A stretch of 64,000 nt of DNA from Aquirufa aurantiipilula (GTDB taxonomy: Bacteria; Bacteroidota; Bacteroidia; Cytophagales; Spirosomataceae), in contig NZ_JAANOG010000001.1 of assembly GCF_019923745.1 (NCBI RefSeq), positions 124,001 to 188,000 of the forward strand, read 5' to 3'. The notes beneath the pieces are model-generated. The model was not told the DNA's origin and did no database searches. It worked only from the letters and a program-made list of their open reading frames with translations. How positions within the stretch are numbered: the first letter of the stretch is position 1; every line of letters begins with the position of its first letter. A program made the position numbers and the translations under genes. Shown here in pieces: positions 1-64,000 of the stretch.

Positions 1-474
1 TATTGGTCAACGGTCAAAATTGATCGTAATACCAAACCAACAACTTTTGTATTTGAATATCCTAAAGAACCCAATTGGCCATTAGCTGCGGCTGTCGGCA
101 TAGTTAAAAGTTTAGTCAAGGAAAAAGTGGCTGACAAGAAGCGCTTGTACATCATGGGACTATCCATGGGGGGAATGGGCACTTTTGAGGCTATTTCTAG
201 AAATCCAAAAATGTTTGCTGCAGCGGCACCTATTTGTGGAGGAACTGACTTACATTTTGTGAAAAAGTATGCCAAAAGATTACCATTGTGGGTATTTCAT
301 GGAGATGCGGATGCCGTTGTACCTGTTCGTCATTCTCGTGAAGCGGTTGCAGCTTTAAAAGAAGCAGGAGGAAATCCAAAGTACACTGAATATCCAGGAG
401 TCAATCATAATTCTTGGGATAATGCCTTCAAAGAACCAGAGTTATTTTCTTGGATGTTTTCGCACAAAAAATAA
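1..474 (+). CDS. Alpha/beta-hydrolase (esterase/peptidase-like), 5' end outside window
   Basis: Partial gene: the reading frame is open from base 1, so the start lies upstream and only the last 157 residues are seen. They hold the C-terminal half of an alpha/beta-hydrolase. The nucleophile elbow GLSMGG (Ser about visible residue 55), an acid in HGDADAVVP (about 104) and a His in PGVNHNSW (about 136) give a complete Ser-Asp-His triad. This arrangement is typical of secreted PHB-depolymerase/CE1-like and dienelactone-hydrolase-like esterases of Bacteroidota. The kduI/GH105 genes nearby make a carbohydrate esterase plausible, but that is inference; the substrate cannot be read from the sequence. 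A hairpin with a T-run at 502-538 follows. Confidence 0.8.
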   Translation, partial: YWSTVKIDRNTKPTTFVFEYPKEPNWPLAAAVGIVKSLVKEKVADKKRLYIMGLSMGGMGTFEAISRNPKMFAAAAPICGGTDLHFVKKYAKRLPLWVFHGDADAVVPVRHSREAVAALKEAGGNPKYTEYPGVNHNSWDNAFKEPELFSWMFSHKK

Positions 475-481
475 TTAAATT

Positions 482-1135
482 ATGCTATTAAGCATCTTAT
501 TATACCTCCAGGTTGCCTTATTACCTGGAGGTATTTTTAATGTATCTGGGGCATCAACGGCCTCAACAACAAACTATTTATTGGTGAAAAAGGGCTATGT
601 AATGTCCTATGACGGAGTGCAAGGGAAAGCAAATTGGGTAGCTTGGACCTTAAGTGCAACTGATATCGGAGATGTGCCAAGATCCAATCGATTTAAGCAA
701 GATGAAGACTTGCCCAGGCAGTTTAAAAGGATTGATGCGGATGATTATAAATACAGTGGATACGACCGTGGTCATTTGTGCAATTCAGAAGATCGATCCT
801 CCAGTTTCTATCTCAATACGGAAACCTTTCTGATGTCGAACATGATCCCCCAGACTCCTGAATTAAATCGGGGTCCATGGGAGCGTTTAGAAGCCTATTG
901 TAGAAAATTGGCTAAAAGAGGACAAAAACTAACCATTTATGCTGGAGGAATCGGAGTAATAGATAAAATTGGGAATGAAGTAGTAATCCCTAAATATTGT
1001 TGGAAAGTGGTTATCAGTCCCGACAAAACTTGGTATCTCTTATTTCCTAATTCGCATGATTTACACCCCAATTGGCAAACCTTTGCCACTTCTAAAACGA
1101 CCTTGGAAAAAATGACAGGATTACGATTCCCTTAG
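482..1135 (+). CDS. Secreted DNA/RNA non-specific endonuclease (DRGH/NucA family)
   Basis: 217 aa. The beta-beta-alpha-metal nuclease signature DRGH is at residues 95-98 (His98 would be the general base), followed by NSEDRS. MSNMIPQTPELNRGPWERLE (from residue 118) carries the expected metal-binding Asn. These enzymes cut DNA and RNA without sequence preference and are normally exported. The first 25 residues are hydrophobic and fit a signal peptide, though without the usual early Lys/Arg. The ATG at 482 is 7 bases past the previous stop. Oddly, a perfect 12-bp inverted repeat with a T-run (502-538) lies inside the first 19 codons. The gene converges on the GH105 gene with a 4-base overlap. 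Confidence 0.85.
   Translation: MLLSILLYLQVALLPGGIFNVSGASTASTTNYLLVKKGYVMSYDGVQGKANWVAWTLSATDIGDVPRSNRFKQDEDLPRQFKRIDADDYKYSGYDRGHLCNSEDRSSSFYLNTETFLMSNMIPQTPELNRGPWERLEAYCRKLAKRGQKLTIYAGGIGVIDKIGNEVVIPKYCWKVVISPDKTWYLLFPNSHDLHPNWQTFATSKTTLEKMTGLRFP
502..538 (+). terminator. Perfect 12-bp hairpin plus T-run inside the nuclease signal-peptide region
   Basis: Arms 502-513 and 523-534 are exact reverse complements around a 9-base loop, and a run of T follows at 534-538. It has the form of an intrinsic terminator for the esterase gene ending at 474, yet it sits within the first codons of the nuclease. It may terminate, attenuate, or simply encode the signal peptide. Confidence 0.6.
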
Positions 1136-3027
1136 GGTTTCAATGCCCATTCTATCAATTTTTTGGCAGCTGGGAAGTTTTCGTATTCCAAAGGTATGCG
1201 GCGGTTATTGGTGTATTCATTGTAAATCCAAGGATCTCCCAAGGCAAATACTTTTCCTTTACCAACTTCTGCCATGGCCATTACACAGTATCCGTTGAGA
1301 TCTTCTAAGGATTTGGCAGGACCAGAAAGCTTGATAGTTGAAATCTCTTTGATGTAGATTTTTTTCAATCCTTTGAAAACTGGATTGTTGGCTGATATAT
1401 TCAAGGTTCCTTGATGCCAGTTTTTACCTTGTACCATGTTTAAATTGGGTCCAACAAACTCCATTCCAAAGCGTTTTGCTAATGTGTTGAATTTCGGTAT
1501 CTCGCAATTGGTGGTATCATTGGCCAACAAAATTAAAGTGCCACCGGCTTTCACCCATTTCTCTATTTCATCTGCATCTTGAGAACGCATATAGTTGGGC
1601 TTAGCGGTTTCTTTTTTACTATCTGGATCCACAATGATGTAAACCTTGGCTCCAGCTAAGTTTTTAATCGTAGGTGCTTGAGCTAAACTATCAATTTTAG
1701 CCCCTAATTGTTCTGTTTGGACTCCTAATAATTGAAATCCTGAATCTTTTCTGTCTTCCCAAGTATAATGGAAACGCTCCATGTTCCCTTGTTTGTTTTT
1801 TCGGAATTCATGATTGAAGTAATAATCTAAAACTACTTTTTTACCTTTTCCAATGCTTAATTCTTTAGCAATTTCCATTTCTAAAGAAGCCATAATGAAT
1901 GGACCAGCACCCTTTAAATCATCCGTTTTTAAGGGTTCCGACATGTAATAAGCAAAACTGCCATCGCGGTAAGGAGTACCCCCTAATCCACCTACACTCA
2001 CTGTTTTTTCTAGATGTATAAAACCCTGAGCATCTTTTGTGATGAATTTTTCGAGAATGGAAGCATAGGCTTTTTGGGATGCAGCCAAATATGCAGAGGG
2101 GAGATAGCCCTTGCGAACCCCCTTCGCAAAGGCGTATACGTACATATTGGCACATGATGCCTCCAAGTAATTCCCTTTTTGAGTACCTAATGTGGGTAAT
2201 TGATACCAAAGTCCAGTGGATTGATCTTGAACCTTAACTAAGGCTGCGCTTAATTCATTCAATTGTTTGATCAACATATTTCTTTTTGGGTGCTGCATCG
2301 GGAAATAGTCCAATACATCCACTAGAGCCATAGCATACCAACCCATTGCACGTCCCCAAAAGTTGGGAGAAAGCCCCGTTTGCTTACTCGCCCAGGCTTG
2401 TTTTCGCTCATGGTCATATGCATGATACAAAAGTCCCGTTTTAGGATCTTTTGCATTTTTATACATCAATTCAAACTGTAGAGCGATATCATCCCAATTA
2501 TTTTGATGAAAAACTTGGCTGTATTCGGCATAATATGGCTCAAGCATATATAAACCATCTAACCACATTTGATCCGGATAACGATCTTTATGCCAAAATC
2601 CACCTTCTTTAGTTCTAGGTTGTTTACTAATTTGCAAGCGTAATTGGTCTGCGGCTATTTTATATTTTTCATCACCCATTTCCTGATAAAGAGAAAGTAG
2701 AAGTCGCCCCGTGGTGATATTATCTGAATTGAACTCCGAAAATTTATAGGTACGTATATCTCCTTTATCGTTAATAAAACTATTGATGTTTTTCTGTAAG
2801 TATTGAAAGTAAGTTGCGTCTCCTGTTCTCTGGTGCACATTTTCAAGCGCTTTTAAAAACAATCCTTGTTCATAATCCCATGTGGCAGGCTTACCTATTT
2901 TTACTTGAATGGAATCATGATGGGTATGCATCAATGATTGTGCCATTTGAATCGAATAAGGGATGTTTTGTGCCGATATAGGAACTAAAAAAACATAGCA
3001 AAGTATACCTAAAAGCGCTTTTTTCAT
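1132..3027 (-). CDS. GH105 unsaturated rhamnogalacturonyl hydrolase with extra C-terminal domain
   Basis: 631 aa from the ATG at 3027, chosen because it starts a clean signal peptide (MKKALLGILCYVFLVPISAQ) one base after the kduI stop; an upstream extension would run into kduI. Residues about 25-400 are an alpha/alpha-barrel of the GH88/GH105 type. Visible motifs are MWLDGLYML with candidate catalytic Asp157, SPNFWGRAMGWYAMAL, and GTPYRDGSFAYYMSEP. Such enzymes hydrate the 4,5-unsaturated uronic acid left by pectate or rhamnogalacturonan lyases. The last ~230 residues form a second domain (VYIIVDPDSKK, WVKAGGTLILLAND, GKGKVFALGDPW) resembling a glutamine-amidotransferase-like/DUF4350 fold. 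Probably periplasmic and co-transcribed with kduI. Confidence 0.87.
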   Translation of the reverse strand: MKKALLGILCYVFLVPISAQNIPYSIQMAQSLMHTHHDSIQVKIGKPATWDYEQGLFLKALENVHQRTGDATYFQYLQKNINSFINDKGDIRTYKFSEFNSDNITTGRLLLSLYQEMGDEKYKIAADQLRLQISKQPRTKEGGFWHKDRYPDQMWLDGLYMLEPYYAEYSQVFHQNNWDDIALQFELMYKNAKDPKTGLLYHAYDHERKQAWASKQTGLSPNFWGRAMGWYAMALVDVLDYFPMQHPKRNMLIKQLNELSAALVKVQDQSTGLWYQLPTLGTQKGNYLEASCANMYVYAFAKGVRKGYLPSAYLAASQKAYASILEKFITKDAQGFIHLEKTVSVGGLGGTPYRDGSFAYYMSEPLKTDDLKGAGPFIMASLEMEIAKELSIGKGKKVVLDYYFNHEFRKNKQGNMERFHYTWEDRKDSGFQLLGVQTEQLGAKIDSLAQAPTIKNLAGAKVYIIVDPDSKKETAKPNYMRSQDADEIEKWVKAGGTLILLANDTTNCEIPKFNTLAKRFGMEFVGPNLNMVQGKNWHQGTLNISANNPVFKGLKKIYIKEISTIKLSGPAKSLEDLNGYCVMAMAEVGKGKVFALGDPWIYNEYTNNRRIPLEYENFPAAKKLIEWALKP

Positions 3028-3028
3028 A

Positions 3029-3859
3029 TTAACGTAGTTCAGTAATTTCAGAAAAATCCATGTCTGTATAATCTTTATTTTCACCCGCCATTCCCCAAAT
3101 GAAAGAATAGTTTTGTGTACCTGCACCGCTATGAATAGACCATGGAGGGGAAATCACTGCTTGGTGATTTTGAACCCAAATATGTTTTGTTTCTTTCGTT
3201 TCACCCATTAAGTGTAAAACTGCTTGTCCAGGTTTTACATCAAAATATAAATAGACTTCCATTCTACGATCATGCACGTGGGCTGGCATGGTATTCCAGA
3301 TGGATCCTGGTTCTAATATGGTTAAGCCCATAACCAATTGACAAGATTGAATACCATCGTGGTGAATGTATTTATAAATGGTTCTATGATTGGAATTTTC
3401 TAAAGAACCTATATTCACTGTTACCACATTTTCCCGGTCTAATTTTTCGTTCGGGTAGGTAGCATGTGCTTGTGAAGATAGCAAATAAAACTGCGCTGGC
3501 TCGCTGGCTGAAGCCGAACTGAAACTAACATCTTGAGTTCCTTTACCTAAATAAACTGCACTTAGTTTAGATATTTCAAAGCTTTGTCCATCAGCTTTCA
3601 CCGTACCAGCTCCTCCCACATTAATAATGCCTAATTCTCTTCGCTCCAAGAAAAAATTGGCTTTCAATTTTTCTGGATTAGGTAATTTGATTTCACCTAA
3701 AACCGGCATTGCTCCACCAATAATCATACGATCGTAGATGGAATAGGTTAAATGAATTTGATTCGCTTCAAATATATGTTCAACCAAAAAATGGTCCCTT
3801 AGTTCTTGATTAGTAAAGGTGGATACTTCTTTTCTACTCGCCTCAAATCGATAGTTCAT
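3029..3859 (-). CDS. kduI: 5-dehydro-4-deoxy-D-glucuronate isomerase
   Basis: 276 aa, full family length. KduI converts 4-deoxy-L-threo-5-hexosulose uronate, released from unsaturated galacturonides, to 3-deoxy-D-glycero-2,5-hexodiulosonate in the cytoplasm. The cupin metal site is visible: HVHDRRME gives His194, His196 and Glu201, with a fourth ligand His243 in WSIHSGAG, as in the known zinc enzyme. No signal peptide. It is the first gene of a minus-strand pair with the GH105 gene, with a 1-base gap, so the two steps of unsaturated uronate processing are coupled. kduD and kdgK are not in the window. Confidence 0.96.
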   Translation of the reverse strand: MNYRFEASRKEVSTFTNQELRDHFLVEHIFEANQIHLTYSIYDRMIIGGAMPVLGEIKLPNPEKLKANFFLERRELGIINVGGAGTVKADGQSFEISKLSAVYLGKGTQDVSFSSASASEPAQFYLLSSQAHATYPNEKLDRENVVTVNIGSLENSNHRTIYKYIHHDGIQSCQLVMGLTILEPGSIWNTMPAHVHDRRMEVYLYFDVKPGQAVLHLMGETKETKHIWVQNHQAVISPPWSIHSGAGTQNYSFIWGMAGENKDYTDMDFSEITELR

Positions 3860-3942
3860 GTGCTTAATTTTTAGTTTAGAAAGAGAGGATAGACAAAATT
3901 CTACTCAAATTGCAGCTATCTTTAAGCGCAATTTCTAACGGC

Positions 3943-4797
3943 ATGACGGTATATCCTATTAATTTCTTTGATGACGTGTCCTCTTTTTTCAAGGAAATTG
4001 AGTTAAAGGTAGAGATAGCTTTGGATAAAGCGCCTAATACATATTATTTACCAGAGTTATCCTTATTTGTTCAATGCTATTCCTTGAAAGACTTTAAAGA
4101 AGCGAAAACGCATTCTGATGCAGAAACATGGCAAAAGGACTATTTGCAATTGACTAGTGGAACCATTGAATTCATTCGGATTTGGGAAGATATTTGGTAT
4201 CTACATAGTTCCTGGATTAAACAATATTTCACTCATCGAAAACAAAAAAGTGCCTCTATTTTTGCTCGAGATTTACGTGCCGTGGATATTCACAAAGAAA
4301 TAGCAGATCAATTTTTAGAAAAAGAGCATCTTTTAGGAAAAGTTCAAGCCAAAAAGTTTATTGGATTAGTCGTACCTCCGCATCGTCAATTTAGGAACAT
4401 ATCCAGTGAATACATTGTCGGGGATCAAAAATTGGTTGGAGTTGCTGCATTTGCTAAGCCTATGATCATGAAGGAAGCGAAACTGGAAGGTCAACTTTCA
4501 GGTGAACTAATTCGTTTTTGTTCTATTTTAGGAACAAGAATCGTGGGTGGTTTGAGTAAGGTACTTCTCCATTACCAACAAGATGAAAAGGTGAATAATA
4601 TCATGACTTACATCGATTTGGAATGGAATCGAGGTAAAGGATATCAATCTATTGGATTTCAAGAAGTACAATTGACTCAGCCGATTTTATATAATTTGAA
4701 TGACCAAGGTGAACGAGTGATTTGTCGAACTTGGGAAGAAGCTACAGTTTGTACAGCAGGAAATAAAAAGCTTCGTATCTATTTCCCAGAAAATTGA
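3943..4797 (+). CDS. Orphan protein with GNAT-like domain of the homing-endonuclease-associated type
   Basis: 284 aa from the ATG at 3943; a TTG at 3910 in the same frame would add 11 residues, and the choice is uncertain. No assigned function. The C-terminal half (from about SIFARDLRAVDIHKEIADQF) has the order seen in GNAT-like domains fused to phage homing endonucleases such as T4 Hef-like proteins. It reads ARDLRAVD...FLEKEHLLG, then LVGVAAFAKP, ELIRFCSILGTRIVGGLSKVL, and IMTYIDLEWNRGKGYQSIGF. There is no nuclease domain and no phage context. The N-terminal ~100 residues are unrecognised. It lies 56 bases upstream of miaA on the same strand, so a link to tRNA or nucleic-acid modification is possible but unproven. 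Confidence 0.6.
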   Translation: MTVYPINFFDDVSSFFKEIELKVEIALDKAPNTYYLPELSLFVQCYSLKDFKEAKTHSDAETWQKDYLQLTSGTIEFIRIWEDIWYLHSSWIKQYFTHRKQKSASIFARDLRAVDIHKEIADQFLEKEHLLGKVQAKKFIGLVVPPHRQFRNISSEYIVGDQKLVGVAAFAKPMIMKEAKLEGQLSGELIRFCSILGTRIVGGLSKVLLHYQQDEKVNNIMTYIDLEWNRGKGYQSIGFQEVQLTQPILYNLNDQGERVICRTWEEATVCTAGNKKLRIYFPEN

Positions 4798-4853
4798 CGC
4801 AATTTTGTGAACTTATTATTTGTAAGTTGACTCTTTAATTTTTTCTATTTGTC

Positions 4854-5660
4854 ATGTCACTTCCTCTTATCACTCTTCTAGGACCTACTGCAAGTGGCAA
4901 AACAGCTTTGGCAGTTGAATTGGCCAAAAGAATAGGAGGGGAGATTATTTCAGCAGATTCTAGACAGTTGTATCGTCGTTTAGATATTGGAACAGGTAAA
5001 GATTTATTGGAGTATGGTGAAGGAGAAAATGCGGTGGAATACCACCTTATTGATGTGTTGGATGTAGGAGATACTTATTCAGTAGCACATTTTCAGAAAG
5101 ATGTCTTTGATGCTTTAAAGAATATTGATGTAAAGCAAAAATATCCTATTTTATGTGGTGGTACGGGTTTATACATTGACGCTGTTTTATCTAGTTATCA
5201 ATTTTCTAAATTACCTCCTTTTTTAGATTCACCTTTGGAATTGGATCGTCCAAGCATCGTTTTTGGATTACAACCCTCCTGGGATATTCGAAGAGATAAT
5301 TGTTCGAAAAGGTTTTATCAACGTTTAGAAGAAGGGATGATTGAAGAGGTTGAAAATCTGTTACAAGATGGTATAAAGCCTGCAGATTTGCGTTGGTTGG
5401 GTTTGGAGTACAAATGGTTAACGGATTTTCTAGAAAAGAAAATAAGTAGGGAAGAGTTAGAAAAAGGCCTGGAAGTTGCCATTCATCAATTTGCCAAAAG
5501 GCAAATGACATTTTTTCGTAAAATGGAGCGTTCGGGCATTGATATTCAATGGATTCCTGAAAATTTAATGCGGTCAGAAGCAGTCGATTGGATGATTTCT
5601 CAATTAATTTTTAAGGATTTTTTGCCAAAGGACTTGCTTAAAATCGAAAAAAGGCCTTAA
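4854..5660 (+). CDS. miaA: tRNA dimethylallyltransferase, compact form
   Basis: 268 aa, against about 300-316 usual. MiaA adds a dimethylallyl group to N6 of A37 in tRNAs reading UNN codons. The P-loop GPTASGKT is at residues 10-17, followed by ISADSRQLYRRLDIGTGK (catalytic Asp), GGTGLYIDAVL, and the C-terminal FAKRQMTFFRKM. Between GGTGLY and FGLQPSWDIRR there are about 35 residues, where the E. coli enzyme has about 94. The helical insertion with the IHPND-R-RALE motif that clamps the anticodon arm is missing. The frame is clean, so this is not a sequencing break. Followed by tRNA-Ser(UGA), a tRNA with the A36-A37-A38 target. Confidence 0.85.
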   Translation: MSLPLITLLGPTASGKTALAVELAKRIGGEIISADSRQLYRRLDIGTGKDLLEYGEGENAVEYHLIDVLDVGDTYSVAHFQKDVFDALKNIDVKQKYPILCGGTGLYIDAVLSSYQFSKLPPFLDSPLELDRPSIVFGLQPSWDIRRDNCSKRFYQRLEEGMIEEVENLLQDGIKPADLRWLGLEYKWLTDFLEKKISREELEKGLEVAIHQFAKRQMTFFRKMERSGIDIQWIPENLMRSEAVDWMISQLIFKDFLPKDLLKIEKRP

Positions 5661-5664
5661 TTTG
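5634..5664 (+). promoter_or_regulatory. Candidate promoter of tRNA-Ser, inside the miaA 3' end
   Basis: TTG at 5634-5636, a 20-base spacer and TTAATTTG at 5657-5664, one mismatch from the TAnnTTTG consensus of the Bacteroidota housekeeping sigma factor. A start about 7 bases downstream would give a short leader before the tRNA at 5682. Confidence 0.4.
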
Positions 5665-5681
5665 CATTCTCAATTTGAGAC

Positions 5682-5766
5682 AGAGGGTTGTCAGAGTGGT
5701 CGATCGAGGCAGTCTTGAAAACTGTTGGCTGTTACAGGCCCGGGGGTTCGAATCCCTCACCCTCTA
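5682..5766 (+). tRNA. tRNA-Ser (anticodon UGA)
   Basis: The acceptor arms 5682-5688 and 5759-5765 pair over 7 bp. The anticodon stem is 5709-5713 with 5721-5725, and the loop CTTGAAA places TGA at positions 34-36. A long class II variable arm (about 5726-5741) and the T loop TTCGAAT follow. CCA is encoded at 5767-5769. The discriminator reads A rather than the usual serine G. A36, A37 and A38 make it a predicted MiaA substrate. Confidence 0.93.
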
Positions 5767-5768
5767 CC

Positions 5769-5797
5769 AAAAGCGCAAAGAAATTTGCGCTTTTTTT
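5769..5797 (+). terminator. Intrinsic terminator after tRNA-Ser
   Basis: Stem 5769-5779 (AAAAGCGCAAA) pairs with 5784-5794 around a GAAA tetraloop and is followed by a run of T to about 5797. It ends the tRNA transcript. Confidence 0.85.
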
Positions 5798-5943
5798 GTT
5801 TAATAAGCTATTGATTTTTCTAGCCTTCATAAACTAAAGTATTGGAATTTAAGATTGGTAAACTTGAGTTAAGTAGTAAAATTTATTGAGGACATATTTC
5901 TCCGCCTCCCAAGAAATTCATATTTATGTAGTATTTTCATAGC

Positions 5944-6615
5944 ATGAAATTATACATTGTTCCTACGCCCATCGGTAACTTAGAAGATATCACTTTAAGG
6001 GCTATTCGGATTTTAGGCGAAGTGGATGGTATTTTGGCTGAAGATACACGCAATACGGGTCAATTATTGAAACATTTAAATATCAATAAACCATTATTTG
6101 CTCATCATGCACATAATGAGCATGCTGGAGTAGCTGGAGTTATAAAAATGTTGTTAGCAGGAAAGTCAATGGCATTGGTCTCCGATGCAGGAACCCCAGG
6201 AATCTCAGATCCTGGATTTTTATTGGTCAAAGCTTGCGTAGAACAAGGAATAGAAGTGGAGACATTACCAGGAGCAACGGCCTTTGTGCCAGCATTAGTC
6301 AATTCAGGATTTCCATGTGATCGATTTATTTTTGAAGGATTTTTGCCGCATAAAAAAGGTCGACAAACACGTTGGAAAGCCATTGCTGAAGAAGATAAGA
6401 CTGTTGTATTATATGAATCTCCTCACCGAATTGTGAAAACGATGGAACAGGCTGTAGAGTTTTTGGGGGATTCTAGACAAGTTATGCTTGCCAGAGAATT
6501 ATCTAAAATGCACGAGCAAATGATACGAGGGACAACTGCTGAAGTATTATTGTATTTAAATCAACATCCTGATAAAGTTAGAGGTGAAATGGTTTTAATT
6601 ATCGCAGGTAAATAA
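5944..6615 (+). CDS. rsmI: 16S rRNA (cytidine(1402)-2'-O)-methyltransferase
   Basis: 223 aa. RsmI uses SAM to 2'-O-methylate C1402 in the ribosomal P site. It opens with the tetrapyrrole-methylase-type motif VPTPIGNLEDITLRA; LAEDTRNTGQLL, LVSDAGTPGISDPG and PGATAFVPALVNSGFP follow in the usual order, then FEGFLPHKKGR and YESPHRI. It lacks the small C-terminal extension of the E. coli protein, as is common in Bacteroidota. The lnb-like gene follows after 6 bases, so the two probably share a transcript. Confidence 0.95.
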   Translation: MKLYIVPTPIGNLEDITLRAIRILGEVDGILAEDTRNTGQLLKHLNINKPLFAHHAHNEHAGVAGVIKMLLAGKSMALVSDAGTPGISDPGFLLVKACVEQGIEVETLPGATAFVPALVNSGFPCDRFIFEGFLPHKKGRQTRWKAIAEEDKTVVLYESPHRIVKTMEQAVEFLGDSRQVMLARELSKMHEQMIRGTTAEVLLYLNQHPDKVRGEMVLIIAGK

Positions 6616-6621
6616 GCTTTT

Positions 6622-7770
6622 ATGAAGTATTTGTACATATTGTTACTGAGCTGTTTGATGCATACAGTATGGGCTCAAAATAAGCTGAGTGCAGAATCTC
6701 GAGTTTCTTTGGTAACCATTGCACCTGGAACAGAATTGTATTCTTTTTTTGGGCATACGTTAATTCGAGTGTATGACCCAGCCACAGGTTTGGATAGGGC
6801 ATATAGCTTTGGGACTTTCGATTTTCAAACAGAAAATTTTTATTGGAAATTTTTGAAGGGCACTTTGCCTTATTCTTTGTCGTATAATAACATGTCCGAC
6901 GTGTTAAATTACTATTCTCAATATGAAAATAGGACGCTAAGAGAACAGGTTTTAGTTTTGAATGAGGATCAAAAGAATCAAATCTTTCAAGCTTTAGAAA
7001 AGAATTATTTGCCTGAAAACCGATATTATCAATACAAGTTTTTTTATGATAATTGCGCCACACGCATTCGTGATATATTTGAACATGCAGCACCTGGAGC
7101 ATATCCATGGGCTACCATGTCTCGTTTAGAAGGACTTTCATACCGAGATTGGATGAATCGATATTTGCCTTCTGCCGCCTGGGTAACTTTTGGTATGAAT
7201 TTGGCTTTGGGATTACCTTCTGATGTCACAGCGGACGCTTCGCAATCCTGTTATTTGCCCGATAATTTAGAAATCGCTACCGCCCAAGCTATGCTTAATA
7301 AGCAAAAATTGGTTGAAGCTTCTTTCACCTTGTTTGAAGCTCAGCCAAATCCTTCAGGCAGTTTTGATATATTGGGACCTATACCTGTATTGTTGGCGAT
7401 TTCGCTGGTCCTAGTGATTTTATCATTGCGTTTTTCACATAAAAAAGGCCTGCTTTATGGCATGGATATAGTCCTTTTCTTTATTTATGGATTATTCGGA
7501 ATCTTAATATTCTTTTTGGCTACGGCTACAGACCATGAAGTGATGTCCAACAATGTGAGTTGCTTCATATTATGGCCTATACATTTCCCATTGGTCTTTT
7601 GGTTTGCAAAAAATCATAGGGATGGATTTTGGCTTAAATATGTCAGAATTGCCTTTATTGTAGCATTCATAGCCAGTCTAATTTCAGGTTATCTATTTTA
7701 TGGTCTATTCATTATAGCCTTACCCTTATTGGTTCGTTTATTCTTTTTGTCCCGTTTTAATTCCAAATAG
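6622..7770 (+). CDS. lnb: Lnb-like lipoprotein N-acyltransferase (DUF4105 domain)
   Basis: 382 aa. After a signal peptide or anchor (residues 1-19) comes the periplasmic DUF4105 domain: LVTIAPGTELYSFFGHTLIRV with His45, a YSFGTFDF strand, and FFYDNCATRIRD with Cys145. These conserved His and Cys residues suit a thiol acyl-transfer mechanism. The C-terminal third (about 250-378) holds some five membrane helices. Family knowledge: this domain defines Lnb, proposed to N-acylate lipoproteins in Bacteroidota in place of Lnt; assignment of this copy is by domain recognition only. It lies between rsmI and a threonine aldolase gene with gaps of 5-6 bases. Confidence 0.75.
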   Translation: MKYLYILLLSCLMHTVWAQNKLSAESRVSLVTIAPGTELYSFFGHTLIRVYDPATGLDRAYSFGTFDFQTENFYWKFLKGTLPYSLSYNNMSDVLNYYSQYENRTLREQVLVLNEDQKNQIFQALEKNYLPENRYYQYKFFYDNCATRIRDIFEHAAPGAYPWATMSRLEGLSYRDWMNRYLPSAAWVTFGMNLALGLPSDVTADASQSCYLPDNLEIATAQAMLNKQKLVEASFTLFEAQPNPSGSFDILGPIPVLLAISLVLVILSLRFSHKKGLLYGMDIVLFFIYGLFGILIFFLATATDHEVMSNNVSCFILWPIHFPLVFWFAKNHRDGFWLKYVRIAFIVAFIASLISGYLFYGLFIIALPLLVRLFFLSRFNSK

Positions 7771-7775
7771 CCTCC

Positions 7776-8792
7776 ATGAAAATCATTGAATTGAGAAGTG
7801 ATACGTTTACATTACCTACTCCAGGAATGCGCGATGCTATGTTTTCGGCTCCTTTAGGGGATGATGTATTTGGAGAAGACCCGAGTGTATTGGCTTTAGA
7901 ATCGAAATTGGCTCATATGTTTCAAAAAGAAGCTGCTCTGTTTTGTCCTTCTGGCACTATGAGTAATCAAATGGCCATTTCGGCTACTGTTTCTAAAGGA
8001 CAAGAAGTGATTTGTGATGAGCTTTCTCATATCTATCTATATGAAGGCGGAGGTATCATGGCTAATGCTGGAGCGTCAGTTAAATTATTAAAAGGAGACC
8101 TAGGAAGATTAACTAAAGCTCAAATTGAAGCAGCCATTTCTCCAGATGATATTCATGCTTGTGAGAGTGCCATGGTCAGTTTAGAAAACACGGTAAATAA
8201 GGGAGGCGGAAGTGTTTATAGCAGTGAAGGTTTAGAAGAAATTTCAAATTTTTGTCGATCGAAAGGAATTCCGCTTCATTTGGACGGAGCTCGTATATTT
8301 AATGCTATGGCTGTAACGGGTCAACGTCCATCTCAATTTGGAGCTTGGTTTGACTCCATTTCGATTTGTTTATCCAAAGGTCTGGGTGCACCTGTTGGAT
8401 CTGTTTTGGTAGGGGATACAGCCTTTATAAAAAAAGCTAAAAGAGTTAGAAAACGATTAGGAGGAGGTTGGCGACAAGCCGGAATGCTTGCTGCTGCAGG
8501 TATTTATGCCTTGGATCATCAAGTGGAAAGGCTGCAAGAAGACCATCAACGAGCGCGGTCAATTTCGGAAATATGTTCCACTTTAGATTGGGTTGTAGAT
8601 ACATTGCCCGTTGTAACGAATATTGTGATTGTCAAAATAAGTAAGGGTTTAAATTCCTCTTCTAAAGTGGCCGAATTAGCTTTAAAAGGAATTAAATGTG
8701 CACCTTTTGGTGCTGAATACATTCGATTTGTCACACACTTGGGGTTTGACGATGAAGATTTAAATCATTTTGAAAAAGCCATCAAGGCTTAG
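7776..8792 (+). CDS. ltaE: Low-specificity L-threonine aldolase
   Basis: 338 aa, typical of the fold-type I PLP beta-eliminating lyase/threonine aldolase family, which cleaves L-threonine or allo-threonine to glycine and acetaldehyde. Visible are the N-terminal ELRSDTFTLPTPGMRDAM, GDDVFGEDPSV, FCPSGTMSNQMAI and HLDGARIFNA (Asp binding the PLP ring nitrogen). The Schiff-base lysine is K201 in CLSKGLGAPVGS. RKRLGGGWRQAG completes the family pattern. No signal peptide, so cytoplasmic. It starts 5 bases after the lnb-like gene; the next gene, rhaM, is 86 bases away and may have its own promoter. Confidence 0.92.
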   Translation: MKIIELRSDTFTLPTPGMRDAMFSAPLGDDVFGEDPSVLALESKLAHMFQKEAALFCPSGTMSNQMAISATVSKGQEVICDELSHIYLYEGGGIMANAGASVKLLKGDLGRLTKAQIEAAISPDDIHACESAMVSLENTVNKGGGSVYSSEGLEEISNFCRSKGIPLHLDGARIFNAMAVTGQRPSQFGAWFDSISICLSKGLGAPVGSVLVGDTAFIKKAKRVRKRLGGGWRQAGMLAAAGIYALDHQVERLQEDHQRARSISEICSTLDWVVDTLPVVTNIVIVKISKGLNSSSKVAELALKGIKCAPFGAEYIRFVTHLGFDDEDLNHFEKAIKA

Positions 8793-8878
8793 CTCTTTCC
8801 TTTTCTTTGTCTTTATCTTTTTGATTGAGTAGAATTGTTGATTCATTGACTTTTTTCATCAAATAGATAAGTAAAACG

Positions 8879-9193
8879 ATGCAAAGAAAAGCCCTTAAAA
8901 TGTTTCTTCATCCAGGGAAAGAGGCTGAATACAAAAAACGACATGATGAAATTTGGCCTGAATTGGCAGATTTATTGAAGTCCGTAGGTGTCCAAAATTA
9001 TTCAATTTTCCTAGATCCAGACAATTGCGTGCTATTTGCTTATTTAGAGGCTGAAGATTTGAGCCTTTTAGATGATTTACCCCAATTGCCAATCATGCAA
9101 AAATGGTGGGCCTATATGGCAGATATCATGGAAAGCAATCCAGATAATTCCCCTAAAGCGGTTGAAATACCCTCTGTTTTTTATTTAGCTTAA
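8879..9193 (+). CDS. rhaM: L-rhamnose mutarotase
   Basis: 104 aa, the full family length. RhaM interconverts the alpha and beta anomers of L-rhamnose, feeding rhamnose isomerase. The catalytic His22 lies in YKKRHDEIWPEL, with Tyr18 just before it. C-terminal LPIMQKWWAYMADIME matches the active-site tryptophan segment. Ten bases downstream starts a GH105 enzyme, so rhamnose and unsaturated uronate, the two building blocks of rhamnogalacturonan I, are handled side by side. Rhamnose kinase, isomerase and aldolase genes are not in the window. Confidence 0.93.
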   Translation: MQRKALKMFLHPGKEAEYKKRHDEIWPELADLLKSVGVQNYSIFLDPDNCVLFAYLEAEDLSLLDDLPQLPIMQKWWAYMADIMESNPDNSPKAVEIPSVFYLA

Positions 9194-9203
9194 TCTTTTA
9201 CCG

Positions 9204-10328
9204 ATGAGAATTACGAATTCCTTACCAAGTTTACTGTTACTGGTTTTTGTTGGATTTACTACTTTAGCTAAACCCAACAAAAAGTTGATTTTGTCTCAGA
9301 TGCATTTGGCAAATAGCTATTTTAAACAAAAGTGGCCTAATGTGGGACAAGTAATTGTCAGCCCAGATCGAACTCGTCCTTCCAATATATGGACCAGAGC
9401 TGTCTATTACGAAGGATTGATGGAAATGTATAAGCTGAATCCCAAAGAAGCAGATTTGAAATATATGACAGATTGGGGCGTATTTCATCAATGGGGATTG
9501 CGCGATGGTCTCAAAACTCGAAATGCTGATAATCAAGCCTGCGGTCAGGTTTATCTAGATTTATTTGATATGCAAGGTGATTCAGCGAGAATAAAACCTA
9601 TAAAAGCGAATATAGATAACATGTTGGCCAGCGATAAAGCAGATGATTGGTCTTGGGTAGACTGTTTGCAAATGAGTATGCCGGTTTTTGCCCGACTTGG
9701 TACTCGTTTTCATGATATGCGCTATTATGAAAAAATGTATGATTTATATGCATTTACTAAATACAAACATGGAGGTAAAGGGCTTTATAATCCACAGGAG
9801 CATCTTTGGTGGCGAGATAAAGATTTTGTTCCTCCATACAAAGAGCCCAATGGGGAAAACTGCTATTGGTCTAGAGGAAATGCATGGGTCTATGCAGCTT
9901 TAATTAGAACGTTGGAATTTATGCCAGAAAATGCTCCACACCGTGCAGAATACATACAAGATTTTAAAGATATGTCGGAAGCTTTACTTCCTTTGCAAAG
10001 AAAAGATGGATTTTGGAATGTGAGTTTAAAGGATGAAAGTAATTTTGGAGGTCCCGAATTAACGGGTACTGCATTATTTGTTTATGGCATGAAATGGGCT
10101 TTGAGGAATGGAATATTACAGGATAAAAAATACCACAAAGCAGCAGATAAAGCTTGGGATGCAATGAGCAAATGTGTTCATCCAAATGGTTTTTTAGGAT
10201 TTGTTCAAGGTACCGGGAAGGAACCGAAAGATTCCCAACCAGTAACTTTCAATTCTGTCCCCAACTTTGAAGATTTTGGCTTAGGTTGTTTTCTTTTGGC
10301 AGGTTCCGAAATGTTAAAATCAAATTAA
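9204..10328 (+). CDS. GH105 unsaturated rhamnogalacturonyl hydrolase
   Basis: 374 aa, close to the single-domain YteR/YesR length. A signal peptide (residues 1-22, ending TLA-KP) implies export. Motifs of the six-hairpin barrel are WTRAVYYEGLMEMY, WGLRDGLKTRNADNQACGQVY, SWVDCLQMSMPVFA with candidate catalytic Asp153, ENCYWSRGNAWVYAAL, and GGPELTGTALFVYGMKWA. It should release the unsaturated galacturonic acid from rhamnogalacturonan disaccharides. It is a second GH105 beside the one at 1132-3027 and lacks that protein's C-terminal domain. Transcribed with rhaM. Confidence 0.9.
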   Translation: MRITNSLPSLLLLVFVGFTTLAKPNKKLILSQMHLANSYFKQKWPNVGQVIVSPDRTRPSNIWTRAVYYEGLMEMYKLNPKEADLKYMTDWGVFHQWGLRDGLKTRNADNQACGQVYLDLFDMQGDSARIKPIKANIDNMLASDKADDWSWVDCLQMSMPVFARLGTRFHDMRYYEKMYDLYAFTKYKHGGKGLYNPQEHLWWRDKDFVPPYKEPNGENCYWSRGNAWVYAALIRTLEFMPENAPHRAEYIQDFKDMSEALLPLQRKDGFWNVSLKDESNFGGPELTGTALFVYGMKWALRNGILQDKKYHKAADKAWDAMSKCVHPNGFLGFVQGTGKEPKDSQPVTFNSVPNFEDFGLGCFLLAGSEMLKSN

Positions 10329-10382
10329 TTCTATGTTTTCTGATTTTTTTTATAATTTTAGCGCCAACTAAATTATATCAAT

Positions 10383-10934
10383 ATGAAAAAAACTATTATT
10401 GGGGCTCTTGTTGGAGGCTTAATTATCTTCTTTTGGCAAGCGGCCTCTCATGTGGCATTCAATCTGCATGAGCCTTCTCAAATGTATACTGCTAGTCAGG
10501 ATACTGTATTGAATGTGTTGACAAAACACCTCAAAAATGAGGGAGGATATATTTTACCACGTATGGAGAATGAGCAAGATATGGCTCAAGCTGAAGAATT
10601 TGCAAAAAAAGCAACGGGTAAACCATGGGCTAGAATTCAATACTACACGGACTACCAAATTTCCATGCAAGACAATATGATTCGAGGATTGGTGGTTGAT
10701 ATCTTCTTGGTATTATTAGTTATTTATCTGATCAAGCAATTTAAAACAGCTAAAATGCGTGATATTTTAGGACTGTGTTTAGTGCTTGCTATTCTAGTAT
10801 TTACCAATTCTCCTTATACCCAACATATCTGGTATCCGGTATTTGATTTGAGAGCTGAACTAATTGACTTACTTGTTTCTTGGGGCCTTTGTGGATTATG
10901 GCTTGGATGGTATTTGCCAAGAAGAGTCGAGTGA
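10383..10934 (+). CDS. Small membrane protein of unknown function
   Basis: 183 aa, not recognised. One N-terminal membrane helix (about 3-20) is followed by an ~80-residue soluble loop containing GGYILPRMENEQD. Three further hydrophobic segments lie near 104-120, 127-142 and 155-176. The polar loop most likely faces the periplasm. It lies 54 bases after the GH105 gene; TAATTTTA at 10353-10360 is close to a -7 element, so it may have its own promoter. Nothing ties it to pectin breakdown. The 3' end runs into the repeat at 10937-11027. Confidence 0.7.
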   Translation: MKKTIIGALVGGLIIFFWQAASHVAFNLHEPSQMYTASQDTVLNVLTKHLKNEGGYILPRMENEQDMAQAEEFAKKATGKPWARIQYYTDYQISMQDNMIRGLVVDIFLVLLVIYLIKQFKTAKMRDILGLCLVLAILVFTNSPYTQHIWYPVFDLRAELIDLLVSWGLCGLWLGWYLPRRVE

Positions 10935-10936
10935 GG

Positions 10937-11027
10937 GATGTAGAATGAAGAATGAAGAATGTAGAATGAAGAATGTAGAATGTAGAGTGAAGAAAAGCTA
11001 AGCAATTCTACATTCTTCATTTTACAT
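10937..11027. repeat. Short degenerate tandem repeat with a 23-nt inverted copy
   Basis: A run built from ATGTAGAATGAAGA-type words occupies about 10937-10996. The segment 10959-10981 is the reverse complement of 11005-11027 with a single mismatch over 23 bases, separated by 23 bases. It sits between two converging genes, where it could act as a bidirectional terminator. The composition is simple and purine-rich on the plus strand. Confidence 0.75.
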
Positions 11028-11981
11028 TTATTTCGCTGGAGTAATAACCAAATTTCTGTATTCAACTGGACCGTGGTCACCTTGAATCATAATTGGCCCT
11101 GCCTCTCCTTCGTTGCTATCTAAAGCACCACCAGTAATTCCAGGAATTTCAGCTTTGTAGATTACTGTTTTACCATTTAAAGTAACGGTAATATTACGGC
11201 CAACTAATTCAATGTCGTAAGTTTGCCATTCTCCTGCCTCTTTGGCTACATTTTCTAATGGTGCAATAAAGCCATAAACAGCACCTAATTGATCTTTGGC
11301 TGGTTCCAAACCTTTGCTATCAGCTACTTGAATTTCATATCGACCGCGTAAGTAAAGACCACTATTGCTTTCTTTTGGTACACGGAATTCAGCATGTAAT
11401 TTAAAATCTTGGAAAGTTTGGACCGTACGTATATTGGCACCCGTTCTTGGACTTTTCATAATTCCGTTTTCAGCTACCCATTGGTTATCTGGGCCTAAGG
11501 TTTGCCAGCCATCCATGTTTTTGCCATTGAAAAGACTAATAGGTGTTCCCCATACTGGAGCTTTTTCTCTCCATAATTTAGGAGCTCTAACTCCTAGAAT
11601 ACGGAATTTCTCACCCAAAGGAGTGGTTAAGGTTCCCATTAATTTATCATCTTTTAATTCAGCTTCTAACATCAAGTCTTTTTCTGAATTCTCCCATTGT
11701 GGGGGAATGCTAAAAGAAATAATATTGTTGGCAAAATTAACTTTTGAAATTGGACGAGAACTGCCTCCATCTCCTACAAAATGCCCAGTTAAGGTTTTTA
11801 AACCAGAATGTGTCACTTCTAACCAGGCTGGTGTTGTTACATTTCTTTTAGTAATGGTGATATCCCATCTACCTTCTACTACAGAATGCCCGGCTGGAAC
11901 TTGTGCTAGGGAATTAAATGATATACCAACTATAGAGAGAAGGAATGAGGTTTTAATGAATTGAATGAATCTTTGTTTCAT
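11028..11981 (-). CDS. Secreted DUF1080 (3-keto-disaccharide hydrolase-like) protein
   Basis: 317 aa with a signal peptide (about residues 1-26, ending LAQ). The C-terminal ~190 residues are the DUF1080 jelly-roll domain: PISLFNGKNMDGWQTLG, FKLHAEFRVPKESNSGLYLRGRYEIQV, AGEWQTYDIELVGRNITVTLNGK, and GPIMIQGDHGPVEYRNLVI. The first ~110 residues are a separate beta domain (VEGRWDITITKRN). DUF1080 proteins are abundant in Bacteroidota and some hydrolyse 3-keto-glycosides; the substrate here is unknown. A single gene, converging on the membrane-protein gene, with palindromes just upstream (11995-12031). Confidence 0.85.
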   Translation of the reverse strand: MKQRFIQFIKTSFLLSIVGISFNSLAQVPAGHSVVEGRWDITITKRNVTTPAWLEVTHSGLKTLTGHFVGDGGSSRPISKVNFANNIISFSIPPQWENSEKDLMLEAELKDDKLMGTLTTPLGEKFRILGVRAPKLWREKAPVWGTPISLFNGKNMDGWQTLGPDNQWVAENGIMKSPRTGANIRTVQTFQDFKLHAEFRVPKESNSGLYLRGRYEIQVADSKGLEPAKDQLGAVYGFIAPLENVAKEAGEWQTYDIELVGRNITVTLNGKTVIYKAEIPGITGGALDSNEGEAGPIMIQGDHGPVEYRNLVITPAK

Positions 11982-12306
11982 AGTAAAATTGAGTATTGTT
12001 TGAACAATGAATTTACGATTTTTTCATTGTTATCATTCTGAAATTGGATAAAATATGAAGTCATATCGGTGCTATCCTGATTCACAGAATGGAGAAAATC
12101 AGACTTCCTTAGTTCTCGGGTTTTCTTGAATTTTTTGGTGTCAATTTTTTAATAATTATCAAATTGATAAAATAGGACCTTTTTTATATCAAGATTGGTC
12201 GTCAGAATACCAAGTTTAATCGACTTACTAACTCAATACTCATGTAGGCTATTTCGTGTATGAGTATAAAATTTTAGCTTTACCGACATATTAATTCCGT
12301 GTTTAC
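11982..12306. other. 325-base gene-free divergent region
   Basis: It separates the DUF1080 gene (minus) from the Rieske gene cluster (plus). It contains the palindromes at 11995-12031, a 15-base palindrome TTATCAAATTGATAA at 12156-12170, and a near-consensus -7 element TAGCTTTA at 12275-12282 that could drive the Rieske operon. No RNA gene or small ORF was recognised. Confidence 0.5.
11995..12031. promoter_or_regulatory. Overlapping palindromes upstream of the DUF1080 gene
   Basis: ATTGTT-TG-AACAAT at 11995-12008 overlaps AACAATGAA (12003-12011), which is repeated inverted as TTCATTGTT at 12023-12031. The site starts 14 bases before the DUF1080 start codon. It looks like an operator, but no regulator can be named. 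Confidence 0.35.
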
Positions 12307-12924
12307 ATGAATCAAGAAAAATACAGTAGGTATCAATTCCTAAAATCCATTGGTTTCAAAGGTTCCGCCCTAATGGCCATTTTGGCAGCTTGTACACGTA
12401 AAGAAGATGCTATTTTAGAACCACTCATTGTCAATAAAAATGGTCAACAAGTAACTTCTTTGGATAGTACTAAAGCCACTCAAGTAGCAAGTAGTACAGG
12501 CTCAGCAGCTGGTAGTACTAGCGGTAGTTCTGGTTCTACTTCGGGTAGTACAAGTGGTAGTACAGCAACATCGGGAACCTTAGTGGGTAAAATAACGACA
12601 GACGAGTTGAATGCCATTAAAAGCTATGTGTTAAAATTGGACCTGGCTTCCACCACAGCCAATGCCTTAAAAACCGCAGGAGGATATATTATTTCAAGTG
12701 GAACAGTTGTAGCTTGTGTTTCTGCTGGTGAATATGTAGCAGCAAAAAACCTTTGCACTCATGAACCCAAGCAACGAATAATTTTCAACAGAACGGAGTA
12801 CTATTGCACCGATCACGGTGCACGTTTTTCATTGGCAGGTCAAGGTTTAAATTCCTTAGGAAGTCGAGGATTAACTATTTATAAAACAGCGAATGATGGT
12901 AAAACACTTGTAATATTTGCATAA
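12307..12924 (+). CDS. Rieske [2Fe-2S] lipoprotein
   Basis: 205 aa. The N-terminus carries a lipobox ILAAC with Cys29, so the protein should be lipid-anchored outside the cytoplasm. Residues about 57-90 are a low-complexity Ser/Gly/Thr linker. The Rieske domain follows with C150-x-H152 (CTH) and C167-x2-H170 (CTDHG), the spacing needed for a two-Cys/two-His [2Fe-2S] centre. Such domains pass single electrons in respiratory or oxygenase chains. It heads a same-strand run with thioredoxin, ApbE, DUF4266 and DUF3570 genes at gaps of 4-9 bases, implying one operon for an extracytoplasmic redox task. Confidence 0.85.
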   Translation: MNQEKYSRYQFLKSIGFKGSALMAILAACTRKEDAILEPLIVNKNGQQVTSLDSTKATQVASSTGSAAGSTSGSSGSTSGSTSGSTATSGTLVGKITTDELNAIKSYVLKLDLASTTANALKTAGGYIISSGTVVACVSAGEYVAAKNLCTHEPKQRIIFNRTEYYCTDHGARFSLAGQGLNSLGSRGLTIYKTANDGKTLVIFA

Positions 12925-12928
12925 TCTT

Positions 12929-13339
12929 ATGACCTTATTATTTCATATATTTTTGAATTTATTGGTTTGGGGCAATGATTTTTCAGTTGCTCAACAAAAT
13001 GCCAAACAGCAACATCGTTTAATTTTATTAAATTTTTCGGGTTCAGATTGGTGTGGACCCTGTATCAAATTGAAAAAAGATGTATTTGAATCTTCTGAAT
13101 TTACAGCCTTCGCTGAGAGCAATCTAGAATTAATTCGTGCTGATTTTCCTCGGTTAAAAAAGAATCAATTGGCTAAAGACCAACAAGCAAAAAACGATGC
13201 TTTGGCCGAAAAGTATAATAGTTCAGGTAAATTTCCTTTGACTGTTTTGCTGAATGATCAGGGTAAAGTTTTGAAAGAATGGGAAGGATACCAACCTTCA
13301 CTTTCTAAATTTTTAGCTGAAATCAAACAATTCCGTTAA
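12929..13339 (+). CDS. Exported thioredoxin-family protein
   Basis: 136 aa from the ATG at 12929, four bases after the Rieske stop; a TTG at 12917 would overlap it and is less likely. A short hydrophobic leader (about 1-22) suggests periplasmic location. The thioredoxin active site SDWCGPCIKLKKDVF has Cys42 and Cys45, and KFPLTVLLNDQGKVL provides the cis-Pro strand and the following beta hairpin. It belongs to the DUF255/thioredoxin_7-like disulfide reductases. In this operon the obvious candidate partner is the two-Cys tail of the DUF4266 peptide, but that is inference. Confidence 0.85.
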   Translation: MTLLFHIFLNLLVWGNDFSVAQQNAKQQHRLILLNFSGSDWCGPCIKLKKDVFESSEFTAFAESNLELIRADFPRLKKNQLAKDQQAKNDALAEKYNSSGKFPLTVLLNDQGKVLKEWEGYQPSLSKFLAEIKQFR

Positions 13340-13343
13340 TCGA

Positions 13344-14285
13344 ATGCCTCTTTTTAAAAGAACTGATTTATTGATGGGTAATCGATTTGATCTGGCGCTT
13401 GTTGGATCTCATGATGATGAAGCAATGGCAGCTTTGGAAAAGGCGGTACATGAAATTCAACGAATTGAACAGTTGCTCAGTACCTATCGTCCTGATTCCC
13501 AAACAAATCGAATCAATGAACAAGCAGGGATTTCTCCTGTAGTAGTAGATCAAGAGGTATTTGATTTGATACAACGGGCACAAAGAATTTCTGATTTAAG
13601 TCAGGGGGCTTTTGATTTGACTTATGGTTCATTGGATAAAAGTCTTTGGAATTTTGATCAAGAAATGACCTCATTGCCTAGTCCAGATAAGGCAAAAAAA
13701 TCAGTTCAGTTAATTGATTATCAACTAATTGAATTGGATTCTAATCAGAGGAGTGTTTTTCTAAAGAAAAAAGGAATGAGAATTGGTTTTGGTGGTATTG
13801 GGAAAGGCTATGCGGCAGATTGTGCCAAGACTGTGTTACAAGGCTTAGGTTTTCAGCATGGCTTAGTGAATGCTTCGGGTGATTTGTGTGCTTGGGGAAA
13901 AAATGAAAATGGTAAATCTTGGTCCATTGGCATTGTTCACCCAGATAATCCTGACCGTATAATCGCCGATTTTGCTCTGAATAATTCAGCTGTAGCAACC
14001 TCTGGTAATTATGAAAAATTTGTCATGATTCAAGGCCTGAAATATTCCCATACCATTGACCCACATACGGGTTATCCCATTCAAGGGATTAAGAGTGTGA
14101 CAGTTTTTGCTCCATTCGCTGAATTGGCTGATGCTTTAACTACTCCATTAGCTGTCATGGGCGTGTCTGTTGGTTTGGATTTAATCAATCAAATACCTGG
14201 TTTAGGTTGTGTTATCATTGACGACAATAATCAGATATTTTACTCAGATAACATTCAGCATGCCTCAATAGGTTTATTACATTAA
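13344..14285 (+). CDS. apbE: FAD:protein FMN transferase (ApbE family)
   Basis: 313 aa. ApbE enzymes attach FMN from FAD to a Thr or Ser of a target protein. Recognisable are TYRPDSQTNRINEQAG, IQRAQRISDLSQGAFDLTYG, RIGFGGIGKGYAADCAK, LVNASGDLCAWG and HTIDPHTGYPIQGI with the metal-binding Asp/Thr segment. No signal peptide or lipobox is visible: the protein begins MPLFKRTDLLMGNRF only 4 bases after the thioredoxin stop. Most ApbE proteins are exported, so this copy may act in the cytoplasm or its real start may differ. No canonical flavinylation motif was seen in the neighbouring proteins. Confidence 0.92.
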   Translation: MPLFKRTDLLMGNRFDLALVGSHDDEAMAALEKAVHEIQRIEQLLSTYRPDSQTNRINEQAGISPVVVDQEVFDLIQRAQRISDLSQGAFDLTYGSLDKSLWNFDQEMTSLPSPDKAKKSVQLIDYQLIELDSNQRSVFLKKKGMRIGFGGIGKGYAADCAKTVLQGLGFQHGLVNASGDLCAWGKNENGKSWSIGIVHPDNPDRIIADFALNNSAVATSGNYEKFVMIQGLKYSHTIDPHTGYPIQGIKSVTVFAPFAELADALTTPLAVMGVSVGLDLINQIPGLGCVIIDDNNQIFYSDNIQHASIGLLH

Positions 14286-14294
14286 AATAACAAT

Positions 14295-14507
14295 ATGAAA
14301 AAATACCATTGGATTGGGTTATTTCTAGGGATTCTTTCGCAATCATGTACTTCGGTTAAGGAGTTTCAGAAAAGCAGAATCAATGATTCGGAGATGGAAT
14401 TGTCATCTAGAAAATCAGAAAAATTTGAGCAAAGTTTTTATCTCTATCGGGAAGGGGCTTCAGGTGCTAATGGTGGAAAGAGTGGAGGAGGATGTGGTTG
14501 TAATTAA
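14295..14507 (+). CDS. DUF4266 small lipoprotein with Cys-Gly-Cys tail
   Basis: 70 aa. A short N-terminal hydrophobic stretch leads to ILSQSC (Cys18), a plausible relaxed lipobox. The mature ~52 residues are polar (EFQKSRINDSEMELSSRKSE) and end in a glycine-rich tail from REGASGANGG to GGGCGCN, with Cys67 and Cys69. This tail is the hallmark of the DUF4266 family. The two Cys could bind metal or form a disulfide handled by the upstream thioredoxin. DUF4266 and DUF3570 genes are typically paired, as here (9-base gap). Molecular function unknown. Confidence 0.85.
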   Translation: MKKYHWIGLFLGILSQSCTSVKEFQKSRINDSEMELSSRKSEKFEQSFYLYREGASGANGGKSGGGCGCN

Positions 14508-14516
14508 TCGAATGTC

Positions 14517-15764
14517 ATGAAGAAAGTAATTTTAAGTATAGGACTATATTGTTCATTATTACAAGGGGTGCGTGCTCAAGAGTATTTGACATTCAATCCC
14601 AAAAACTTGACTACACGCTCTTCCGATAGTTCTTCGAATTATCAGAAAAGAACGATCAAATTTGAAGAAGCCAATATTGTCAGTGGGTACTATTTCCAAA
14701 ATGGAAATAACTCGGCTATAACGGGTGGAATAGGAACTGAGCGATTGACAGATTTTGCTAATTCATTTGAATTACGTTTTTCAAAATTAGATCGATATAA
14801 CCGATTACATAGTTTCACGGCGGATATGAATGTGGATTTTTATTCCTCCGCTTCTTCCGATAAAATTGATCCATTGACGATTTCCTCCGCATCGAAAAAG
14901 GATACGCATATCTATCCAAGTTTATCTTGGTCAGTGAAAGATGATGTTTTGAGAACAACTCATGGTTTCAGCTATTCTTATTCTACAGAATACGATTATA
15001 AATCACATGGGTTTAATGCCTTTATTACCAAACTTTCCAAGGATAAAAATCGAGAATTCTCGATTAAAGGAGGCGCTTTTTTGGATACTTATATGGCTAT
15101 TTTACCTTCGGAATTAAGGCCATTGACTTATCCTTCTGGGTCAGAAGGTGATAAAAGGGGAATTGCGTATAAACCTAGAAACTCCTACAATGCATCGTTT
15201 TCTTTGTCGCAGGTTATTAACCAACGTTTACAAGTAATGGCCATCATTGAGCCAAGTTATCAAGAAGGCTTATTGAGTACTCCCTTTCATCGGGTATACT
15301 TTACCAATGGAAATGAAACAGTTGAAAAATTGCCAGGAACTCGATTTAAATTGCCGGTTGGATTGCGATTGAGTTATTTCGCAGGAGATAGAACGGTTAT
15401 TCGTGCTTTTTATCGTGCTTATGTAGATGATTGGGGAATGACAGCACATACGACTAATTTGGAAGTCCCTTTTAAAATTACTCCATTCTTTTCCATCAGT
15501 CCATTTTACCGCTTTAATTCACAAACGGCAGTGAAATACTTTAAAGCATATGCCCAGCATCAGCCTTCAGAAGTATTTTATACTTCTGATTATGATATTT
15601 CTAGTTTTACGAGTCAGTTCGTAGGAATGGGTATACGCTTGGCCCCTCCAGGTGGTATTGCTGGATTATTGAACTGGAGTTCCTTAGAAGTTCGATATGG
15701 CTATTATTCAAGGTCCAATGGCATGTATGGCCATAGTATTTCAGCACATATTAAGATTAAATAA
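14517..15764 (+). CDS. DUF3570 outer-membrane beta-barrel protein
   Basis: 415 aa. Signal peptide (about 1-20, ending VRAQ). The rest alternates aromatic and polar residues in repeated strands (for example FELRFSKLDRYNRLHSFTAD, GLRLSYFAGDRTVIRAFYRAY) and ends in the strand GHSISAHIKIK, all typical of an outer-membrane barrel. DUF3570 proteins have no established activity. It is the last gene of the Rieske/thioredoxin/ApbE/DUF4266 run, so it may be the pore or outer-membrane anchor of that system. A strong bidirectional terminator follows immediately. Confidence 0.87.
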   Translation: MKKVILSIGLYCSLLQGVRAQEYLTFNPKNLTTRSSDSSSNYQKRTIKFEEANIVSGYYFQNGNNSAITGGIGTERLTDFANSFELRFSKLDRYNRLHSFTADMNVDFYSSASSDKIDPLTISSASKKDTHIYPSLSWSVKDDVLRTTHGFSYSYSTEYDYKSHGFNAFITKLSKDKNREFSIKGGAFLDTYMAILPSELRPLTYPSGSEGDKRGIAYKPRNSYNASFSLSQVINQRLQVMAIIEPSYQEGLLSTPFHRVYFTNGNETVEKLPGTRFKLPVGLRLSYFAGDRTVIRAFYRAYVDDWGMTAHTTNLEVPFKITPFFSISPFYRFNSQTAVKYFKAYAQHQPSEVFYTSDYDISSFTSQFVGMGIRLAPPGGIAGLLNWSSLEVRYGYYSRSNGMYGHSISAHIKIK

Positions 15765-15795
15765 AAAAAATCTCCCAGCAATGGGAGATTTTTTT
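15763..15795. terminator. Bidirectional terminator between the DUF3570 gene and tmRNA
   Basis: Stem 15769-15777 (AATCTCCCA) pairs with 15782-15790 around the loop GCAA. A-rich and T-rich flanks let it work on both strands, ending the DUF3570 operon on plus and the tmRNA on minus. Confidence 0.88.
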
Positions 15796-15796
15796 G

Positions 15797-16165
15797 TGGA
15801 GTCGGAGGGATTCGAACCCTCGTCCAAACCTAGCGAACAATAGCTTTCTACACGTTTAGCTGTGATTATTTTTCGATCAAAAGCGGGTTCACATCAGACC
15901 CAAACTCTCAACTTATCCTCTGGATACTAACAAGCCCGTAGAGAAATTCGAACTTATCGACTCTGCATGTCGACGCTCAGATGCCCTCCTCGGCAGAGTT
16001 TGGAGAAGGCTGAACGATGGCAAATTGATTAATCTCTAAGATTAAGCAGCCATGGCATACTGTGTATTGCCAGTTATAATTCGAAGGTTTTTTTAACAGG
16101 AAATGCCTACAACTCCCGACGTGCTTACCACCGACCGACATAAGCTGTCAAAACCGGTCGACCCC
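15797..16165 (-). ncRNA. ssrA: tmRNA (transfer-messenger RNA)
   Basis: The tRNA-like ends pair: 5' GGGGTCG (16165-16159) with 3' CGACTCC (15804-15798). The T arm is GAGGGTTCGAATCCCTC, and CCA is not encoded. The tag frame starts at a GGC resume codon and reads GNTQYAMAA then TAA, a tag form close to the YAMAA/YALAA tags of Bacteroidota. The RNA rescues stalled ribosomes and marks the truncated product for proteolysis. It has its own promoter (16178-16209) and shares a bidirectional terminator with the DUF3570 gene. Confidence 0.95.
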
Positions 16166-16177
16166 ATTATTGGAATA

Positions 16178-16209
16178 CAAAGGTACAACATTAAACAGCC
16201 CATTGTCAA
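16178..16209 (-). promoter_or_regulatory. tmRNA promoter
   Basis: On the minus strand TTGACA (16209-16204) and an exact -7 TACCTTTG (16185-16178) are separated by 21 bases counted from TTG. The mature 5' end lies 13 bases further on. The upstream element falls in the last codons of the Lrp-family gene. Confidence 0.8.
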
Positions 16210-16679
16210 GGAATCGGTAATTCTGTACTTTGTTTTATTTCATCCATTACAAATAAACTATTGATGTGGGCCACTGTGGGCAGTACAGCCAACTTCTCTT
16301 GATAGAATCTGTTGTAGCTTTCTACATCCGAGCTAACAACCATTAAGTAATAATCAAAGTTCCCTGAAACTAAATGACAAGATAAAACTTCTGGAAAAGC
16401 CTGTATGGCCTGCTCAAATTCTTTGAAGTTCTTTCTGTTTTGTTTTTCAAGAGTGACTTGACAATGTACCAAGAGGCCTAAGTCTAGCATTTTCCGATTG
16501 AGTAATCCCACATAGGACATGATATACCCATCTTTTTCCATTTTCCTAATCCGATCATGCGTAGGAGAAAGGGATAAATTGACCTGTGAGGCTATTTCTT
16601 TAAGCTTCTTTTGCCCATTTCCTTGTATGATTTTTAAAATCTTTAAATCAAGTGCGTCTAAATTGAGTTTGGATGCCAT
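16206..16679 (-). CDS. Lrp/AsnC family transcriptional regulator
   Basis: 157 aa, standard size. The N-terminal winged helix reads LDALDLKILKIIQGNGQKKLKEIASQVNLSLSPTHDRIRKMEKDGYI, and the C-terminal RAM ligand-binding domain includes VLSCHLVSGNFDYYLMVVSSD. Such proteins sense amino acids and control their metabolism. It is divergent from the alanine dehydrogenase gene, 212 bases apart, an arrangement known for AldR-type regulators. It is therefore likely to control ald, with alanine or leucine as ligand (inference). Its 3' end carries the tmRNA upstream promoter element. Confidence 0.93.
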   Translation of the reverse strand: MASKLNLDALDLKILKIIQGNGQKKLKEIASQVNLSLSPTHDRIRKMEKDGYIMSYVGLLNRKMLDLGLLVHCQVTLEKQNRKNFKEFEQAIQAFPEVLSCHLVSGNFDYYLMVVSSDVESYNRFYQEKLAVLPTVAHINSLFVMDEIKQSTELPIP

Positions 16680-16799
16680 AATTTTTTCGGATTTACGTTA
16701 ATAGGAAGTTAATTTATAGAATATTTTTCTACATAAACGCATCTGGCAGAAATAATTCCTTTTTTATTCATGATATGCATAAATATTTTTTGTCTTATT

Positions 16800-16807
16800 T
16801 ATATTTG
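16800..16807 (+). promoter_or_regulatory. -7 element upstream of ald
   Basis: TATATTTG matches the TAnnTTTG consensus exactly. No TTG lies at the usual distance upstream, which would fit a promoter needing an activator such as the divergent Lrp protein. Transcription would begin near 16815 and read into the hairpin at 16833-16869 before reaching ald. Confidence 0.55.
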
Positions 16808-16832
16808 CAGTGTATTATACTTCATCAAAGGT

Positions 16833-16869
16833 AACGGCCAGCGAATTATTTCGTTGGCCGTTCTTTTTT
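16833..16869 (+). terminator. Terminator-like hairpin in the ald leader
   Basis: The arms 16833-16845 and 16850-16862 pair over 13 positions (one G-T pair) around a 4-base loop TTAT, and six T follow at 16864-16869. It lies between the -7 element at 16800 and the ald start at 16892. It could therefore be an attenuator, or the 3' end of a short RNA of about 55 nt. Confidence 0.7.
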
Positions 16870-16891
16870 CAACAAGCTAACATCTAGTATC

Positions 16892-17977
16892 ATGATCATT
16901 GGCGTCCCTAAGGAAATTAAAAATCAAGAGTTCCGTGTAGGTCTAACACCTGCAGGAGTTCAATCGTTGGTGGCTCAAGGTCACCAAGTGTATGTTCAAA
17001 GCCAAGCTGGAATAGGTTCTGGTTTTTCGGATGAGTTTTACATGCAAACAGGTGCTTCCATTCTTCCTGATGCTGCTTCCGTTTATGCAAAATCTCACAT
17101 GATCGTTAAGGTCAAAGAGCCCTTAGCTCAAGAATATCCTTTGATTCAGCCCGGGCAAATATTATTTACATATTTTCATTTTGCTGCATCGAAAGAATTG
17201 ACTCAGGCAATGATTGATAGCAAAGCAATTTGTATTGCTTATGAAACAGTGGAATTACCTGATAGAAGTCTTCCCTTATTGACACCTATGTCGGAAGTCG
17301 CAGGAAGAATGTCCATTCAAGTAGGAGCTTACTTTTTGGGTAAAGCTCAAGGGGGGAAAGGTAAAATGCTAGGAGGAGTTCCCGGTGTAAAACCCGCAAA
17401 TGTGGTCATTTTAGGTGGTGGAGTAGTAGGAACACAGGCTGCCAAAATGGCGGCAGGTCTTGGAGCAAACGTTACTATTTTGGACACGAATCTAACTAGA
17501 TTACGTTATTTAGAAGATGTATTGCCTGCCAATGTGTCTACTCAGTATTCTACGTCCTTGGCTATTCAGGAATGTTTACCTCAAGCAGACTTAATAGTAG
17601 GAGCGGTACTTTTACATGGCGCCAAAGCACCGCATCTCATCAAAAGAGAAGATTTAAAGCGGATGAGTCCAGGAACGGTGTTGGTGGATGTAGCAGTTGA
17701 TCAAGGTGGATGTATTGAAACTTGTCGACCAACAACCCATGAAAACCCAGTATTTGAAATAGATGGAATTCTCCATTATTGCGTGGCTAATATGCCTGGG
17801 GCAGTGCCTCAAACATCTACTTTAGCTTTGACACAAGCTACTTTGCCTTATGTACAACAAATAGCTAGGGAAGGATGGAATTTGGCATGTAGCAATAATC
17901 AAGCTTTAGCTAATGGACTGACTATTTATGAGGGTAAATTGCAAAATCCAGCTCTAGCTATTTTGTTTGATTTATAA
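16892..17977 (+). CDS. ald: Alanine dehydrogenase
   Basis: 361 aa, close to the usual ~370. Catalyses NAD-dependent oxidative deamination of L-alanine to pyruvate and ammonia, or the reverse. The catalytic residues align by number with known enzymes: Lys75 in VKVKEP and His96 in TYFHFAAS. MIIGVPKEIKNQEFRVGLTP is the family N-terminus, the Rossmann motif is VILGGGVVGTQAAKMAAGLGA, and YCVANMPGAVPQTST lies near the C-terminus. Expression is probably governed by the divergent Lrp-family regulator and by the leader hairpin. Confidence 0.96.
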   Translation: MIIGVPKEIKNQEFRVGLTPAGVQSLVAQGHQVYVQSQAGIGSGFSDEFYMQTGASILPDAASVYAKSHMIVKVKEPLAQEYPLIQPGQILFTYFHFAASKELTQAMIDSKAICIAYETVELPDRSLPLLTPMSEVAGRMSIQVGAYFLGKAQGGKGKMLGGVPGVKPANVVILGGGVVGTQAAKMAAGLGANVTILDTNLTRLRYLEDVLPANVSTQYSTSLAIQECLPQADLIVGAVLLHGAKAPHLIKREDLKRMSPGTVLVDVAVDQGGCIETCRPTTHENPVFEIDGILHYCVANMPGAVPQTSTLALTQATLPYVQQIAREGWNLACSNNQALANGLTIYEGKLQNPALAILFDL

Positions 17978-19279
17978 TTACCAGATTTTTATTCCCTGTA
18001 TTCTATATAATTCCAATTGTTGTAGGTTCACTTGATAATCAAACTGAGCCTGCATCAATTGGGATTCTTCTAAAATGGATTCTGCTTGATCTAATTCTAT
18101 TCGGCGAATCAATCCCTGCTTGAAACGTGTACTAGCTAAATCTAGGGCATATTGAGCTTGTGCAACTACCTCTTTCTGTGTAGCAGCTTTCTTTACGTAA
18201 TTTTGGTGATTTAACTGTGCTTGTCTCCAATCAGTGCCTAATTTTTCCTGAGCATCTTCCAATTGAAAAGCGATTCGCTCCTTTTGAATCGTAGCTAATT
18301 CTGTTTGATAAAAGGCTCTTTTGCCTGCGTAAATAGGAATGCTTAGTTTCAATCCCAAGACACTGTTCACTTTAAAATCATCTCCAAAGGAAGGAGTTTC
18401 CCCATTAATTCTGGGAACATATCCATTTTTTAAACCTAATGTAGCTAAACCAGCCAGGGTAGGGGTATTTTCCGATTTGGCTAATTCTATACTTTTATTG
18501 ACAATTTCTTCTTGAGCTTTTATTTGTGTAATCTCTGGATTGGTAAATGACTCAATGGGTTTCGCGGTTTGTGCTTGCCAGATTTGAGGATTTTCTACCA
18601 AATAAGCTTCCGCATTAGCCCCCAATAAAGTACTTAGATAATCCAACATTCGAGCCACTTGATTTTCCGATTCTAAAATTTTACTTTCTTGATTCGCTAT
18701 TTTTACCTGTTGGCTTATTTTATCATACTCAATAGCTTCACCTAAGGCTAGTTGTTTTTGAATGATTTGGAAATTACTTTCTAAACGTTTCAATTGAGAT
18801 TTTTGAACTTGAATGGCTTTTTTATTGAAGATGATTTGTTGATATAAACTTGCAATCTGAAAGCCCATTTGGAATTCTTGTTGCTCAATCTGAGCTTGAC
18901 TTAATTGTGTTTCTAAGCGAGTTTTTTCAATGGCCATCGCATTTCTTCCCCAATCATACAATACATGGTTGACAACGAATTGGGAATTGTAATTCATGTT
19001 AGGTTGAAATTGTAAAGTTGAATTAGCTCCACCAAAATTAAAACTAGCTTTTGCCACAGGATCAATTCGCGTCACGCCAATTTCGGCTCCAATGATTGGC
19101 TTTCCATATGATTCTTGGATTTGAGTTTTGACCTGACCCATTTTTATCAGGTTTCTTTGACCTTTTAAGACAGGTGAATGCTGTAAAATCCCTTGAATTA
19201 ATTCAGGAAGACCTTTAGTTTGAGCAAGTAGAGAACTGCTCAACAAGGTATAGGATAGTAGTAGGATATATTTTTTCAT
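17978..19279 (-). CDS. TolC-family outer-membrane efflux protein
   Basis: 433 aa from the ATG at 19279, which begins the signal peptide MKKYILLLSYTLLSSSLLAQ and lies 4 bases after the transporter stop; an ATG at 19300 would overlap that gene. The protein shows the duplicated long alpha-helical repeats of TolC (heptad-rich EKTRLETQLSQAQIEQQEF and YALDLASTRFKQGLIRRIELDQAES). It would form the outer-membrane channel of a tripartite pump with the two genes upstream. Third and last gene of the efflux operon. Confidence 0.9.
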   Translation of the reverse strand: MKKYILLLSYTLLSSSLLAQTKGLPELIQGILQHSPVLKGQRNLIKMGQVKTQIQESYGKPIIGAEIGVTRIDPVAKASFNFGGANSTLQFQPNMNYNSQFVVNHVLYDWGRNAMAIEKTRLETQLSQAQIEQQEFQMGFQIASLYQQIIFNKKAIQVQKSQLKRLESNFQIIQKQLALGEAIEYDKISQQVKIANQESKILESENQVARMLDYLSTLLGANAEAYLVENPQIWQAQTAKPIESFTNPEITQIKAQEEIVNKSIELAKSENTPTLAGLATLGLKNGYVPRINGETPSFGDDFKVNSVLGLKLSIPIYAGKRAFYQTELATIQKERIAFQLEDAQEKLGTDWRQAQLNHQNYVKKAATQKEVVAQAQYALDLASTRFKQGLIRRIELDQAESILEESQLMQAQFDYQVNLQQLELYRIQGIKIW

Positions 19280-19283
19280 ATAA

Positions 19284-20867
19284 TTAATGGGCCTCTTCAC
19301 TGGCTTTCATGATTTTTTCTAATTCTGCTTTGGATTTCTTTGGCGTTCGCAATAGCCATAAGAATGGAAGTATACACATGAATAATATGGATACTAATCT
19401 GAAGGTGTCCAAATAGGCCAAATAATAGGCTTGCTTGTTGACCATCGCATCTAATTGTCGATATGCTGCCTCTCCACTGCGAACAAAATCCCCTGTTTTT
19501 TGCATCATGTTCTGAGTTAATCCTTGTATTCTTTGTTGGAACAATGGATTTTCCACTTGAATGTTGGCTAATAAATCGGTTCTATGTTGGGCAGCTCGAT
19601 GTGTCGCATAATTGTTGGCTACAGCAATACCAAAGGCACCACCCAATTGACGAATCATATTACTTAAGGCAATTCCTGCTGGGTATTCAGAAGGTTTTAA
19701 ACCCGCTACAGCCTGATTTATCAATGGCATTTGCAACATAGCGACGCCCATCATTCGTAATAAGTGCATAGGGAAGAAATCCCATCGGCCCATTTCTGGG
19801 GTAGCTGAACCACCAATGAATCCAAAAATGATGAAAATACAAATACCGACTCCCATCACAGGAATGGGTTTTCCTCCCAAGGAGAGATATTTGGCAATCA
19901 TTGGGAATAAAATGACACCCAGCAGGGTTGGATACATTAAGGATAATCCTGTTTCAGTAGAGCTTAATCCATTGATGCGCTGTACCATGATAGGATAAAT
20001 GAATACCGAAGTAAATAATCCAAAGCCACTGACTAAATTAAAAACAGTACTCATCGCGAATACCTTATTTTTAAATATTTTTAGGTTGATTACCGGATGC
20101 TCTGTGGTTAATTCGCGCCATATGAAACCTATTAGACCGATGGCACACAAGCCAGCCATGGTATTGATGGTTCTCGATTCAAACCAGTTTTCTGATTCTC
20201 CTTTTTCTAAAATATATTGAAGATTCCCAATTCCTAAGGTTAGTAATGCGATACCGATGTAATCGATTTCCATACTTTTTCTGTGCTGTCCTTCCCCTTC
20301 CTTGCGATCTATGAAAACGATGGTCAAGATAGTAGCTAAAATACAAACAGGAATATTAACATAGAATATATCATTCCATTCATAATTATCCACTAAATAG
20401 CCTCCTAAAACGGGGCCTAATGATGGACCAAGAATGATACCCATTCCAAAAAATCCAGAAGCTATGGGACGATCTTCAACTTCAAAGGCATCAAATAAGA
20501 TTGCTTGAGAAGTAGACAATAAAGCTCCTCCACCTATACCTTGAAAGAATCGCCAAAAGACCAATTCCCATAAACTATCACTCATCCCACAGAAGTAAGA
20601 GGCTATACCAAAGAGAATCATGGAGCCTAAATAGTAGTTTTTTCTACCAAAATATTCTCCTAAAAATCCCGTCATGGGTATAATGATCACATTGGCAATC
20701 GCATAACTGGTGATCACCCAAGCAATATCTTCAATGGTAGCCCCTAGATTACCTGCTATCTGGTTGAGGGCCACGTTGACAATCGTGGTGTCCAACAACT
20801 CCATGACAGCTGCGGTGATCGTCGTAAGTACGATTATGATCTTTGCGAATCCCTTAGGCCTTTGCAT
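19284..20867 (-). CDS. emrB: DHA2-family multidrug MFS transporter (EmrB-like)
   Basis: 527 aa with 14 predicted membrane helices, the DHA2 (EmrB/QacA) layout. MELLDTTIVNVALNQIAGNL is the helix 1 motif of drug/proton antiporters, and LGEYFGRKNYYLGSM is the loop 2-3 motif A. GPSLGPVLGGYLVD is the helix 5 antiporter motif C. It sits between an HlyD-like adaptor (4 bases upstream) and a TolC-like channel, giving a full tripartite export system for toxic compounds. The gene is under a MarR-type regulator encoded divergently. Confidence 0.94.
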   Translation of the reverse strand: MQRPKGFAKIIIVLTTITAAVMELLDTTIVNVALNQIAGNLGATIEDIAWVITSYAIANVIIIPMTGFLGEYFGRKNYYLGSMILFGIASYFCGMSDSLWELVFWRFFQGIGGGALLSTSQAILFDAFEVEDRPIASGFFGMGIILGPSLGPVLGGYLVDNYEWNDIFYVNIPVCILATILTIVFIDRKEGEGQHRKSMEIDYIGIALLTLGIGNLQYILEKGESENWFESRTINTMAGLCAIGLIGFIWRELTTEHPVINLKIFKNKVFAMSTVFNLVSGFGLFTSVFIYPIMVQRINGLSSTETGLSLMYPTLLGVILFPMIAKYLSLGGKPIPVMGVGICIFIIFGFIGGSATPEMGRWDFFPMHLLRMMGVAMLQMPLINQAVAGLKPSEYPAGIALSNMIRQLGGAFGIAVANNYATHRAAQHRTDLLANIQVENPLFQQRIQGLTQNMMQKTGDFVRSGEAAYRQLDAMVNKQAYYLAYLDTFRLVSILFMCILPFLWLLRTPKKSKAELEKIMKASEEAH

Positions 20868-20871
20868 TGTA

Positions 20872-21909
20872 TTAGTTTATAGGAACTGATACATCCAATG
20901 ATAAACCTGCACGTAAAATATCTTTGTATTTATCGGCATTCAAGATTTCAATTTTTACAGGGATTCGTTGAGTTACCTTAACAAAGTTTCCTGATGCATT
21001 ATCTGGAGGTAGTAATGTGGTTTTTGCTCCTGTTGATTCAGAAATGGATAAAATACGACCTTTCAAGGTGATATTGGGGTAAGCATCAATTTTTATTTCA
21101 GCTTCCATACCAACCTTTAATGATTCTACTTGAGTCTCTTTGTAATTTGCTACAACCCAATAGCGACTATCATCCATGATGGTCATTAATGGCTGTGAAA
21201 CTTGGATAAATTGACCAGGCTCAACCGATTTTTTGCCTATTTTTCCATCAGCTGGGGCATATACTTTATTGTAACTTAATTTTAATTTTTGTTGTTGAAC
21301 CTTAACTTTTTTAAGCTTTAGGGCTATTTCAGCTTTATGTAAGGTAGCTTGTAATATACCTATTCTTGATTGTGTACTACTCAAATCGGCTTTAGCTCCT
21401 TGGTATTTTACGGCGCCTTGTTCAGCTAAATCCTGACTATCAATCAATTGCTGCCGTGTTATTGCTTTGGCAGATTCTAAAGCTGCATTTCTTGTAACAT
21501 CTCTAGTATACTTATTGTAGGCCAATTCAGCTGATTTAACCAGGCTTTGTTGCGCTTCTATGCTTTTCTTTAAATTCGACAAATTTGCTTTTGCACTTTC
21601 AATATCTGACTGTGCTTGTTCTACCTCCACTTGCATTTCTTCGAGAGCTAAAGCTGCCTCATCTGAATCTATTTCTAAAATGGGTTGACCTTTTTTTACT
21701 TGATCGTAATCATTTACATAAACTTTTTTGACAAAACCTGCCATTCTAGGTAATACAGGTATGAAATAAGCCTCTATTTGGGCATTATCTGTATCTTCAT
21801 GAGAAGTTGCATACTGGTATTTTTTATAACCGAAAAAGCCTCCTATGAGTAAAATTACCCCTAATATGATTTTAGGGAGATGAGATTTTGGTTTTTGTTG
21901 AGTAGACAT
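20872..21909 (-). CDS. emrA: HlyD/EmrA-family membrane fusion protein
   Basis: 345 aa. One N-terminal membrane helix (about 11-27, IILGVILLIGGFFGYKKY) anchors it to the inner membrane. The first biotinyl-lipoyl half DYDQVKKGQPILEIDSDEA is followed by a long coiled coil (about 85-200), the second lipoyl half APADGKIGKKSVEPGQFI, and a beta-barrel domain. It bridges the EmrB-like transporter and the TolC-like channel. First gene of the minus-strand operon; its promoter faces the marR promoter across a shared palindrome. Confidence 0.93.
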   Translation of the reverse strand: MSTQQKPKSHLPKIILGVILLIGGFFGYKKYQYATSHEDTDNAQIEAYFIPVLPRMAGFVKKVYVNDYDQVKKGQPILEIDSDEAALALEEMQVEVEQAQSDIESAKANLSNLKKSIEAQQSLVKSAELAYNKYTRDVTRNAALESAKAITRQQLIDSQDLAEQGAVKYQGAKADLSSTQSRIGILQATLHKAEIALKLKKVKVQQQKLKLSYNKVYAPADGKIGKKSVEPGQFIQVSQPLMTIMDDSRYWVVANYKETQVESLKVGMEAEIKIDAYPNITLKGRILSISESTGAKTTLLPPDNASGNFVKVTQRIPVKIEILNADKYKDILRAGLSLDVSVPIN

Positions 21910-21928
21910 CGTACGTTTTTTAGTGTTG

Positions 21929-21959
21929 CAAAGTAAAGAAGCATTTACAATAAAGTCAA
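21929..21959 (-). promoter_or_regulatory. Promoter of the emrAB-tolC-like operon
   Basis: On the minus strand TTGACT (21959-21954) is followed after 20 bases (counted from TTG) by TTACTTTG (21936-21929), one mismatch from TAnnTTTG. The upstream element is one arm of the palindrome at 21954-21970. Confidence 0.6.
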
Positions 21960-21970
21960 GTTAGTTGACT
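21954..21970. promoter_or_regulatory. MarR operator candidate: palindrome AGTCAA-N5-TTGACT
   Basis: A 6-5-6 inverted repeat centred between the divergent emrA and marR genes. Each arm supplies the TTG of the -33 element of one promoter: AGTCAA on the minus strand for emrA, TTGACT on the plus strand for marR. A dimeric MarR protein bound here would block both promoters. Confidence 0.6.
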
Positions 21971-21994
21971 ATTTATTTATTTTTTGTATTTTTG
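21965..21994 (+). promoter_or_regulatory. marR promoter
   Basis: TTGACT (21965-21970) and an exact -7 TATTTTTG (21987-21994), 19 bases apart counted from TTG. Transcription should begin near 22001, which supports the ATG at 22014 as the start of the regulator. Confidence 0.75.
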
Positions 21995-22013
21995 CGAGAT
22001 AGAAAAATCGAAA

Positions 22014-22514
22014 ATGGATACAAATACCCCAATAGATTATTCCAACCACATGTTTTTGTCAAGGCTTTTGGTAAAGTCTTATCGCATTGTACAATCAATG
22101 AATGGCACTTTTTTAAGAAGTTTAGGCTATGCAAACTTCAAAATAGGTCATATAATTGTTTTAATGAATCTTGCTGAACAGGGAGTTACTACGACTGATT
22201 TGGCCAAAAAAGCGAAAGTGAGTAAGCAAGCTATGAGTAAGTTGGTGAATGAATTAATCCAAGAAGGTTACCTCATTTCACATAATCATCCTCAGGACTT
22301 ACGCTCATCTCTCTTATTTTGCACAGAGAAAGGTAATCAATTTTTGGAAGATTTGATGAAATCAAGAGCTCATATCGAACAAAAATTTGCTGAAATAATA
22401 GGGCAGGAGCGCTTGTTAGAACTTAATCAATTGTTATCTGAAATCGTTTCTCATTATGATGATCTGGAGAGTGTAGATTCCATTAATGATAAGATAGCTG
22501 GCACTAAAATTTAA
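22014..22514 (+). CDS. MarR-family transcriptional regulator
   Basis: 166 aa from the ATG at 22014; the TTG at 21984 overlaps the -7 element and is rejected. The winged helix-turn-helix is clear: VLMNLAEQGVTTTDLAKKAKVSKQAMSKLVNELIQEGYLIS, then the wing HPQDLRSSLLFCTEKG, flanked by dimerisation helices. It is divergent from the efflux operon with a palindrome between the two promoters, so it most likely represses both the pump and itself until a toxic ligand binds. Its 3' end is 1 base from the convergent helicase gene. Confidence 0.93.
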   Translation: MDTNTPIDYSNHMFLSRLLVKSYRIVQSMNGTFLRSLGYANFKIGHIIVLMNLAEQGVTTTDLAKKAKVSKQAMSKLVNELIQEGYLISHNHPQDLRSSLLFCTEKGNQFLEDLMKSRAHIEQKFAEIIGQERLLELNQLLSEIVSHYDDLESVDSINDKIAGTKI

Positions 22515-22515
22515 T

Positions 22516-23949
22516 TTAGGGGAAAAATCGTTCATGAAAATTGACTAAAAATAGTTCATGAGTAGCTCGGGTAATGGCTGTATATAACCAGCGTATGTAT
22601 TCTGCATCAATTTGTTCTTCTTTCAAATACCCTTGATCTACAAAGACAGCTTTCCATTGTCCCCCTTGTGATTTATGGCAAGTTAAAGCATAGGCAAACT
22701 TAACTTGCAAGGCATTTAAAAAAGGGTCTTTTCGAATGGCTTCCATTCTTTCCTTTTTCTTGGTTATATGGGCATAATCCTCACAGACAGAGTCATATAG
22801 TTTTTTGTTGGAATCTTTTCCCAAGGCAGATTCTGCCGAATGTAGGGTATCTAGCAATATTTTTGCCTCTACTTCTGGATGATCCTCATAATCACATAAA
22901 CGTAGACTTACGTTCAGAAATCGAAAACCATGCATATCTTCTTGCTTCTTGATTTTCATCACTTCCACAAAATCACCATTGGCTAAAAAGCCAGCAGGAG
23001 AATCTTCATCTAACCAATGATAATTATTTCGCACAATCATCAATAAATCGCCGCTACTAATTTCATCCTCCTGATATAATATACATCTCCGAACGAATTC
23101 ATTGTATTGAACCGCACTTTTATTGGATCTGGTGAGTAAAATGGTCTCTTCTTTCCCAAATTTCCGATAAGCATATTGCATCCCGTCCTCAACTTTTTCT
23201 CCTGACATTTTAAAAAAATCCTTGAAGGATTTGGTATTAAATTGAATTTGGTGAGAAGATTGATTCAATAATTCTCGAAGATTGGTGGCATTGTATAAAA
23301 TTCCGGAGTGTATATCTTGTCGCATGACATCCGTTAATTCATGGTCCATCACCTCCATATGAAATTCACTGCTGATGTAATCTTTAGAAAGAGCTGGTGA
23401 GAGGCTTTTTCCCACAGGAGGTAATTGTGCAGTATCACCTACAAAAATCAACTTGTTTCCTGTATGTCCATTTTCTGGATTAGTAAAAACGTATTCAATT
23501 AGATCCGTTAATAAACTATTGGTACCAAAATCGGATTCATCCGTAATCATGGACGCTTCATCCACGATGAAAACCGTATTGGTAGCATAGTTATTCATTC
23601 GCTGAAAAACTAAAGCTCCTGAGTTTGGATTACTGACTTGTCGGTATATTTTTTTATGGATGGTAAATGCCTTTTTCTTAGCATAATTAGCCATGACTTT
23701 AGCTGCTCTACCTGTCGGGGCTAGCAATTGTGTCTTGTACCCAAAGTTGGCAAGAATTTTAATCAAGGTAGAAATAACGGTTGTTTTTCCGGTACCTGCA
23801 TAGCCTTTTATGATAAAGGTTAGGGCGCCCCATTCATCTTTATTCACAATAAAATCATTCAATTTCTGAAATAAAGCTGTCTGTGAGGGTGTAGGCTCAA
23901 AGGGGAACTTTTGATGCAACAGAAAAGAAGGACTTTTGGAAGGATTCAT
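22516..23949 (-). CDS. RecD-like ATP-dependent DNA helicase
   Basis: 477 aa. Superfamily 1 helicase motifs are in order: Walker A GYAGTGKTT (49-57), motif Ia LLAPTGRAAKVM, Walker B FIVDEASMI, motif III FVGDTAQLPPVG, motif V YALTCHKSQGGQWKAVFVD and motif VI YTAITRATHELFLV. It is shorter than RecD2 and lacks an N-terminal extension. Similar single-copy helicases are common in Bacteroidota; the exact repair or recombination role is unknown. Last gene of the minus-strand run alaS-pabB-pabC-helicase, 19 bases after pabC. Confidence 0.88.
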   Translation of the reverse strand: MNPSKSPSFLLHQKFPFEPTPSQTALFQKLNDFIVNKDEWGALTFIIKGYAGTGKTTVISTLIKILANFGYKTQLLAPTGRAAKVMANYAKKKAFTIHKKIYRQVSNPNSGALVFQRMNNYATNTVFIVDEASMITDESDFGTNSLLTDLIEYVFTNPENGHTGNKLIFVGDTAQLPPVGKSLSPALSKDYISSEFHMEVMDHELTDVMRQDIHSGILYNATNLRELLNQSSHQIQFNTKSFKDFFKMSGEKVEDGMQYAYRKFGKEETILLTRSNKSAVQYNEFVRRCILYQEDEISSGDLLMIVRNNYHWLDEDSPAGFLANGDFVEVMKIKKQEDMHGFRFLNVSLRLCDYEDHPEVEAKILLDTLHSAESALGKDSNKKLYDSVCEDYAHITKKKERMEAIRKDPFLNALQVKFAYALTCHKSQGGQWKAVFVDQGYLKEEQIDAEYIRWLYTAITRATHELFLVNFHERFFP

Positions 23950-23968
23950 GTCTTAAAGAAGACACAAT

Positions 23969-24568
23969 TTACACAATTGCATCGGGAAGCAAAAGCGCAT
24001 GTTGATCTGAAAGTGGCCTAAATACATTGATGAGGCAGATATGGCTGTAATCACTTAACTCCGTTTCCCAAATGTCTATTTCTTCCAATATTTTTTCATC
24101 AATTAATCTTCTTCTTGTGGTTCCCCAGTGAAGAGGCTCTTTAGGTGTAAACCATTTGTCACCTTTTTTAAAAGCTAAATTGGCTATACTGGAATCTTGT
24201 AATTTTCCCTGTTTAGAAAATATAATATCATCCGCTTCTGGATGTTCAGCAACTTTTTTTAGTAAATGAGATCTGTCAGCATACTTGTATTGATATTCGT
24301 AATCACCTGTATTGACAATTGCTAATCGCTTGATATTTTTTTCTTGATAAGCAATGAACTCGTGAAATTCCCATTGTGTACTGTAAACCAATCGTGCCCG
24401 AAAACTACCTTGTTGAGGAATCTCTACATGAGCTAAATAGTCATAAATATTTAAAATTGGCGACGTTGGATAGAAATTTTGAAAAACATCATTGATTCTT
24501 TTTTGATGATAATCTAGATGAAGCAATTCGCCATCCAAAACATGAACTGTCTCTAAAAATGTGGGCAT
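23969..24568 (-). CDS. pabC: Aminotransferase class IV, probable aminodeoxychorismate lyase
   Basis: 199 aa, shorter than the ~270 of E. coli PabC but normal for the compact forms in Bacteroidota. Fold-type IV PLP features are visible: LLHLDYHQKRINDVF near the start, the Lys region around YADRSHLLKK, QGKLQDSSIANLAFKKGDKWFTP, and GTTRRRLIDEKILEE. It should convert aminodeoxychorismate to p-aminobenzoate and pyruvate for folate. Its position 3 bases after pabB supports this over a branched-chain aminotransferase role. Confidence 0.85.
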   Translation of the reverse strand: MPTFLETVHVLDGELLHLDYHQKRINDVFQNFYPTSPILNIYDYLAHVEIPQQGSFRARLVYSTQWEFHEFIAYQEKNIKRLAIVNTGDYEYQYKYADRSHLLKKVAEHPEADDIIFSKQGKLQDSSIANLAFKKGDKWFTPKEPLHWGTTRRRLIDEKILEEIDIWETELSDYSHICLINVFRPLSDQHALLLPDAIV

Positions 24569-24571
24569 TTT

Positions 24572-25546
24572 TTAAATAGGTAGGTAAACTTTTTGGATTA
24601 ATTCTAAATATTCTTTTTCTGGATCTGAGAATACAGTAATTCCACCTCCACTTTTAAATACAAGCTTTTGGTTAATTTTTTCTATAAATCTAATTAAAAC
24701 TCCTGATTCTAAGGATGTTCCATCAAATTTACCCATTATTCCTGTATAAAATCCACGATCATAGCTTTCTGCTTTTTCAATGATTTCCATCGTGGCAAGT
24801 TTAGGTGCACCAGTTATGGAGCCAGCAGGTAACATGGCCTTTAAGATACTGCCTAATTTATTTCTGAAATGAGGCATCAGTTCGCCTGAAATCAAAGAGG
24901 ACATTTGCCATAAATCTTGACTATGCGTTTTGATTTGTTCAATGTATTGGTATTTCTCTACTTGTATAGGAAATGCTACTCGACTGATATCATTGCGAAT
25001 TAAATCTACTATTGTTGCATGTTCTGCTTGCTCTTTTGCATCTATTCGTAGATCTTCCGGATGGTTTTTTTCATTGACGACTAAGGTCCCTTTCATAGGA
25101 AAGGCTTGAATTCTATTGTTTTCAATGTGTATGAATGGCTCGGGAGAAAATACGACTAGTGTGTCCTGTATGAGTAATTTATACTTAGCCTTAGCGTGGA
25201 TATATATATCTTCTAATCCAAGGTTGGTTTCAATAGGAGTAGGAAAGGTTAAATTGACCAAGAAGGAGTCACCTCGTTTCAAACCAGCTTGAACTTGGTA
25301 AAACTTAGCTAGGTAATCTTTATAACTCAAAGGGGATTTTTCAAATTGTACCTCACCTGAATAGGTATGGCTTGGGTAATTATTGAATTCTACGGATATA
25401 CCCCATTTTTTTGCTTCTTCTTCACTTCCACACCAAACTTTCTCACCCTTATAATCGCATATAAAAACAAAAGGACGTCCCTCCAATCCCCACTGATCCA
25501 TGCTTACCACAGCTTGATCTAAGGAGATAAAAGGGATGTCCTTCAT
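24572..25546 (-). CDS. pabB: Aminodeoxychorismate synthase component I
   Basis: 324 aa. The chorismate-binding domain makes up nearly the whole protein; the N-terminal lobe found in longer PabB proteins is reduced. Signature blocks are PMKGTLVVNEKN, HATIVDLIRNDISRVA, MLPAGSITGAPKLATMEIIE, YDRGFYTGIMG and FKSGGGITVFSDPEKEYLE. With a PabA glutaminase (not in the window) it makes aminodeoxychorismate for folate synthesis. Coupled to pabC. The gene begins 7 bases after alaS, so the two probably share the alaS promoter. Confidence 0.92.
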   Translation of the reverse strand: MKDIPFISLDQAVVSMDQWGLEGRPFVFICDYKGEKVWCGSEEEAKKWGISVEFNNYPSHTYSGEVQFEKSPLSYKDYLAKFYQVQAGLKRGDSFLVNLTFPTPIETNLGLEDIYIHAKAKYKLLIQDTLVVFSPEPFIHIENNRIQAFPMKGTLVVNEKNHPEDLRIDAKEQAEHATIVDLIRNDISRVAFPIQVEKYQYIEQIKTHSQDLWQMSSLISGELMPHFRNKLGSILKAMLPAGSITGAPKLATMEIIEKAESYDRGFYTGIMGKFDGTSLESGVLIRFIEKINQKLVFKSGGGITVFSDPEKEYLELIQKVYLPI

Positions 25547-25553
25547 AGGAGTA

Positions 25554-28190
25554 TTAAATGTATTGTTGAGCAGCTTTAATTACTTGCGGTATTCCTTGTG
25601 GGTTTTGTCCACCGGCAGTTGCCAAAAATGCTTGTCCACCACCGCCACCTTGTACTTCCTTGGCTAATTCACGAATAATTTTACCCGCATCGATTGATTT
25701 GCTAGCAACTAATTCTTTAGAAATGGCTAGTGCCAAGCTGGCTTTCCCATCAATTTCAGACAATAATAAGCAAAACAAATTCTGATGTTCATTACTCAAA
25801 TCAAATGCTATATTTTTTAAGGCATCCGCATGTGGAACTTCTACTTGTTGGATCAAATAGAGTAATTCTCCTTTGCCTAAAATTTGTTGTGTTAACTCAG
25901 CTTTCAATACCTTAATTTCATTCGCTTGGTATTGGGCAATGGTTTTTTGTAAGCTAGAGTTTTGTTCAATTAAACTTGCTACAGCTTTAATAATGTCTTT
26001 GGGAGCCTTCAAAAGCTCATTTATTTGATCCAATTGATCAGCTTGTTGACTTAATAATTCAAATGCTTTTTGCGATGTAACTGCTTCAATTCGTCTAACT
26101 CCTGTGGCTACTGAACTTTCAGATAAAATTTTAAATAATGCGATTTCACCGGTAGAATTCACATGAGTACCACCACATAATTCTACTGAATAAGTTGGGT
26201 CAAAAGTAATTACACGTACAAAATCACCGTATTTTTCGCCAAAAAGAGCCATAGCACCTTTTTCTTTTGCTTGTGCAATAGGTACATTTCTTTCTTCTAA
26301 TAAGGGAATATTCTCCGCAATTTTGGCATTCACCATCTCTTCAATTTGCTTCAATTCCTCATCTGTCACTTTTTGGAAATGAGAGAAGTCAAATCGTAAT
26401 AATTGCTCATTGACTAAACTACCTTTTTGTGCTACATGCTTACCTAAAATTTGTTGCAAGGCTGCTTGCATTAAATGGGTAGAACTGTGGTGACTTGTGA
26501 TGGCTTTTCTTCGGCTTTCGTCGATTTGTGCCACTACCTCTTCCTCATGTGCTACTTCTTCAATGCTGGCGTCTGTTGTCCAATGAACAATTAAATCATT
26601 TTCTTTTTTGGTATCAGTAATGACAATACTCTTTCCTGATTTTTTGAAGAACAGAGTTCCTGAATCACCTACTTGTCCACCTGATTCTGCATAAAATGGA
26701 GTACTTTCCAACACAATTTTATATTGGATTCCGGCTTTGTTCTGTACTTTTTGATATTTCACTACACGAGTAGTCCAAGTAGCATGATCATATCCTACAA
26801 AAGATACTTCATCACTATCAAACAGGATGACCCAATCTTCAGCACTTGCTCCCGCATCCTTTCTAGAACGATTCTTTTGGGCATTTAGGGCTTGTTGGAA
26901 TCCAGGTTCGTCAATATCCATGCCTTTTTCACGGGCTATTAATGCTGTTAAATCTACTGGAAATCCGTAAGTATCATTTAGTTCAAATACATCTTCACCC
27001 GTTAAAATTTGTGTTCCTTTGGCTTGAGTATCTTCCATTAATTTATCTAAACGAACCAATCCTGTAGATAGGGTCCTTAAAAAAGATACTTCTTCCTCAT
27101 AAATAACCTTGGCAACAAATGCTTCTTGTGAAATAAGTTCATCAAAAACACCTTTAAACTGTTGTGCCAAAAGTGGAATTAATTCATACATAAAAGGCTC
27201 TTTAAAGCCTAAATATGTATATCCATAACGTACGGCACGACGTAAAATGCGACGAATCACATAACCAGCTTTGGCGTTGGATGGTAATTGTCCATCCGAA
27301 ATAGAAAATGCAATAGCACGAATATGGTCGGAGATGACACGCATTGCAATGTCCGTCCATTTGTCTTGACCATAGGCTATGCCGCTTTTTTGAGCTAAAT
27401 GTTGTATGCTTCCTTGGAATACATCTGTATCATAATTGGATTGCTTCCCTTGAATTGCCATGCAAAGACGCTCAAAACCCATACCTGTATCCACATGTTT
27501 GGATGGGAGAGAAACAAGAGAACCATCTGCCATGCGTTCAAACTGCATGAATACATTGTTCCAAATTTCAACTACCTGAGGATGATCAGCATTAACTAAT
27601 GATTTACCGGGAATACGGTCAACTTCATCTTGATTTCTTAGGTCGATATGGATTTCTGAACAAGGACCACATGGACCTGTTTCACCCATTTCCCAGAAAT
27701 TATCTTTTTTGTTTCCTAAAATGATTCTTTCCTCACCAACTATCGCTTTCCAAATATCAAATGCCTCTTGATCAAATGGAACACCATCTTTGGCATCTCC
27801 TTCAAATACGGAAACATATATACGCTCTTTAGGTAACTTGTAAACTTCAGTCAACAATTCCCATGACCAAGCCAAGGCTTCTTTTTTGAAGTAATCGCCA
27901 AATGACCAGTTACCTAGCATTTCAAACATGGTATGGTGGTAAGTATCAAAACCTACATCTTCCAAGTCATTATGTTTTCCAGATACACGAAGACATTTTT
28001 GTGTGTCAGCAATTCGTTTCGAAGGAGGAGTGCCATTACCCAAGAAAAAATCCTTGAATTGTGCCATACCTGAATTATTAAATAATAAAGTAGGGTCATT
28101 TTTGGCTACTAATGGTGCCGATGGCACAATTAAATGTCCTTTCGATTGGAAAAAATCTAAAAAATGCTGGCGGATCTCCGTTGACGTCAT
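25554..28190 (-). CDS. alaS: Alanine--tRNA ligase
   Basis: 878 aa, full length. The class II catalytic core starts STEIRQHFLDFFQSKGHLIVP, with FFLGNGTPPSKRIADTQKC and GPCGPCSEIHID. The editing domain has SHHSSTHLMQAAL and the zinc-binding CGGTHVNSTGEI. The C-terminal DHHA1 region ends VQGGGGGQAFLATAGGQN. It charges tRNA-Ala and clears mischarged Ser and Gly. First gene of a minus-strand run with pabB, pabC and a helicase. A -7 element lies at 28254-28261. Confidence 0.98.
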   Translation of the reverse strand: MTSTEIRQHFLDFFQSKGHLIVPSAPLVAKNDPTLLFNNSGMAQFKDFFLGNGTPPSKRIADTQKCLRVSGKHNDLEDVGFDTYHHTMFEMLGNWSFGDYFKKEALAWSWELLTEVYKLPKERIYVSVFEGDAKDGVPFDQEAFDIWKAIVGEERIILGNKKDNFWEMGETGPCGPCSEIHIDLRNQDEVDRIPGKSLVNADHPQVVEIWNNVFMQFERMADGSLVSLPSKHVDTGMGFERLCMAIQGKQSNYDTDVFQGSIQHLAQKSGIAYGQDKWTDIAMRVISDHIRAIAFSISDGQLPSNAKAGYVIRRILRRAVRYGYTYLGFKEPFMYELIPLLAQQFKGVFDELISQEAFVAKVIYEEEVSFLRTLSTGLVRLDKLMEDTQAKGTQILTGEDVFELNDTYGFPVDLTALIAREKGMDIDEPGFQQALNAQKNRSRKDAGASAEDWVILFDSDEVSFVGYDHATWTTRVVKYQKVQNKAGIQYKIVLESTPFYAESGGQVGDSGTLFFKKSGKSIVITDTKKENDLIVHWTTDASIEEVAHEEEVVAQIDESRRKAITSHHSSTHLMQAALQQILGKHVAQKGSLVNEQLLRFDFSHFQKVTDEELKQIEEMVNAKIAENIPLLEERNVPIAQAKEKGAMALFGEKYGDFVRVITFDPTYSVELCGGTHVNSTGEIALFKILSESSVATGVRRIEAVTSQKAFELLSQQADQLDQINELLKAPKDIIKAVASLIEQNSSLQKTIAQYQANEIKVLKAELTQQILGKGELLYLIQQVEVPHADALKNIAFDLSNEHQNLFCLLLSEIDGKASLALAISKELVASKSIDAGKIIRELAKEVQGGGGGQAFLATAGGQNPQGIPQVIKAAQQYI

Positions 28191-28253
28191 TGGTTTAATA
28201 TCGAAATTATGGGTAATTTTATTTCTTCCTGATTTTTTAAATCAAAGGAAGTG

Positions 28254-28261
28254 CAAAATTA
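28254..28261 (-). promoter_or_regulatory. -7 element of the alaS operon
   Basis: TAATTTTG on the minus strand matches TAnnTTTG exactly, 63 bases before the alaS start. No TTG is seen at the standard spacing. Confidence 0.55.
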
Positions 28262-28316
28262 CGTGATTTTATTCGAATTCTTGATTTTGCTGTAGAACAA
28301 GGTTTTAATTTATTCG

Positions 28317-28646
28317 ATGGAACAATTTAGTAAGCAGTATTATTCAATTTCAGAGGTTGCCGAGATTTTCAAGGTGAAAACTTCTAAATTGAGGTATTGG
28401 GAAACTCAATTTCCACATTTGATGCCGAAACGTCGATCAAGCGGTATTCGTAAATACACACCAGAGGATATTGAAAAGATTAAAGTGCTCATCCAGCTAA
28501 TCGATGAAAAAGGCTTAACCATTGAAGGTGCCAAGCAAGCTATCAATCATAGGGGTGAGGCAAAAAATGTCAATACACCCTTAATTAATCAGTTAACTGA
28601 AATTCGACAGTTTTTACAAGGTCTACGCGAGGATTTGGGCGAATGA
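28317..28646 (+). CDS. MerR-family transcriptional regulator
   Basis: 109 aa, a small MerR protein consisting of the DNA-binding domain and a short helix. YYSISEVAEIFKVKTSKLRYWETQF is the winged helix, and GIRKYTPEDIEKIKVLIQLIDEKGLTIEGAKQAI completes the family pattern. There is no ligand-binding domain, so the effector is unknown. Single-copy MerR proteins of this size are widespread in Bacteroidota. dprA follows 36 bases later on the same strand. Confidence 0.92.
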   Translation: MEQFSKQYYSISEVAEIFKVKTSKLRYWETQFPHLMPKRRSSGIRKYTPEDIEKIKVLIQLIDEKGLTIEGAKQAINHRGEAKNVNTPLINQLTEIRQFLQGLREDLGE

Positions 28647-28682
28647 TTTTATTCTTTCGGGAAATGTTTGATCTAAAGCCCG

Positions 28683-29783
28683 ATGGAAGAAGAAAAAGTA
28701 TTCCAAATTGCCCTTAGTTTAGTACCGCAAATAGGTATCGTCAATGCTCGACGGTTAATTTCTTACCTAGGTTCAGCCCAACAAGTTTTTCAATCCTCAA
28801 CTTCTGCTTTACAGAAAGTTCCTCATATTGGTCCCCTGATTGCCCATGAAATTAAAGTCAATCAGGTTTTGGAAAAAGCGGAAAAGATTTACGCTGATTG
28901 TCAAAAAGAACAAATTCAACTATTTTTTTACTTAGATGAGGCATATCCACATCGTTTGAAACAATTATATGATGCTCCTTTACTGTTGTATTTTAAAGGG
29001 AATGCTAACTTTCAACATGATAAAGTGATGGCTTTGGTGGGAACTAGAAAAGCTACGGAGTATGGACGTGAAATGACCTACCAAATTGTTAAAGATGCCC
29101 TAGATGATGATGTATTATTTGTCAGTGGCTTAGCATATGGAATAGACATAGCTTTACATCAGGCATGTATTGAATTGAAAATACCTACTATAGCTGTATT
29201 GGCAGGTGGTTTTCAATGCATTTATCCTTCTTTACATATTAAATATGCTCATCAAATGATGGATTTGGGCGGTATTTTATCAGAACATCCATTTCATCAA
29301 AAACCGGATCCTCGATTCTTCCCCTTACGAAATCGGATTATTGCAGGTATGTCGGATGCAACTATTGTAGTAGAAGCAGCTGAAAAAGGAGGAGCCTTAA
29401 TCACGGCAGAATATGCGAACAACTACCATAGGGATGTATTTGCTGTGCCAGGGAATTTGCAAAAGGTTTTTTCTGAAGGCTGCAATCGTTTGATTCTCAA
29501 AAACCAAGCAACAATTTACACCGATTGGCACACTTGTAAAGAGCAATTAAATTGGCAATCCAATCCAGATAAAATTGTCAAAAATAAAAGCTTGTTGTGG
29601 AGTAGACTGACAGAAGATGAAAGTCAAATTTTATCCTTATTGCACCAAGAGAAAGTATTGGCTTTGGATGAAATTGCGTGGAAATTACAAAAGGGGGTTA
29701 ATCAACTGGCTATGCTCTTATTGAACTTGGAGTTTCAAGGTTTTATAAAAGCATGGCCAGGACATCGATATGGACTAAAATAA
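28683..29783 (+). CDS. dprA: DNA processing protein DprA
   Basis: 366 aa. DprA protects incoming single-stranded DNA and loads RecA in natural transformation. An N-terminal helix-hairpin-helix/SAM-like region (LSLVPQIGIVNARRLISYLG, LQKVPHIGPLIAHEI) is followed by the Rossmann-like DprA core. The core shows LVGTRKATEYGREMTYQI, FVSGLAYGIDIALHQACI, VLAGGFQCIYPSLH, FPLRNRIIAGMSDATIVVEAAEKGGALITAEYA and DVFAVPGN. A C-terminal winged helix (SLLHQEKVLALDEIAWKL) ends the protein. Ends 1 base before the convergent pyrE gene. Confidence 0.96.
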   Translation: MEEEKVFQIALSLVPQIGIVNARRLISYLGSAQQVFQSSTSALQKVPHIGPLIAHEIKVNQVLEKAEKIYADCQKEQIQLFFYLDEAYPHRLKQLYDAPLLLYFKGNANFQHDKVMALVGTRKATEYGREMTYQIVKDALDDDVLFVSGLAYGIDIALHQACIELKIPTIAVLAGGFQCIYPSLHIKYAHQMMDLGGILSEHPFHQKPDPRFFPLRNRIIAGMSDATIVVEAAEKGGALITAEYANNYHRDVFAVPGNLQKVFSEGCNRLILKNQATIYTDWHTCKEQLNWQSNPDKIVKNKSLLWSRLTEDESQILSLLHQEKVLALDEIAWKLQKGVNQLAMLLLNLEFQGFIKAWPGHRYGLK

Positions 29784-29784
29784 C

Positions 29785-30423
29785 CTATTTACGCCATTCA
29801 CTAGGGTTGATTCTCCAATCTTGTAAAGTCATTAATTGAGTTTCAGTAACGTGATTAAGTTTTACGGCTTCATCAATTAATACATCGTAATTACTTAAAG
29901 TGATACAAGGAATACCATGATTTTTGAAATTATCTTCAGCAATCTGGAAACCGTAAGTAAAGATGGCAACCATTCCTAAGACCTCAGCACCAGCTTCTTG
30001 TAAAGCAGCGGCAGCTTTTAATGAACTTCCTCCTGTAGAAATCAAATCTTCTATTAAAACTACTTTTTGACCTTTTTCGATATGACCTTCAATTTGATTA
30101 CCCATGCCATGCTTCTTAGGCTCTGGACGAACATAGCAGAAAGGTAGGTCTAGATAATCAGCCACTAAAGCTCCTTGTGCAATCCCAGCGGTAGCTACTC
30201 CTGCGATGATTTCAACATCGGAAAAATAGGCTTTAACAGCGGCGGACAAACAATTTTTAATGTAAGTTCTGACTTCAGGATATGAAAGAGATATGCGATT
30301 GTCACAATAAATCGGTGAATTCCATCCAGAAGCCCATTTAAATGGTTGATCAGGTCTAAGTTGAATCGCTTTGACGCTTAATAAATGTTGGGCAACTTCT
30401 TGTGAAATGGTAAAATCAGGCAT
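29785..30423 (-). CDS. pyrE: Orotate phosphoribosyltransferase
   Basis: 212 aa from the ATG at 30423; the in-frame TTG at 30438 would add five residues and is less likely. PyrE joins orotate and PRPP to give OMP in pyrimidine synthesis. The PRPP loop VVLIEDLISTGGSSLKAA is clear, as are FKWASGWNSPIYCDNR, EIIAGVATAGIAQGALVADYL and FCYVRPEPKKHGMGNQIEG. Divergent from a Nudix gene; a -7 element lies at 30451-30458. Confidence 0.97.
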   Translation of the reverse strand: MPDFTISQEVAQHLLSVKAIQLRPDQPFKWASGWNSPIYCDNRISLSYPEVRTYIKNCLSAAVKAYFSDVEIIAGVATAGIAQGALVADYLDLPFCYVRPEPKKHGMGNQIEGHIEKGQKVVLIEDLISTGGSSLKAAAALQEAGAEVLGMVAIFTYGFQIAEDNFKNHGIPCITLSNYDVLIDEAVKLNHVTETQLMTLQDWRINPSEWRK

Positions 30424-30450
30424 AGAAATTTGTTTCAAAGATTATATGTA

Positions 30451-30458
30451 CAAAAATA
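30451..30458 (-). promoter_or_regulatory. -7 element of pyrE
   Basis: TATTTTTG on the minus strand, an exact TAnnTTTG, 28 bases before the pyrE ATG. Confidence 0.55.
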
Positions 30459-30490
30459 GTTTATTCAAGTTATCTTTCATTATTTAATTC

Positions 30491-30498
30491 TATTTTTG
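30491..30498 (+). promoter_or_regulatory. -7 element of the Nudix gene
   Basis: TATTTTTG on the plus strand, an exact TAnnTTTG, 26 bases before the ATG at 30524. It is divergent from the pyrE element, 33 bases away. Confidence 0.55.
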
Positions 30499-30523
30499 CC
30501 AACTTAAATTCTGAATTCCGCAC

Positions 30524-31219
30524 ATGATACTGTTTATTGACGACCGTCCGATTCGCATTTACAAGGAATCAAAAAAACACGCCATTCCCATGGGTGATGA
30601 ATTTGAATTGGTGATCGACGCTCGTCTACAGCCGGTGCGTTTGGCAGATTTCAAAGGCCATACATGTATATTGAATTTGACTTTGGATCAAATGGAGAAG
30701 TTGATTCATGGTTTACATCAAAAACCAGGTGCTACTTTTGATTCCGTGTATATCTTAGTGAAGGATATAAAACCTTTCAAGCAACGAATTTTTGGTATGT
30801 ATCAATTACTCGAAGCCGCAGGGGGAGTGGTACAAAATTCGGAAGACAAAGTCCTGTGGATGTTGCGTTTAGGTAAATGGGATTTACCCAAAGGGAAATT
30901 AGAGAAGGGGGAGAAATTTAAAAAAGCTGCCGTTAGGGAAGTGGAGGAAGAATGCAATGTAAAAGCCATTTTAGAGCAAAAACTTTGTACAACATACCAT
31001 ACCTATACTCACAAGAATCAAAGAATTCTAAAAAGAACTAAGTGGTATTTAATGAGTTCAATTGGGAATTCTAAATTAATTCCCCAAAAAGAGGAAAATA
31101 TTGAAAAAGTAGAATGGTTAGGAACGGCAGCCATGAATAAAGCTATGACAAATACATATAGTTCGATACGTTATGTCATTCACCGTTTTCAATTACTTTG
31201 TTCTTCTTCTAAATTATAA
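30524..31219 (+). CDS. Nudix hydrolase
   Basis: 231 aa. The Nudix box G-x5-E-x7-REVEEEC is complete within PKGKLEKGEKFKKAAVREVE, at about residues 125-147. The enzyme should hydrolyse a nucleoside diphosphate linked to some other group; the substrate is unknown. About 100 N-terminal residues before the Nudix fold (MILFIDDRPIRIYKESKK) form a separate small domain. Its 3' end overlaps the convergent coaD gene by 31 bases. Confidence 0.92.
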   Translation: MILFIDDRPIRIYKESKKHAIPMGDEFELVIDARLQPVRLADFKGHTCILNLTLDQMEKLIHGLHQKPGATFDSVYILVKDIKPFKQRIFGMYQLLEAAGGVVQNSEDKVLWMLRLGKWDLPKGKLEKGEKFKKAAVREVEEECNVKAILEQKLCTTYHTYTHKNQRILKRTKWYLMSSIGNSKLIPQKEENIEKVEWLGTAAMNKAMTNTYSSIRYVIHRFQLLCSSSKL

Positions 31220-31659
31220 GGTAAATACTGGTTGATTGAGCTACCATAACGGTGTAAATCCCGAATGATGGTTGAACTAATCGGTGCTAGATGGGGAGAA
31301 GTAATTAGGAATACTGTTTCTAATTCTTCGTTGATATGTCTGTTTACCTGAGAAATTGAGTTTTCATATTCAAAATCTGTAGTATTTCTTAAGCCTCTGA
31401 TAATAAATCTTGCACCAACCTCGCGGGCTACAGTGGCTGTAAGATTTTGATAAGTCACTACTCGAATGGGTTTTCCTTCAAATGTTTTTTCAATGGCTTC
31501 TTTCATTTTTTCCAATGAAAAATAGCGCGCCTTGCTTGAATTATGACCAATACCAATCACTATTTCGTCGAATAGAGCAAGTGCCCTCAAAACGATATCT
31601 TCATGACCTTTGGTAAATGGATCAAAAGAACCTGGGAAAAAAGCTGTTCTATGCTTCAT
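31189..31659 (-). CDS. coaD: Phosphopantetheine adenylyltransferase
   Basis: 156 aa, full length. CoaD transfers AMP to 4'-phosphopantetheine in CoA synthesis. FFPGSFDPFTKGHEDIVLRA carries the nucleotidyltransferase T/HxGH motif, and ISSTIIRDLHRYG the ISSTxxR motif; FIIRGLRNTTDFEYE lies between. Its start overlaps the end of the DUF3822 gene by 11 bases, implying coupled translation. Confidence 0.97.
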   Translation of the reverse strand: MKHRTAFFPGSFDPFTKGHEDIVLRALALFDEIVIGIGHNSSKARYFSLEKMKEAIEKTFEGKPIRVVTYQNLTATVAREVGARFIIRGLRNTTDFEYENSISQVNRHINEELETVFLITSPHLAPISSTIIRDLHRYGSSINQYLPYNLEEEQSN

Positions 31660-32440
31660 GAGAAAAGATTGGAGTGTAAATCTTAAAGGTATTTAATTCC
31701 TCAGCTAAGTTGGCATCTACTTCCCCCAGCCAGTGAATACTGCTTGAATTCCATTTTATTAAATAGCTATCTCGGATCGAATGAATATAAAAAGCTAATT
31801 CAGTAGCTTTTGAAAAAGGATAAACATTGGCTAAGGTCAATATTCCGGATTTCCTAAGAACTATACAAGCGTGATTTTGATGGATAGAAATGCTTAATCC
31901 ATTATCTTGAGATTGAGTGATAAGCTTTTCTAAAATGTGCTGGTAAGAAATTTGGGCTAGAGGAAACCAAAAACTTAATAAATCCTTCCATTCACTTGGG
32001 ATTAAAAAAAGTAAATTGGCAGCTTCAGAAGGTATTTTTTGTACTTGAATCTCCTGTCCCACCAAAGTATCTTCACCTAATGCTTTTTCTAAAAATCCGA
32101 TTCGATAGATGGGGCTATCGTATTTTTGAGGTATGAGTAAAAAATGTTGATGACAAATATGTACATGAATATGGCTTACTTGTGAGGGTAAGATGCCTTT
32201 TTTCTCCCAAAAATCTTTTTGAATTTTAGCTGACTTATTCCAATCTATATGTGCTTGTTGAACTCCTAGCGCATCATTGAAATCTAATCCTCCATCATGT
32301 AAATACACATGTAGTGAGTTTAGGGAGTAAACGGAAGTAGCATTATTCAAATTTTCCAAAGCATTTGCTAGGTATAGAGGTCGAAATTGCAAAAAAAATA
32401 TGGGATAGGAATAAAAATATTCATTTTTTTCTAGTCTCAA
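31649..32440 (-). CDS. DUF3822 family protein
   Basis: 263 aa. Recognised as DUF3822 by its content and its place directly before coaD, a neighbourhood conserved in Bacteroidota. Features include HVYLHDGGLDFNDALG, HIHVHICHQHFLLIPQ, ENQ-free long beta-rich segments and an IHQNHACIVLRKSGILTLANVYPF strand region that recalls actin-like (PilM/ASKHA) folds. No known function. The start codon is TTG at 32440: the frame has a stop 24 bases upstream and no ATG near the N-terminus. The divergent ABC-F promoter begins 7 bases away. Confidence 0.82.
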   Translation of the reverse strand: MRLEKNEYFYSYPIFFLQFRPLYLANALENLNNATSVYSLNSLHVYLHDGGLDFNDALGVQQAHIDWNKSAKIQKDFWEKKGILPSQVSHIHVHICHQHFLLIPQKYDSPIYRIGFLEKALGEDTLVGQEIQVQKIPSEAANLLFLIPSEWKDLLSFWFPLAQISYQHILEKLITQSQDNGLSISIHQNHACIVLRKSGILTLANVYPFSKATELAFYIHSIRDSYLIKWNSSSIHWLGEVDANLAEELNTFKIYTPIFSHEA

Positions 32441-32446
32441 AATGAG

Positions 32447-32454
32447 TAATTTTG
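32447..32454 (+). promoter_or_regulatory. -7 element of the ABC-F gene
   Basis: TAATTTTG, exact TAnnTTTG. It lies inside a possible N-terminal extension beginning with the ATG at 32442, so that ATG would be upstream of the transcript start; the ATG at 32478 is the better start. Confidence 0.65.
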
Positions 32455-32477
32455 CGCCTTATTTAATTAATTACGCT

Positions 32478-34091
32478 ATGTTGCAGGTGTCTAATGTTTC
32501 CCTAAGATTTGGGAAGAGAGTGTTATTTGAAGAGGTAAATATCAAATTTACGGAAGGAAACTGTTATGGTTTAATCGGCGCTAATGGTGCTGGTAAATCT
32601 ACATTTTTAAAGATTCTTTCTGGTGAGATAGATTCTCAGACAGGAAGTGTTAGCATGAATCCTGGAGAGCGAATGTCGATTCTTAAGCAGAATCACTTTG
32701 AATTTGAAGAATTTCCAGTACTTCAGACGGTTATTATGGGCAACAAACGCTTATATGACATTATGTTAGAAAAGGATGCCATCTACATGAAGGAGGACTT
32801 TACCGAAGAAGATGGAAATAAAGCGGCTGATTTAGAGGCGGAATTTGCGGAATTGAATGGTTGGGAAGCCGAATCAGAAGCTGCAACATTGTTAAGCGGT
32901 CTTGGGATTAAAGAAGAAATTCATTATTCTTTATTAAAGGATATTAACGGATCGGAGAAAGTGAAGGTGCTTTTGGCACAAGCATTATTCGGTAATCCAG
33001 ATATTTTATTGCTGGATGAGCCTACTAACAACTTGGATATAGATTCCATTATGTGGTTGGAAGGGTATTTACAAAATTTCAAAAATACGGTGATTGTTGT
33101 TTCTCACGACCGTCACTTTTTAGATAATGTGTGTACGCACATTGCTGACCTTGATTTTGGGAAAATTCAATTATACGGTGGAACATATACTTTTTGGTAT
33201 GAATCATCACAATTGGCCGCCAGACAACGTACTGATCAAAATAAGAAGACAGACGAAAAGCGGAAGGAGTTAGAAGAATTTATTCGTCGATTCTCAGCAA
33301 ACGTCGCTAAATCTAAACAAGCTACAGCACGTCAAAAAATGTTGGATAAATTACAAGTGGAGGATATCAAACCTTCGTCACGTAAATATCCATTCATTAA
33401 TTTTAAGCCTGAGCGTGAAGCCGGTGACCAGTTGTTGAGTGTAGAAACCTTGTCCTATACTACAGAGGAAGGAAATGTTCTATTCTCCAATTTATCTTTT
33501 ACCATCAATAAGGGAGATAAAGTAGCCTTTTTAGCTAAGGATTCTTTAGCCATTACGGCTTTGTTCGATATTTTAATGGGAGAAAGAAAAGCAAGTTCAG
33601 GTGATTTTAAATGGGGTGTTACCACGACACAAACCTATTTGCCTAATGATAATGCGGCCTACTTCAAAGATGATTCTTTGAATTTAGTGGATTGGTTACG
33701 TCAGTATTCTACCGAGAAAGATGAAAGTTTTATTCGTGGTTTCTTGGGTCGTATGTTGTTTTCTGGAGATGAGGCATTGAAAAAATGTACAGTAATTTCT
33801 GGAGGTGAAAAGCAGCGTTGTATGTTTTCTAGAATGATGTTATCTGGTGCCAATGTGCTTTTATTTGATGAACCAACCAATCACTTGGACTTAGAATCCA
33901 TCACGGCTTTGAATAATGGTATGATTGAATTCCCTGGTACTATTTTATTTACTTGCCACGACCATCAATTAACGAACACTGTGGCAAATCGTGTTATTGA
34001 ACTTGGTGCTAAATCTTGTCTGGATAAATTAATGACCTATGATGAGTTTATCACCGATGGTACCGTAAAATCTCAGCGAGTTAATTTGTAA
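32478..34091 (+). CDS. ABC-F family ATPase (YbiT/YkpA-like)
   Basis: 537 aa from the ATG at 32478 (MLQVSNVSLRFGKRVLF), chosen because the -7 element at 32447-32454 overlaps the upstream alternative. There are two ABC domains and no membrane helices, so it is a ribosome-acting ABC-F protein. NBD1 has an intact Walker A GANGAGKST and Walker B ILLLDEPTNNLD, but its signature is degenerate (INGSEKVKV). NBD2 has signature VISGGEKQRC and LLFDEPTNHLD but no Walker A: the P-loop position reads FLAKDSLAITALFDI. This is seen in part of the YbiT/YkpA group. Role in resolving stalled or antibiotic-bound ribosomes is inferred. Confidence 0.92.
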   Translation: MLQVSNVSLRFGKRVLFEEVNIKFTEGNCYGLIGANGAGKSTFLKILSGEIDSQTGSVSMNPGERMSILKQNHFEFEEFPVLQTVIMGNKRLYDIMLEKDAIYMKEDFTEEDGNKAADLEAEFAELNGWEAESEAATLLSGLGIKEEIHYSLLKDINGSEKVKVLLAQALFGNPDILLLDEPTNNLDIDSIMWLEGYLQNFKNTVIVVSHDRHFLDNVCTHIADLDFGKIQLYGGTYTFWYESSQLAARQRTDQNKKTDEKRKELEEFIRRFSANVAKSKQATARQKMLDKLQVEDIKPSSRKYPFINFKPEREAGDQLLSVETLSYTTEEGNVLFSNLSFTINKGDKVAFLAKDSLAITALFDILMGERKASSGDFKWGVTTTQTYLPNDNAAYFKDDSLNLVDWLRQYSTEKDESFIRGFLGRMLFSGDEALKKCTVISGGEKQRCMFSRMMLSGANVLLFDEPTNHLDLESITALNNGMIEFPGTILFTCHDHQLTNTVANRVIELGAKSCLDKLMTYDEFITDGTVKSQRVNL

Positions 34092-34130
34092 GTAAAAACT
34101 TATCGGATTGGTTAGTAGGGAACGCTCAAA

Positions 34131-34210
34131 TTAGTATTGTCAATTTAGTGTTGTCAACTTAGATTTGTCAGCTTAGATTTGTCAACTTTTTAAAAGTTGA
34201 CAAATCTTAA
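34131..34210. repeat. Four 14-bp tandem repeats ending in a long hairpin
   Basis: Units 34131-34144, 34145-34158, 34159-34172 and 34173-34186 follow TTAGNNTTGTCANY closely. The last unit is repeated inverted at 34196-34207, so 34175-34190 pairs with 34192-34207 over 16 bp with a single-base centre, which would open to a small loop. No T-run follows. It lies 40 bases after the ABC-F gene. Confidence 0.85.
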
Positions 34211-34317
34211 AGTTGAATGAAATGATTCAAAATATAAGTTAATAATTCTCTAGAACTAATATTTAAAAACGAATTATACTCGACAAAACTACCTGTTTTG
34301 TTTGATTTTTTTAATCT

Positions 34318-34355
34318 AAGTAATTGATAATCAATATCAATTACTTGGATTTTTT
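34318..34355 (+). terminator. AT-rich hairpin at the end of the oxidoreductase gene
   Basis: Arms 34318-34329 and 34335-34346 pair over 12 bases, and a T-run follows at 34350-34355 on the plus strand. It could end plus-strand transcripts from the ABC-F gene; it overlaps the last codons of the minus-strand oxidoreductase. Confidence 0.45.
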
Positions 34356-35732
34356 CACTTTCATATTTACAGCATCCCATTCTATAGGTTTACCAATTTC
34401 AACTGAGGTATTACATAAAACCGATGGCCCAGCAGCTCTTAATCCAAAAGAAGCATCTTCAAATACTGGTTTTCCTGTTCTAATGGAATCAAAGAAATTG
34501 GTAAAATGATCTAATCGGTCATCATATCCTTGAGGAGCATTGAATTCAATTTCGTCCAATACTTTCATTCGTCTATCATCCGGACTATACTTGGCATTGT
34601 AATCAGCTAACATAGCGTCTTGCATCGCTTTAGGGAAGCTTTCCAAGGAATCATAACCTCCCATACTAGCTACTTTGGCACGTTTAAAATGCTTGATTTT
34701 TATGCCACGATTTTTGACCTCAATGACGCCTTCAGTTCCTATTAAACGAGTTCCCTCACTACCACCTGCTCCATCGGCCAAATTGACACGGGTCATAAAT
34801 TGAAAGGCATTGTGGTTCTCCGTTTTACCATAAGTCATAAAGCCTGTCAATAAATCATAGGCATCTCGTCCATCCTTCCAATAATTCAATGCTCCTTGAG
34901 CATATATTCTTTCTGGACCCAATGAATTTGTAACCGTATGTAAGCCTGTCACATTGTGAACAAATAAATCACCAGCTACTCCTGTACCATATGCTTTATA
35001 ATTTCTCCAGCGGAAAAAACGAACGGGATCAAAGGCCACCTTGGGGGCATCTCCTAAAAACATATCCCATGAAACAGTTTGTAAACTAGCATCTGTCGGT
35101 ATGGAATATTGCCATGCTCCATTGGCTGAATTTCGATCTGTATACGCTTCTACATAGGTAATTTCACCAATAGTTCCTTGTTGATAATATTTGCGAGCCT
35201 CCTGAAATACCACCGAACTTGCTCGTTGAGAACCCACTTGTAATACTTTTCCACTCGCTTTTTGAGCAGCTACAACAGCTAAACCTTCTTCCACATGATG
35301 TACCATGGGTTTTTCGCAATACACGTGTTTACCTGCTTTCAGCGCATCAATGGTGATATGATCATGCCAATGATCACTGGTACAAACTAAAACGGCATCA
35401 ATATCCTTTCTAGCCAAAATTTCCTTATAATTTCTAGTGACAAATAGATCTTTACCCCATTTTTCCTTTGCACGATCTAATCTACCTTGGTATAAATCAG
35501 CCACGGCCACTAACTCTACACCTGGTACTTTTAGGGCAGTGGTGGTGTCATAATGGCCAATAATACCGGATCCAATCAATCCTATTCGGATGGTATCATT
35601 TGGACTAACTTTGATTTTTTCTAAAATCTGAGTCAATGGTCTTTCATCGGCCCCAAGCAAAGGAATTCCTCCCAATAGGAGAGAGGTACTTGCACTTAGA
35701 GATTGAATAAATTGGCGTCTACTTTTTTCCAT
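34341..35732 (-). CDS. Tat-exported Gfo/Idh/MocA family oxidoreductase
   Basis: 463 aa. The N-terminus MEKSRRQFIQSLS is a twin-arginine signal, so the folded enzyme with bound NAD(P) would be exported. The Rossmann motif is IRIGLIGSGIIGHYD, and HVYCEKPMVHHVEEGL gives the family EKP lysine. WRNYKAYGTGVAGDLFVHNVTGLH has the substrate-domain GG-D-GSH-like segment in altered form. Such secreted oxidoreductases are frequent in Bacteroidota and often act on sugars or glycosides. DUF1080-type partners are common elsewhere, and here one lies 22 kb away. Single gene; substrate unknown. Confidence 0.9.
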   Translation of the reverse strand: MEKSRRQFIQSLSASTSLLLGGIPLLGADERPLTQILEKIKVSPNDTIRIGLIGSGIIGHYDTTTALKVPGVELVAVADLYQGRLDRAKEKWGKDLFVTRNYKEILARKDIDAVLVCTSDHWHDHITIDALKAGKHVYCEKPMVHHVEEGLAVVAAQKASGKVLQVGSQRASSVVFQEARKYYQQGTIGEITYVEAYTDRNSANGAWQYSIPTDASLQTVSWDMFLGDAPKVAFDPVRFFRWRNYKAYGTGVAGDLFVHNVTGLHTVTNSLGPERIYAQGALNYWKDGRDAYDLLTGFMTYGKTENHNAFQFMTRVNLADGAGGSEGTRLIGTEGVIEVKNRGIKIKHFKRAKVASMGGYDSLESFPKAMQDAMLADYNAKYSPDDRRMKVLDEIEFNAPQGYDDRLDHFTNFFDSIRTGKPVFEDASFGLRAAGPSVLCNTSVEIGKPIEWDAVNMKVKKSK

Positions 35733-35783
35733 GTGTTTGTAGCTTTATGTGTTTTCCAAATTACAAATTATCTGGAAATAAAA

Positions 35784-35819
35784 AACCCTAATCTAACCTG
35801 CAAAGGAAAAATTAGGGTT
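35784..35819 (-). terminator. Terminator between the gapN-like and oxidoreductase genes
   Basis: Arms AACCCTAAT (35784-35792) and ATTAGGGTT (35811-35819) pair exactly around 18 bases. On the minus strand a T-rich tract follows, so it should end the gapN-like transcript. Confidence 0.65.
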
Positions 35820-35840
35820 CTTGGAAAATTCGAAATCAAC

Positions 35841-37463
35841 TTATAGAATAAATCGAGTCGATAAGAAGTTAGATTGCTGGTTTTCAACAATTTGGTTCAC
35901 AATATCCTTATTTGCTTGTGTTGCTTTTGTTGCAACTACCGTACGAATAGAGAAGGAACGCAAAGCTGCCGTCACAGAAAGTGTACCCTCAGCAGAATCT
36001 TTACGACCTGTAAAAGGGAATGAATCTGGTCCACGTTGACATTGTGCATTAATATTCACACGGGAAACTTGATTCACCGTTTCATCAATCAAAGCTGAAA
36101 TTTGATTTGGATCTGTTCCGAAAATAGCTACTTGCTGTCCGTGTGATGATTCATGTATATAATCAATAGGTACATTGATGTCATCAAATGGAACAACTGG
36201 AACTACTGGACCAAACTGCTCCTCTGACCAAACTTTCATTTTCTTATTTACCGGATACAATAATGCAGGGAAAAATAACGATTTGGCATTTTCTCCACCG
36301 TGTTTATTCAACACTTTAGCACCGTGTAATTTTGCATCCTCAATCAATTCCTTCAAATAAGCTGGTTTGTTCGGCTCAGGAAGTGGCGTTATTTGTACAC
36401 CTGGATCCCAAACCATACCAACTTTGATTGCTTCAATTTTTTCAGCTAATCCCTTATTGAAAGCATCCGCTAAGCTGCTATGTACAAAGATGATTTTGAT
36501 GGCAGTACAACGTTGACCATTGAATGATAAAGATCCCAGTAGACATTCGTTGATTGCATTGTCCAATTGAGCGCTTTCAGTTACAATCGCTGCATTCTTC
36601 GCATCCAGTCCTAAAATGGCACGTAAACGATTCACCTTAGGGTGCATTTTCTTTAATTTATCCGCCACTTTAGATGAACCAATTAATGTTAACACATCAA
36701 TTTTACCTGATTCCATTAATTGAGGAATGATCGAATTTCCACGACCATACAACGTATTAATTACGCCAGCAGGGAATGATTCTCTAAATGCTTCTAATAA
36801 TGGATAGTGTAATAATGTACCGTGTTTCGGTGGTTTAAATAAAACCGTATTACCCATAATTAACGCTGGAATTAAGGTAGTAAAGGTTTCATTTAATGGA
36901 TAGTTAAATGGTCCCATACACAATACTACTCCAAGAGGCGAACGACGAACTTGACCAATAATTCCTTCTTCAATTAAGAAAGTAGAAGAATTTCTATCAA
37001 TGTCTTTTAATGCTCCAATGGTATCATAAATGTATTGAACTGTTCTGTCAAATTCTTTTTGTGAATCAGTTAATGATTTACCAATTTCCCACATCAATAA
37101 TTTAACAACTTCGTCACGCTTCAAAATCATCTTTTGTGTGAATTTTTCCACACATTCAATGCGTTTGTCTACGGACATCGACGGCCATTCACCACGACCA
37201 TTGGAGTAGGCTTTTACACCTGCATACAGCACTTCCATCGCGTCTGTAGCATCGGTAATAGGATATGATCCAATGCGTTTAGGCTCAAAACCTTTTTCAG
37301 ACTTGATGTAAATGGGAGACCAAACATCTTGTGTTTTGCCTTTCCATTGGCGCATCTCTCCATTCACTAAATATTCTCTTTGTTCGATCGGTTTGACCAA
37401 ATCATATTCTTTCGGAATTTCTCCTTCTTTGGGAAACAGTTTTTCTAATTCACTCGATTGCAT
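35841..37463 (-). CDS. gapN: Aldehyde dehydrogenase, GapN-like (non-phosphorylating G3P dehydrogenase)
   Basis: 540 aa. Aldehyde dehydrogenase superfamily: cofactor region VVLCMGPFNYPLNETFTTLIPAL, LIGSSKVADKL, LGLDAKNAAIVTESA, and the catalytic cysteine C319 in SFNGQRCTAIKI. The Cys neighbourhood (GQRCTA) and overall length fit NADP-dependent GapN, which turns glyceraldehyde 3-phosphate straight into 3-phosphoglycerate and makes NADPH. Other semialdehyde substrates cannot be excluded. Single gene with its own terminator at 35784-35819. Confidence 0.8.
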   Translation of the reverse strand: MQSSELEKLFPKEGEIPKEYDLVKPIEQREYLVNGEMRQWKGKTQDVWSPIYIKSEKGFEPKRIGSYPITDATDAMEVLYAGVKAYSNGRGEWPSMSVDKRIECVEKFTQKMILKRDEVVKLLMWEIGKSLTDSQKEFDRTVQYIYDTIGALKDIDRNSSTFLIEEGIIGQVRRSPLGVVLCMGPFNYPLNETFTTLIPALIMGNTVLFKPPKHGTLLHYPLLEAFRESFPAGVINTLYGRGNSIIPQLMESGKIDVLTLIGSSKVADKLKKMHPKVNRLRAILGLDAKNAAIVTESAQLDNAINECLLGSLSFNGQRCTAIKIIFVHSSLADAFNKGLAEKIEAIKVGMVWDPGVQITPLPEPNKPAYLKELIEDAKLHGAKVLNKHGGENAKSLFFPALLYPVNKKMKVWSEEQFGPVVPVVPFDDINVPIDYIHESSHGQQVAIFGTDPNQISALIDETVNQVSRVNINAQCQRGPDSFPFTGRKDSAEGTLSVTAALRSFSIRTVVATKATQANKDIVNQIVENQQSNFLSTRFIL

Positions 37464-37580
37464 AGGTTGTATTTTTATGGTCGCAAATTTCAGCTATTTG
37501 AACTATTCAAAGAATTCATGGCATGTATTATTTGAATAGTAATACTATTTTATGAAATTATTATAAATAATCTAAAATAG

Positions 37581-37772
37581 CTATTGGTTAATTTCTGAAT
37601 TCAAGGGATATTTTCTCCTGATTCGATTTATCTGAAATCGCTTTTGATCTGTAAAACTAGCCTCATGTAGTTGACTGAATTCGTAAAGCCAGGTAGAAAA
37701 GAGTTCGATGTCATTGCTTCTAAAAGCCAAAGCATCAATTTTTTTACTGATTAAATAGGTCTCAAATTCCAT
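37581..37772 (-). CDS. Small conserved-looking protein coupled to an MFS transporter gene
   Basis: 63 aa, not recognised. Soluble, charged and partly helical: SKKIDALAFRSNDIELFSTW and DQKRFQINRIRRKYPLN. Its ATG lies inside the last codons of the MFS gene (11-base overlap), the arrangement expected for translational coupling. The codon use looks like that of its neighbours. Nothing in it suggests membrane location or an active site. It is the last gene of the queA-ispD-MMPL-MFS run. Confidence 0.6.
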   Translation of the reverse strand: MEFETYLISKKIDALAFRSNDIELFSTWLYEFSQLHEASFTDQKRFQINRIRRKYPLNSEINQ

Positions 37773-38946
37773 TTCTTGTCCAGTTTTTTCTTAAACTCAA
37801 TAATACCACCAATGCAATACTAGCTAATAATCCCGCAATGAAAAAGGGGAGTGGTATCATTTGGCTTAAACCTTTATATAAATATCCTGAAAGAAATGCT
37901 CCTATGCCAATACCAATCTCTAAAGCAATGTACATAGTAGCCATGGCGCGTCCCATATGATTTTTATGGGCTAAATCTGATGTCCAAGCTGCCAAAGTGG
38001 GAGTGGAAAATCCAGAAGAAATACCAAATAAAATGGCAGAGATAACCATTGTAATTTCATTTACTGGAAATGCCAAAATGAACATTGAAATCACCAAAAA
38101 GAAACTGGAAATGATTAATATAGGTATCCTACCATGTATGTCAGAGCTTTTTGAAAAGAAAAATCGAACGCCAATAGAAGCAATGGTGTAAATCGTAAAA
38201 TATAAGCCCTTGTTATGCCAACCAACCAATTTGGTCGTATCAGGTAATAGCGTAAGTACAGCACCATAGGAAAATGACATCAAGACCATGATCCAAAATA
38301 CTGGTATCACTTTTGGCTCAAAAACATCGCTCCAATTTATTCGAAATAATTTTAACGAAAATTTACTTTTCATGCTTTTGGGTAAAGTTTCTTCCAACTT
38401 CATTAAAATAATAATAGAAGCTAGGGCAAATAAGGAAGAAACATAAAACATGGGATCTAATCCAATTGAATTAGATAAAGCAGAACCTATACTTGGGCCA
38501 ATAGACATACCTACGGCTGTAAAAATCCCCAAAGTTCCCTGTGCTTCACCTCGACGATTTTCGGGTATAATGTCTGCCACATAAGCAGCGGTTGCAGTGG
38601 GTTTGGTGCCTGTTGACATCCCATGGATAAAACGTAAAAATAAAAACGCCTGTACGGTATGCACCATGGGGTATATTCCTCCACAGACAAAACAAACGAT
38701 AGATCCAAAGGCCATGACAGGTACGCGACCAATGTGGTCAGTTAGTTTGCCAGAAAATGGCCTACTGAGGCCAGCAGTTAGCGTGAATAGTGCGATAATG
38801 TATCCAATGTATTCACTTCCTCCCATGGATGCCAAATAATCGGGCAATTCAGGAATAATCATGGAAAAACTGGCCGCAAATAAGAAGTTACTAGTACATA
38901 ATAACCAGAAAGGAATCGTATAGATTTTTTCCTCTTGAATTCCCAT
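37762..38946 (-). CDS. MFS transporter
   Basis: 394 aa with 12 predicted helices. The loop 2-3 motif LTDHIGRVPVMAFGS and the helix 5 segment GMSIGPSIGSAL are typical of drug/proton antiporters of the DHA1 type. The substrate is unknown. Gap of 1 base after the MMPL transporter gene and an 11-base overlap with the small gene downstream, so all three are expected to be made together. Confidence 0.9.
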   Translation of the reverse strand: MGIQEEKIYTIPFWLLCTSNFLFAASFSMIIPELPDYLASMGGSEYIGYIIALFTLTAGLSRPFSGKLTDHIGRVPVMAFGSIVCFVCGGIYPMVHTVQAFLFLRFIHGMSTGTKPTATAAYVADIIPENRRGEAQGTLGIFTAVGMSIGPSIGSALSNSIGLDPMFYVSSLFALASIIILMKLEETLPKSMKSKFSLKLFRINWSDVFEPKVIPVFWIMVLMSFSYGAVLTLLPDTTKLVGWHNKGLYFTIYTIASIGVRFFFSKSSDIHGRIPILIISSFFLVISMFILAFPVNEITMVISAILFGISSGFSTPTLAAWTSDLAHKNHMGRAMATMYIALEIGIGIGAFLSGYLYKGLSQMIPLPFFIAGLLASIALVVLLSLRKNWTRNGI

Positions 38947-38947
38947 G

Positions 38948-41320
38948 TTAAATCTCCTCCTCTATGATGGTGTCAATTTCTTTTTTATTCAATCCCATCA
39001 AAAAGGCAGGTAATAAAATTAAATTACAAATCATGGCCATCAATAAGGTTATGGAAACCAAAATTCCCAATGCTTGGGTTCCCTTGAACGTAGAAGCTGT
39101 AAATATGAAGAAACCAAAAAACAAGATCATAGCCGTGTAAAACATAGATACACCTGTTTTTTGTATAGTGATTTGCACAGCACGTTTTACATTGAGCTGA
39201 TTTTTTAGCCATTCTTCCTTATATCGAGTTAAGAAATAAATAGTCCCATCACTGGAAATACCAAAGGCAATCGAAAAGATTAGAATAGTACTAGGTTTCA
39301 AAGCAATGTTAAAGTATCCCATCAAACCTGCTGTGATTATCAGTGGAATCAAACTAGGTAGGGTAGAGATAATCACCATTTTCCAGGAACGGAATAAAAA
39401 TGCCATTAATAGACATATTAAAACAATAGCTGTTATAGTACTCTCAATTAAGTTTTTCTGTAGATATTCCGTGTTAAACGAATTTATAACAGAATTTCCC
39501 GTCACATCAGCTTGATATGCATTGGGATTATCCTTGGGTAAAATTTCGCCAGTCTCTGCATCTGTTCTGAAAATACTATCAATCTTGGGCTGCAGTATTT
39601 GATACAACTCTTTGGTTCTGACAGTACCAGCATCAGCCATTTGATAGGAGATTCGAGTATGTTGTTTTTCTTGGTCAATGAATCCCGCAAATAGATTACT
39701 TTTTCCTGATAAACTTGATTGAAAGTCTTTCAATTTATTCAATTCATCAATACCAGGTAGAGTGAAATATTTTGGATCTCCACCGCGATACACTTGATAC
39801 AAATACTTAGTTGCCGTTAAAATAGAAAGTCCAGCCGTAAATTCAGGATATTTGGCCATCAGCTTTTCCGTTCTTTTCATTTTAGACAAAATTTCTGGAC
39901 TTAAAGCTTTCCCCGGACTTTTTGCATCCACTGAAATTTCAAAAGGGATAATTCCATGAAAATGCTTTTCAATGAATTTCAAATCGGAATAAATCGCATT
40001 CTCTCTAGGTAAATCGTCAACGATAAACCCAATAGCCTTAATTTGTAATAATCCATAGACCGAGATCATTAATAAAATAGTCACAGTTCCATATATGGAT
40101 TTTCGATGATTTAAGACCCAATTTTCAATACGAATTAATATTAAATTAACTCGCTTTGACTCAAAATGGGCTAAGTCCTTAGGTCTGGGAGGAGCTAAGA
40201 AGCTAAAGAAAATGGGAATTAAGAGTAAGGATAATAAAAAAGTAAACATGACATTGACTGATGCCACAATCCCAAATTCCACCAATAATCCTGAACCCGT
40301 AAAGCTAAAAACACCAAAACCAATGGAAGTAGTCAAATTGGCTAAAAACAAGGTTCTACCTACTTTAGAAGCACTTTCTTTCAATGAAAAAAGCTTGTCT
40401 TGAGTTTGTATATAGGTCTCATGGTATTTATTTAACAAGAAAATGACATTAGGGATACCAATCACCACAATTAGCGGTGGGATTAAACCAGATAGCAATG
40501 TGATTTTAAATCCAAGAAATACGATGGTCGCAAGTGATGCAAGGATTCCTATCAATATCACAATCAGGGCAAAAAACACCACTTGTATGGATCTGAAAAA
40601 GAATAACAAAATGAGTGAAGTCACTAAGATGGCTAAGCCTAGAAAAAATATCAGTTCTTTGGTTACCTGTGAGGTATATTCCGTTCGAATAAAAGGCATT
40701 CCAGAGAAATGAATATCTCTTTTCATTTTCAAGCGGTAATCTTCTCCTAATTGCTTGATTTTCTTAACTAAAGTGATTCTTCCTTTATCATTAATTGTCC
40801 TTTGGTCTAAGGTAATTAGTAATAAATGTACCTTGTAATCATCTGTATATAAGAAGTTTGTAAAAATAGGTAATCGACTAATCTTACTTTTTAAGGTATC
40901 CAAACGCTCCTGAGTGGTTGCTAAATTTGAATCCCAAATGGTTCTAGTTTTGAACTTTTTGTCTGTACTGTCGATGTAGACCTCTGGAAGATTGGATAAA
41001 GATAAAATGTTTTTAATCCCCGATAATTGCTTGATTTCTAAACTAAGATTTTTCCATGCATCAAATTCGACGGGAGTAAAAAGCTGTGGGTTTTCTAAAC
41101 CAATCACCATGACATTTCCGTCTTCACCGTATTTTTTTTTGAATCCTTCATACAGTTGAAAACGCTCATCTGTTTTAGGTAAAATTTTAGCTAATTCATA
41201 GCTTAATTGAATTTGTGAAGCCTTGTAAATGAGTCCTGCGGTAAGTAGGGTCATTACCAGCAAGATGAAAATTTTATGTTTTAATATATTGGATCCAATC
41301 CAATCCCAGGCGTTTTTCAT
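38948..41320 (-). CDS. RND-superfamily (MMPL-type) transporter
   Basis: 790 aa. Duplicated layout: one helix (about 14-32), a large loop (about 33-215), a block of helices to about 390, a second helix and loop (about 410-620) and a final block of helices. Motifs are TSIGFGVFSFTGSGLLVEFG and STILIFSIAFGISSDGTIYFL, where the Asp in the helix 10 position fits proton coupling. It is closer to MMPL/HpnN-like lipid exporters than to drug-pump AcrB, and no adaptor gene is adjacent. Lies 2 bases after ispD. Lipid or isoprenoid-derived cargo is a guess from context. Confidence 0.88.
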   Translation of the reverse strand: MKNAWDWIGSNILKHKIFILLVMTLLTAGLIYKASQIQLSYELAKILPKTDERFQLYEGFKKKYGEDGNVMVIGLENPQLFTPVEFDAWKNLSLEIKQLSGIKNILSLSNLPEVYIDSTDKKFKTRTIWDSNLATTQERLDTLKSKISRLPIFTNFLYTDDYKVHLLLITLDQRTINDKGRITLVKKIKQLGEDYRLKMKRDIHFSGMPFIRTEYTSQVTKELIFFLGLAILVTSLILLFFFRSIQVVFFALIVILIGILASLATIVFLGFKITLLSGLIPPLIVVIGIPNVIFLLNKYHETYIQTQDKLFSLKESASKVGRTLFLANLTTSIGFGVFSFTGSGLLVEFGIVASVNVMFTFLLSLLLIPIFFSFLAPPRPKDLAHFESKRVNLILIRIENWVLNHRKSIYGTVTILLMISVYGLLQIKAIGFIVDDLPRENAIYSDLKFIEKHFHGIIPFEISVDAKSPGKALSPEILSKMKRTEKLMAKYPEFTAGLSILTATKYLYQVYRGGDPKYFTLPGIDELNKLKDFQSSLSGKSNLFAGFIDQEKQHTRISYQMADAGTVRTKELYQILQPKIDSIFRTDAETGEILPKDNPNAYQADVTGNSVINSFNTEYLQKNLIESTITAIVLICLLMAFLFRSWKMVIISTLPSLIPLIITAGLMGYFNIALKPSTILIFSIAFGISSDGTIYFLTRYKEEWLKNQLNVKRAVQITIQKTGVSMFYTAMILFFGFFIFTASTFKGTQALGILVSITLLMAMICNLILLPAFLMGLNKKEIDTIIEEEI

Positions 41321-41322
41321 GT

Positions 41323-42012
41323 TTATGCGTTTTGAGTCAATGCTTCGGCAATCAGCAAATCCTCGGGGGTTGTAATTTTTATGTTGGAATAATTTCCTTC
41401 AACAAGTTGAATATCTATGCCCATTAATTCCACGACACTGGCATCATCCGTAAAAAAATCTTGATATTCTTGTTGAAATGCCTTCTTTAGAATTGAAACT
41501 TCAAATATCTGTGGCGTTTGAATTAATTTAATGTGATTTCGATCAAGTGGGAGATATACATTTTCCGCATTATCCCATTGACGAACAGAGTCCTTGCTGG
41601 AAACAGCTAATACGGCATTACCATGCTTTTGAGCATGCTGATATGCCTGTTGTATACAAGTAATGGATACCAGTGGCCTGACACCATCGTGAATGGCAAC
41701 AAGTGCTTGTTGATTTTCTAGAATTGCTTGAATACCTTGTTGACTCGAATGAAAGCGTGTCTTGCCTCCTTCCACTAATTGATGTGGACAATCTTGGAGG
41801 ATTTCTGGATGTTCTTGACAAAGTCCCTGCCAAGTAGAAAATTGATTCTGAGGTAATACTAAAATCAATTCAATTTCAGCATCCGCTTTTTTGAATTGTA
41901 AAAGGGTATGGTATAAAATGGGTTTGCCTTGAAGGAGCAAAAATTGTTTAGGAACGGCACTTTTCATTCGCTGTCCAGTACCTCCGGCTACAATAATGGC
42001 ATATTTCTTCAA
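41323..42012 (-). CDS. ispD: 2-C-methyl-D-erythritol 4-phosphate cytidylyltransferase
   Basis: 229 aa. IspD makes CDP-ME in the non-mevalonate isoprenoid pathway. The N-terminal nucleotide loop IIVAGGTGQRMKSAVPKQF, then VAIHDGVRPLVS, and LIQTPQIFEV with FTDDASVVE are all in place. The start codon is TTG at 42012, giving exactly the family N-terminus MKKYAIIVAGG; no ATG is available in frame before the catalytic loop. Sits 18 bases after queA in the same operon. Confidence 0.95.
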   Translation of the reverse strand: MKKYAIIVAGGTGQRMKSAVPKQFLLLQGKPILYHTLLQFKKADAEIELILVLPQNQFSTWQGLCQEHPEILQDCPHQLVEGGKTRFHSSQQGIQAILENQQALVAIHDGVRPLVSITCIQQAYQHAQKHGNAVLAVSSKDSVRQWDNAENVYLPLDRNHIKLIQTPQIFEVSILKKAFQQEYQDFFTDDASVVELMGIDIQLVEGNYSNIKITTPEDLLIAEALTQNA

Positions 42013-42030
42013 AACAAACCCGATTTTTAT

Positions 42031-43083
42031 TTAGATGATTAACATAACATCACCATAACTGAAGAAACGGTATTTCTCTTTAATGGCTTGTTGGTATGCC
42101 TCATGAATTAATTCATATCCACCAAAAGCTGAAGTCATCATCAATAAAATCGACTCAGGTAAATGGAAATTTGTTAATAGGGCAGTAGGAATTTTAAATT
42201 CGTAGGGAGGGAAAATGAATTTGTCCGTCCAGCTATTGATAGGTTTTAAATGTCCACTAGCTGAAACAGAAGATTCCAAGGCTTTCATGACCGTAGTTCC
42301 TACCGATAACACATGTTTTTTGTTATCAATAGCTTGATTGACATAATCACAAGTATCTTGATTGATGATAAAATGTTCAGAATCAGTTTTGTGTTTGGTC
42401 AAATCTTCCACATCCACTTGGCGGAATGTTCCTAGCCCAACGTGTAAGGTAATAGGAGTAAATTGAGCACCATTCAATTCCATTTTTTTCATAATGATCT
42501 TTGAGAAGTGCAAACCTGCAGTTGGAGCAGCCACAGCACCTACGTGTTCAGCGTAAATGGTTTGAAAACGCTCAGCATCTTCAGGAGTAGCCTCTCTCTT
42601 AGAACGAATTTCTTCTGGAAGTGGTGTTTCTCCTAATTCGTGAATAGCTGCCATTAAAGCATCATGGTCACCATCATACAAGAAACGAATTGTTCTACCA
42701 CGAGAAGTGGTATTGTCAATGACTTCAGCAACTAAGTCAGAATCACCAAAATATAATTTATTTCCAACACGAATTTTACGAGCAGGATCTACCAAAACAT
42801 CCCAAAGGCGATGCTCACGGTTTAGTTCTCTCAATAAAAAAACTTCGATTTGAGCACCGGTTTTTTCCTTATTACCATACAATCTAGCTGGAAAAACTTT
42901 GGTGTTGTTAGTTACTAATACGTCTCCTTCACCGAAGTAATCAACGATATCAGTGAATTTCTTATGTTCAATGGTCTTGTTTTTTCTATTTACAACCATC
43001 ATGCGAGCGTCTTCGCGGTTATCTGTTGGATGTAAGGCAATTAAACTTTGTGGTAAATCAAATCTGAATTCAGATAATTTCAT
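42031..43083 (-). CDS. queA: S-adenosylmethionine:tRNA ribosyltransferase-isomerase
   Basis: 350 aa from the ATG at 43083, the usual QueA length and N-terminus ([19 protein letters not shown]). A longer frame back to 43185 would cover the promoter and is rejected. QueA transfers the ribose part of SAM to preQ1 in tRNA, making epoxyqueuosine. Family blocks are [46 protein letters not shown] and [20 protein letters not shown]. First gene of the five-gene operon with ispD and two transporters. Confidence 0.96.
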
Positions 43084-43174
43084 TCGTATGGGGTTTGAAA
43101 ATGAAAAACGTTGAATTATTAACGAAAAAAAATAATTCAATCGTTCATTTATTTTTTGAAAAAAAAACAATTTG

Positions 43175-43206
43175 CAAATATACACTTTTCAAGGGGGGCT
43201 TGTCAA
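43175..43206 (-). promoter_or_regulatory. queA operon promoter
   Basis: Minus strand TTGACA (43206-43201) and exact -7 TATATTTG (43182-43175), with 21 bases between TTG and the -7 element. This is the same layout as the tmRNA promoter. It fixes the queA start downstream at 43083. Confidence 0.75.
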
Positions 43207-43264
43207 GCTAATTTTTTGAAACAATCAAAAGCTAAGGAAGTTAAACTAATGTATATTGAACATT

Positions 43265-44560
43265 ATGAATGAAATTTCTGTCTTTTGGTTTCGCCGCGAT
43301 TTGCGTATAGAAGATAATGCTGGCCTTTTTGCTGCTTTAAGTGGTCCTTATCCAGTCTTGCCCATTTTTATTTTTGATCCATCTATTTTGGATAAATTAG
43401 AAAATAAAAAAGATGCACGAGTGGAGTTTATTCATGCGGCACTCACACAATTGAAAAGTGAAATCCAAAAAAGAGGTGGCGACCTGTTGATTTTACATGA
43501 TAAACCGCTTCATGCTTTTCAAAGTTTGGCCCAAAAATTCTCTATCAAAAAGATTTATACCAATCATGACTATGAAAGCTATGCTATTTCTAGAGATGAT
43601 TCAATAAGGCAATGGGCTGAAAGTCAAAATATGTTGTTTGAAAGCTTTAAAGATCAAGTCATTTTTGAAAAAAATGAAGTTTTAACAGGCCAAAATACGC
43701 CTTATACTGTATTTACACCATATTCACGCAAGTGGAAAGAAAAGTTGGCTAATTCTGAATGGAAGCAATTTGAATCAGAGAATTTGACAAACTATATCCC
43801 AGCTTCCTTTGAAATACCGAGCTTACGTCAACTGGGTTTTGAAGAGTCGGGTCTATCATTTCCTTCTTTGATTTTTTCTGACGATTTAATCCGTGAATAT
43901 CAAATAAAGCGAGATTATCCTGGATTAGATGCCACATCCCATGTTTCAGTTCATTTGCGCTTTGGAACTATTTCCATTCGTAAACTTTTAAAAAGAGCCC
44001 TTGGGAAATCCGAAACCTGGTTAAATGAATTGATTTGGCGTGATTTCTATTTTAATATCACCTTTCATTTTCCTCATATTGGGCAAGGCTTAGCATTCAG
44101 AAAAGAATATGATCGGATGCATTGGCGCAACAATGAACAAGAGTTTGACGCTTGGAAAAATGGCCAAACTGGTTATCCCATCGTTGACGCAGGAATGCGA
44201 GAATTGAATCAAACGGGATTCATGCACAACCGTGTACGTATGATTGTGGCTAGTTTCTTAGTGAAACACCTTTTAATTGATTGGCGCTGGGGTGAAGCGT
44301 ATTTTGCTGAAAAATTATTGGATTTTGACTTTTCTGCCAACAATGGCGGTTGGCAATGGGCAGCAGGTTCAGGATGTGACGCTGCACCTTATTTCAGAGT
44401 CTTTAATCCATATCTACAAACCCAGAAGTTTGATAAGGAATTAAGTTATATAAGAAAATGGGTACCTGAGTTTCAAGAGTTTCATTACCCTAAACCAATT
44501 GTAGATCACGAATTCGCCAGAAAACGCGTATTGGCTGCTTATAAAGAAGCCTTAGGGTAA
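43265..44560 (+). CDS. phrB: Deoxyribodipyrimidine photolyase (cryptochrome/photolyase family)
   Basis: 431 aa from the ATG at 43265 (a TTG at 43256 is the alternative). Uses blue light and FAD to split pyrimidine dimers. The antenna domain begins ISVFWFRRDLRIEDNAGL; the FAD domain has TSHVSVHLRFGTISIRKL, LNELIWRDFYFNI, and DAGMRELNQTGFMHNRVRM. ANNGGWQWAAGSGCDAAPYF and RVFNPYLQTQKFD complete the class I CPD photolyase pattern. Points to a lit habitat. Overlaps the convergent DUF3108 gene by 9 bases. Confidence 0.94.
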   Translation: MNEISVFWFRRDLRIEDNAGLFAALSGPYPVLPIFIFDPSILDKLENKKDARVEFIHAALTQLKSEIQKRGGDLLILHDKPLHAFQSLAQKFSIKKIYTNHDYESYAISRDDSIRQWAESQNMLFESFKDQVIFEKNEVLTGQNTPYTVFTPYSRKWKEKLANSEWKQFESENLTNYIPASFEIPSLRQLGFEESGLSFPSLIFSDDLIREYQIKRDYPGLDATSHVSVHLRFGTISIRKLLKRALGKSETWLNELIWRDFYFNITFHFPHIGQGLAFRKEYDRMHWRNNEQEFDAWKNGQTGYPIVDAGMRELNQTGFMHNRVRMIVASFLVKHLLIDWRWGEAYFAEKLLDFDFSANNGGWQWAAGSGCDAAPYFRVFNPYLQTQKFDKELSYIRKWVPEFQEFHYPKPIVDHEFARKRVLAAYKEALG

Positions 44561-45340
44561 AGCAGTATAAATGGTTTTGCCCGCAATTTTGTAATCTTCT
44601 AAATCGATGCTCAAGAATCCTATCTTTAGGTTTACTTCCATTTTGAAAGGAATTTGGTAATTATCTTGACTAATCCATAATCGGATAGCATCCTTGTCTT
44701 GAAACAAATTATTTTTAGGTAATACCAATGAAGTACGTATACAGTTTTTACTTCCAAACTTGCTGTCCACTTTCTCAAAGCCCTTTACAATACACCAAAC
44801 TTCATAAATCTGTCCATCTACCAATATCTTAGCACTCATTTTCTGACCAATTTCTAATTCCTGTAAGTTCTTTTTACGTAAAAAGTAATATCCAGAAATT
44901 AAATCCAACATGGAGCTTGAAATAGAAAGACTTTTATCTTTTGGAGTATTTTGAGGAGAAGATATCTGTGCTATTCCTTTGTCGTGGTAAAAATCAATTA
45001 CCTCTTGCTTCTTATATCGACCTTCCCGCTTATTCATTTCGGCCTTGATAGGTAATAAAGTACTTGGATCCATGTAGGATACCCATACATCTAAAAGTGG
45101 ACTGAACACATTGAATATGCCCACTGTTTTCCCTTCAATTTCGATTTTTCGAGTTGGAATCTGACGAATGGATCCCAAATTAGGACTGCTTTTTATGTTA
45201 GCTTCTGCTGCATTAATAAATCCTAAGTGAATTCGGTATTTTAAATTTTCTCCACCTAAAAGTACATCCTTGTCTTGTGCTTTTAAGTTGATGGATAGGC
45301 AAAATAATAAAAAGGAAAAGGTAAAATTAGATGTTTTCAA
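44552..45340 (-). CDS. DUF3108 domain-containing exported protein
   Basis: 262 aa. Signal peptide MKTSNFTFSFLLFCLSINLKAQ. The mature protein is a beta-rich DUF3108 domain: GGENLKYRIHLGFINAAEANI, LPIKAEMNKREGRYKKQEVIDFYHD, IRLWISQDNYQIPFKMEV near the end. DUF3108 proteins are periplasmic with no established activity. Starts with TTG at 45340: this is the only start codon in frame that yields the signal peptide, and a stop lies 15 bases further upstream. Probably monocistronic. Confidence 0.85.
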   Translation of the reverse strand: MKTSNFTFSFLLFCLSINLKAQDKDVLLGGENLKYRIHLGFINAAEANIKSSPNLGSIRQIPTRKIEIEGKTVGIFNVFSPLLDVWVSYMDPSTLLPIKAEMNKREGRYKKQEVIDFYHDKGIAQISSPQNTPKDKSLSISSSMLDLISGYYFLRKKNLQELEIGQKMSAKILVDGQIYEVWCIVKGFEKVDSKFGSKNCIRTSLVLPKNNLFQDKDAIRLWISQDNYQIPFKMEVNLKIGFLSIDLEDYKIAGKTIYTALP

Positions 45341-45407
45341 AGGGTTGAAGGCTCATTTTCCGGCAAGATAAGTATTAAAGAAATAAGAGCACAGAATATC
45401 AAGTAAT

Positions 45408-45441
45408 TTGATTAAATATTAGTGGCTATTTCCTATTTTTG
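45408..45441 (+). promoter_or_regulatory. recA promoter
   Basis: Exact -7 TATTTTTG at 45434-45441, with TTG at 45408-45410, 23 bases upstream, at the long end of the accepted spacing. The leader to the recA ATG would be about 55 bases. No recognisable SOS box was found. Confidence 0.6.
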
Positions 45442-45504
45442 TTTAGCTAAATACAAATCAAAATAAGTAGAAGCTTCAAATACAATTTTATCAATCAACA
45501 TACC

Positions 45505-46566
45505 ATGGCAAAACAAGCGAGCGAAGCTCAAGGCTTAACATCTGAGAAATTAAAAGCCTTACAAACCACTCTAGAAAAATTAGATAAAGCGTATGGAAAG
45601 GGTACCGTTATGCGCCTTTCAGATAGTAAAGTCATGGATGTACCTGTTATTTCTACAGGTTCATTAGGTTTAGATTTAGCCTTAGGGATTGGGGGAGTAC
45701 CAAGAGGAAGAGTTGTGGAGATTTATGGTCCAGAATCTTCAGGTAAGACGACTTTAACTTTGCATTGTATTGCTGAAGCTCAAAAGGCTGGAGGTATAGC
45801 CGCATTTGTGGATGCAGAACATGCATTTGATCGTTCGTATGCAGAGAAATTGGGAATCGATACCCAAAATTTATTAATATCTCAGCCAGATAATGGCGAG
45901 CAAGCATTGGAAATTGCAGAACATTTAATTAGTTCAGGTGCCATTGATATCATCGTTATTGACTCGGTGGCAGCTTTGGTTCCTAAAGCGGAAATAGAAG
46001 GGGAGATGGGAGATTCTAAAATGGGTCTACAAGCTCGCTTGATGTCACAAGCTTTGCGTAAGTTGACAGGAACCATTAATAAAACAGGTTGCTGCTGTAT
46101 TTTTATTAACCAATTACGTGATAAGATTGGCGTAATGTTTGGAAGTCCAGAAACAACTACAGGTGGAAATGCCTTGAAGTTTTATGCTTCTGTACGTTTA
46201 GATATCCGAAGAGCTGGTCAAATCAAAGAAAGTGCAGATTCTATCACGGGTAATCGTACGCGTGTGAAAGTAGTTAAGAACAAATTGGCACCTCCCTTTA
46301 AAGTAGTAGAATTTGATATTATGTACGGCGAAGGTATTTCTAAAGCCGGTGAAATATTGGATTTAGGTGTTGATTTAGGCGTAATTGATAAGTCAGGGTC
46401 CTGGTTTTCATATAATGGAAATCGATTAGGACAAGGTCGAGATGCAGTTAAAGATTTAATTAAGGACAATCCAGAACTAATGGATGAGTTGGAAGCCAAG
46501 ATCAAAGAAAAAGTGAAAGGCGATGATTCGGTCTTATTAGATAAAGAAGGTGGCGCAGAAGAATAA
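45505..46566 (+). CDS. recA: Recombinase A
   Basis: 353 aa, full length. RecA forms filaments on single-stranded DNA, drives strand exchange and triggers LexA cleavage where LexA exists. Walker [11 protein letters not shown], Walker [23 protein letters not shown] split by the usual loop L1, [10 protein letters not shown] and [22 protein letters not shown] (loop L2) are all present. C-terminus is acidic (DKEGGAEE). Faces dnaA across a bidirectional terminator. Confidence 0.98.
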
Positions 46567-46597
46567 GTAGGCAGAATTAAAGAAAATTGTTTCCTAT

Positions 46598-46631
46598 AAA
46601 AAAAGTCTCTCGATAATCGGGAGACTTTTTT
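46598..46631. terminator. Bidirectional terminator between recA and dnaA
   Basis: GTCTCTCGA (46605-46613) pairs with TCGGGAGAC (46617-46625) around TAA, with A-run and T-run flanks for both strands. It overlaps the dnaA stop codon by two bases. Confidence 0.88.
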
Positions 46632-48048
46632 AGTTGGCGTTAAGATTAAATCGGTTGAACAGTTTTTTAACTGTTTTTTCAACTGTTTTATCTGTTTCCA
46701 TAGCTTCAGAAATAGATTGTACTGCATGAATAACAGTACTATGGTCTCTACCTCCAAAATGATATCCAATAGACTTTAAAGGGAGATTGGTCAATTCCTT
46801 TAACATATACATGGCTACTTGACGAGGAAATACATTCTCTTTCTTCCGGCATTTACCTTGTAAAGTGCTTAATTCAACCGAAAAATGATGCGTTACAGCT
46901 TCAAGAATATTTTCAACACTTAATTCTTTTTCTTGCTCATTGACAATGCTCTTCAAAGTTGCTTTTGCCAAATCCAAATCAATTTCTTTTCGAGTTAAAG
47001 AAGCTTGTGCCATCAAAGAAATAATAACACCTTCAAGTTCTCTTACATTCGTTTGAATGGAATGAGCAAGGTATTCAAGTACTTCAAAATCAATTTGAAT
47101 ACCATCATCTTGTAATTTTTTTTGAATAATGGCAATACGCGTTTCAAAGTCAGGCTGTTGAAGATCTGCTGTTAATCCCCATTTAAATCGACTTAATAAT
47201 CGGTCCTCCATACCAGCTAAATCACGTGGTGCACGGTCAGATGACAAAATGATTTGCTTTCCTGATTGATGCAAGTGGTTGAAGATATTAAAAAACGTTT
47301 CTTGAGTCTTTTCTTTTCCTGATAAGAATTGAACGTCATCTATAATAAGGACATCTACTTGTAAATAGAAATTGGTAAATGCTTCGATGGAATTATTCCG
47401 AATGGCATTGACAAATTGATTGGTAAATTTCTCCGTAGATACGTAAAGAACAAATTTTTCAGGAAACTGCTGCTTGATTTCATTTCCGATTGCTTGAATC
47501 AAGTGTGTTTTGCCTAATCCTACTCCACCATAAATCATTAATGGGTTGAATGAAGTCAAACCAGGTTTATTAGCAACAGCCATTCCTGCAGCTCTCCCAA
47601 GACGATTACAGTCGCCTTCAATGAATTTATCAAAAGTGTACTTAGGAATTAAATAGGAATCTAATTCTAATGAATCCAGGTTTTTAAACTGAAAAGGGCT
47701 TTTCGCTGCTTGACTGTTAGTAAATTCTTTACTTGGATTCTGTTGATTTGTCGTTGGTAAGTTAAAAGATAGCGGAGGATTTTTTCGATCCCCTTTATCT
47801 ACTATAATGGAGTATTCCAGCATACCTTGTCGACCAATGGTATGATCAATCGCTTTTCTCAAAGAAGAAACAAAGTTATCTTCTAACCATTCGTAGAAAA
47901 ATTGAGAAGGTACCTGAATTGTAAGCGTATTATTCTGAAATTTTAAAGGAACAATTGGGCTGAACCAAGTCGTGAAACTTTGCTCAGAAATATCATCACG
48001 GATGATATTCAAGCATTTATTCCACAATTCAGTTACTTCAATTTGCAT
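46630..48048 (-). CDS. dnaA: Chromosomal replication initiator protein
   Basis: 472 aa. DnaA binds origin boxes and opens the duplex. Domain I occupies about 1-85 (WNKCLNIIRDDISEQSFTTWF). The AAA+ core has Walker A GGVGLGKTHL, Walker B VLIIDDVQFLSGKEKTQETFF and sensor SRFKWGLTADLQQPDFETR. The C-terminal domain IV carries the helix-turn-helix signature GGRDHSTVIHAVQSI. Promoter at 48185-48215. A 430-base AT-rich region lies upstream, but no canonical DnaA boxes were seen in it. Confidence 0.98.
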   Translation of the reverse strand: MQIEVTELWNKCLNIIRDDISEQSFTTWFSPIVPLKFQNNTLTIQVPSQFFYEWLEDNFVSSLRKAIDHTIGRQGMLEYSIIVDKGDRKNPPLSFNLPTTNQQNPSKEFTNSQAAKSPFQFKNLDSLELDSYLIPKYTFDKFIEGDCNRLGRAAGMAVANKPGLTSFNPLMIYGGVGLGKTHLIQAIGNEIKQQFPEKFVLYVSTEKFTNQFVNAIRNNSIEAFTNFYLQVDVLIIDDVQFLSGKEKTQETFFNIFNHLHQSGKQIILSSDRAPRDLAGMEDRLLSRFKWGLTADLQQPDFETRIAIIQKKLQDDGIQIDFEVLEYLAHSIQTNVRELEGVIISLMAQASLTRKEIDLDLAKATLKSIVNEQEKELSVENILEAVTHHFSVELSTLQGKCRKKENVFPRQVAMYMLKELTNLPLKSIGYHFGGRDHSTVIHAVQSISEAMETDKTVEKTVKKLFNRFNLNAN

Positions 48049-48478
48049 AAACTATTCCTTTTTTTTAGGGTCAAAAATTCCTCGTTGAAGTATTGGCCAT
48101 AGAAGACATACTTCAAATGTTTTAAATTTCAAATAATGGTTTGGGTACCTAGAGAAACGATAAAGCTTCACTAAAGCGGGGAGACAAAAATAGTAAAATT
48201 CAAGGTCGTTCCAAATCTAAAAAAAAATATTTTCAACTTATTTTTAGTAAAAAAAGTGCATTAAAATTTGGAACTAAAAATTGTTCAATTTTTATGAACT
48301 CCTGATGTGTTTTGGCTTGAAAAAATATAAGAAAAAAAAATAAAAATTTTTTGAATCAAAAACGTAGTTATTTAAACAAGGTCTAAATTTGAATAAGTAA
48401 TTATTGTATTAAGTATCTGTAAATCAATACGTTGTATTTATTCTGGATGATTAGCTCTAATAATTGCGATTTTAAGGT
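48049..48478. other. 430-base AT-rich region upstream of dnaA
   Basis: Besides the dnaA promoter it holds long A and T runs (48228-48240 and 48330-48360). Searching by eye for TTATCCACA-like boxes on both strands found none, so an origin here is not supported. No small ORF or RNA gene was recognised. Confidence 0.5.
48185..48215 (-). promoter_or_regulatory. dnaA promoter
   Basis: On the minus strand TTTG (48215-48212) and an exact -7 TATTTTTG (48192-48185), 19 bases apart. The leader before the dnaA ATG would be about 130 bases. Confidence 0.7.
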
Positions 48479-49330
48479 TTATACAATTACACGTAAATAC
48501 TTAGGGATAATTTTAATGGTGTGATTGAATTCTTTTGTACGTAAATTTTCCCCATCCATGTGATATAAAGTGCCAATAGGAACGCTGAATTCATATCTTT
48601 GGCAAGATTGTATCTTTACTTTTTTATGTTGATTGATATTTTTTAAAAATAGGCTAATTCCAAGTTGGGCTGATTCCCAAATAGTTAGAGGTTTTACCTT
48701 GACAACTTCAAAGTTTCCATCTTGCAAATTTGAATAAGGTGAAATGTAGGCATTATTGCCAAACTGATTTGCATTGGCAAAGGTCATGGAGAATATATCC
48801 TCTTGGATTGAGTTTGAATCTTGTATTTTTAGAGATTGATAGGTCAATATGGATTGAAAAGACGACTTGATGTAAGTTAATAGTCCCCGTTTTTTTCCTT
48901 TTGCAAATTGATGGGCGACATAAGCATCAAATCCAATCCCAGCAGTACAAAAAAAAGCATCTTGATTCCAATAAGCGACATCTATTTGAACTTCATTCCC
49001 CTGTGTGGCTTGTTGCAATGCTTTAGAAAAGTTCAGATGTATACCTAAATGTCTCGCTAAGCCATTTCCTGACCCTATAGGAATTATACCAAGTGCTGTA
49101 TTTGACCCTACTAATGCACTGGCTATTTCATGAATTGTGCCATCTCCACCAATTGCTATGACTTTTGTAGCGCTACGCTGCATGGCTTGACATGCTAATT
49201 CATGGGCATGTCCTGCATATTCAGTAAAATGTAACTCGCTATTTTCAATCTTTTCCAATTTTTGAAGCATTTGCTTTTTACTTGCATTACTTTTGCTTCC
49301 AGAGTTGGGATTGTAAATAAAGTGGATCAT
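48479..49330 (-). CDS. Diacylglycerol kinase-family lipid kinase
   Basis: 283 aa from the ATG at 49330; the TTG at 49351 overlaps the -7 element and is rejected. The catalytic domain starts IHFIYNPNSGSKSNASKK, with the nucleotide-binding VIAIGGDGTIHEIASAL and GIIPIGSGNGLARHLGI of the DgkB/YegS group. FCTAGIGFDAYVAHQF follows. The C-terminal domain is the beta sandwich of these kinases. It phosphorylates a membrane lipid such as diacylglycerol, or a sphingoid base, which would suit the sphingolipid-type gene at 50191-51444 (inference). Confidence 0.93.
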   Translation of the reverse strand: MIHFIYNPNSGSKSNASKKQMLQKLEKIENSELHFTEYAGHAHELACQAMQRSATKVIAIGGDGTIHEIASALVGSNTALGIIPIGSGNGLARHLGIHLNFSKALQQATQGNEVQIDVAYWNQDAFFCTAGIGFDAYVAHQFAKGKKRGLLTYIKSSFQSILTYQSLKIQDSNSIQEDIFSMTFANANQFGNNAYISPYSNLQDGNFEVVKVKPLTIWESAQLGISLFLKNINQHKKVKIQSCQRYEFSVPIGTLYHMDGENLRTKEFNHTIKIIPKYLRVIV

Positions 49331-49348
49331 ACCTTTTAATTTCAATTG

Positions 49349-49377
49349 CAAAGTTAGACTCTATTTTTTATTAACAA
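49349..49377 (-). promoter_or_regulatory. Promoter of the lipid kinase gene
   Basis: Minus-strand TTG (49377-49375) and exact -7 TAACTTTG (49356-49349), 18 bases apart. Sets the kinase start at 49330. Confidence 0.65.
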
Positions 49378-49393
49378 TTAATATACCTACAAT

Positions 49394-49798
49394 ATGTATT
49401 CCATTGGAGATAGCTACGAAATTGAATTTAGCTTTAATCAGGAGCAAGTAAACGACTTCTGTAAAATATCAGGAGATTTTAATCCTTTGCATTGGGATGA
49501 GGAATTTGCTGCTCAAACAGTATTTAAAAAGCCCATCATTCATGGTGCATTGATAGCCAGTGTATTCTCGCGTGTCATGGGAATGGAATTTCCTGGTCAG
49601 GGAAGTGTTTATTTAAGTCAATTATCGGAGTTTAAACGTCCACTTTATGTTGGACAAGTATATCAAGCAAAATTTACTGTAACTCATATTGACTCTATTA
49701 AGCATACAGCAGAAATTCAAACTCAGGTATTTGACAAGGAGAGAGGCAAATTGATGGTTGATGGAATGGCCAAAGCTATGAATGCGGAAAAGTTCTAA
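49394..49798 (+). CDS. MaoC-family hydratase
   Basis: 134 aa, a single hot-dog domain. The hydratase motif is clear: FCKISGDFNPLHWDEEFA with the catalytic Asp and His, then KKPIIHGALIASVFSRVMG. These enzymes hydrate enoyl-CoA (R-specific) or act in fatty-acid related pathways; the acyl substrate is unknown. Divergent from the lipid kinase gene, 63 bases apart, and ends at a strong bidirectional terminator. Confidence 0.92.
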   Translation: MYSIGDSYEIEFSFNQEQVNDFCKISGDFNPLHWDEEFAAQTVFKKPIIHGALIASVFSRVMGMEFPGQGSVYLSQLSEFKRPLYVGQVYQAKFTVTHIDSIKHTAEIQTQVFDKERGKLMVDGMAKAMNAEKF

Positions 49799-49801
49799 CA
49801 T

Positions 49802-49833
49802 AAAAAAGCCCGATACTCAGTATCGGGCTTTTT
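49802..49833. terminator. Bidirectional terminator after the MaoC gene
   Basis: GCCCGATAC (49808-49816) pairs exactly with GTATCGGGC (49820-49828) around TCA, flanked by A-run and T-run. It serves the MaoC gene on plus and the H1-like gene on minus. Confidence 0.9.
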
Positions 49834-49854
49834 ATAATCAAGAAATTAAACTAA

Positions 49855-50034
49855 TTATTTTCCTGAGTTCTTTTGATTCTGAACTTCAGTACGAATTTCT
49901 TGAGCTAAAGTTTTTAGTTGCTGTAAGCCACCTCTAACGCGTGTTCCTGCTGCTTGGTTTCCTTTATCGTAGAATTTTTCGAAATCTGATTCTAATGACA
50001 AAACGAGGTCTTTCACTTGTGCAAATCTGCTCAT
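49855..50034 (-). CDS. Histone H1-like small protein
   Basis: 59 aa, translated by eye from the ATG at 50034 to the TAA at 49857-49855. The sequence (MSRFAQVKDLVLSLESDFEK, then FYDKGNQAAGTRVRGGLQQL and KTLAQEIRTEVQNQKNSGK) is the short Bacteroidota family annotated as histone H1. It is helical, rich in Lys/Arg and Gln, and thought to bind DNA, though the role is poorly tested. A near -7 element TATTTTTA lies at 50064-50057. A single gene with its own terminator. Confidence 0.85.
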   Translation of the reverse strand: MSRFAQVKDLVLSLESDFEKFYDKGNQAAGTRVRGGLQQLKTLAQEIRTEVQNQKNSGK

Positions 50035-50190
50035 AATAATTTGATTTTGTAGGTTGTAAAAATAGATTGTCTTATTTCGCTGTTTGAAGCGCTTATAAGG
50101 CGAAATTTAACAAAAAACTTATTCCATACAAACTATTTCTATGAAAAAACCCAAAAAAAAGTTAAAAAAGTTAAAATTGGCCTTAAAAAC

Positions 50191-51444
50191 TTATTTTGCG
50201 GCATTTAAAACCTTATAATAACCGTCTTTTAATCTTTTTTGAACTTCAGCGAAACATTCCGTAGTATATTCAATATCGGCTTGCGTATGTGAAGAGGTTG
50301 GAATAATTCTTAGCATAATTTGTCCCTTTGGAACTACTGGATACACCACAATACTGCAGAAAATACCCATATTTTCACGTAAATCTCTTACTAAAGAGGT
50401 AACTGCTGCTATATCATATTCACCATGCAAGAAAACGGGAGTAACGGGAGATTGAGTTTCTCCAATATCAAATCCCTTTTCTTTTAAACCTTTTTGTAAA
50501 GAGCGTACGTTTTCCCATAAACGTTCTCTTAATTCAGGATGTTTTTTAATTAATTCTAAGCGCTTCATTCCACCTATCACGAATGGCATAGGTAATGCTT
50601 TCGCATAAGTTTGTGAACGCATATTGTATTTTAAATACATGATGATGTCCTTAGGAGCAGCAACAAATGCTCCAATAGCCGCCATCGATTTTGCAAAAGT
50701 TGAAAAATATAAATCTATACCTTCTGTACAGTTTAAGAATTCACCCACACCTTTACCATTGGCACCCATCGTTCCAAATCCGTGAGCATCATCCACCAAT
50801 AAACGGAAGTCGAAGTCTTTCTTCATCTCCACGATTTTATCCAATGAACCTACTTTACCTGACATACCAAAAACACCTTCTGTAATCACTAAAATACCTC
50901 CGCCAGTCTCTTGTGTTTTTTTAGTAGCTCGTTCTAAATTCTTACGCAATGAATCCATGTCATTGTGATTGAATTTATAATAGTCGCCCATTTTTGCTTT
51001 GTGTAAACGAATACCATCAATCAAACAAGCATGTGATTCGGCATCATAAACAATGATATCGCGGTGATCAACCATACATTCAATGATGGACATTACTCCT
51101 TGATAACCGTAATTCAAAAGGAAACAATCTTCTTTTCCAACGAATTCAGCTAGTTGTCTTTCAAATTCTTCGTGTTCATCTGTATTTCCAGACATCATTC
51201 GAGCTCCCATTGGGTAGGCTAAACCATATTTAGCTGCTGCATCAGCATCAGCTTTTCTTACTTCCGGATGGTTAGCTAGGCCTAAATAATTATTTAAAGA
51301 CCAGTTGAGCATCTCTTTTCCCATGAATGTCATTCTTGGGCCAAGTTCTCCAGTTAACTTTGGAAATGAAAAATAATGGTGGGAGTAATGCGCATGAGCA
51401 CCGATTGGCCCCATGTTTTTAACAACTTTCTCGAAAATATCCAC
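50191..51444 (-). CDS. Alpha-oxoamine synthase (serine palmitoyltransferase-like or cysteate acyltransferase-like)
   Basis: 417 aa. PLP fold-type I enzyme joining an amino acid to an acyl-CoA or acyl-ACP with loss of CO2. NYLGLANHPEVRKADADAAAKYG, SGNTDEHEEFERQLAEFVG, VYDAESHACLIDGIRLHKA, LLVDDAHGFGTMG and the PLP lysine K252 in STFAKSMAAIGAF are the family marks. The long N-terminus (FEKVVKNMGPIGAHAHYSHH) separates it from the kbl and bioF types. In Bacteroidota this points to sphingoid base or capnine/sulfonolipid synthesis. Start codon GTG; promoter at 51485-51514. Confidence 0.85.
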   Translation of the reverse strand: MDIFEKVVKNMGPIGAHAHYSHHYFSFPKLTGELGPRMTFMGKEMLNWSLNNYLGLANHPEVRKADADAAAKYGLAYPMGARMMSGNTDEHEEFERQLAEFVGKEDCFLLNYGYQGVMSIIECMVDHRDIIVYDAESHACLIDGIRLHKAKMGDYYKFNHNDMDSLRKNLERATKKTQETGGGILVITEGVFGMSGKVGSLDKIVEMKKDFDFRLLVDDAHGFGTMGANGKGVGEFLNCTEGIDLYFSTFAKSMAAIGAFVAAPKDIIMYLKYNMRSQTYAKALPMPFVIGGMKRLELIKKHPELRERLWENVRSLQKGLKEKGFDIGETQSPVTPVFLHGEYDIAAVTSLVRDLRENMGIFCSIVVYPVVPKGQIMLRIIPTSSHTQADIEYTTECFAEVQKRLKDGYYKVLNAAK

Positions 51445-51484
51445 TGTAAGTATCTGTTTTAATTAAAAAAACTTAAAATATTCA

Positions 51485-51514
51485 CAAAGTTAAATTATAT
51501 TTTTGTTATGACAA
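51485..51514 (-). promoter_or_regulatory. Promoter of the alpha-oxoamine synthase gene
   Basis: Minus-strand TTG (51514-51512) and exact -7 TAACTTTG (51492-51485), 19 bases apart. It overlaps the divergent ggt -7 element at 51498-51505. Confidence 0.7.
51498..51505 (+). promoter_or_regulatory. -7 element of the gamma-glutamyltranspeptidase gene
   Basis: TATTTTTG, exact TAnnTTTG, 63 bases before the ggt ATG. It lies within the spacer of the opposing promoter, so the two genes probably compete for RNA polymerase. Confidence 0.5.
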
Positions 51515-51567
51515 CGCTCATGTAAGAGCTTTTAACGATTGAATGTTTTCAAATTAAATTCTTCATC

Positions 51568-53259
51568 ATGCAACAGACTAAACTTTTTGTACTCATAGCC
51601 TTGATTTCGGCTTCTTCTACTTTTGCACAATCCAGTAAGCCGGTTATAGAGTCCTCCAAAGGAATGGTGGTATCAACGCATCCTGCTGCAAGTGAGATAG
51701 GTTTGGCTATATTAAAAAAAGGAGGCAATGCCATTGATGCAGCAGTTGCAGTCAATTTCGCTTTAGCCGTTTGTCACCCTGCTGCTGGAAATATCGGAGG
51801 TGGAGGTTTTCTAGTTTATCGCGATAATCAAGCTCAAACTTATGCTTTGGATTTTAGGGAAAAAGCACCTTTGAAAGCATTTAGAGATATGTATTTGGAT
51901 GAAAATGGGGCTATTATTCCAGGTAAAAGTCTTGCTGGGATTTTTTCTGTTGGAGTACCAGGCGCTGTTGCGGGTATGGAAGCTATGCATCAGAAATTTG
52001 GAAAATTACCATGGAAAGAACTTGTGCAGCCATCGGTTGATTTAGCTCGGAATGGAGTTGTTCTGACAGAAAAGGAAGCACGCGGTTTAAATGGGCAAAA
52101 AGCTGATTTTCAGAAATTTAATTTTGGGAAGGATTATATGATTAAAGCTCAAGATTTAAAATGGGAGAAGGGCGATTTATTAGTTCAAGAAGACTTGGCC
52201 CAATCTTTGGAACGTATTGCTAAAAGAAAGTCAAAAGGTTTTTATCGAGGTAAGACGGCTCGGCTATTGGTAAGAGAAATGAAGCGACAAGGTGGAATTA
52301 TGACAAAGAAGGATTTAAAGTCCTATCAAGCCGCTTGGAGAAATACGGTCAATTTTGACTATAAAGGAATGAAAATTATTAGTATGCCTCCTCCTTCTAG
52401 TGGTGGTATTGCACTGAATCAATTGATGAAAATGGTTGAACCTTTTCCTTTATCTACTTGGGGACCCAAATCAGATTCAACTGCACAAGTGATTATTGAA
52501 GCCGAAAGAAGGGTCTATGCCGATCGTTCAAAATGGTTAGGAGATCCAGATTTTGTGAAAGTTCCTCAAACTGAGTTAGTGAATCCATCTTACATTTTAC
52601 AACGGATGAAGGATTTTAGTTTTGATAAAGCGACCTTAAGTTCTTCTATTTCTGCAGGTCAATTTCCTGGATATGAAAGTCCTGAAACGACCCATTATTC
52701 CATCGTAGATGAATATGGTAATGCTGTTTCAATTACGACTACCTTAAATAATAGTTACGGTAGCAAGGTTTTTGTTGGTGGAGCAGGATTTCTTCTAAAC
52801 GATGAAATGGATGATTTTTCAGCTAAAGCTGGTTCACCCAATATGTTTGGTTTAATTGGTTCTAAAGCCAACGAGATACAACCTGGTAAGCGCATGCTTT
52901 CTAGTATGACTCCGACTATTGTAGAAGAAAAAGGCAAGTTAAAAATGGTGGTTGGAACTCCCGGTGGTTCAACCATCATTACTTCAGTTTTTCAAGTGAT
53001 ATTAAATACCTTGGAAATGGGAATGAATATGCAGCAGGCGGTAGAATATCCACGATTTCATCATCAATGGTTACCCGATCAAGTGTTATTTGAAAAGAAT
53101 CGCTTCAGTCCAGAGCAATTAAATCGTTTGACTGAAAAGAAATATAAAATGATACCAATCAATGGAATAGGCTTAGTGGAAGGTATTTTAGTATTACCCA
53201 ATGGAAAGCTGCAAGGTGGTGCAGATTCCAGAGGGGATGATACTGTTTCGGCCTATTAA
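51568..53259 (+). CDS. ggt: Gamma-glutamyltranspeptidase
   Basis: 563 aa. Signal peptide MQQTKLFVLIALISASSTFA. GGT hydrolyses or transfers the gamma-glutamyl group of glutathione and similar peptides in the periplasm after self-cleavage. The nucleophile Thr374 begins TTHYSIVDEYGNAVSITTT, marking the large/small subunit junction. GNIGGGGFLVYRD, FREKAPLKAFRDMY, and SSMTPTIVEEKGKLKMVVG with GTPGGSTIITSVFQ are further family blocks. Overlaps the convergent VIT-like gene by 4 bases. Confidence 0.96.
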   Translation: MQQTKLFVLIALISASSTFAQSSKPVIESSKGMVVSTHPAASEIGLAILKKGGNAIDAAVAVNFALAVCHPAAGNIGGGGFLVYRDNQAQTYALDFREKAPLKAFRDMYLDENGAIIPGKSLAGIFSVGVPGAVAGMEAMHQKFGKLPWKELVQPSVDLARNGVVLTEKEARGLNGQKADFQKFNFGKDYMIKAQDLKWEKGDLLVQEDLAQSLERIAKRKSKGFYRGKTARLLVREMKRQGGIMTKKDLKSYQAAWRNTVNFDYKGMKIISMPPPSSGGIALNQLMKMVEPFPLSTWGPKSDSTAQVIIEAERRVYADRSKWLGDPDFVKVPQTELVNPSYILQRMKDFSFDKATLSSSISAGQFPGYESPETTHYSIVDEYGNAVSITTTLNNSYGSKVFVGGAGFLLNDEMDDFSAKAGSPNMFGLIGSKANEIQPGKRMLSSMTPTIVEEKGKLKMVVGTPGGSTIITSVFQVILNTLEMGMNMQQAVEYPRFHHQWLPDQVLFEKNRFSPEQLNRLTEKKYKMIPINGIGLVEGILVLPNGKLQGGADSRGDDTVSAY

Positions 53260-53954
53260 AATAGTTTAGCTACCATAAATGCGGCACCAGCTGCGGCTGC
53301 CCCAATGGACATGACTTTTAAGGCTCCAATGAATGGTTGCTGACCTGTTATCTTACTTTTAAAATACCCAAAAATAAACAAGGCCAATAAGGTGATAATT
53401 GCTGAATAAATTAAGCCATCCTCGGGTTTGTCTAAGTAAAAATAGGGTAGTAATGGAATCAAGCCTCCCAGAGCATATGAAATTCCTATGGTCAAAGCCG
53501 AATTTCTGGCGCGGTTTGGATTGGGCTTTTCTAAGCCTAATTCAAAGCGCATCATAAAGTCTACCCATTTATCTTTGTCGCTTGCAATGCAATTAACCAC
53601 CATTTCTTGAGCTTCAGGACTTAAACCATAATCCTCAAATACTTCTCTAATTTCTTCTTTTTCTCGATCGGGTACTCGTTCAACTTCATCGTATTCTCTA
53701 GCTAATTCGGCTTCATAGTGCTCTTTTTCTGTCATACCAGCCAAATAGCCGCCTAATCCCATGGCGATGGATCCAGCTACAATTTCGGCTACTCCTGCAG
53801 TAGTTACAATATCATTGCTAGAAACTGCACCTGAAAGTCCGGCTGCAAGAGCAAAAGGAACGGTTAAGCCGTCCGACATCCCAATGACCACATCAGTCAG
53901 GAAATCAGAACTTTTTAAATGTTTTTCGTGAAGGTGGTGATCAGGTCCATGCAT
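53256..53954 (-). CDS. VIT1/CCC1-family iron/manganese transporter-like protein
   Basis: 232 aa. Family pattern: FLTDVVIGMSDGLTVPFALAAGLSG in helix 1 and IVAGSIAMGLGGYLAGMTEKEHYEAE in helix 2, then a cytoplasmic acidic helical metal-binding segment (about 85-145). Three more helices follow near 150-230. It should move Fe(II) or Mn(II) out of the cytoplasm. Lies 4 bases after the POT transporter gene on the same strand. Confidence 0.92.
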   Translation of the reverse strand: MHGPDHHLHEKHLKSSDFLTDVVIGMSDGLTVPFALAAGLSGAVSSNDIVTTAGVAEIVAGSIAMGLGGYLAGMTEKEHYEAELAREYDEVERVPDREKEEIREVFEDYGLSPEAQEMVVNCIASDKDKWVDFMMRFELGLEKPNPNRARNSALTIGISYALGGLIPLLPYFYLDKPEDGLIYSAIITLLALFIFGYFKSKITGQQPFIGALKVMSIGAAAAGAAFMVAKLF

Positions 53955-53958
53955 AATT

Positions 53959-55548
53959 TTATCGGATGCCGTGCATCATTCGTTTTAAAGGTCCAATAGC
54001 CAAGGTATATAGAATAATAGCGGCAATTCCAGTTAATGTGACAAATAACATAAAGAACTCATATAAATTATGAATCTCAAATCCTAAGAAACTAGGAAAG
54101 TTGACTTGCCCTACCACTGCTTCAGCAGGAGGTAATAAGGCTCCTAAAGTTCCGGCTAATGCATATCCAGCAGCATTGGCTAAAAACCAAACTCCCATAA
54201 GGAGAGACGAAAAGCGTTTCGGGGCTAATTTTGAAACTAAAGACAACCCAATAGGAGATAAGCATAATTCCCCCATAGTATGAAATAAATACATCACTAT
54301 TAACCAAATAACACCCAGTTTATTATTTCCCAAATCTTTGATTTGAGAAGCAATGATTAAGTATCCAATGGAAAGTAGTAATAATCCAATGGCCTGTTTC
54401 GCTGGCGAATTGGGCTCTAAGCCTCTTTTGTTGAGCCATATCCAAAGCCAAGAAAATGGGAACGCTAGCAAAATGATAAAAAATGAATTAGCATTTTGTA
54501 CTGAGCTAGGAGGAAGCTCAATTCCTAAAAAATGCAAATCGGTTTGTTGGTCTGCTATAAATGTCAAGGAAGAACCTGCTTGTTCAAATGAGGCCCAAAA
54601 GAAAATGACAAAAAAGGAAATAATGTACATCACAAGAATTCTATTTCTTTCTACACTGGTGATGGTTTTATCTGTAATAATCAAAAAAGCCAAACTTAAG
54701 CCTGAAGAATATATGACAGGATATATCCAATCTTTGATGATATTAGGTTCTTCTGTGATGAATAAGAAATGGAAAGTAAATACCAAAATAAAGAATAATA
54801 CAACGGCACTAAAAATGGATTTAGAGCTGAATTCTGCTTTTTCAGTTTCACCATCTACAGGAGTATTTTCCTTATTTGAAAATGGTTTTTCTCCGACGGG
54901 GAGGCCATCAGGGTCAACTATGAATTTGTTTTTAAGGAAGTAAAAAGAAACTGTTCCAATCAACATGGCTGTTCCAGCAGCAAAAAAGCCCCATTTAAAG
55001 GCATCTAATACACGAATGCCATCGACTTTAACATCACCTAAAAAAGGACAAATTAACATACCTAATAAAGCACCAGTGTTAATTCCCATGTAAAATATGG
55101 TGAATGCTGCATCCAGACGATTATCTCCCTTGCGGTATAGTTGTCCTACCATAGAAGAAATATTTGGTTTAAAGAAACCATTCCCTATGATCAAAAAGAA
55201 TAATCCCCCCCACATTAAATTTTGTGCAAGACTGATATCCATTTCAAAACTACTTGCTGAAGAGAACATGAAGATTTGGCCGATAGCCATAATGAAACCT
55301 CCTATTAGTATGCAATTGCGATTACCTAGATAACGGTCAGATATATATCCCCCAGCCATCGTGGTCAAATAACTTAAACCTAAAAATCCACCGTAAAGGA
55401 TGGATGCGTCGGTTTGTTTGAAAGCAAGGGCGTTAACTAAAAAGAGCGAGAGCAATGCTCTCATACCGTAGAAATTGAATCGTTCCCACATTTCAGTGGA
55501 ATACAAAACATAAAGGCCTTTCGGATGACTGCTTGTGTTTTCGGACAT
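53959..55548 (-). CDS. POT-family proton-dependent oligopeptide transporter
   Basis: 529 aa from the ATG at 55548 (MSENTSSHPKGLYVLY); the TTG at 55566 is less likely. POT marks are YSTEMWERFNFYGMRALLSLFLV with the ExxER-like segment in helix 1, GGYISDRYLGNRNCILIGG, NGFFKPNISSMVGQLYRKGD and GELCLSPIGLSLVSKLAPKRF. It imports di- and tripeptides with protons. About 14 helices. The ggt product could supply its substrates outside the cell (inference). Confidence 0.94.
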   Translation of the reverse strand: MSENTSSHPKGLYVLYSTEMWERFNFYGMRALLSLFLVNALAFKQTDASILYGGFLGLSYLTTMAGGYISDRYLGNRNCILIGGFIMAIGQIFMFSSASSFEMDISLAQNLMWGGLFFLIIGNGFFKPNISSMVGQLYRKGDNRLDAAFTIFYMGINTGALLGMLICPFLGDVKVDGIRVLDAFKWGFFAAGTAMLIGTVSFYFLKNKFIVDPDGLPVGEKPFSNKENTPVDGETEKAEFSSKSIFSAVVLFFILVFTFHFLFITEEPNIIKDWIYPVIYSSGLSLAFLIITDKTITSVERNRILVMYIISFFVIFFWASFEQAGSSLTFIADQQTDLHFLGIELPPSSVQNANSFFIILLAFPFSWLWIWLNKRGLEPNSPAKQAIGLLLLSIGYLIIASQIKDLGNNKLGVIWLIVMYLFHTMGELCLSPIGLSLVSKLAPKRFSSLLMGVWFLANAAGYALAGTLGALLPPAEAVVGQVNFPSFLGFEIHNLYEFFMLFVTLTGIAAIILYTLAIGPLKRMMHGIR

Positions 55549-55712
55549 AAAGGTTGATGAATACAAATACCAAGTTACAAGAATGTTACAAAAATTGATA
55601 CACCAAGAATGATTTAATCTTAAAACTGAACTTAAAAAAATGAACTCAGATGTGAAACATATTTTGTAATATTGTCCTTCATTTGTCCGTATAATTCTTC
55701 AGATTTTTAACC

Positions 55713-56492
55713 ATGGGTAAGATCATTGCTATCGCTAATCAAAAGGGTGGAGTTGGTAAAACGACCACAGCTATTAATTTAGCCGCCTCCCTAGCAGCTT
55801 TAGAATTTAAGACACTGATTATTGATGCTGACCCACAAGCCAATTCTACTTCTGGATTAGGTTTAAATCCTAAGGAAATCACCCAAAGTATTTATGAATG
55901 CATGGTGGGTTTGGCCAAAGTAAAAGAAAGCATCGTTTCCACAGAACTTGATTTTTTAGATATCATTCCTTCACACATTGATTTGGTAGGAGCGGAGATT
56001 GAAATGATCAATTTGAATAATCGTGAAGCGCGAATGCGAGAAGCATTAGCTGAAATCAAAGATTTATATGATTTCATCATCATGGATTGTTCTCCATCCT
56101 TAGGTTTAATAACCATTAACTGTCTTACAGCAGCTGATTCGGTGATTATACCCGTTCAATGTGAATATTATGCCTTAGAGGGCTTAGGTAAACTATTGAA
56201 TACCATAAAGATTATCCAATCTCGTTTGAATCCAAATTTGATGATTGAGGGTATTTTATTGACTATGTATGATCTACGTTTACGTTTGTCTAATCAAGTA
56301 GTGAATGAAGTGAATAGTCACTTTAAAAACATGGTATTTGAAACGATTATCCCAAGAAATATCCGTTTGTCGGAATCTCCAAGTTTTGGAATACCTGCAA
56401 TTTTACATGATGCAGAAAGTAAGGGGGCAATAAGTTACCTCAATTTAGCCAAAGAAATTATCACCAAAAACGGTTTATTACAGGCTGTTTAG
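55713..56492 (+). CDS. parA: Chromosome partitioning ATPase ParA (Soj)
   Basis: 259 aa. Deviant Walker [15 protein letters not shown] near the start and [18 protein letters not shown] as Walker [23 protein letters not shown] and [18 protein letters not shown] are typical Soj blocks. With ParB and parS it segregates the origin region. First gene of a six-gene plus-strand operon; no exact -7 element was seen, and no complete parS site was found in the window. Confidence 0.97.
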
Positions 56493-56505
56493 CAGATTAT
56501 ACGAT

Positions 56506-57426
56506 ATGAGTGCAAAGCAAGAATCAAATTCAAAAAAAAGGATAGGTTTGGGTAGAGGTCTAGGCGCTTTGCTTGAAGATTCTGAGAAAGTATCCCAAAA
56601 TCCTAAGCATTCTTCAGAGTTTGCGGGTAGTTTAGAAGGAGTAAATTTGATGGATGAAATTCCATTGGAATACATAGAAACGAATCCTTATCAACCAAGG
56701 GAACATTTTGAACAAGAAGCATTAGCTGATTTAGCTGAATCAATTCGTATTCAAGGTATTATTCAGCCCATCACCGTTCGAAAGATTGCTCCCAAAAAGT
56801 TTCAATTAATTTCTGGAGAGCGTCGTTTACAAGCTTCAAAATTGGCGGGATTAACGAGTATACCTGCTTATGTCAGAACAGCCGATGATCAGCAAATGAT
56901 TGAAATGGCTTTGATTGAGAACATTCAAAGAGAAAACTTAAATGCCATTGAAATTGCTTTATCCTACAAGCGTTTGATGGATGAATGTCAATTAAAACAG
57001 GAGGATTTAGGTAATCGGGTAGGGAAGAGTCGTTCCAATGTGACCAATTACATGCGTTTATTGAAATTACCCATTATCATACAGGCTGCCATTCGTGATG
57101 CTAAAATTTCGATGGGACATGCCAGATGTTTGGTGTCTGTGGAGAATCCTGAATTACAACATGTTCTTTTTCAAAAAACCATATCCGAAGAGTGGTCAGT
57201 TCGTAAATTAGAAGATGCTGTAAGACAATCTGCTCATCCTAGTTTAGGAAAACCAGATGATTCCAAAACCCTTCCATTGGCAGAAATGCAACAAATTCAA
57301 CAAACCTTTGCGAGTTTCTTTCAATCTCCCGTTTCATTCAAAATGAATGAAGATGGCAAAGGCGAATTGAAAGTTAGTTTTAAGTCGAAAGAAGAGCTAT
57401 TAAAACTATTGAAAGCAGTACAATAG
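56506..57426 (+). CDS. parB: Chromosome partitioning protein ParB (Spo0J)
   Basis: 306 aa. N-terminus KKRIGLGRGLGALLED is the ParA-contact box. The CTPase domain has IETNPYQPREHFEQEALADL and LISGERRLQASKLAG, then MIEMALIENIQRENLNAIEIA. The parS-binding helix-turn-helix is QEDLGNRVGKSRSNVTNYMRLL. A C-terminal dimerisation domain ends in a Lys-rich helix. ParB slides as a CTP-loaded clamp from parS. Lies 13 bases after parA. Confidence 0.97.
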   Translation: MSAKQESNSKKRIGLGRGLGALLEDSEKVSQNPKHSSEFAGSLEGVNLMDEIPLEYIETNPYQPREHFEQEALADLAESIRIQGIIQPITVRKIAPKKFQLISGERRLQASKLAGLTSIPAYVRTADDQQMIEMALIENIQRENLNAIEIALSYKRLMDECQLKQEDLGNRVGKSRSNVTNYMRLLKLPIIIQAAIRDAKISMGHARCLVSVENPELQHVLFQKTISEEWSVRKLEDAVRQSAHPSLGKPDDSKTLPLAEMQQIQQTFASFFQSPVSFKMNEDGKGELKVSFKSKEELLKLLKAVQ

Positions 57427-57433
57427 TCGACCC

Positions 57434-58090
57434 ATGAGGCATGCCACTATCCCCGTTTTTCGGGTTTTAATTTGTTTTTTTCTTTTTTTCCTTTGCTCCT
57501 GGGCATGCAAGGCGAATTATGCAGCATTGGATACGGTAGTTAAAATTCAAGAAGCGAAGCCGGATAGTTTACTAAAGAAAAAAGCTCTTCCCTATAAAAT
57601 TATTCCTCGCCAAGCCACCTTAAAGTCTTTGATGATTCCGGGTTGGGGTCAGTATTATAATCGTCAATATTGGAAATTACCTCTAGTTGCTGGAGCATTT
57701 ATCACGCTGGGTATTATAGCCAATTACAATAATGTGCGTTATGAAAAATATCGTGCCTATTATTACATTGCTTCACCTCATCCTGATGATCCAACCTATG
57801 TGCCCCCAGCGACGGTTGCTGTACCTTATGAAGACGGTTTAGTACGAGATTTGGATGTCAATCAGCTGAAACGATTGAATGACGGATTCCGAAGAAATCG
57901 AGATTATACCTATATTGGGATGGTTTTGGCTTGGGCATTTAATGTAGTTGATGCCAATGTAAGCGCACATTTAAAGACTTTTGATGTATCTGATGATATA
58001 ACCTTAAAAATAAAACCGACTTTTGAATACCAGTCTTTTTCAAATGGTTTAGTTTCTGGTGTATCTTTGTCGTTTAATTTTAAAAAGTAA
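57434..58090 (+). CDS. DUF5683 domain membrane protein
   Basis: 218 aa. A hydrophobic N-terminal signal (about 1-25) with a Cys in its C-region precedes the DUF5683 core. The core is LKSLMIPGWGQYYNRQYWKLPLV, a membrane segment GAFITLGIIANYN and NVRYEKYRAYYYIA. NRDYTYIGMVLAWAFNVVDANVSAHL forms a second hydrophobic part. The role is unknown, but the gene stands between parB and dapB in many Bacteroidota. Gap 7 bases after parB. Confidence 0.87.
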   Translation: MRHATIPVFRVLICFFLFFLCSWACKANYAALDTVVKIQEAKPDSLLKKKALPYKIIPRQATLKSLMIPGWGQYYNRQYWKLPLVAGAFITLGIIANYNNVRYEKYRAYYYIASPHPDDPTYVPPATVAVPYEDGLVRDLDVNQLKRLNDGFRRNRDYTYIGMVLAWAFNVVDANVSAHLKTFDVSDDITLKIKPTFEYQSFSNGLVSGVSLSFNFKK

Positions 58091-58094
58091 AGGA

Positions 58095-58814
58095 ATGAAA
58101 ATAGTTTTGATTGGTTATGGTAAGATGGGTAAGGAAATTGAGCGTATTGCTTTAAGTAGAGGCCATCAAATTGTAGCTAAAATAGATATAGATAATCCTC
58201 ATGATTTGCAGGGTTTAAGTAATCAAGATGTCGATGTGGCAATAGAATTTTCTAATCCAACATCGGCATATGCCAATATCTTAACTTGCTTAGAAAAGCA
58301 AATTCCCATTGTTTGTGGCACTACGGGCTGGTTAGAAAAGAAGGCGGAAGTAGAGGCTTTGGCACTTAAAAATAATTCAACCTTCTTTTATGCTTCCAAC
58401 TATTCCATTGGCGTGAATTTGTTTTTTGCTTTGAACAAGCATTTGGCCAAATTAATGGCTCCTCACACTCAATATGATATTTATACCAATGAGATACATC
58501 ATACCGAGAAAAAGGATTCGCCCAGCGGAACGGCTATAACGATCGCTGAAGGGATAATTTCAGCTTTCCCAACGAAAGATACTTGGGTGAATAATGAAAT
58601 TCCACAAAGTAATGAAGTTGCTATTTGGTCACAAAGAGAATCCACTAAACCGGGAACTCATACAGTAAAATACATTTCTAAAGTAGATCAAATTGAAATT
58701 ACACACGAAGCATTTAGTCGGGAAGGATTTGCTTTAGGAGCTGTCATTGCCGCAGAATGGGTGAAAGATAAGAAAGGTGTTTTAGGTATGGAAGATATGT
58801 TAAAATTAGATTAA
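58095..58814 (+). CDS. dapB: 4-hydroxy-tetrahydrodipicolinate reductase
   Basis: 239 aa from the ATG at 58095, 4 bases after the preceding stop; an upstream TTG at 58059 would overlap it by 32 bases. DapB makes tetrahydrodipicolinate for lysine and diaminopimelate. KIVLIGYGKMGKEIERIAL is the NAD(P)-binding N-terminus. CGTTGWLEKK, YASNYSIGVNLFFALN and EIHHTEKKDSPSGTAITIAEGI carry the catalytic His and Lys. Slightly short, as usual for the Bacteroidota form. Confidence 0.95.
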   Translation: MKIVLIGYGKMGKEIERIALSRGHQIVAKIDIDNPHDLQGLSNQDVDVAIEFSNPTSAYANILTCLEKQIPIVCGTTGWLEKKAEVEALALKNNSTFFYASNYSIGVNLFFALNKHLAKLMAPHTQYDIYTNEIHHTEKKDSPSGTAITIAEGIISAFPTKDTWVNNEIPQSNEVAIWSQRESTKPGTHTVKYISKVDQIEITHEAFSREGFALGAVIAAEWVKDKKGVLGMEDMLKLD

Positions 58815-58815
58815 T

Positions 58816-59598
58816 ATGCACAATATCGAATTCATAAAGAAGGAGTTAGGTGAGCAAGGAGTAGTTGTTATTCCAGGTTTCTTTGATCCCGCATTAATTC
58901 AAAAGTTGCAGGCGGCAGCCAAACAAATTTTCCAAATCCAATTTGATCATTTTGGGATTCAAGGAGATTATTTGAGTCAAATGGTTCAATTGTTCGAAAA
59001 CCATATTGATGAGTTTATCAATTGTGGAAAATTGATTCAAACAGGATTGGTTGAATTGTATCAAATTGCTGTACATCCAGATTTAGTTCAATTGATGCAC
59101 GAGATTGGTATGAAAGTACCTAATATGTGTACTCGCCCTGTGTTGTTTTTCAACCATCCCTCATTAGCTAAATCAGAGCATTTTTATAAAACACCTTTGC
59201 ATCAGGATTGGGTATCCATGTTATCTTCAGCCGATTCAGTGGTGGTTTGGATTCCTTTGATGGATGTGGAAGTAGCTCATGGACCAGTTGTGTTTTACCC
59301 AGGATCACATAAGTTAGGTCCTTTGACGGATAAAATAGATAATGGTTTTGCCGAAGTGCCTTTTGATCGAAATTCATATCCAAGACTTCAGCCAGAGTTA
59401 AAAGCGGGTGATATTGCTGTTTTTTCCACCTTGCTGGTTCATGAATCTGGGGTAATTACGAATAATGAAATACGATGGTCATGTCATTTTCGTTATACGA
59501 ACATGCTTGATCCAGACTTCATAGAAAGAGGCTTTCCGCATCCGTACATACATAAACCATCCCAAGAGTTGATTGATAAATTTTTGAAAAAGAAATAA
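58816..59598 (+). CDS. Phytanoyl-CoA dioxygenase (PhyH)-family protein
   Basis: 260 aa. Non-haem Fe(II)/2-oxoglutarate oxygenase of the double-stranded beta-helix type. The facial triad is visible as HQD (in KTPLHQDWVSML) and the distal His in LLVHESGVITNN, followed by RWSCHFRYTNM with the Arg that holds 2-oxoglutarate. Substrate unknown; such proteins act on lipids, amino acids or small metabolites. It is inserted between dapB and lepB with 1-base gaps on each side, so it is fully part of the operon. Confidence 0.85.
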   Translation: MHNIEFIKKELGEQGVVVIPGFFDPALIQKLQAAAKQIFQIQFDHFGIQGDYLSQMVQLFENHIDEFINCGKLIQTGLVELYQIAVHPDLVQLMHEIGMKVPNMCTRPVLFFNHPSLAKSEHFYKTPLHQDWVSMLSSADSVVVWIPLMDVEVAHGPVVFYPGSHKLGPLTDKIDNGFAEVPFDRNSYPRLQPELKAGDIAVFSTLLVHESGVITNNEIRWSCHFRYTNMLDPDFIERGFPHPYIHKPSQELIDKFLKKK

Positions 59599-59599
59599 A

Positions 59600-60745
59600 A
59601 TGAAACAAGAGGAAACTAAACATCCTAAACAAAAGTCGGCTTTTAGAGAATGGCTTGATTCGGTAGCATTTGCTGTGGTAGCGGCTACTTTGATCAGATT
59701 CTTTTTATTTGAAGCTTATACCATTCCCACTCCATCCATGGAAAGTTCCTTGATGGTGGGTGATTTCCTCTTTGTAAGTAAAATGCATTATGGGGTTCGA
59801 ACTCCCAAAACGCCTTTACAGCTTCCATTGACTCATCAGAAAATTTGGTTTACCAATTTGCCATCTTATTTACGTTGGCTTGATTTACCTGTATTTCGAC
59901 TTCCTGGATTTACGGACGTTAAAAAAGGTGATGCAGTCGTATTTAACGCCCCTAATTGGGAAGAAGATGGAGATGCACCGCTAGATTTGCGGACCTTTTA
60001 TGTGAAGCGTTGTGTAGCTACTCCTGGTGATATTTTAGAGTTGAGAGATCAACAAGTATTTATCAATGGCAAGGCATTAAATAATCCGGAAAGAATGCAG
60101 CATCCCGTTTTCCTAAAAACAAAAGAAGATTTAGATGAAAGCTTTTTTGATCAATATGGAATAAGAAATTCTGCGGATGCTAGTTTTGAGTCTTCGGATT
60201 GGTTGCCTTTAGCAGATTCGACAAATCAACTGGTGGGTTATAAGTTGAATACGAGCAAAAAGCATTTGGATGAAATAATGAAATTGCCTTTCAAGAAGGA
60301 AATTGATTATAATTCATTTAAGGATCCTAAAGGGGTTACTTATTTAGATATCTTTCCTCATGATACAACTCAGTTTAAATGGAATAGAGATTTTTTTGGT
60401 CCATTACAGGTTCCCAAAGAAGGTTGGACGGTTCAGTTAGATTCGAAAACAATTCCTTTGTATCAAGAAGCCATAAGAAGTTATGAGGGGAATAAAGATA
60501 TCACATTAGAAGGGGGTAAATTAATGAAAGATGGTAAGGTTTTGACTTCTTATACCTTTAAGCAAGATTACTATTTCATGATGGGGGATAATCGCCATAA
60601 TTCAGCGGATTCTCGTTTTTGGGGATTTGTTCCTGCTGATCATATTGTGGGTAAAGCGGTATTCGTTTGGATGTCTTTGGATCCCAATAAAGGATTATTT
60701 TCTGGGAAGATTCGCTGGAATAGAATATTTCGATTTGTCGATTAA
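59600..60745 (+). CDS. lepB: Signal peptidase I
   Basis: 381 aa. One N-terminal membrane helix (about 20-38) precedes the catalytic Ser46 in TIPTPSMESSLMVGD; the general base Lys136 is in FYVKRCVATPGD. The C-terminal box is MMGDNRHNSADSRFWGFVP. An insertion of about 150 residues lies between the Lys box and the final box, a feature of the long Bacteroidota enzymes. Cleaves signal peptides of exported proteins in the inner membrane. Last gene of the parA operon, followed by a strong terminator. Confidence 0.96.
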   Translation: MKQEETKHPKQKSAFREWLDSVAFAVVAATLIRFFLFEAYTIPTPSMESSLMVGDFLFVSKMHYGVRTPKTPLQLPLTHQKIWFTNLPSYLRWLDLPVFRLPGFTDVKKGDAVVFNAPNWEEDGDAPLDLRTFYVKRCVATPGDILELRDQQVFINGKALNNPERMQHPVFLKTKEDLDESFFDQYGIRNSADASFESSDWLPLADSTNQLVGYKLNTSKKHLDEIMKLPFKKEIDYNSFKDPKGVTYLDIFPHDTTQFKWNRDFFGPLQVPKEGWTVQLDSKTIPLYQEAIRSYEGNKDITLEGGKLMKDGKVLTSYTFKQDYYFMMGDNRHNSADSRFWGFVPADHIVGKAVFVWMSLDPNKGLFSGKIRWNRIFRFVD

Positions 60746-60762
60746 TTTATCCAGAGAATAAG

Positions 60763-60797
60763 AAAAAAAGCCATCTGAAATAATCTTCAGATGGCTT
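60763..60797. terminator. Bidirectional terminator after lepB
   Basis: The stem AAAGCCATCTGAA pairs with TTCAGATGGCTTT around ATAATC, with A and T runs on either side. It ends the parA-lepB operon and the converging methyltransferase gene. Confidence 0.88.
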
Positions 60798-60800
60798 TTT

Positions 60801-61982
60801 TTATATCACTCGTAATACAAATCCTTTGAGGTAATTACTTTCAGGATGAAACAAGTTGATGGGATGATCAGGTGCTTGGGTCATTTGATGAATCACTTGA
60901 ATTTCTCTTCCAGCCGCTATTCCAGCAGCAACCAACATATTTAGGAATAATTCTCGAGTGATAACTTGAGAACAGGAATATGTGAAAATTAGACCATTTT
61001 TCTTGATTTGTTGGATCGCTAACTGGTTGATTTTTTGATAACCTTGAAGAGCCTTGTGTTTGGTGCTAATGGATTTTGCAAAGGCAGGAGGATCCAAGAT
61101 GATGATATCAAATTCATCTTGATTGTTTTTAAGATAGGGTAGAGTTTCTCCTACAATAGCCTCATGTTTCTTTTTACCAAACTTATTCAAACTAATATTG
61201 GCATTGACTAAATCAATGGCCTTAGCTGATGCATCCAAGGAAATGACAGAAGAAGCACCTGCTTTTAAAGCATATAAGGAGAAGCCGCCTGAATAACAAA
61301 ATGTATTTAAAATGTGTTTATCGGTAGCGTAATGTGCCAATAAGGCACGATTATCTCGTTGATCTAAGAAAAAACCCGTCTTTTGACCTGTAACCCAATT
61401 CACAGAAAATTTTACTCCATTTTCTTGAATTTCATAGGGAATTGCCGCCGTACCAAGTACATAATCATTCTGACAATTTGCTGCAAAGTTCGGAGGGAGC
61501 GTTTCTTTACTTTTATCATATACCGCCTTCAATAAGTCCCCAAAAACTATTTTAAGTGCTTTTACAATGGCCTCTTTATTGCGGTACATACCAATGGTAT
61601 GGGCTTGGAAAACAAATACATCATGGTATACATCGATGATCAAACCAGGGCACCCATCACCTTCACCGTGAATCAATCGAAAAGCATTGGTATCTGTAAA
61701 ATTTAATTGTTGTCTTAGTTCCCATGCCCGGGCTATTTTATGAACCCATAAATCTTGTAAATCCTCAACAGGAGCAAAAGACACGATTTTAACAGCAATA
61801 CTTCCAGCATGATAATGACCCAAGCCTAGAAACTCATCTTTGTCACTTAGAACATTAACCCAATCCCCATCTTGAAGGTTGGGGCTTTGTTGGTAAATGG
61901 CTCCTGAAAATATCCAAGGATGGAACCTTCTTACTGGGGCATCTTTGCCTCTTTTTAAATGTACGCTTTGCTCTGTTATCAT
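60801..61982 (-). CDS. rlmI: Class I SAM-dependent rRNA methyltransferase (RlmI-like)
   Basis: 393 aa from the ATG at 61982; the GTG at 62015 would overlap the upstream gene. The N-terminal PUA domain begins VHLKRGKDAPVRRFHPWIFSG, followed by the central EEHI-type domain (NGVKFSVNWVTGQKTGFFLDQRDNR) and the Rossmann methyltransferase domain. That domain has ILNTFCYSGGFSLYALKAGA, FDIIILDPPAFAKS and TYSCSQVI. RlmI makes m5C1962 of 23S rRNA in E. coli; the exact target here is inferred. Confidence 0.9.
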   Translation of the reverse strand: MITEQSVHLKRGKDAPVRRFHPWIFSGAIYQQSPNLQDGDWVNVLSDKDEFLGLGHYHAGSIAVKIVSFAPVEDLQDLWVHKIARAWELRQQLNFTDTNAFRLIHGEGDGCPGLIIDVYHDVFVFQAHTIGMYRNKEAIVKALKIVFGDLLKAVYDKSKETLPPNFAANCQNDYVLGTAAIPYEIQENGVKFSVNWVTGQKTGFFLDQRDNRALLAHYATDKHILNTFCYSGGFSLYALKAGASSVISLDASAKAIDLVNANISLNKFGKKKHEAIVGETLPYLKNNQDEFDIIILDPPAFAKSISTKHKALQGYQKINQLAIQQIKKNGLIFTYSCSQVITRELFLNMLVAAGIAAGREIQVIHQMTQAPDHPINLFHPESNYLKGFVLRVI

Positions 61983-62001
61983 GCTGCAAAATTGCACATT
62001 T

Positions 62002-62898
62002 TTATTTGAAATCACTTTGTCCTCCTAGTATCCAAGCTGAAAATAGTAAATCTCCAAGATGTTGAATAGCAGCATTAAATTGCATCTCTATTTGTTTGTT
62101 CAAGGATTTATGATAGGCTAAACTAAAAGCCTTACTGTAGTTTTTCACTAAGACGTTTCCTTTTTTGTCAAAACTGTATTTTTTGTTTTCTGGGGTATTT
62201 AGCTGCAATTGTTTCTCTTTTATTAATAATTCAGGAAGTAAATGATGGGATTGCAAGACCCATTGCCAGGTTGCGGCTTGTGTATTTTCTATGTATTTGG
62301 AAGGCCCAAGCCAATCTTCCATTGTATCCCCAAGCAATTCTGGAATGCGAGATTCCCAAAAGCTATGCAATCCATGCTGCCCTGTTTTTTGTCCATCGTA
62401 ATTGGAAGTAGTATGCAAGGGTACATGTGCATCGGCCACATAATGACCTAATTCAGCTGATAATTTGATGATTTGAATCGTGTCATTATTTTTAAAAGCC
62501 TGTACCAATCGTTGATGTGTTTTGGGAATATGCCAAACGACGATACCGTGTTTTTGAAGACTATCCTCGGAGATTATACCTATCGCTTGTTCCCAGGTAG
62601 TAAAATGTATCTTTGGAGGATATTGATCTAAGTCAATGTAATGACGAGCTGCTTCTATATCCAGAATATACCTTCTTTGGTCTGGAAGAACAGCCCATTC
62701 TTCTAATTGGCTTATATGTCTTTTGTAAAATTTACTTAAAATAGGAGGTAATGTAAAGATAGCCAGCTTGTTGATTTTTTTATGGGCATAGAATCCCCAA
62801 GGATTTGCACGTATTTTAGTAGTATGGATTAAAAAGAGGCTAAAAATCAAGTAAATTATCTGGCATTTTTTGAATAAAACCTTGTGAGTATAAATCAT
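62002..62898 (-). CDS. Secreted S1/P1-nuclease-like zinc hydrolase (zinc-dependent phospholipase C superfamily)
   Basis: 298 aa. Signal peptide about 1-31 (ending IRA-N); the mature N-terminus NPWGFYAHKKINKLA gives the Trp and His that bind zinc in this superfamily. Further ligands are in EAARHYIDLDQYP, GHYVADAHVPLHTTSNYDGQ, and GLHSFWESRIPEL, forming a trinuclear zinc site. Nuclease versus phospholipase activity cannot be told from sequence. Lies 19 bases before the methyltransferase gene on the same strand and is divergent from rpsT. Confidence 0.85.
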   Translation of the reverse strand: MIYTHKVLFKKCQIIYLIFSLFLIHTTKIRANPWGFYAHKKINKLAIFTLPPILSKFYKRHISQLEEWAVLPDQRRYILDIEAARHYIDLDQYPPKIHFTTWEQAIGIISEDSLQKHGIVVWHIPKTHQRLVQAFKNNDTIQIIKLSAELGHYVADAHVPLHTTSNYDGQKTGQHGLHSFWESRIPELLGDTMEDWLGPSKYIENTQAATWQWVLQSHHLLPELLIKEKQLQLNTPENKKYSFDKKGNVLVKNYSKAFSLAYHKSLNKQIEMQFNAAIQHLGDLLFSAWILGGQSDFK

Positions 62899-62912
62899 AT
62901 TGTTTACTTTTG
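62882..62912 (+). promoter_or_regulatory. rpsT promoter
   Basis: TTG (62882-62884) and exact -7 TACTTTTG (62905-62912), 20 bases apart. The leader to the rpsT ATG would be about 34 bases. Confidence 0.75.
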
Positions 62913-62952
62913 CATTTCAATTTTCAAAAGAATAGAAATTTTTTAGTTAAAA

Positions 62953-63210
62953 ATGGCAAATCATAAATCAGCACTAAAGCGTATTCGGGCAAATGAAGCA
63001 AAGCGTTTGCGCAATCGTTATCAGCATAAATCTACTCGTACATTGATCAAGAAATTGAGATTGACTACGGACTCTTCTGTAGTGGTAGATTTGTTCAAAC
63101 AAGTTTCTTCAGCTTTGGATAAATTGGCGAAGAAGAACATCATCCATAAGAATAAAGCAGCCAACCAGAAGTCTAAATTAGCTAAGTTGGTTAACAAAGT
63201 CGCTGCTTAA
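62953..63210 (+). CDS. rpsT: 30S ribosomal protein S20
   Basis: 85 aa. MANHKSALKRIRANEAKRLR is the S20 signature, followed by NRYQHKSTRTLIKKLR and a C-terminal helix with IIHKNKAANQKSKLAKLV. It binds the 5' and 3' minor domains of 16S rRNA. Clear promoter and terminator make it a single transcription unit. Confidence 0.98.
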   Translation: MANHKSALKRIRANEAKRLRNRYQHKSTRTLIKKLRLTTDSSVVVDLFKQVSSALDKLAKKNIIHKNKAANQKSKLAKLVNKVAA

Positions 63211-63234
63211 TAGCACGATTATCATATACTTGAT

Positions 63235-63260
63235 AAACCCTGCCTATGGCGGGGTTTTTT
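63235..63260 (+). terminator. rpsT terminator
   Basis: AAACCCTGCC (63235-63244) pairs with GGCGGGGTTT (63248-63257), with one T-G pair, around TAT, followed by T. An in-frame ATG at 63246 upstream of radC lies inside this hairpin, so it is not a start codon. Confidence 0.88.
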
Positions 63261-63293
63261 CGTTTATACCTCATACATTCGCTAAAAAAAGCC

Positions 63294-63995
63294 ATGAAGT
63301 ATGAAGGACCCCATCTAGGAATTAAAGAACTGAATGTAGAAGATCGCCCTAGAGAGAAGTTAAATCTAGTGGGAAAGGATTTACTGGGAGTAGATGAACT
63401 ACTGGCCATTTTAATTCATTCTGGCATTCCCAATAAGTCAGCATTACAAATGGCGAATGAATTACTGAATTCCATTGGAGGGAATTTAAGCACATTAGGT
63501 CGGTTTTCATTGAGTGACTTCATGAAGTTTAAGGGCTTAGGTAAATCGAAGGCTACAATGCTTGTTGCGGCCATGGAACTAGGGAGGCGTAGGATGTCCT
63601 ACGAAGCTTCTCAGGCCATTCAAGTAATTCAGAGCTCCAAAGATGCCTATCGTTTATTTCATCCTCACCTATTTGATTTAAACCACGAAGAATTTTGGGT
63701 CATGCATCTCAATCGAGCCTCCAGTGTTTTGAAGTTGCAAAGGTTGAGTATGGGAGGAGTGGCTGGTACATCGGTCGACTTAAAATTATTATTTAAGTCA
63801 GCATTAGATACCATTTCTAGCTCATTGATTATTGCTCACAATCATCCATCAGGACAGTTGAAGCCTAGTAAAGCAGACAGGGATTTAACGCAAAGAATTG
63901 TGGAAGCAGGTAAAATGTTGGATATCCAAATATTGGACCATGTGATAATTACTGCTCAGGGCTATTTCAGCTTTGCCGATGAAGGCTGTTTATAA
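63294..63995 (+). CDS. radC: RadC-family JAB1/MPN domain protein
   Basis: 233 aa from the ATG at 63294 (MKYEGPHLGIKELNVEDRPR); the ATG at 63246 lies in the rpsT terminator and is rejected. The N-terminal helix-hairpin-helix region (LGVDELLAILIHSGIPNKSA, MKFKGLGKSKATMLVAAMELG) precedes the JAMM/MPN+ metal site SLIIAHNHPSGQLKPSKADRDL. The family was once linked to repair, but its activity is not settled. It is complete, ending 5 bases before the window edge. Confidence 0.95.
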   Translation: MKYEGPHLGIKELNVEDRPREKLNLVGKDLLGVDELLAILIHSGIPNKSALQMANELLNSIGGNLSTLGRFSLSDFMKFKGLGKSKATMLVAAMELGRRRMSYEASQAIQVIQSSKDAYRLFHPHLFDLNHEEFWVMHLNRASSVLKLQRLSMGGVAGTSVDLKLLFKSALDTISSSLIIAHNHPSGQLKPSKADRDLTQRIVEAGKMLDIQILDHVIITAQGYFSFADEGCL

Positions 63996-64000
63996 AGAAA

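Follow-up and report, generated by a model that had tools for sequence, protein, structure and literature searches.

The locus analyzed here raises the question of what common function could unite a Rieske-type lipoprotein, a thioredoxin-like protein, an ApbE flavin transferase, a small lipoprotein ending in a Cys-Gly-Cys (CGC) tail and an outer-membrane protein. Their five intact genes are neighbors in a freshwater Aquirufa-like bacterium, and lie within the 64,000-nucleotide stretch of DNA that was analyzed as a whole (the window; Table 1). All are on the + strand and tightly packed, with gaps of 4, 4, 9 and 9 bases, which bears out the spacing of 4-9 bases given in a preliminary description of this DNA. 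For the thioredoxin, the TTG at 12917 of a mechanical ORF was dropped in favor of ATG 12929, which fits the gap better. A strong terminator had also been described after the five genes. A hairpin is indeed present there, but the scan places it on the - strand, in the direction of a tmRNA gene (15796-16165) that converges on the cluster. As it is nearly palindromic it may serve both the operon and the tmRNA sides, and it may be taken as a candidate for the operon's own terminator. Terminator-like sites overall number 5, where 3.2 are expected.

Table 1. Positions in the window of the five genes and associated features, with the evidence for each.
Feature	Position	Strand	Properties	Basis
Rieske-type [2Fe-2S] lipoprotein	12307..12924	+	205 aa	Pfam sub-threshold; profile and model support
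Secreted thioredoxin-like protein	12929..13339	+	136 aa; WCGPC active site; hydrophobic N-terminal stretch	Pfam
ApbE FAD:protein FMN transferase	13344..14285	+	313 aa; no lipobox, no signal peptide	Pfam
DUF4266 small lipoprotein	14295..14507	+	70 aa; Cys18 probable lipidation; C-terminus GGGCGCN	Pfam
DUF3570 outer-membrane beta-barrel (predicted)	14517..15764	+	415 aa	Pfam, model, motifs
DUF3570 codons 110-126, loop stretch with both predicted flavinylation sites	14844..14894	+		Sequence, model
Terminator-like hairpin, almost a palindrome, lying between the DUF3570 gene and the convergent tmRNA	15764..15795	.		Scan lists - strand

Four of the five genes correspond to a known arrangement. Passages of Meheust et al. 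2021 (PMC8238504) describe a core cluster of ApbE, DUF3570, thioredoxin-like and DUF4266 genes, assigned by key genes, and give two [S/T]GA[S/T] motifs in DUF3570 as conserved. They further report that the DUF3570 protein of Chlorobium luteolum is flavinylated at two such sites in an ApbE-dependent manner, and suggest redox cycling of the C-terminal CXC with hybrid thiol/flavin electron transfer. The earlier remark that no experimental description of such a system was known therefore does not hold. The window shares all four genes and the C-terminal CXC, and on gene content it is a presumptive member of the DUF3570/DUF4266 flavinylation cluster type; it differs from C. luteolum in having SSAS twice in place of [S/T]GA[S/T]. 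The same source counts 316 clusters without a neighboring DsbD, the DsbD-bearing subset being called DsbD systems. Because the sole DsbD match in the genome lies on another contig (C34), with none beside the cluster, the window resembles the former. The core module is thus known already; what merits testing is the Rieske partner and where the flavin sites lie. The words 'Rieske' and 'barrel' each occur zero times in the main text of PMC8238504. In the paper collection searched, DUF3570 or DUF4266 is named in one paper; no paper there combined ApbE, flavinylation and Rieske, a broader search on Rieske and flavin likewise gave nothing, and there was none on Bacteroidetes flavinylation with DsbD and the outer membrane and nothing for DUF5777 / PF19089.

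The distribution of the cluster was examined in two sets of loci. Set 1 comprised the window plus 80 loci chosen by DUF4266, 11 around matches in relatives and 69 from a wider sample (all 56 new places outside family f36, and only 13 from within it). Set 2 was the best 80 of at least 585 loci chosen by DUF3570. Together, less five duplicates, these give 156 distinct loci. The 13 f36 loci are termed Chlorobia, the FMO family PF02327 being present in all 13 genomes, and six other loci (L118-L123) were counted separately from these and from the Bacteroidia. All four core genes occur together in 129 of the 137 distinct Bacteroidia loci, where the choosing gene is present by construction since one set was picked by DUF4266 and the other by DUF3570; rarity of such co-occurrence had been named as the result that would speak against a module. 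DUF4266 is found in 103 of 392 sampled genomes and 29 of 179 genera, and among 59 related genomes DUF4266 and DUF3570 are confined to exactly the same 11. This shared distribution indicates a grouping beyond chance and, with the core co-occurrence across loci, led us to reject a fortuitous arrangement.

The thioredoxin is matched by Pfam families Thioredoxin_2 (E = 4.3e-11) and Thioredoxin_7 (1e-10), and the small lipoprotein by DUF4266 (5.3e-19). The latter had been described as a lipopeptide of 52 residues, and corrects to a mature length of 53 if Cys18 is lipidated. Its CGC tail is kept in 133 of 134 distinct DUF4266 50-mers, which supports the original suggestion of a redox module outside the cytoplasm that places a CGC tail next to a thioredoxin. 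A gene belonging to the DsbD cluster is present at 10 of the 13 Chlorobia loci (one representative Pfam-checked). In Bacteroidia the DSBD profile, which also catches thioredoxin-only proteins, matched eight loci; five were checked, and four have a Pfam-confirmed DsbD beside the cluster.

The DUF3570 protein (Pfam E = 9.1e-29) is predicted to be an outer-membrane beta-barrel. Its model is a closed 16-strand barrel with pLDDT 86.2, matching a BamA model (9a2o, Z = 21.2), the crystal structure 4y25 (Z = 18.8) and an OmpC model (9a32, Z = 16.6 over residues 43-415). A DUF3570 profile searched against PDB sequences gave chance matches only, near E = 0.6. The predicted flavin acceptors are S113 and S126, in SSAS at 110-113 and 123-126. 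The canonical glycine of the ApbE motif is serine at both; Bacteroidia sites are mostly [S/T]SAS, not [S/T]GAS. The serine variant is not confined to Bacteroidia, since L118 and L119, from FMO-carrying genomes and with a signal peptide on ApbE, also have serine-type sites. Among 137 distinct Bacteroidia rows A112 and S113 are each kept in all 137 and S126 in 133. With glycine or serine accepted for Bacteroidia, and strictly glycine for the Chlorobia and other rows, exactly two motifs precede strand 4 in 124 of the 137, both in loop L2, and three in 4; scored by [ST][GS]A[ST], five rows have no motif and four only one. Eight of the 14 Chlorobia rows have both motifs in L2; in five the pair is split between L1 and L2, which share a predicted face. 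Strands 1-3 and turn T1 contain none of the 299 motif places, and six lie further on.

Both sites are predicted to lie in an extracellular loop of the barrel. The loop is modeled at low confidence (pLDDT below 50 at 113-116 and 119-127), so that its location could be either outside or inside the barrel. Conservation is higher in the presumed extracellular loops than in the periplasmic turns (0.547 versus 0.419, p = 0.001), with no excess over the strands (0.539, p = 0.26) and a poorly conserved L4.

ApbE itself is unambiguous (Pfam E = 3e-81, 273.3 bits against a cut-off of 25.6). The window protein has neither a signal peptide nor a lipidation site before its MG motif. A crude hydropathy criterion, used in place of SignalP, shows no signal peptide in 121 of 150 distinct cluster ApbEs (110 of 134 in Bacteroidia, 11 of 12 in Chlorobia); three of the positive calls in Bacteroidia and one in Chlorobia are borderline, and the L223 sequence is fragmentary. 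That most cluster ApbEs lack a signal peptide suggests flavinylation of DUF3570 in the cytoplasm, ahead of export. A cytoplasmic ApbE paired with a Sec-exported barrel is unusual.

The first gene encodes a protein with N-terminus MNQEKYSRYQFLK, lipobox LAAC with Cys29, a Ser/Gly/Thr-rich linker at about 52-92, and the ligand motifs CTH (150-152) and CTDH (167-170). As a single sequence its Pfam match is below the curated threshold (E = 0.0019, 18.5 bits versus 20.3), but a profile of 22 homologs matches the solved Rieske protein 5cxm in the PDB with E = 9.8e-15, and the predicted structure resembles Rieske ferredoxins. On this profile and the CxH...CxxH ligands the product is assigned as a Rieske [2Fe-2S] protein. 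It shares ligands and fold with Rieske-type ferredoxins and PetC3-like Rieske proteins (2qpz, 5cxm), and differs in being probably lipid-anchored via the Ser/Gly-rich linker. Rieske proteins of the bc1 type carry extra disulfide cysteines; the window motif is without these, and that type was rejected.

Of the 137 distinct Bacteroidia loci, 57 carry a Rieske lipoprotein gene, which in 55 cases immediately precedes that of the thioredoxin; the 13 Chlorobia loci have none. At the Chlorobia locus L133, a Rieske hit at least 6.6 kb ahead of the cluster belongs to the b6f/bc1 type, its best match being a Kuenenia Rieske, and was excluded from the counts. Being optional, the Rieske protein cannot be essential to the core, and was rejected as a core member. 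On a 134-row DUF3570 tree its presence changes at least 18 times, too many for its gain to be timed. We infer that it is a lineage-specific one-electron carrier. Passages of PMC5080379 give the Bacteroidota surface lipoprotein export signal (LES) as C-X-K-(D/E)2-X after the lipidated cysteine. The window protein reads C-TRKEDA; acidic residues after the cysteine average 1.49 in 57 Rieske lipoproteins versus 0.77 in 127 DUF4266 proteins (p = 5.7e-6; 4 of 61 Rieske loci left out as duplicates or unread), and the SusD N-termini of relatives (11 readable in 30 loci) show a different pattern.

How might these components work together? We propose a haem-free outer-membrane redox relay from thioredoxin to the DUF4266 CGC tail to FMN on DUF3570, reducing an extracytoplasmic acceptor, and give this reading a probability of roughly one half. 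ApbE would attach FMN to the two serines of an extracellular-side DUF3570 loop, probably in the cytoplasm before export. The cell's single DsbD would reduce the thioredoxin in the periplasm, and this in turn the CGC tail of DUF4266, a lipoprotein of the outer membrane. Flexible and rich in glycine, the tail could then hand electrons to the FMN, which would pass them on at the outer membrane or beyond it, with the Rieske lipoprotein serving many Bacteroidia as a further one-electron carrier. The cell would probably gain a way to reduce an acceptor outside the cytoplasm, perhaps ferric iron or a different metal. Flavinylation at SSAS, the path and sense of electron flow, and the identity of the acceptor are all inferred. 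The relay is supported by the co-occurrence of the core, the published flavinylation of a DUF3570 protein, the kept acceptor serines and the placement of the motifs, the predicted barrel with loops more conserved than turns, the lack of an FMN_bind protein in the 25 genus genomes examined, the CGC tail, and DsbD and VIT1 neighbors. Counting against it are serine for the canonical glycine at both window sites, the low model confidence of the site loop, loops no more conserved than strands, the lack of an adjoining DsbD in the window, the 80 of 137 Bacteroidia loci missing the Rieske gene, the nine rows with fewer than two motifs, and the unusual pairing of ApbE and barrel noted above. On the first of these, passages of a review (PMC12052999) report that glycine-to-alanine in the motif of a Klebsiella protein cut flavinylation to about 50%, serine at this position not being reported in those passages.

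The preliminary description had, as one reading, electrons or metal passing through the Rieske protein and the barrel, and missed the link between ApbE and the barrel, which is probably a flavin carrier, beyond a pore. Passage of metal is without direct support; metal-transport genes near some relatives' clusters only hint at it. A true trans-outer-membrane conduit is a tentative extension that we consider rather unlikely. There the flexible CGC tail would reach the barrel lumen or its periplasmic mouth and reduce two FMNs carried by the extracellular loop. A cytoplasmic ApbE would again flavinylate the barrel, which would be exported with both cofactors in place, and the Rieske protein would be the final or an intermediate one-electron carrier. 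MtrCAB-type porin-cytochrome conduits combine redox cofactors with an outer-membrane barrel, a possible means of carrying electrons over the outer membrane or onto its surface. The likeness is the pairing of redox cofactors with a barrel, but the five window genes include no multihaem cytochrome, and thiols and covalent FMN would replace the haems. If correct, the proposed relay would let bacteria use thiols and flavins in place of multihaem cytochromes to bring electrons to the outer membrane or through it, and would be widespread in the phylum. It predicts FMN on S113 and S126, action of ApbE before export, and a motif tolerating serine for glycine.

Three other explanations were weighed. 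In one the barrel is no longer flavinylated in this lineage, glycine-to-serine change at both sites having ended the modification, and ApbE serves another substrate. The two SSAS sites and an ApbE without a signal peptide would fit. Yet lost sites should drift, and the acceptor serines are kept as given above. ApbE is moreover retained in 134 of 137 Bacteroidia loci, an FMN_bind protein was not found in the 25 genus genomes examined, and two further ApbE matches in the window's genome could serve other targets, so we regard the loss as improbable. We hold equally little expectation of a role in envelope thiol quality control, where thioredoxin and DUF4266 would together act as reductase or isomerase on proteins of the outer membrane or cell surface, with the flavin barrel as oxidant or electron sink. 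The best NCBIfam match of the thioredoxin is DsbH, although below cut-off (5.1e-23, 82 bits versus 190), and some relatives have DsbD neighbors; the patchy distribution in 11 of 59 genomes is unlike a general maintenance function, and two flavin sites on the predicted outer face of the barrel would be left unexplained.

Metal handling is unlikely too, if less so. At the outer membrane the CGC tail would bind a thiophilic or transition metal and be kept reduced by the thioredoxin; the metal's redox state, for uptake or efflux, would be governed by the flavin barrel together with the Rieske protein. VIT1 lies near 31 of 156 distinct loci on either strand (two representatives Pfam-checked), and passages of PMC8238504 count 25 VIT1 clusters. 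Clade f25 has a response regulator and kinase after the cluster (tallied per set only) with an RND pump beyond; the pump at L109 passes the CusA/CzcA cut-off, and the regulator and kinase at L091 best match heavy-metal types, below cut-offs. Against this, it is mainly a single clade that shows the RND arrangement, metal binding by the tail alone would leave the conserved flavinylation sites unexplained, and no metal transporter was found among ten other window proteins scanned. Three of these ten constitute an MFS/HlyD/OEP efflux set.

The five co-directional genes of the preliminary description are borne out: the ORFs run in a single direction with intergenic gaps of 4, 4, 9 and 9 bases. The single window sequence scores below the Pfam threshold for a Rieske domain (18.5 vs 20.3 bits). 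Its identity is no longer in doubt once 22 homologues are combined in a profile, which hits the Rieske protein 5cxm at 9.8e-15 as well as further Rieske proteins; its predicted model (pLDDT 70.6) looks like a Rieske ferredoxin (best Foldseek E 6.6e-4). Across the 22 rows the N-terminus has a single invariant arginine (R8) and no twin arginine, followed by Tyr in the window and by Tyr or Lys in most other homologues. TatC is present in the genome. A nearly palindromic 3′ hairpin separates DUF3570 from a convergent tmRNA gene, whose end abuts the hairpin; the scan assigns this hairpin the direction of the tmRNA. The predicted tmRNA tag is GNTQYAMAA, ending MAA. The DUF4266 tail contains E-G-A-S-G-A-N, resembling the ApbE target motif with Asn replacing the acceptor Ser/Thr; SGAN or AGAN occurs in 100 of 134 distinct DUF4266 tails, and in a tail this rich in Gly the resemblance may be coincidental. 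The closest named relative by DUF3570, among the matches listed, is Aquirufa rosea (87%).

Positions of the features discussed; window coordinates unless a locus is named
Feature	Position	Strand	Pfam E value
Rieske	12307-12924	+	0.0019 (sub-threshold)
Thioredoxin	12929-13339	+	4.3e-11
ApbE	13344-14285	+	3e-81
DUF4266	14295-14507	+	5.3e-19
DUF4266 residues 53-59	14451-14471	+	
DUF3570	14517-15764	+	9.1e-29
tmRNA	15796-16165	−	
Intergenic repeat-like sequence, reading frame EECRMKNEECRMKN	10864-11001		
Second redox operon, L224 (G000:C24)	3264-6836	−	
Rieske homologue, L036	5014-5508		

The preliminary description knew of no such system, but the core cluster is already present in PMC8238504. The available portion of that paper reports 285 DsbD-containing clusters, typically with ApbE, DUF3570 (227), a thioredoxin-like protein (183) and DUF4266 (221), plus 316 of the same type without a neighboring DsbD, and proposes redox cycling of the CXC tail. 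It also describes flavinylation of the C. luteolum DUF3570 by its own ApbE, abolished only when both predicted serines were replaced. Its main text contains neither 'Rieske' nor 'barrel'. A 2024 follow-up (PMC11334425) gives a structural analysis of other flavinylated domains, and DUF3570 is not treated in the portion available. The core system is therefore known; what distinguishes the present variant is the Rieske partner, the Ser-variant sites, their predicted place on the outer face and an ApbE lacking a signal peptide, all worth testing.

In a phylum sample of 392 genomes, 103 carry DUF4266, and among 59 relatives DUF4266 and DUF3570 are found in an identical set of 11. We fetched 80 loci, plus 80 named loci via DUF3570 (the best 80 of at least 585); 5 duplicates were dropped, giving 156 loci with the window included. 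DUF4266 is present in 156, DUF3570 in 155, ApbE in 150, thioredoxin in 146 and Rieske in 57, with VIT1 nearby in 31. Thirteen loci of one family are labeled Chlorobia on the basis of an FMO antenna protein family in 13/13 genomes. The proposed redox module is thus supported in part: all four core genes co-occur in 129/137 Bacteroidia loci, but Rieske is found in only 57/137.

In 55 of the 57 loci that have it, the Rieske gene immediately precedes thioredoxin and shares its strand. It is in all 9 clusters of the window's genus and 0/13 Chlorobia loci. Among 75 distinct named loci it occurs in Spirosomataceae (7/8), Leadbetterellaceae (6/6), Cytophagaceae (3/3), Flectobacillaceae (1/1), Sphingobacteriaceae (13/26), Chitinophagaceae (3/14), loci with no family name (2/13) and others (0/4). 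From these counts it is a lineage-specific yet widespread addition. Rieske also occurs away from the cluster. Searched with the same profile, the window's genome has two further Rieske lipoproteins, and 27 of 28 cluster-less genus genomes give one match or more. The window's genome carries a second redox operon, in which a tandem Rieske pair precedes a DUF5777 beta-barrel, YceI and a 360 aa heme lipoprotein with three heme-binding motifs (CTSCH, CAMSGCH and CIGCH); Rieske adjoins a YceI gene in another genome, G039, too (locus L226). Judging from this one genome, the Rieske lipoprotein may generally accompany outer-membrane redox modules, here one built on flavin and thiols and one on heme. 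At locus L036 a Rieske homologue has one cluster Cys ligand changed to Ser (SPNH), and the usual sites are missing from the adjacent barrel as well (ASAS, STPS).

The flavinylation motif, in the available portion of PMC12052999, is D-x-x-[S/T]-G-A-[S/T] and spans at least seven residues. The first site of the Chlorobia DUF3570 rows conforms to D-x-x-[S/T]-G-A-S in 14/14, and in most Bacteroidia rows, the window among them, the sites are [S/T]-S-A-S. Of the 137 Bacteroidia rows, 135 have Ser at position 111; at position 124, 109 have Ser and 23 have Gly. The predicted acceptors are kept (S113 in 137/137, S126 in 133/137), as is A112 (137/137); in a 46-row alignment including distant members these three are within 14 nearly invariant positions, 10 others being invariant. 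A Gly-to-Ala change in a Klebsiella protein left about 50% flavinylation (PMC12052999, same portion). Given this and the kept acceptors, flavinylation of SSAS is predicted to be likely.

Signal peptides on distinct ApbE sequences were called by a crude hydropathy test. They are absent from 110/134 Bacteroidia and 11/12 Chlorobia sequences, and present in 24 Bacteroidia (3 borderline) and 4/4 other loci. In Bacteroidia the signal class tracks the second-site residue. Requiring two scored sites, which left out 8 rows, Gly is present in 16/17 rows with a clear ApbE signal and 6/106 without; the 3 borderline rows have Ser. The Chlorobia run against a simple rule, having no ApbE signal yet Gly at the site. 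Cytoplasmic ApbEs are known (PMC12052999, in the portion available). In the portion of PMC8238504 available, expressed DUF3570 was mostly in the lysate pellet and was purified denatured, flavinylated nonetheless, which suggests that the native barrel fold is not required. DUF3570 would be modified by ApbE before export.

An AlphaFold2 model of DUF3570 from the 46-row alignment is a barrel (pLDDT 86.2), read as 16-stranded once short breaks are joined. In VIA-align it scored Z = 21.2 against a BamA model (rmsd 3.7, 280 aligned) and, for residues 43-415, Z = 16.6 against an OmpC model (rmsd 3.5, 269 aligned). Porin barrels have both ends in the periplasm; if DUF3570 is porin-like in this, the stretch 111-128 carrying both sites would be an extracellular loop. 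Several observations fit that placement. The neighboring extracellular loop L1 carries one motif in 5/14 Chlorobia rows; of 299 motif places, 6 are further along the barrel and not one falls in strands 1-3 or turn T1; and conservation is higher in the presumed extracellular loops than in the periplasmic turns (0.547 vs 0.419, p 0.001), but does not exceed that of the strands (0.547 vs 0.539, p 0.26). The site loop is modeled poorly (under 50), and so it may instead fold into the lumen.

Our preferred reading is that the module would relay electrons at the outer membrane by way of flavin and thiols. A single DsbD match, a full-length ORF, is present in the window's genome, on a contig other than the window's. 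A DsbD-cluster gene is present in 10/13 Chlorobia loci (L126 checked by Pfam), and by Pfam DsbD adjoins the cluster in L151, L157, L159 and L174, lying 132-144 bases before Rieske in L157 and L159. No FMN_bind protein was found among 25 genus genomes examined. ApbE has three matches in the window's genome, two of which may therefore act on other targets. VIT1 neighbors and an RND pump behind the cluster in one clade hint at metals, yet a scan of 10 other window proteins turned up no metal transporter; we therefore adopt the relay and leave its acceptor general, metal reduction being our best guess at its purpose.

Within the genus the cluster is patchy (9/37) and has two locations, next to an M20-peptidase-like gene in 6 genomes and a 3-keto-disaccharide hydrolase gene in 3, window included (loci L027-L034 plus the window), which suggests transfer or rearrangement. 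Loci L136, L193 and L218 each have two DUF3570 genes, and the order of ApbE relative to the other cluster genes differs in L172, L174 and L205. A two-component pair directly precedes the cluster in L169, L171, L175, L176, L183, L184, L192 and L205 (Sphingobacteriales by title); the L171 kinase exceeds the PorY family cut-off (440 vs 350 bits).
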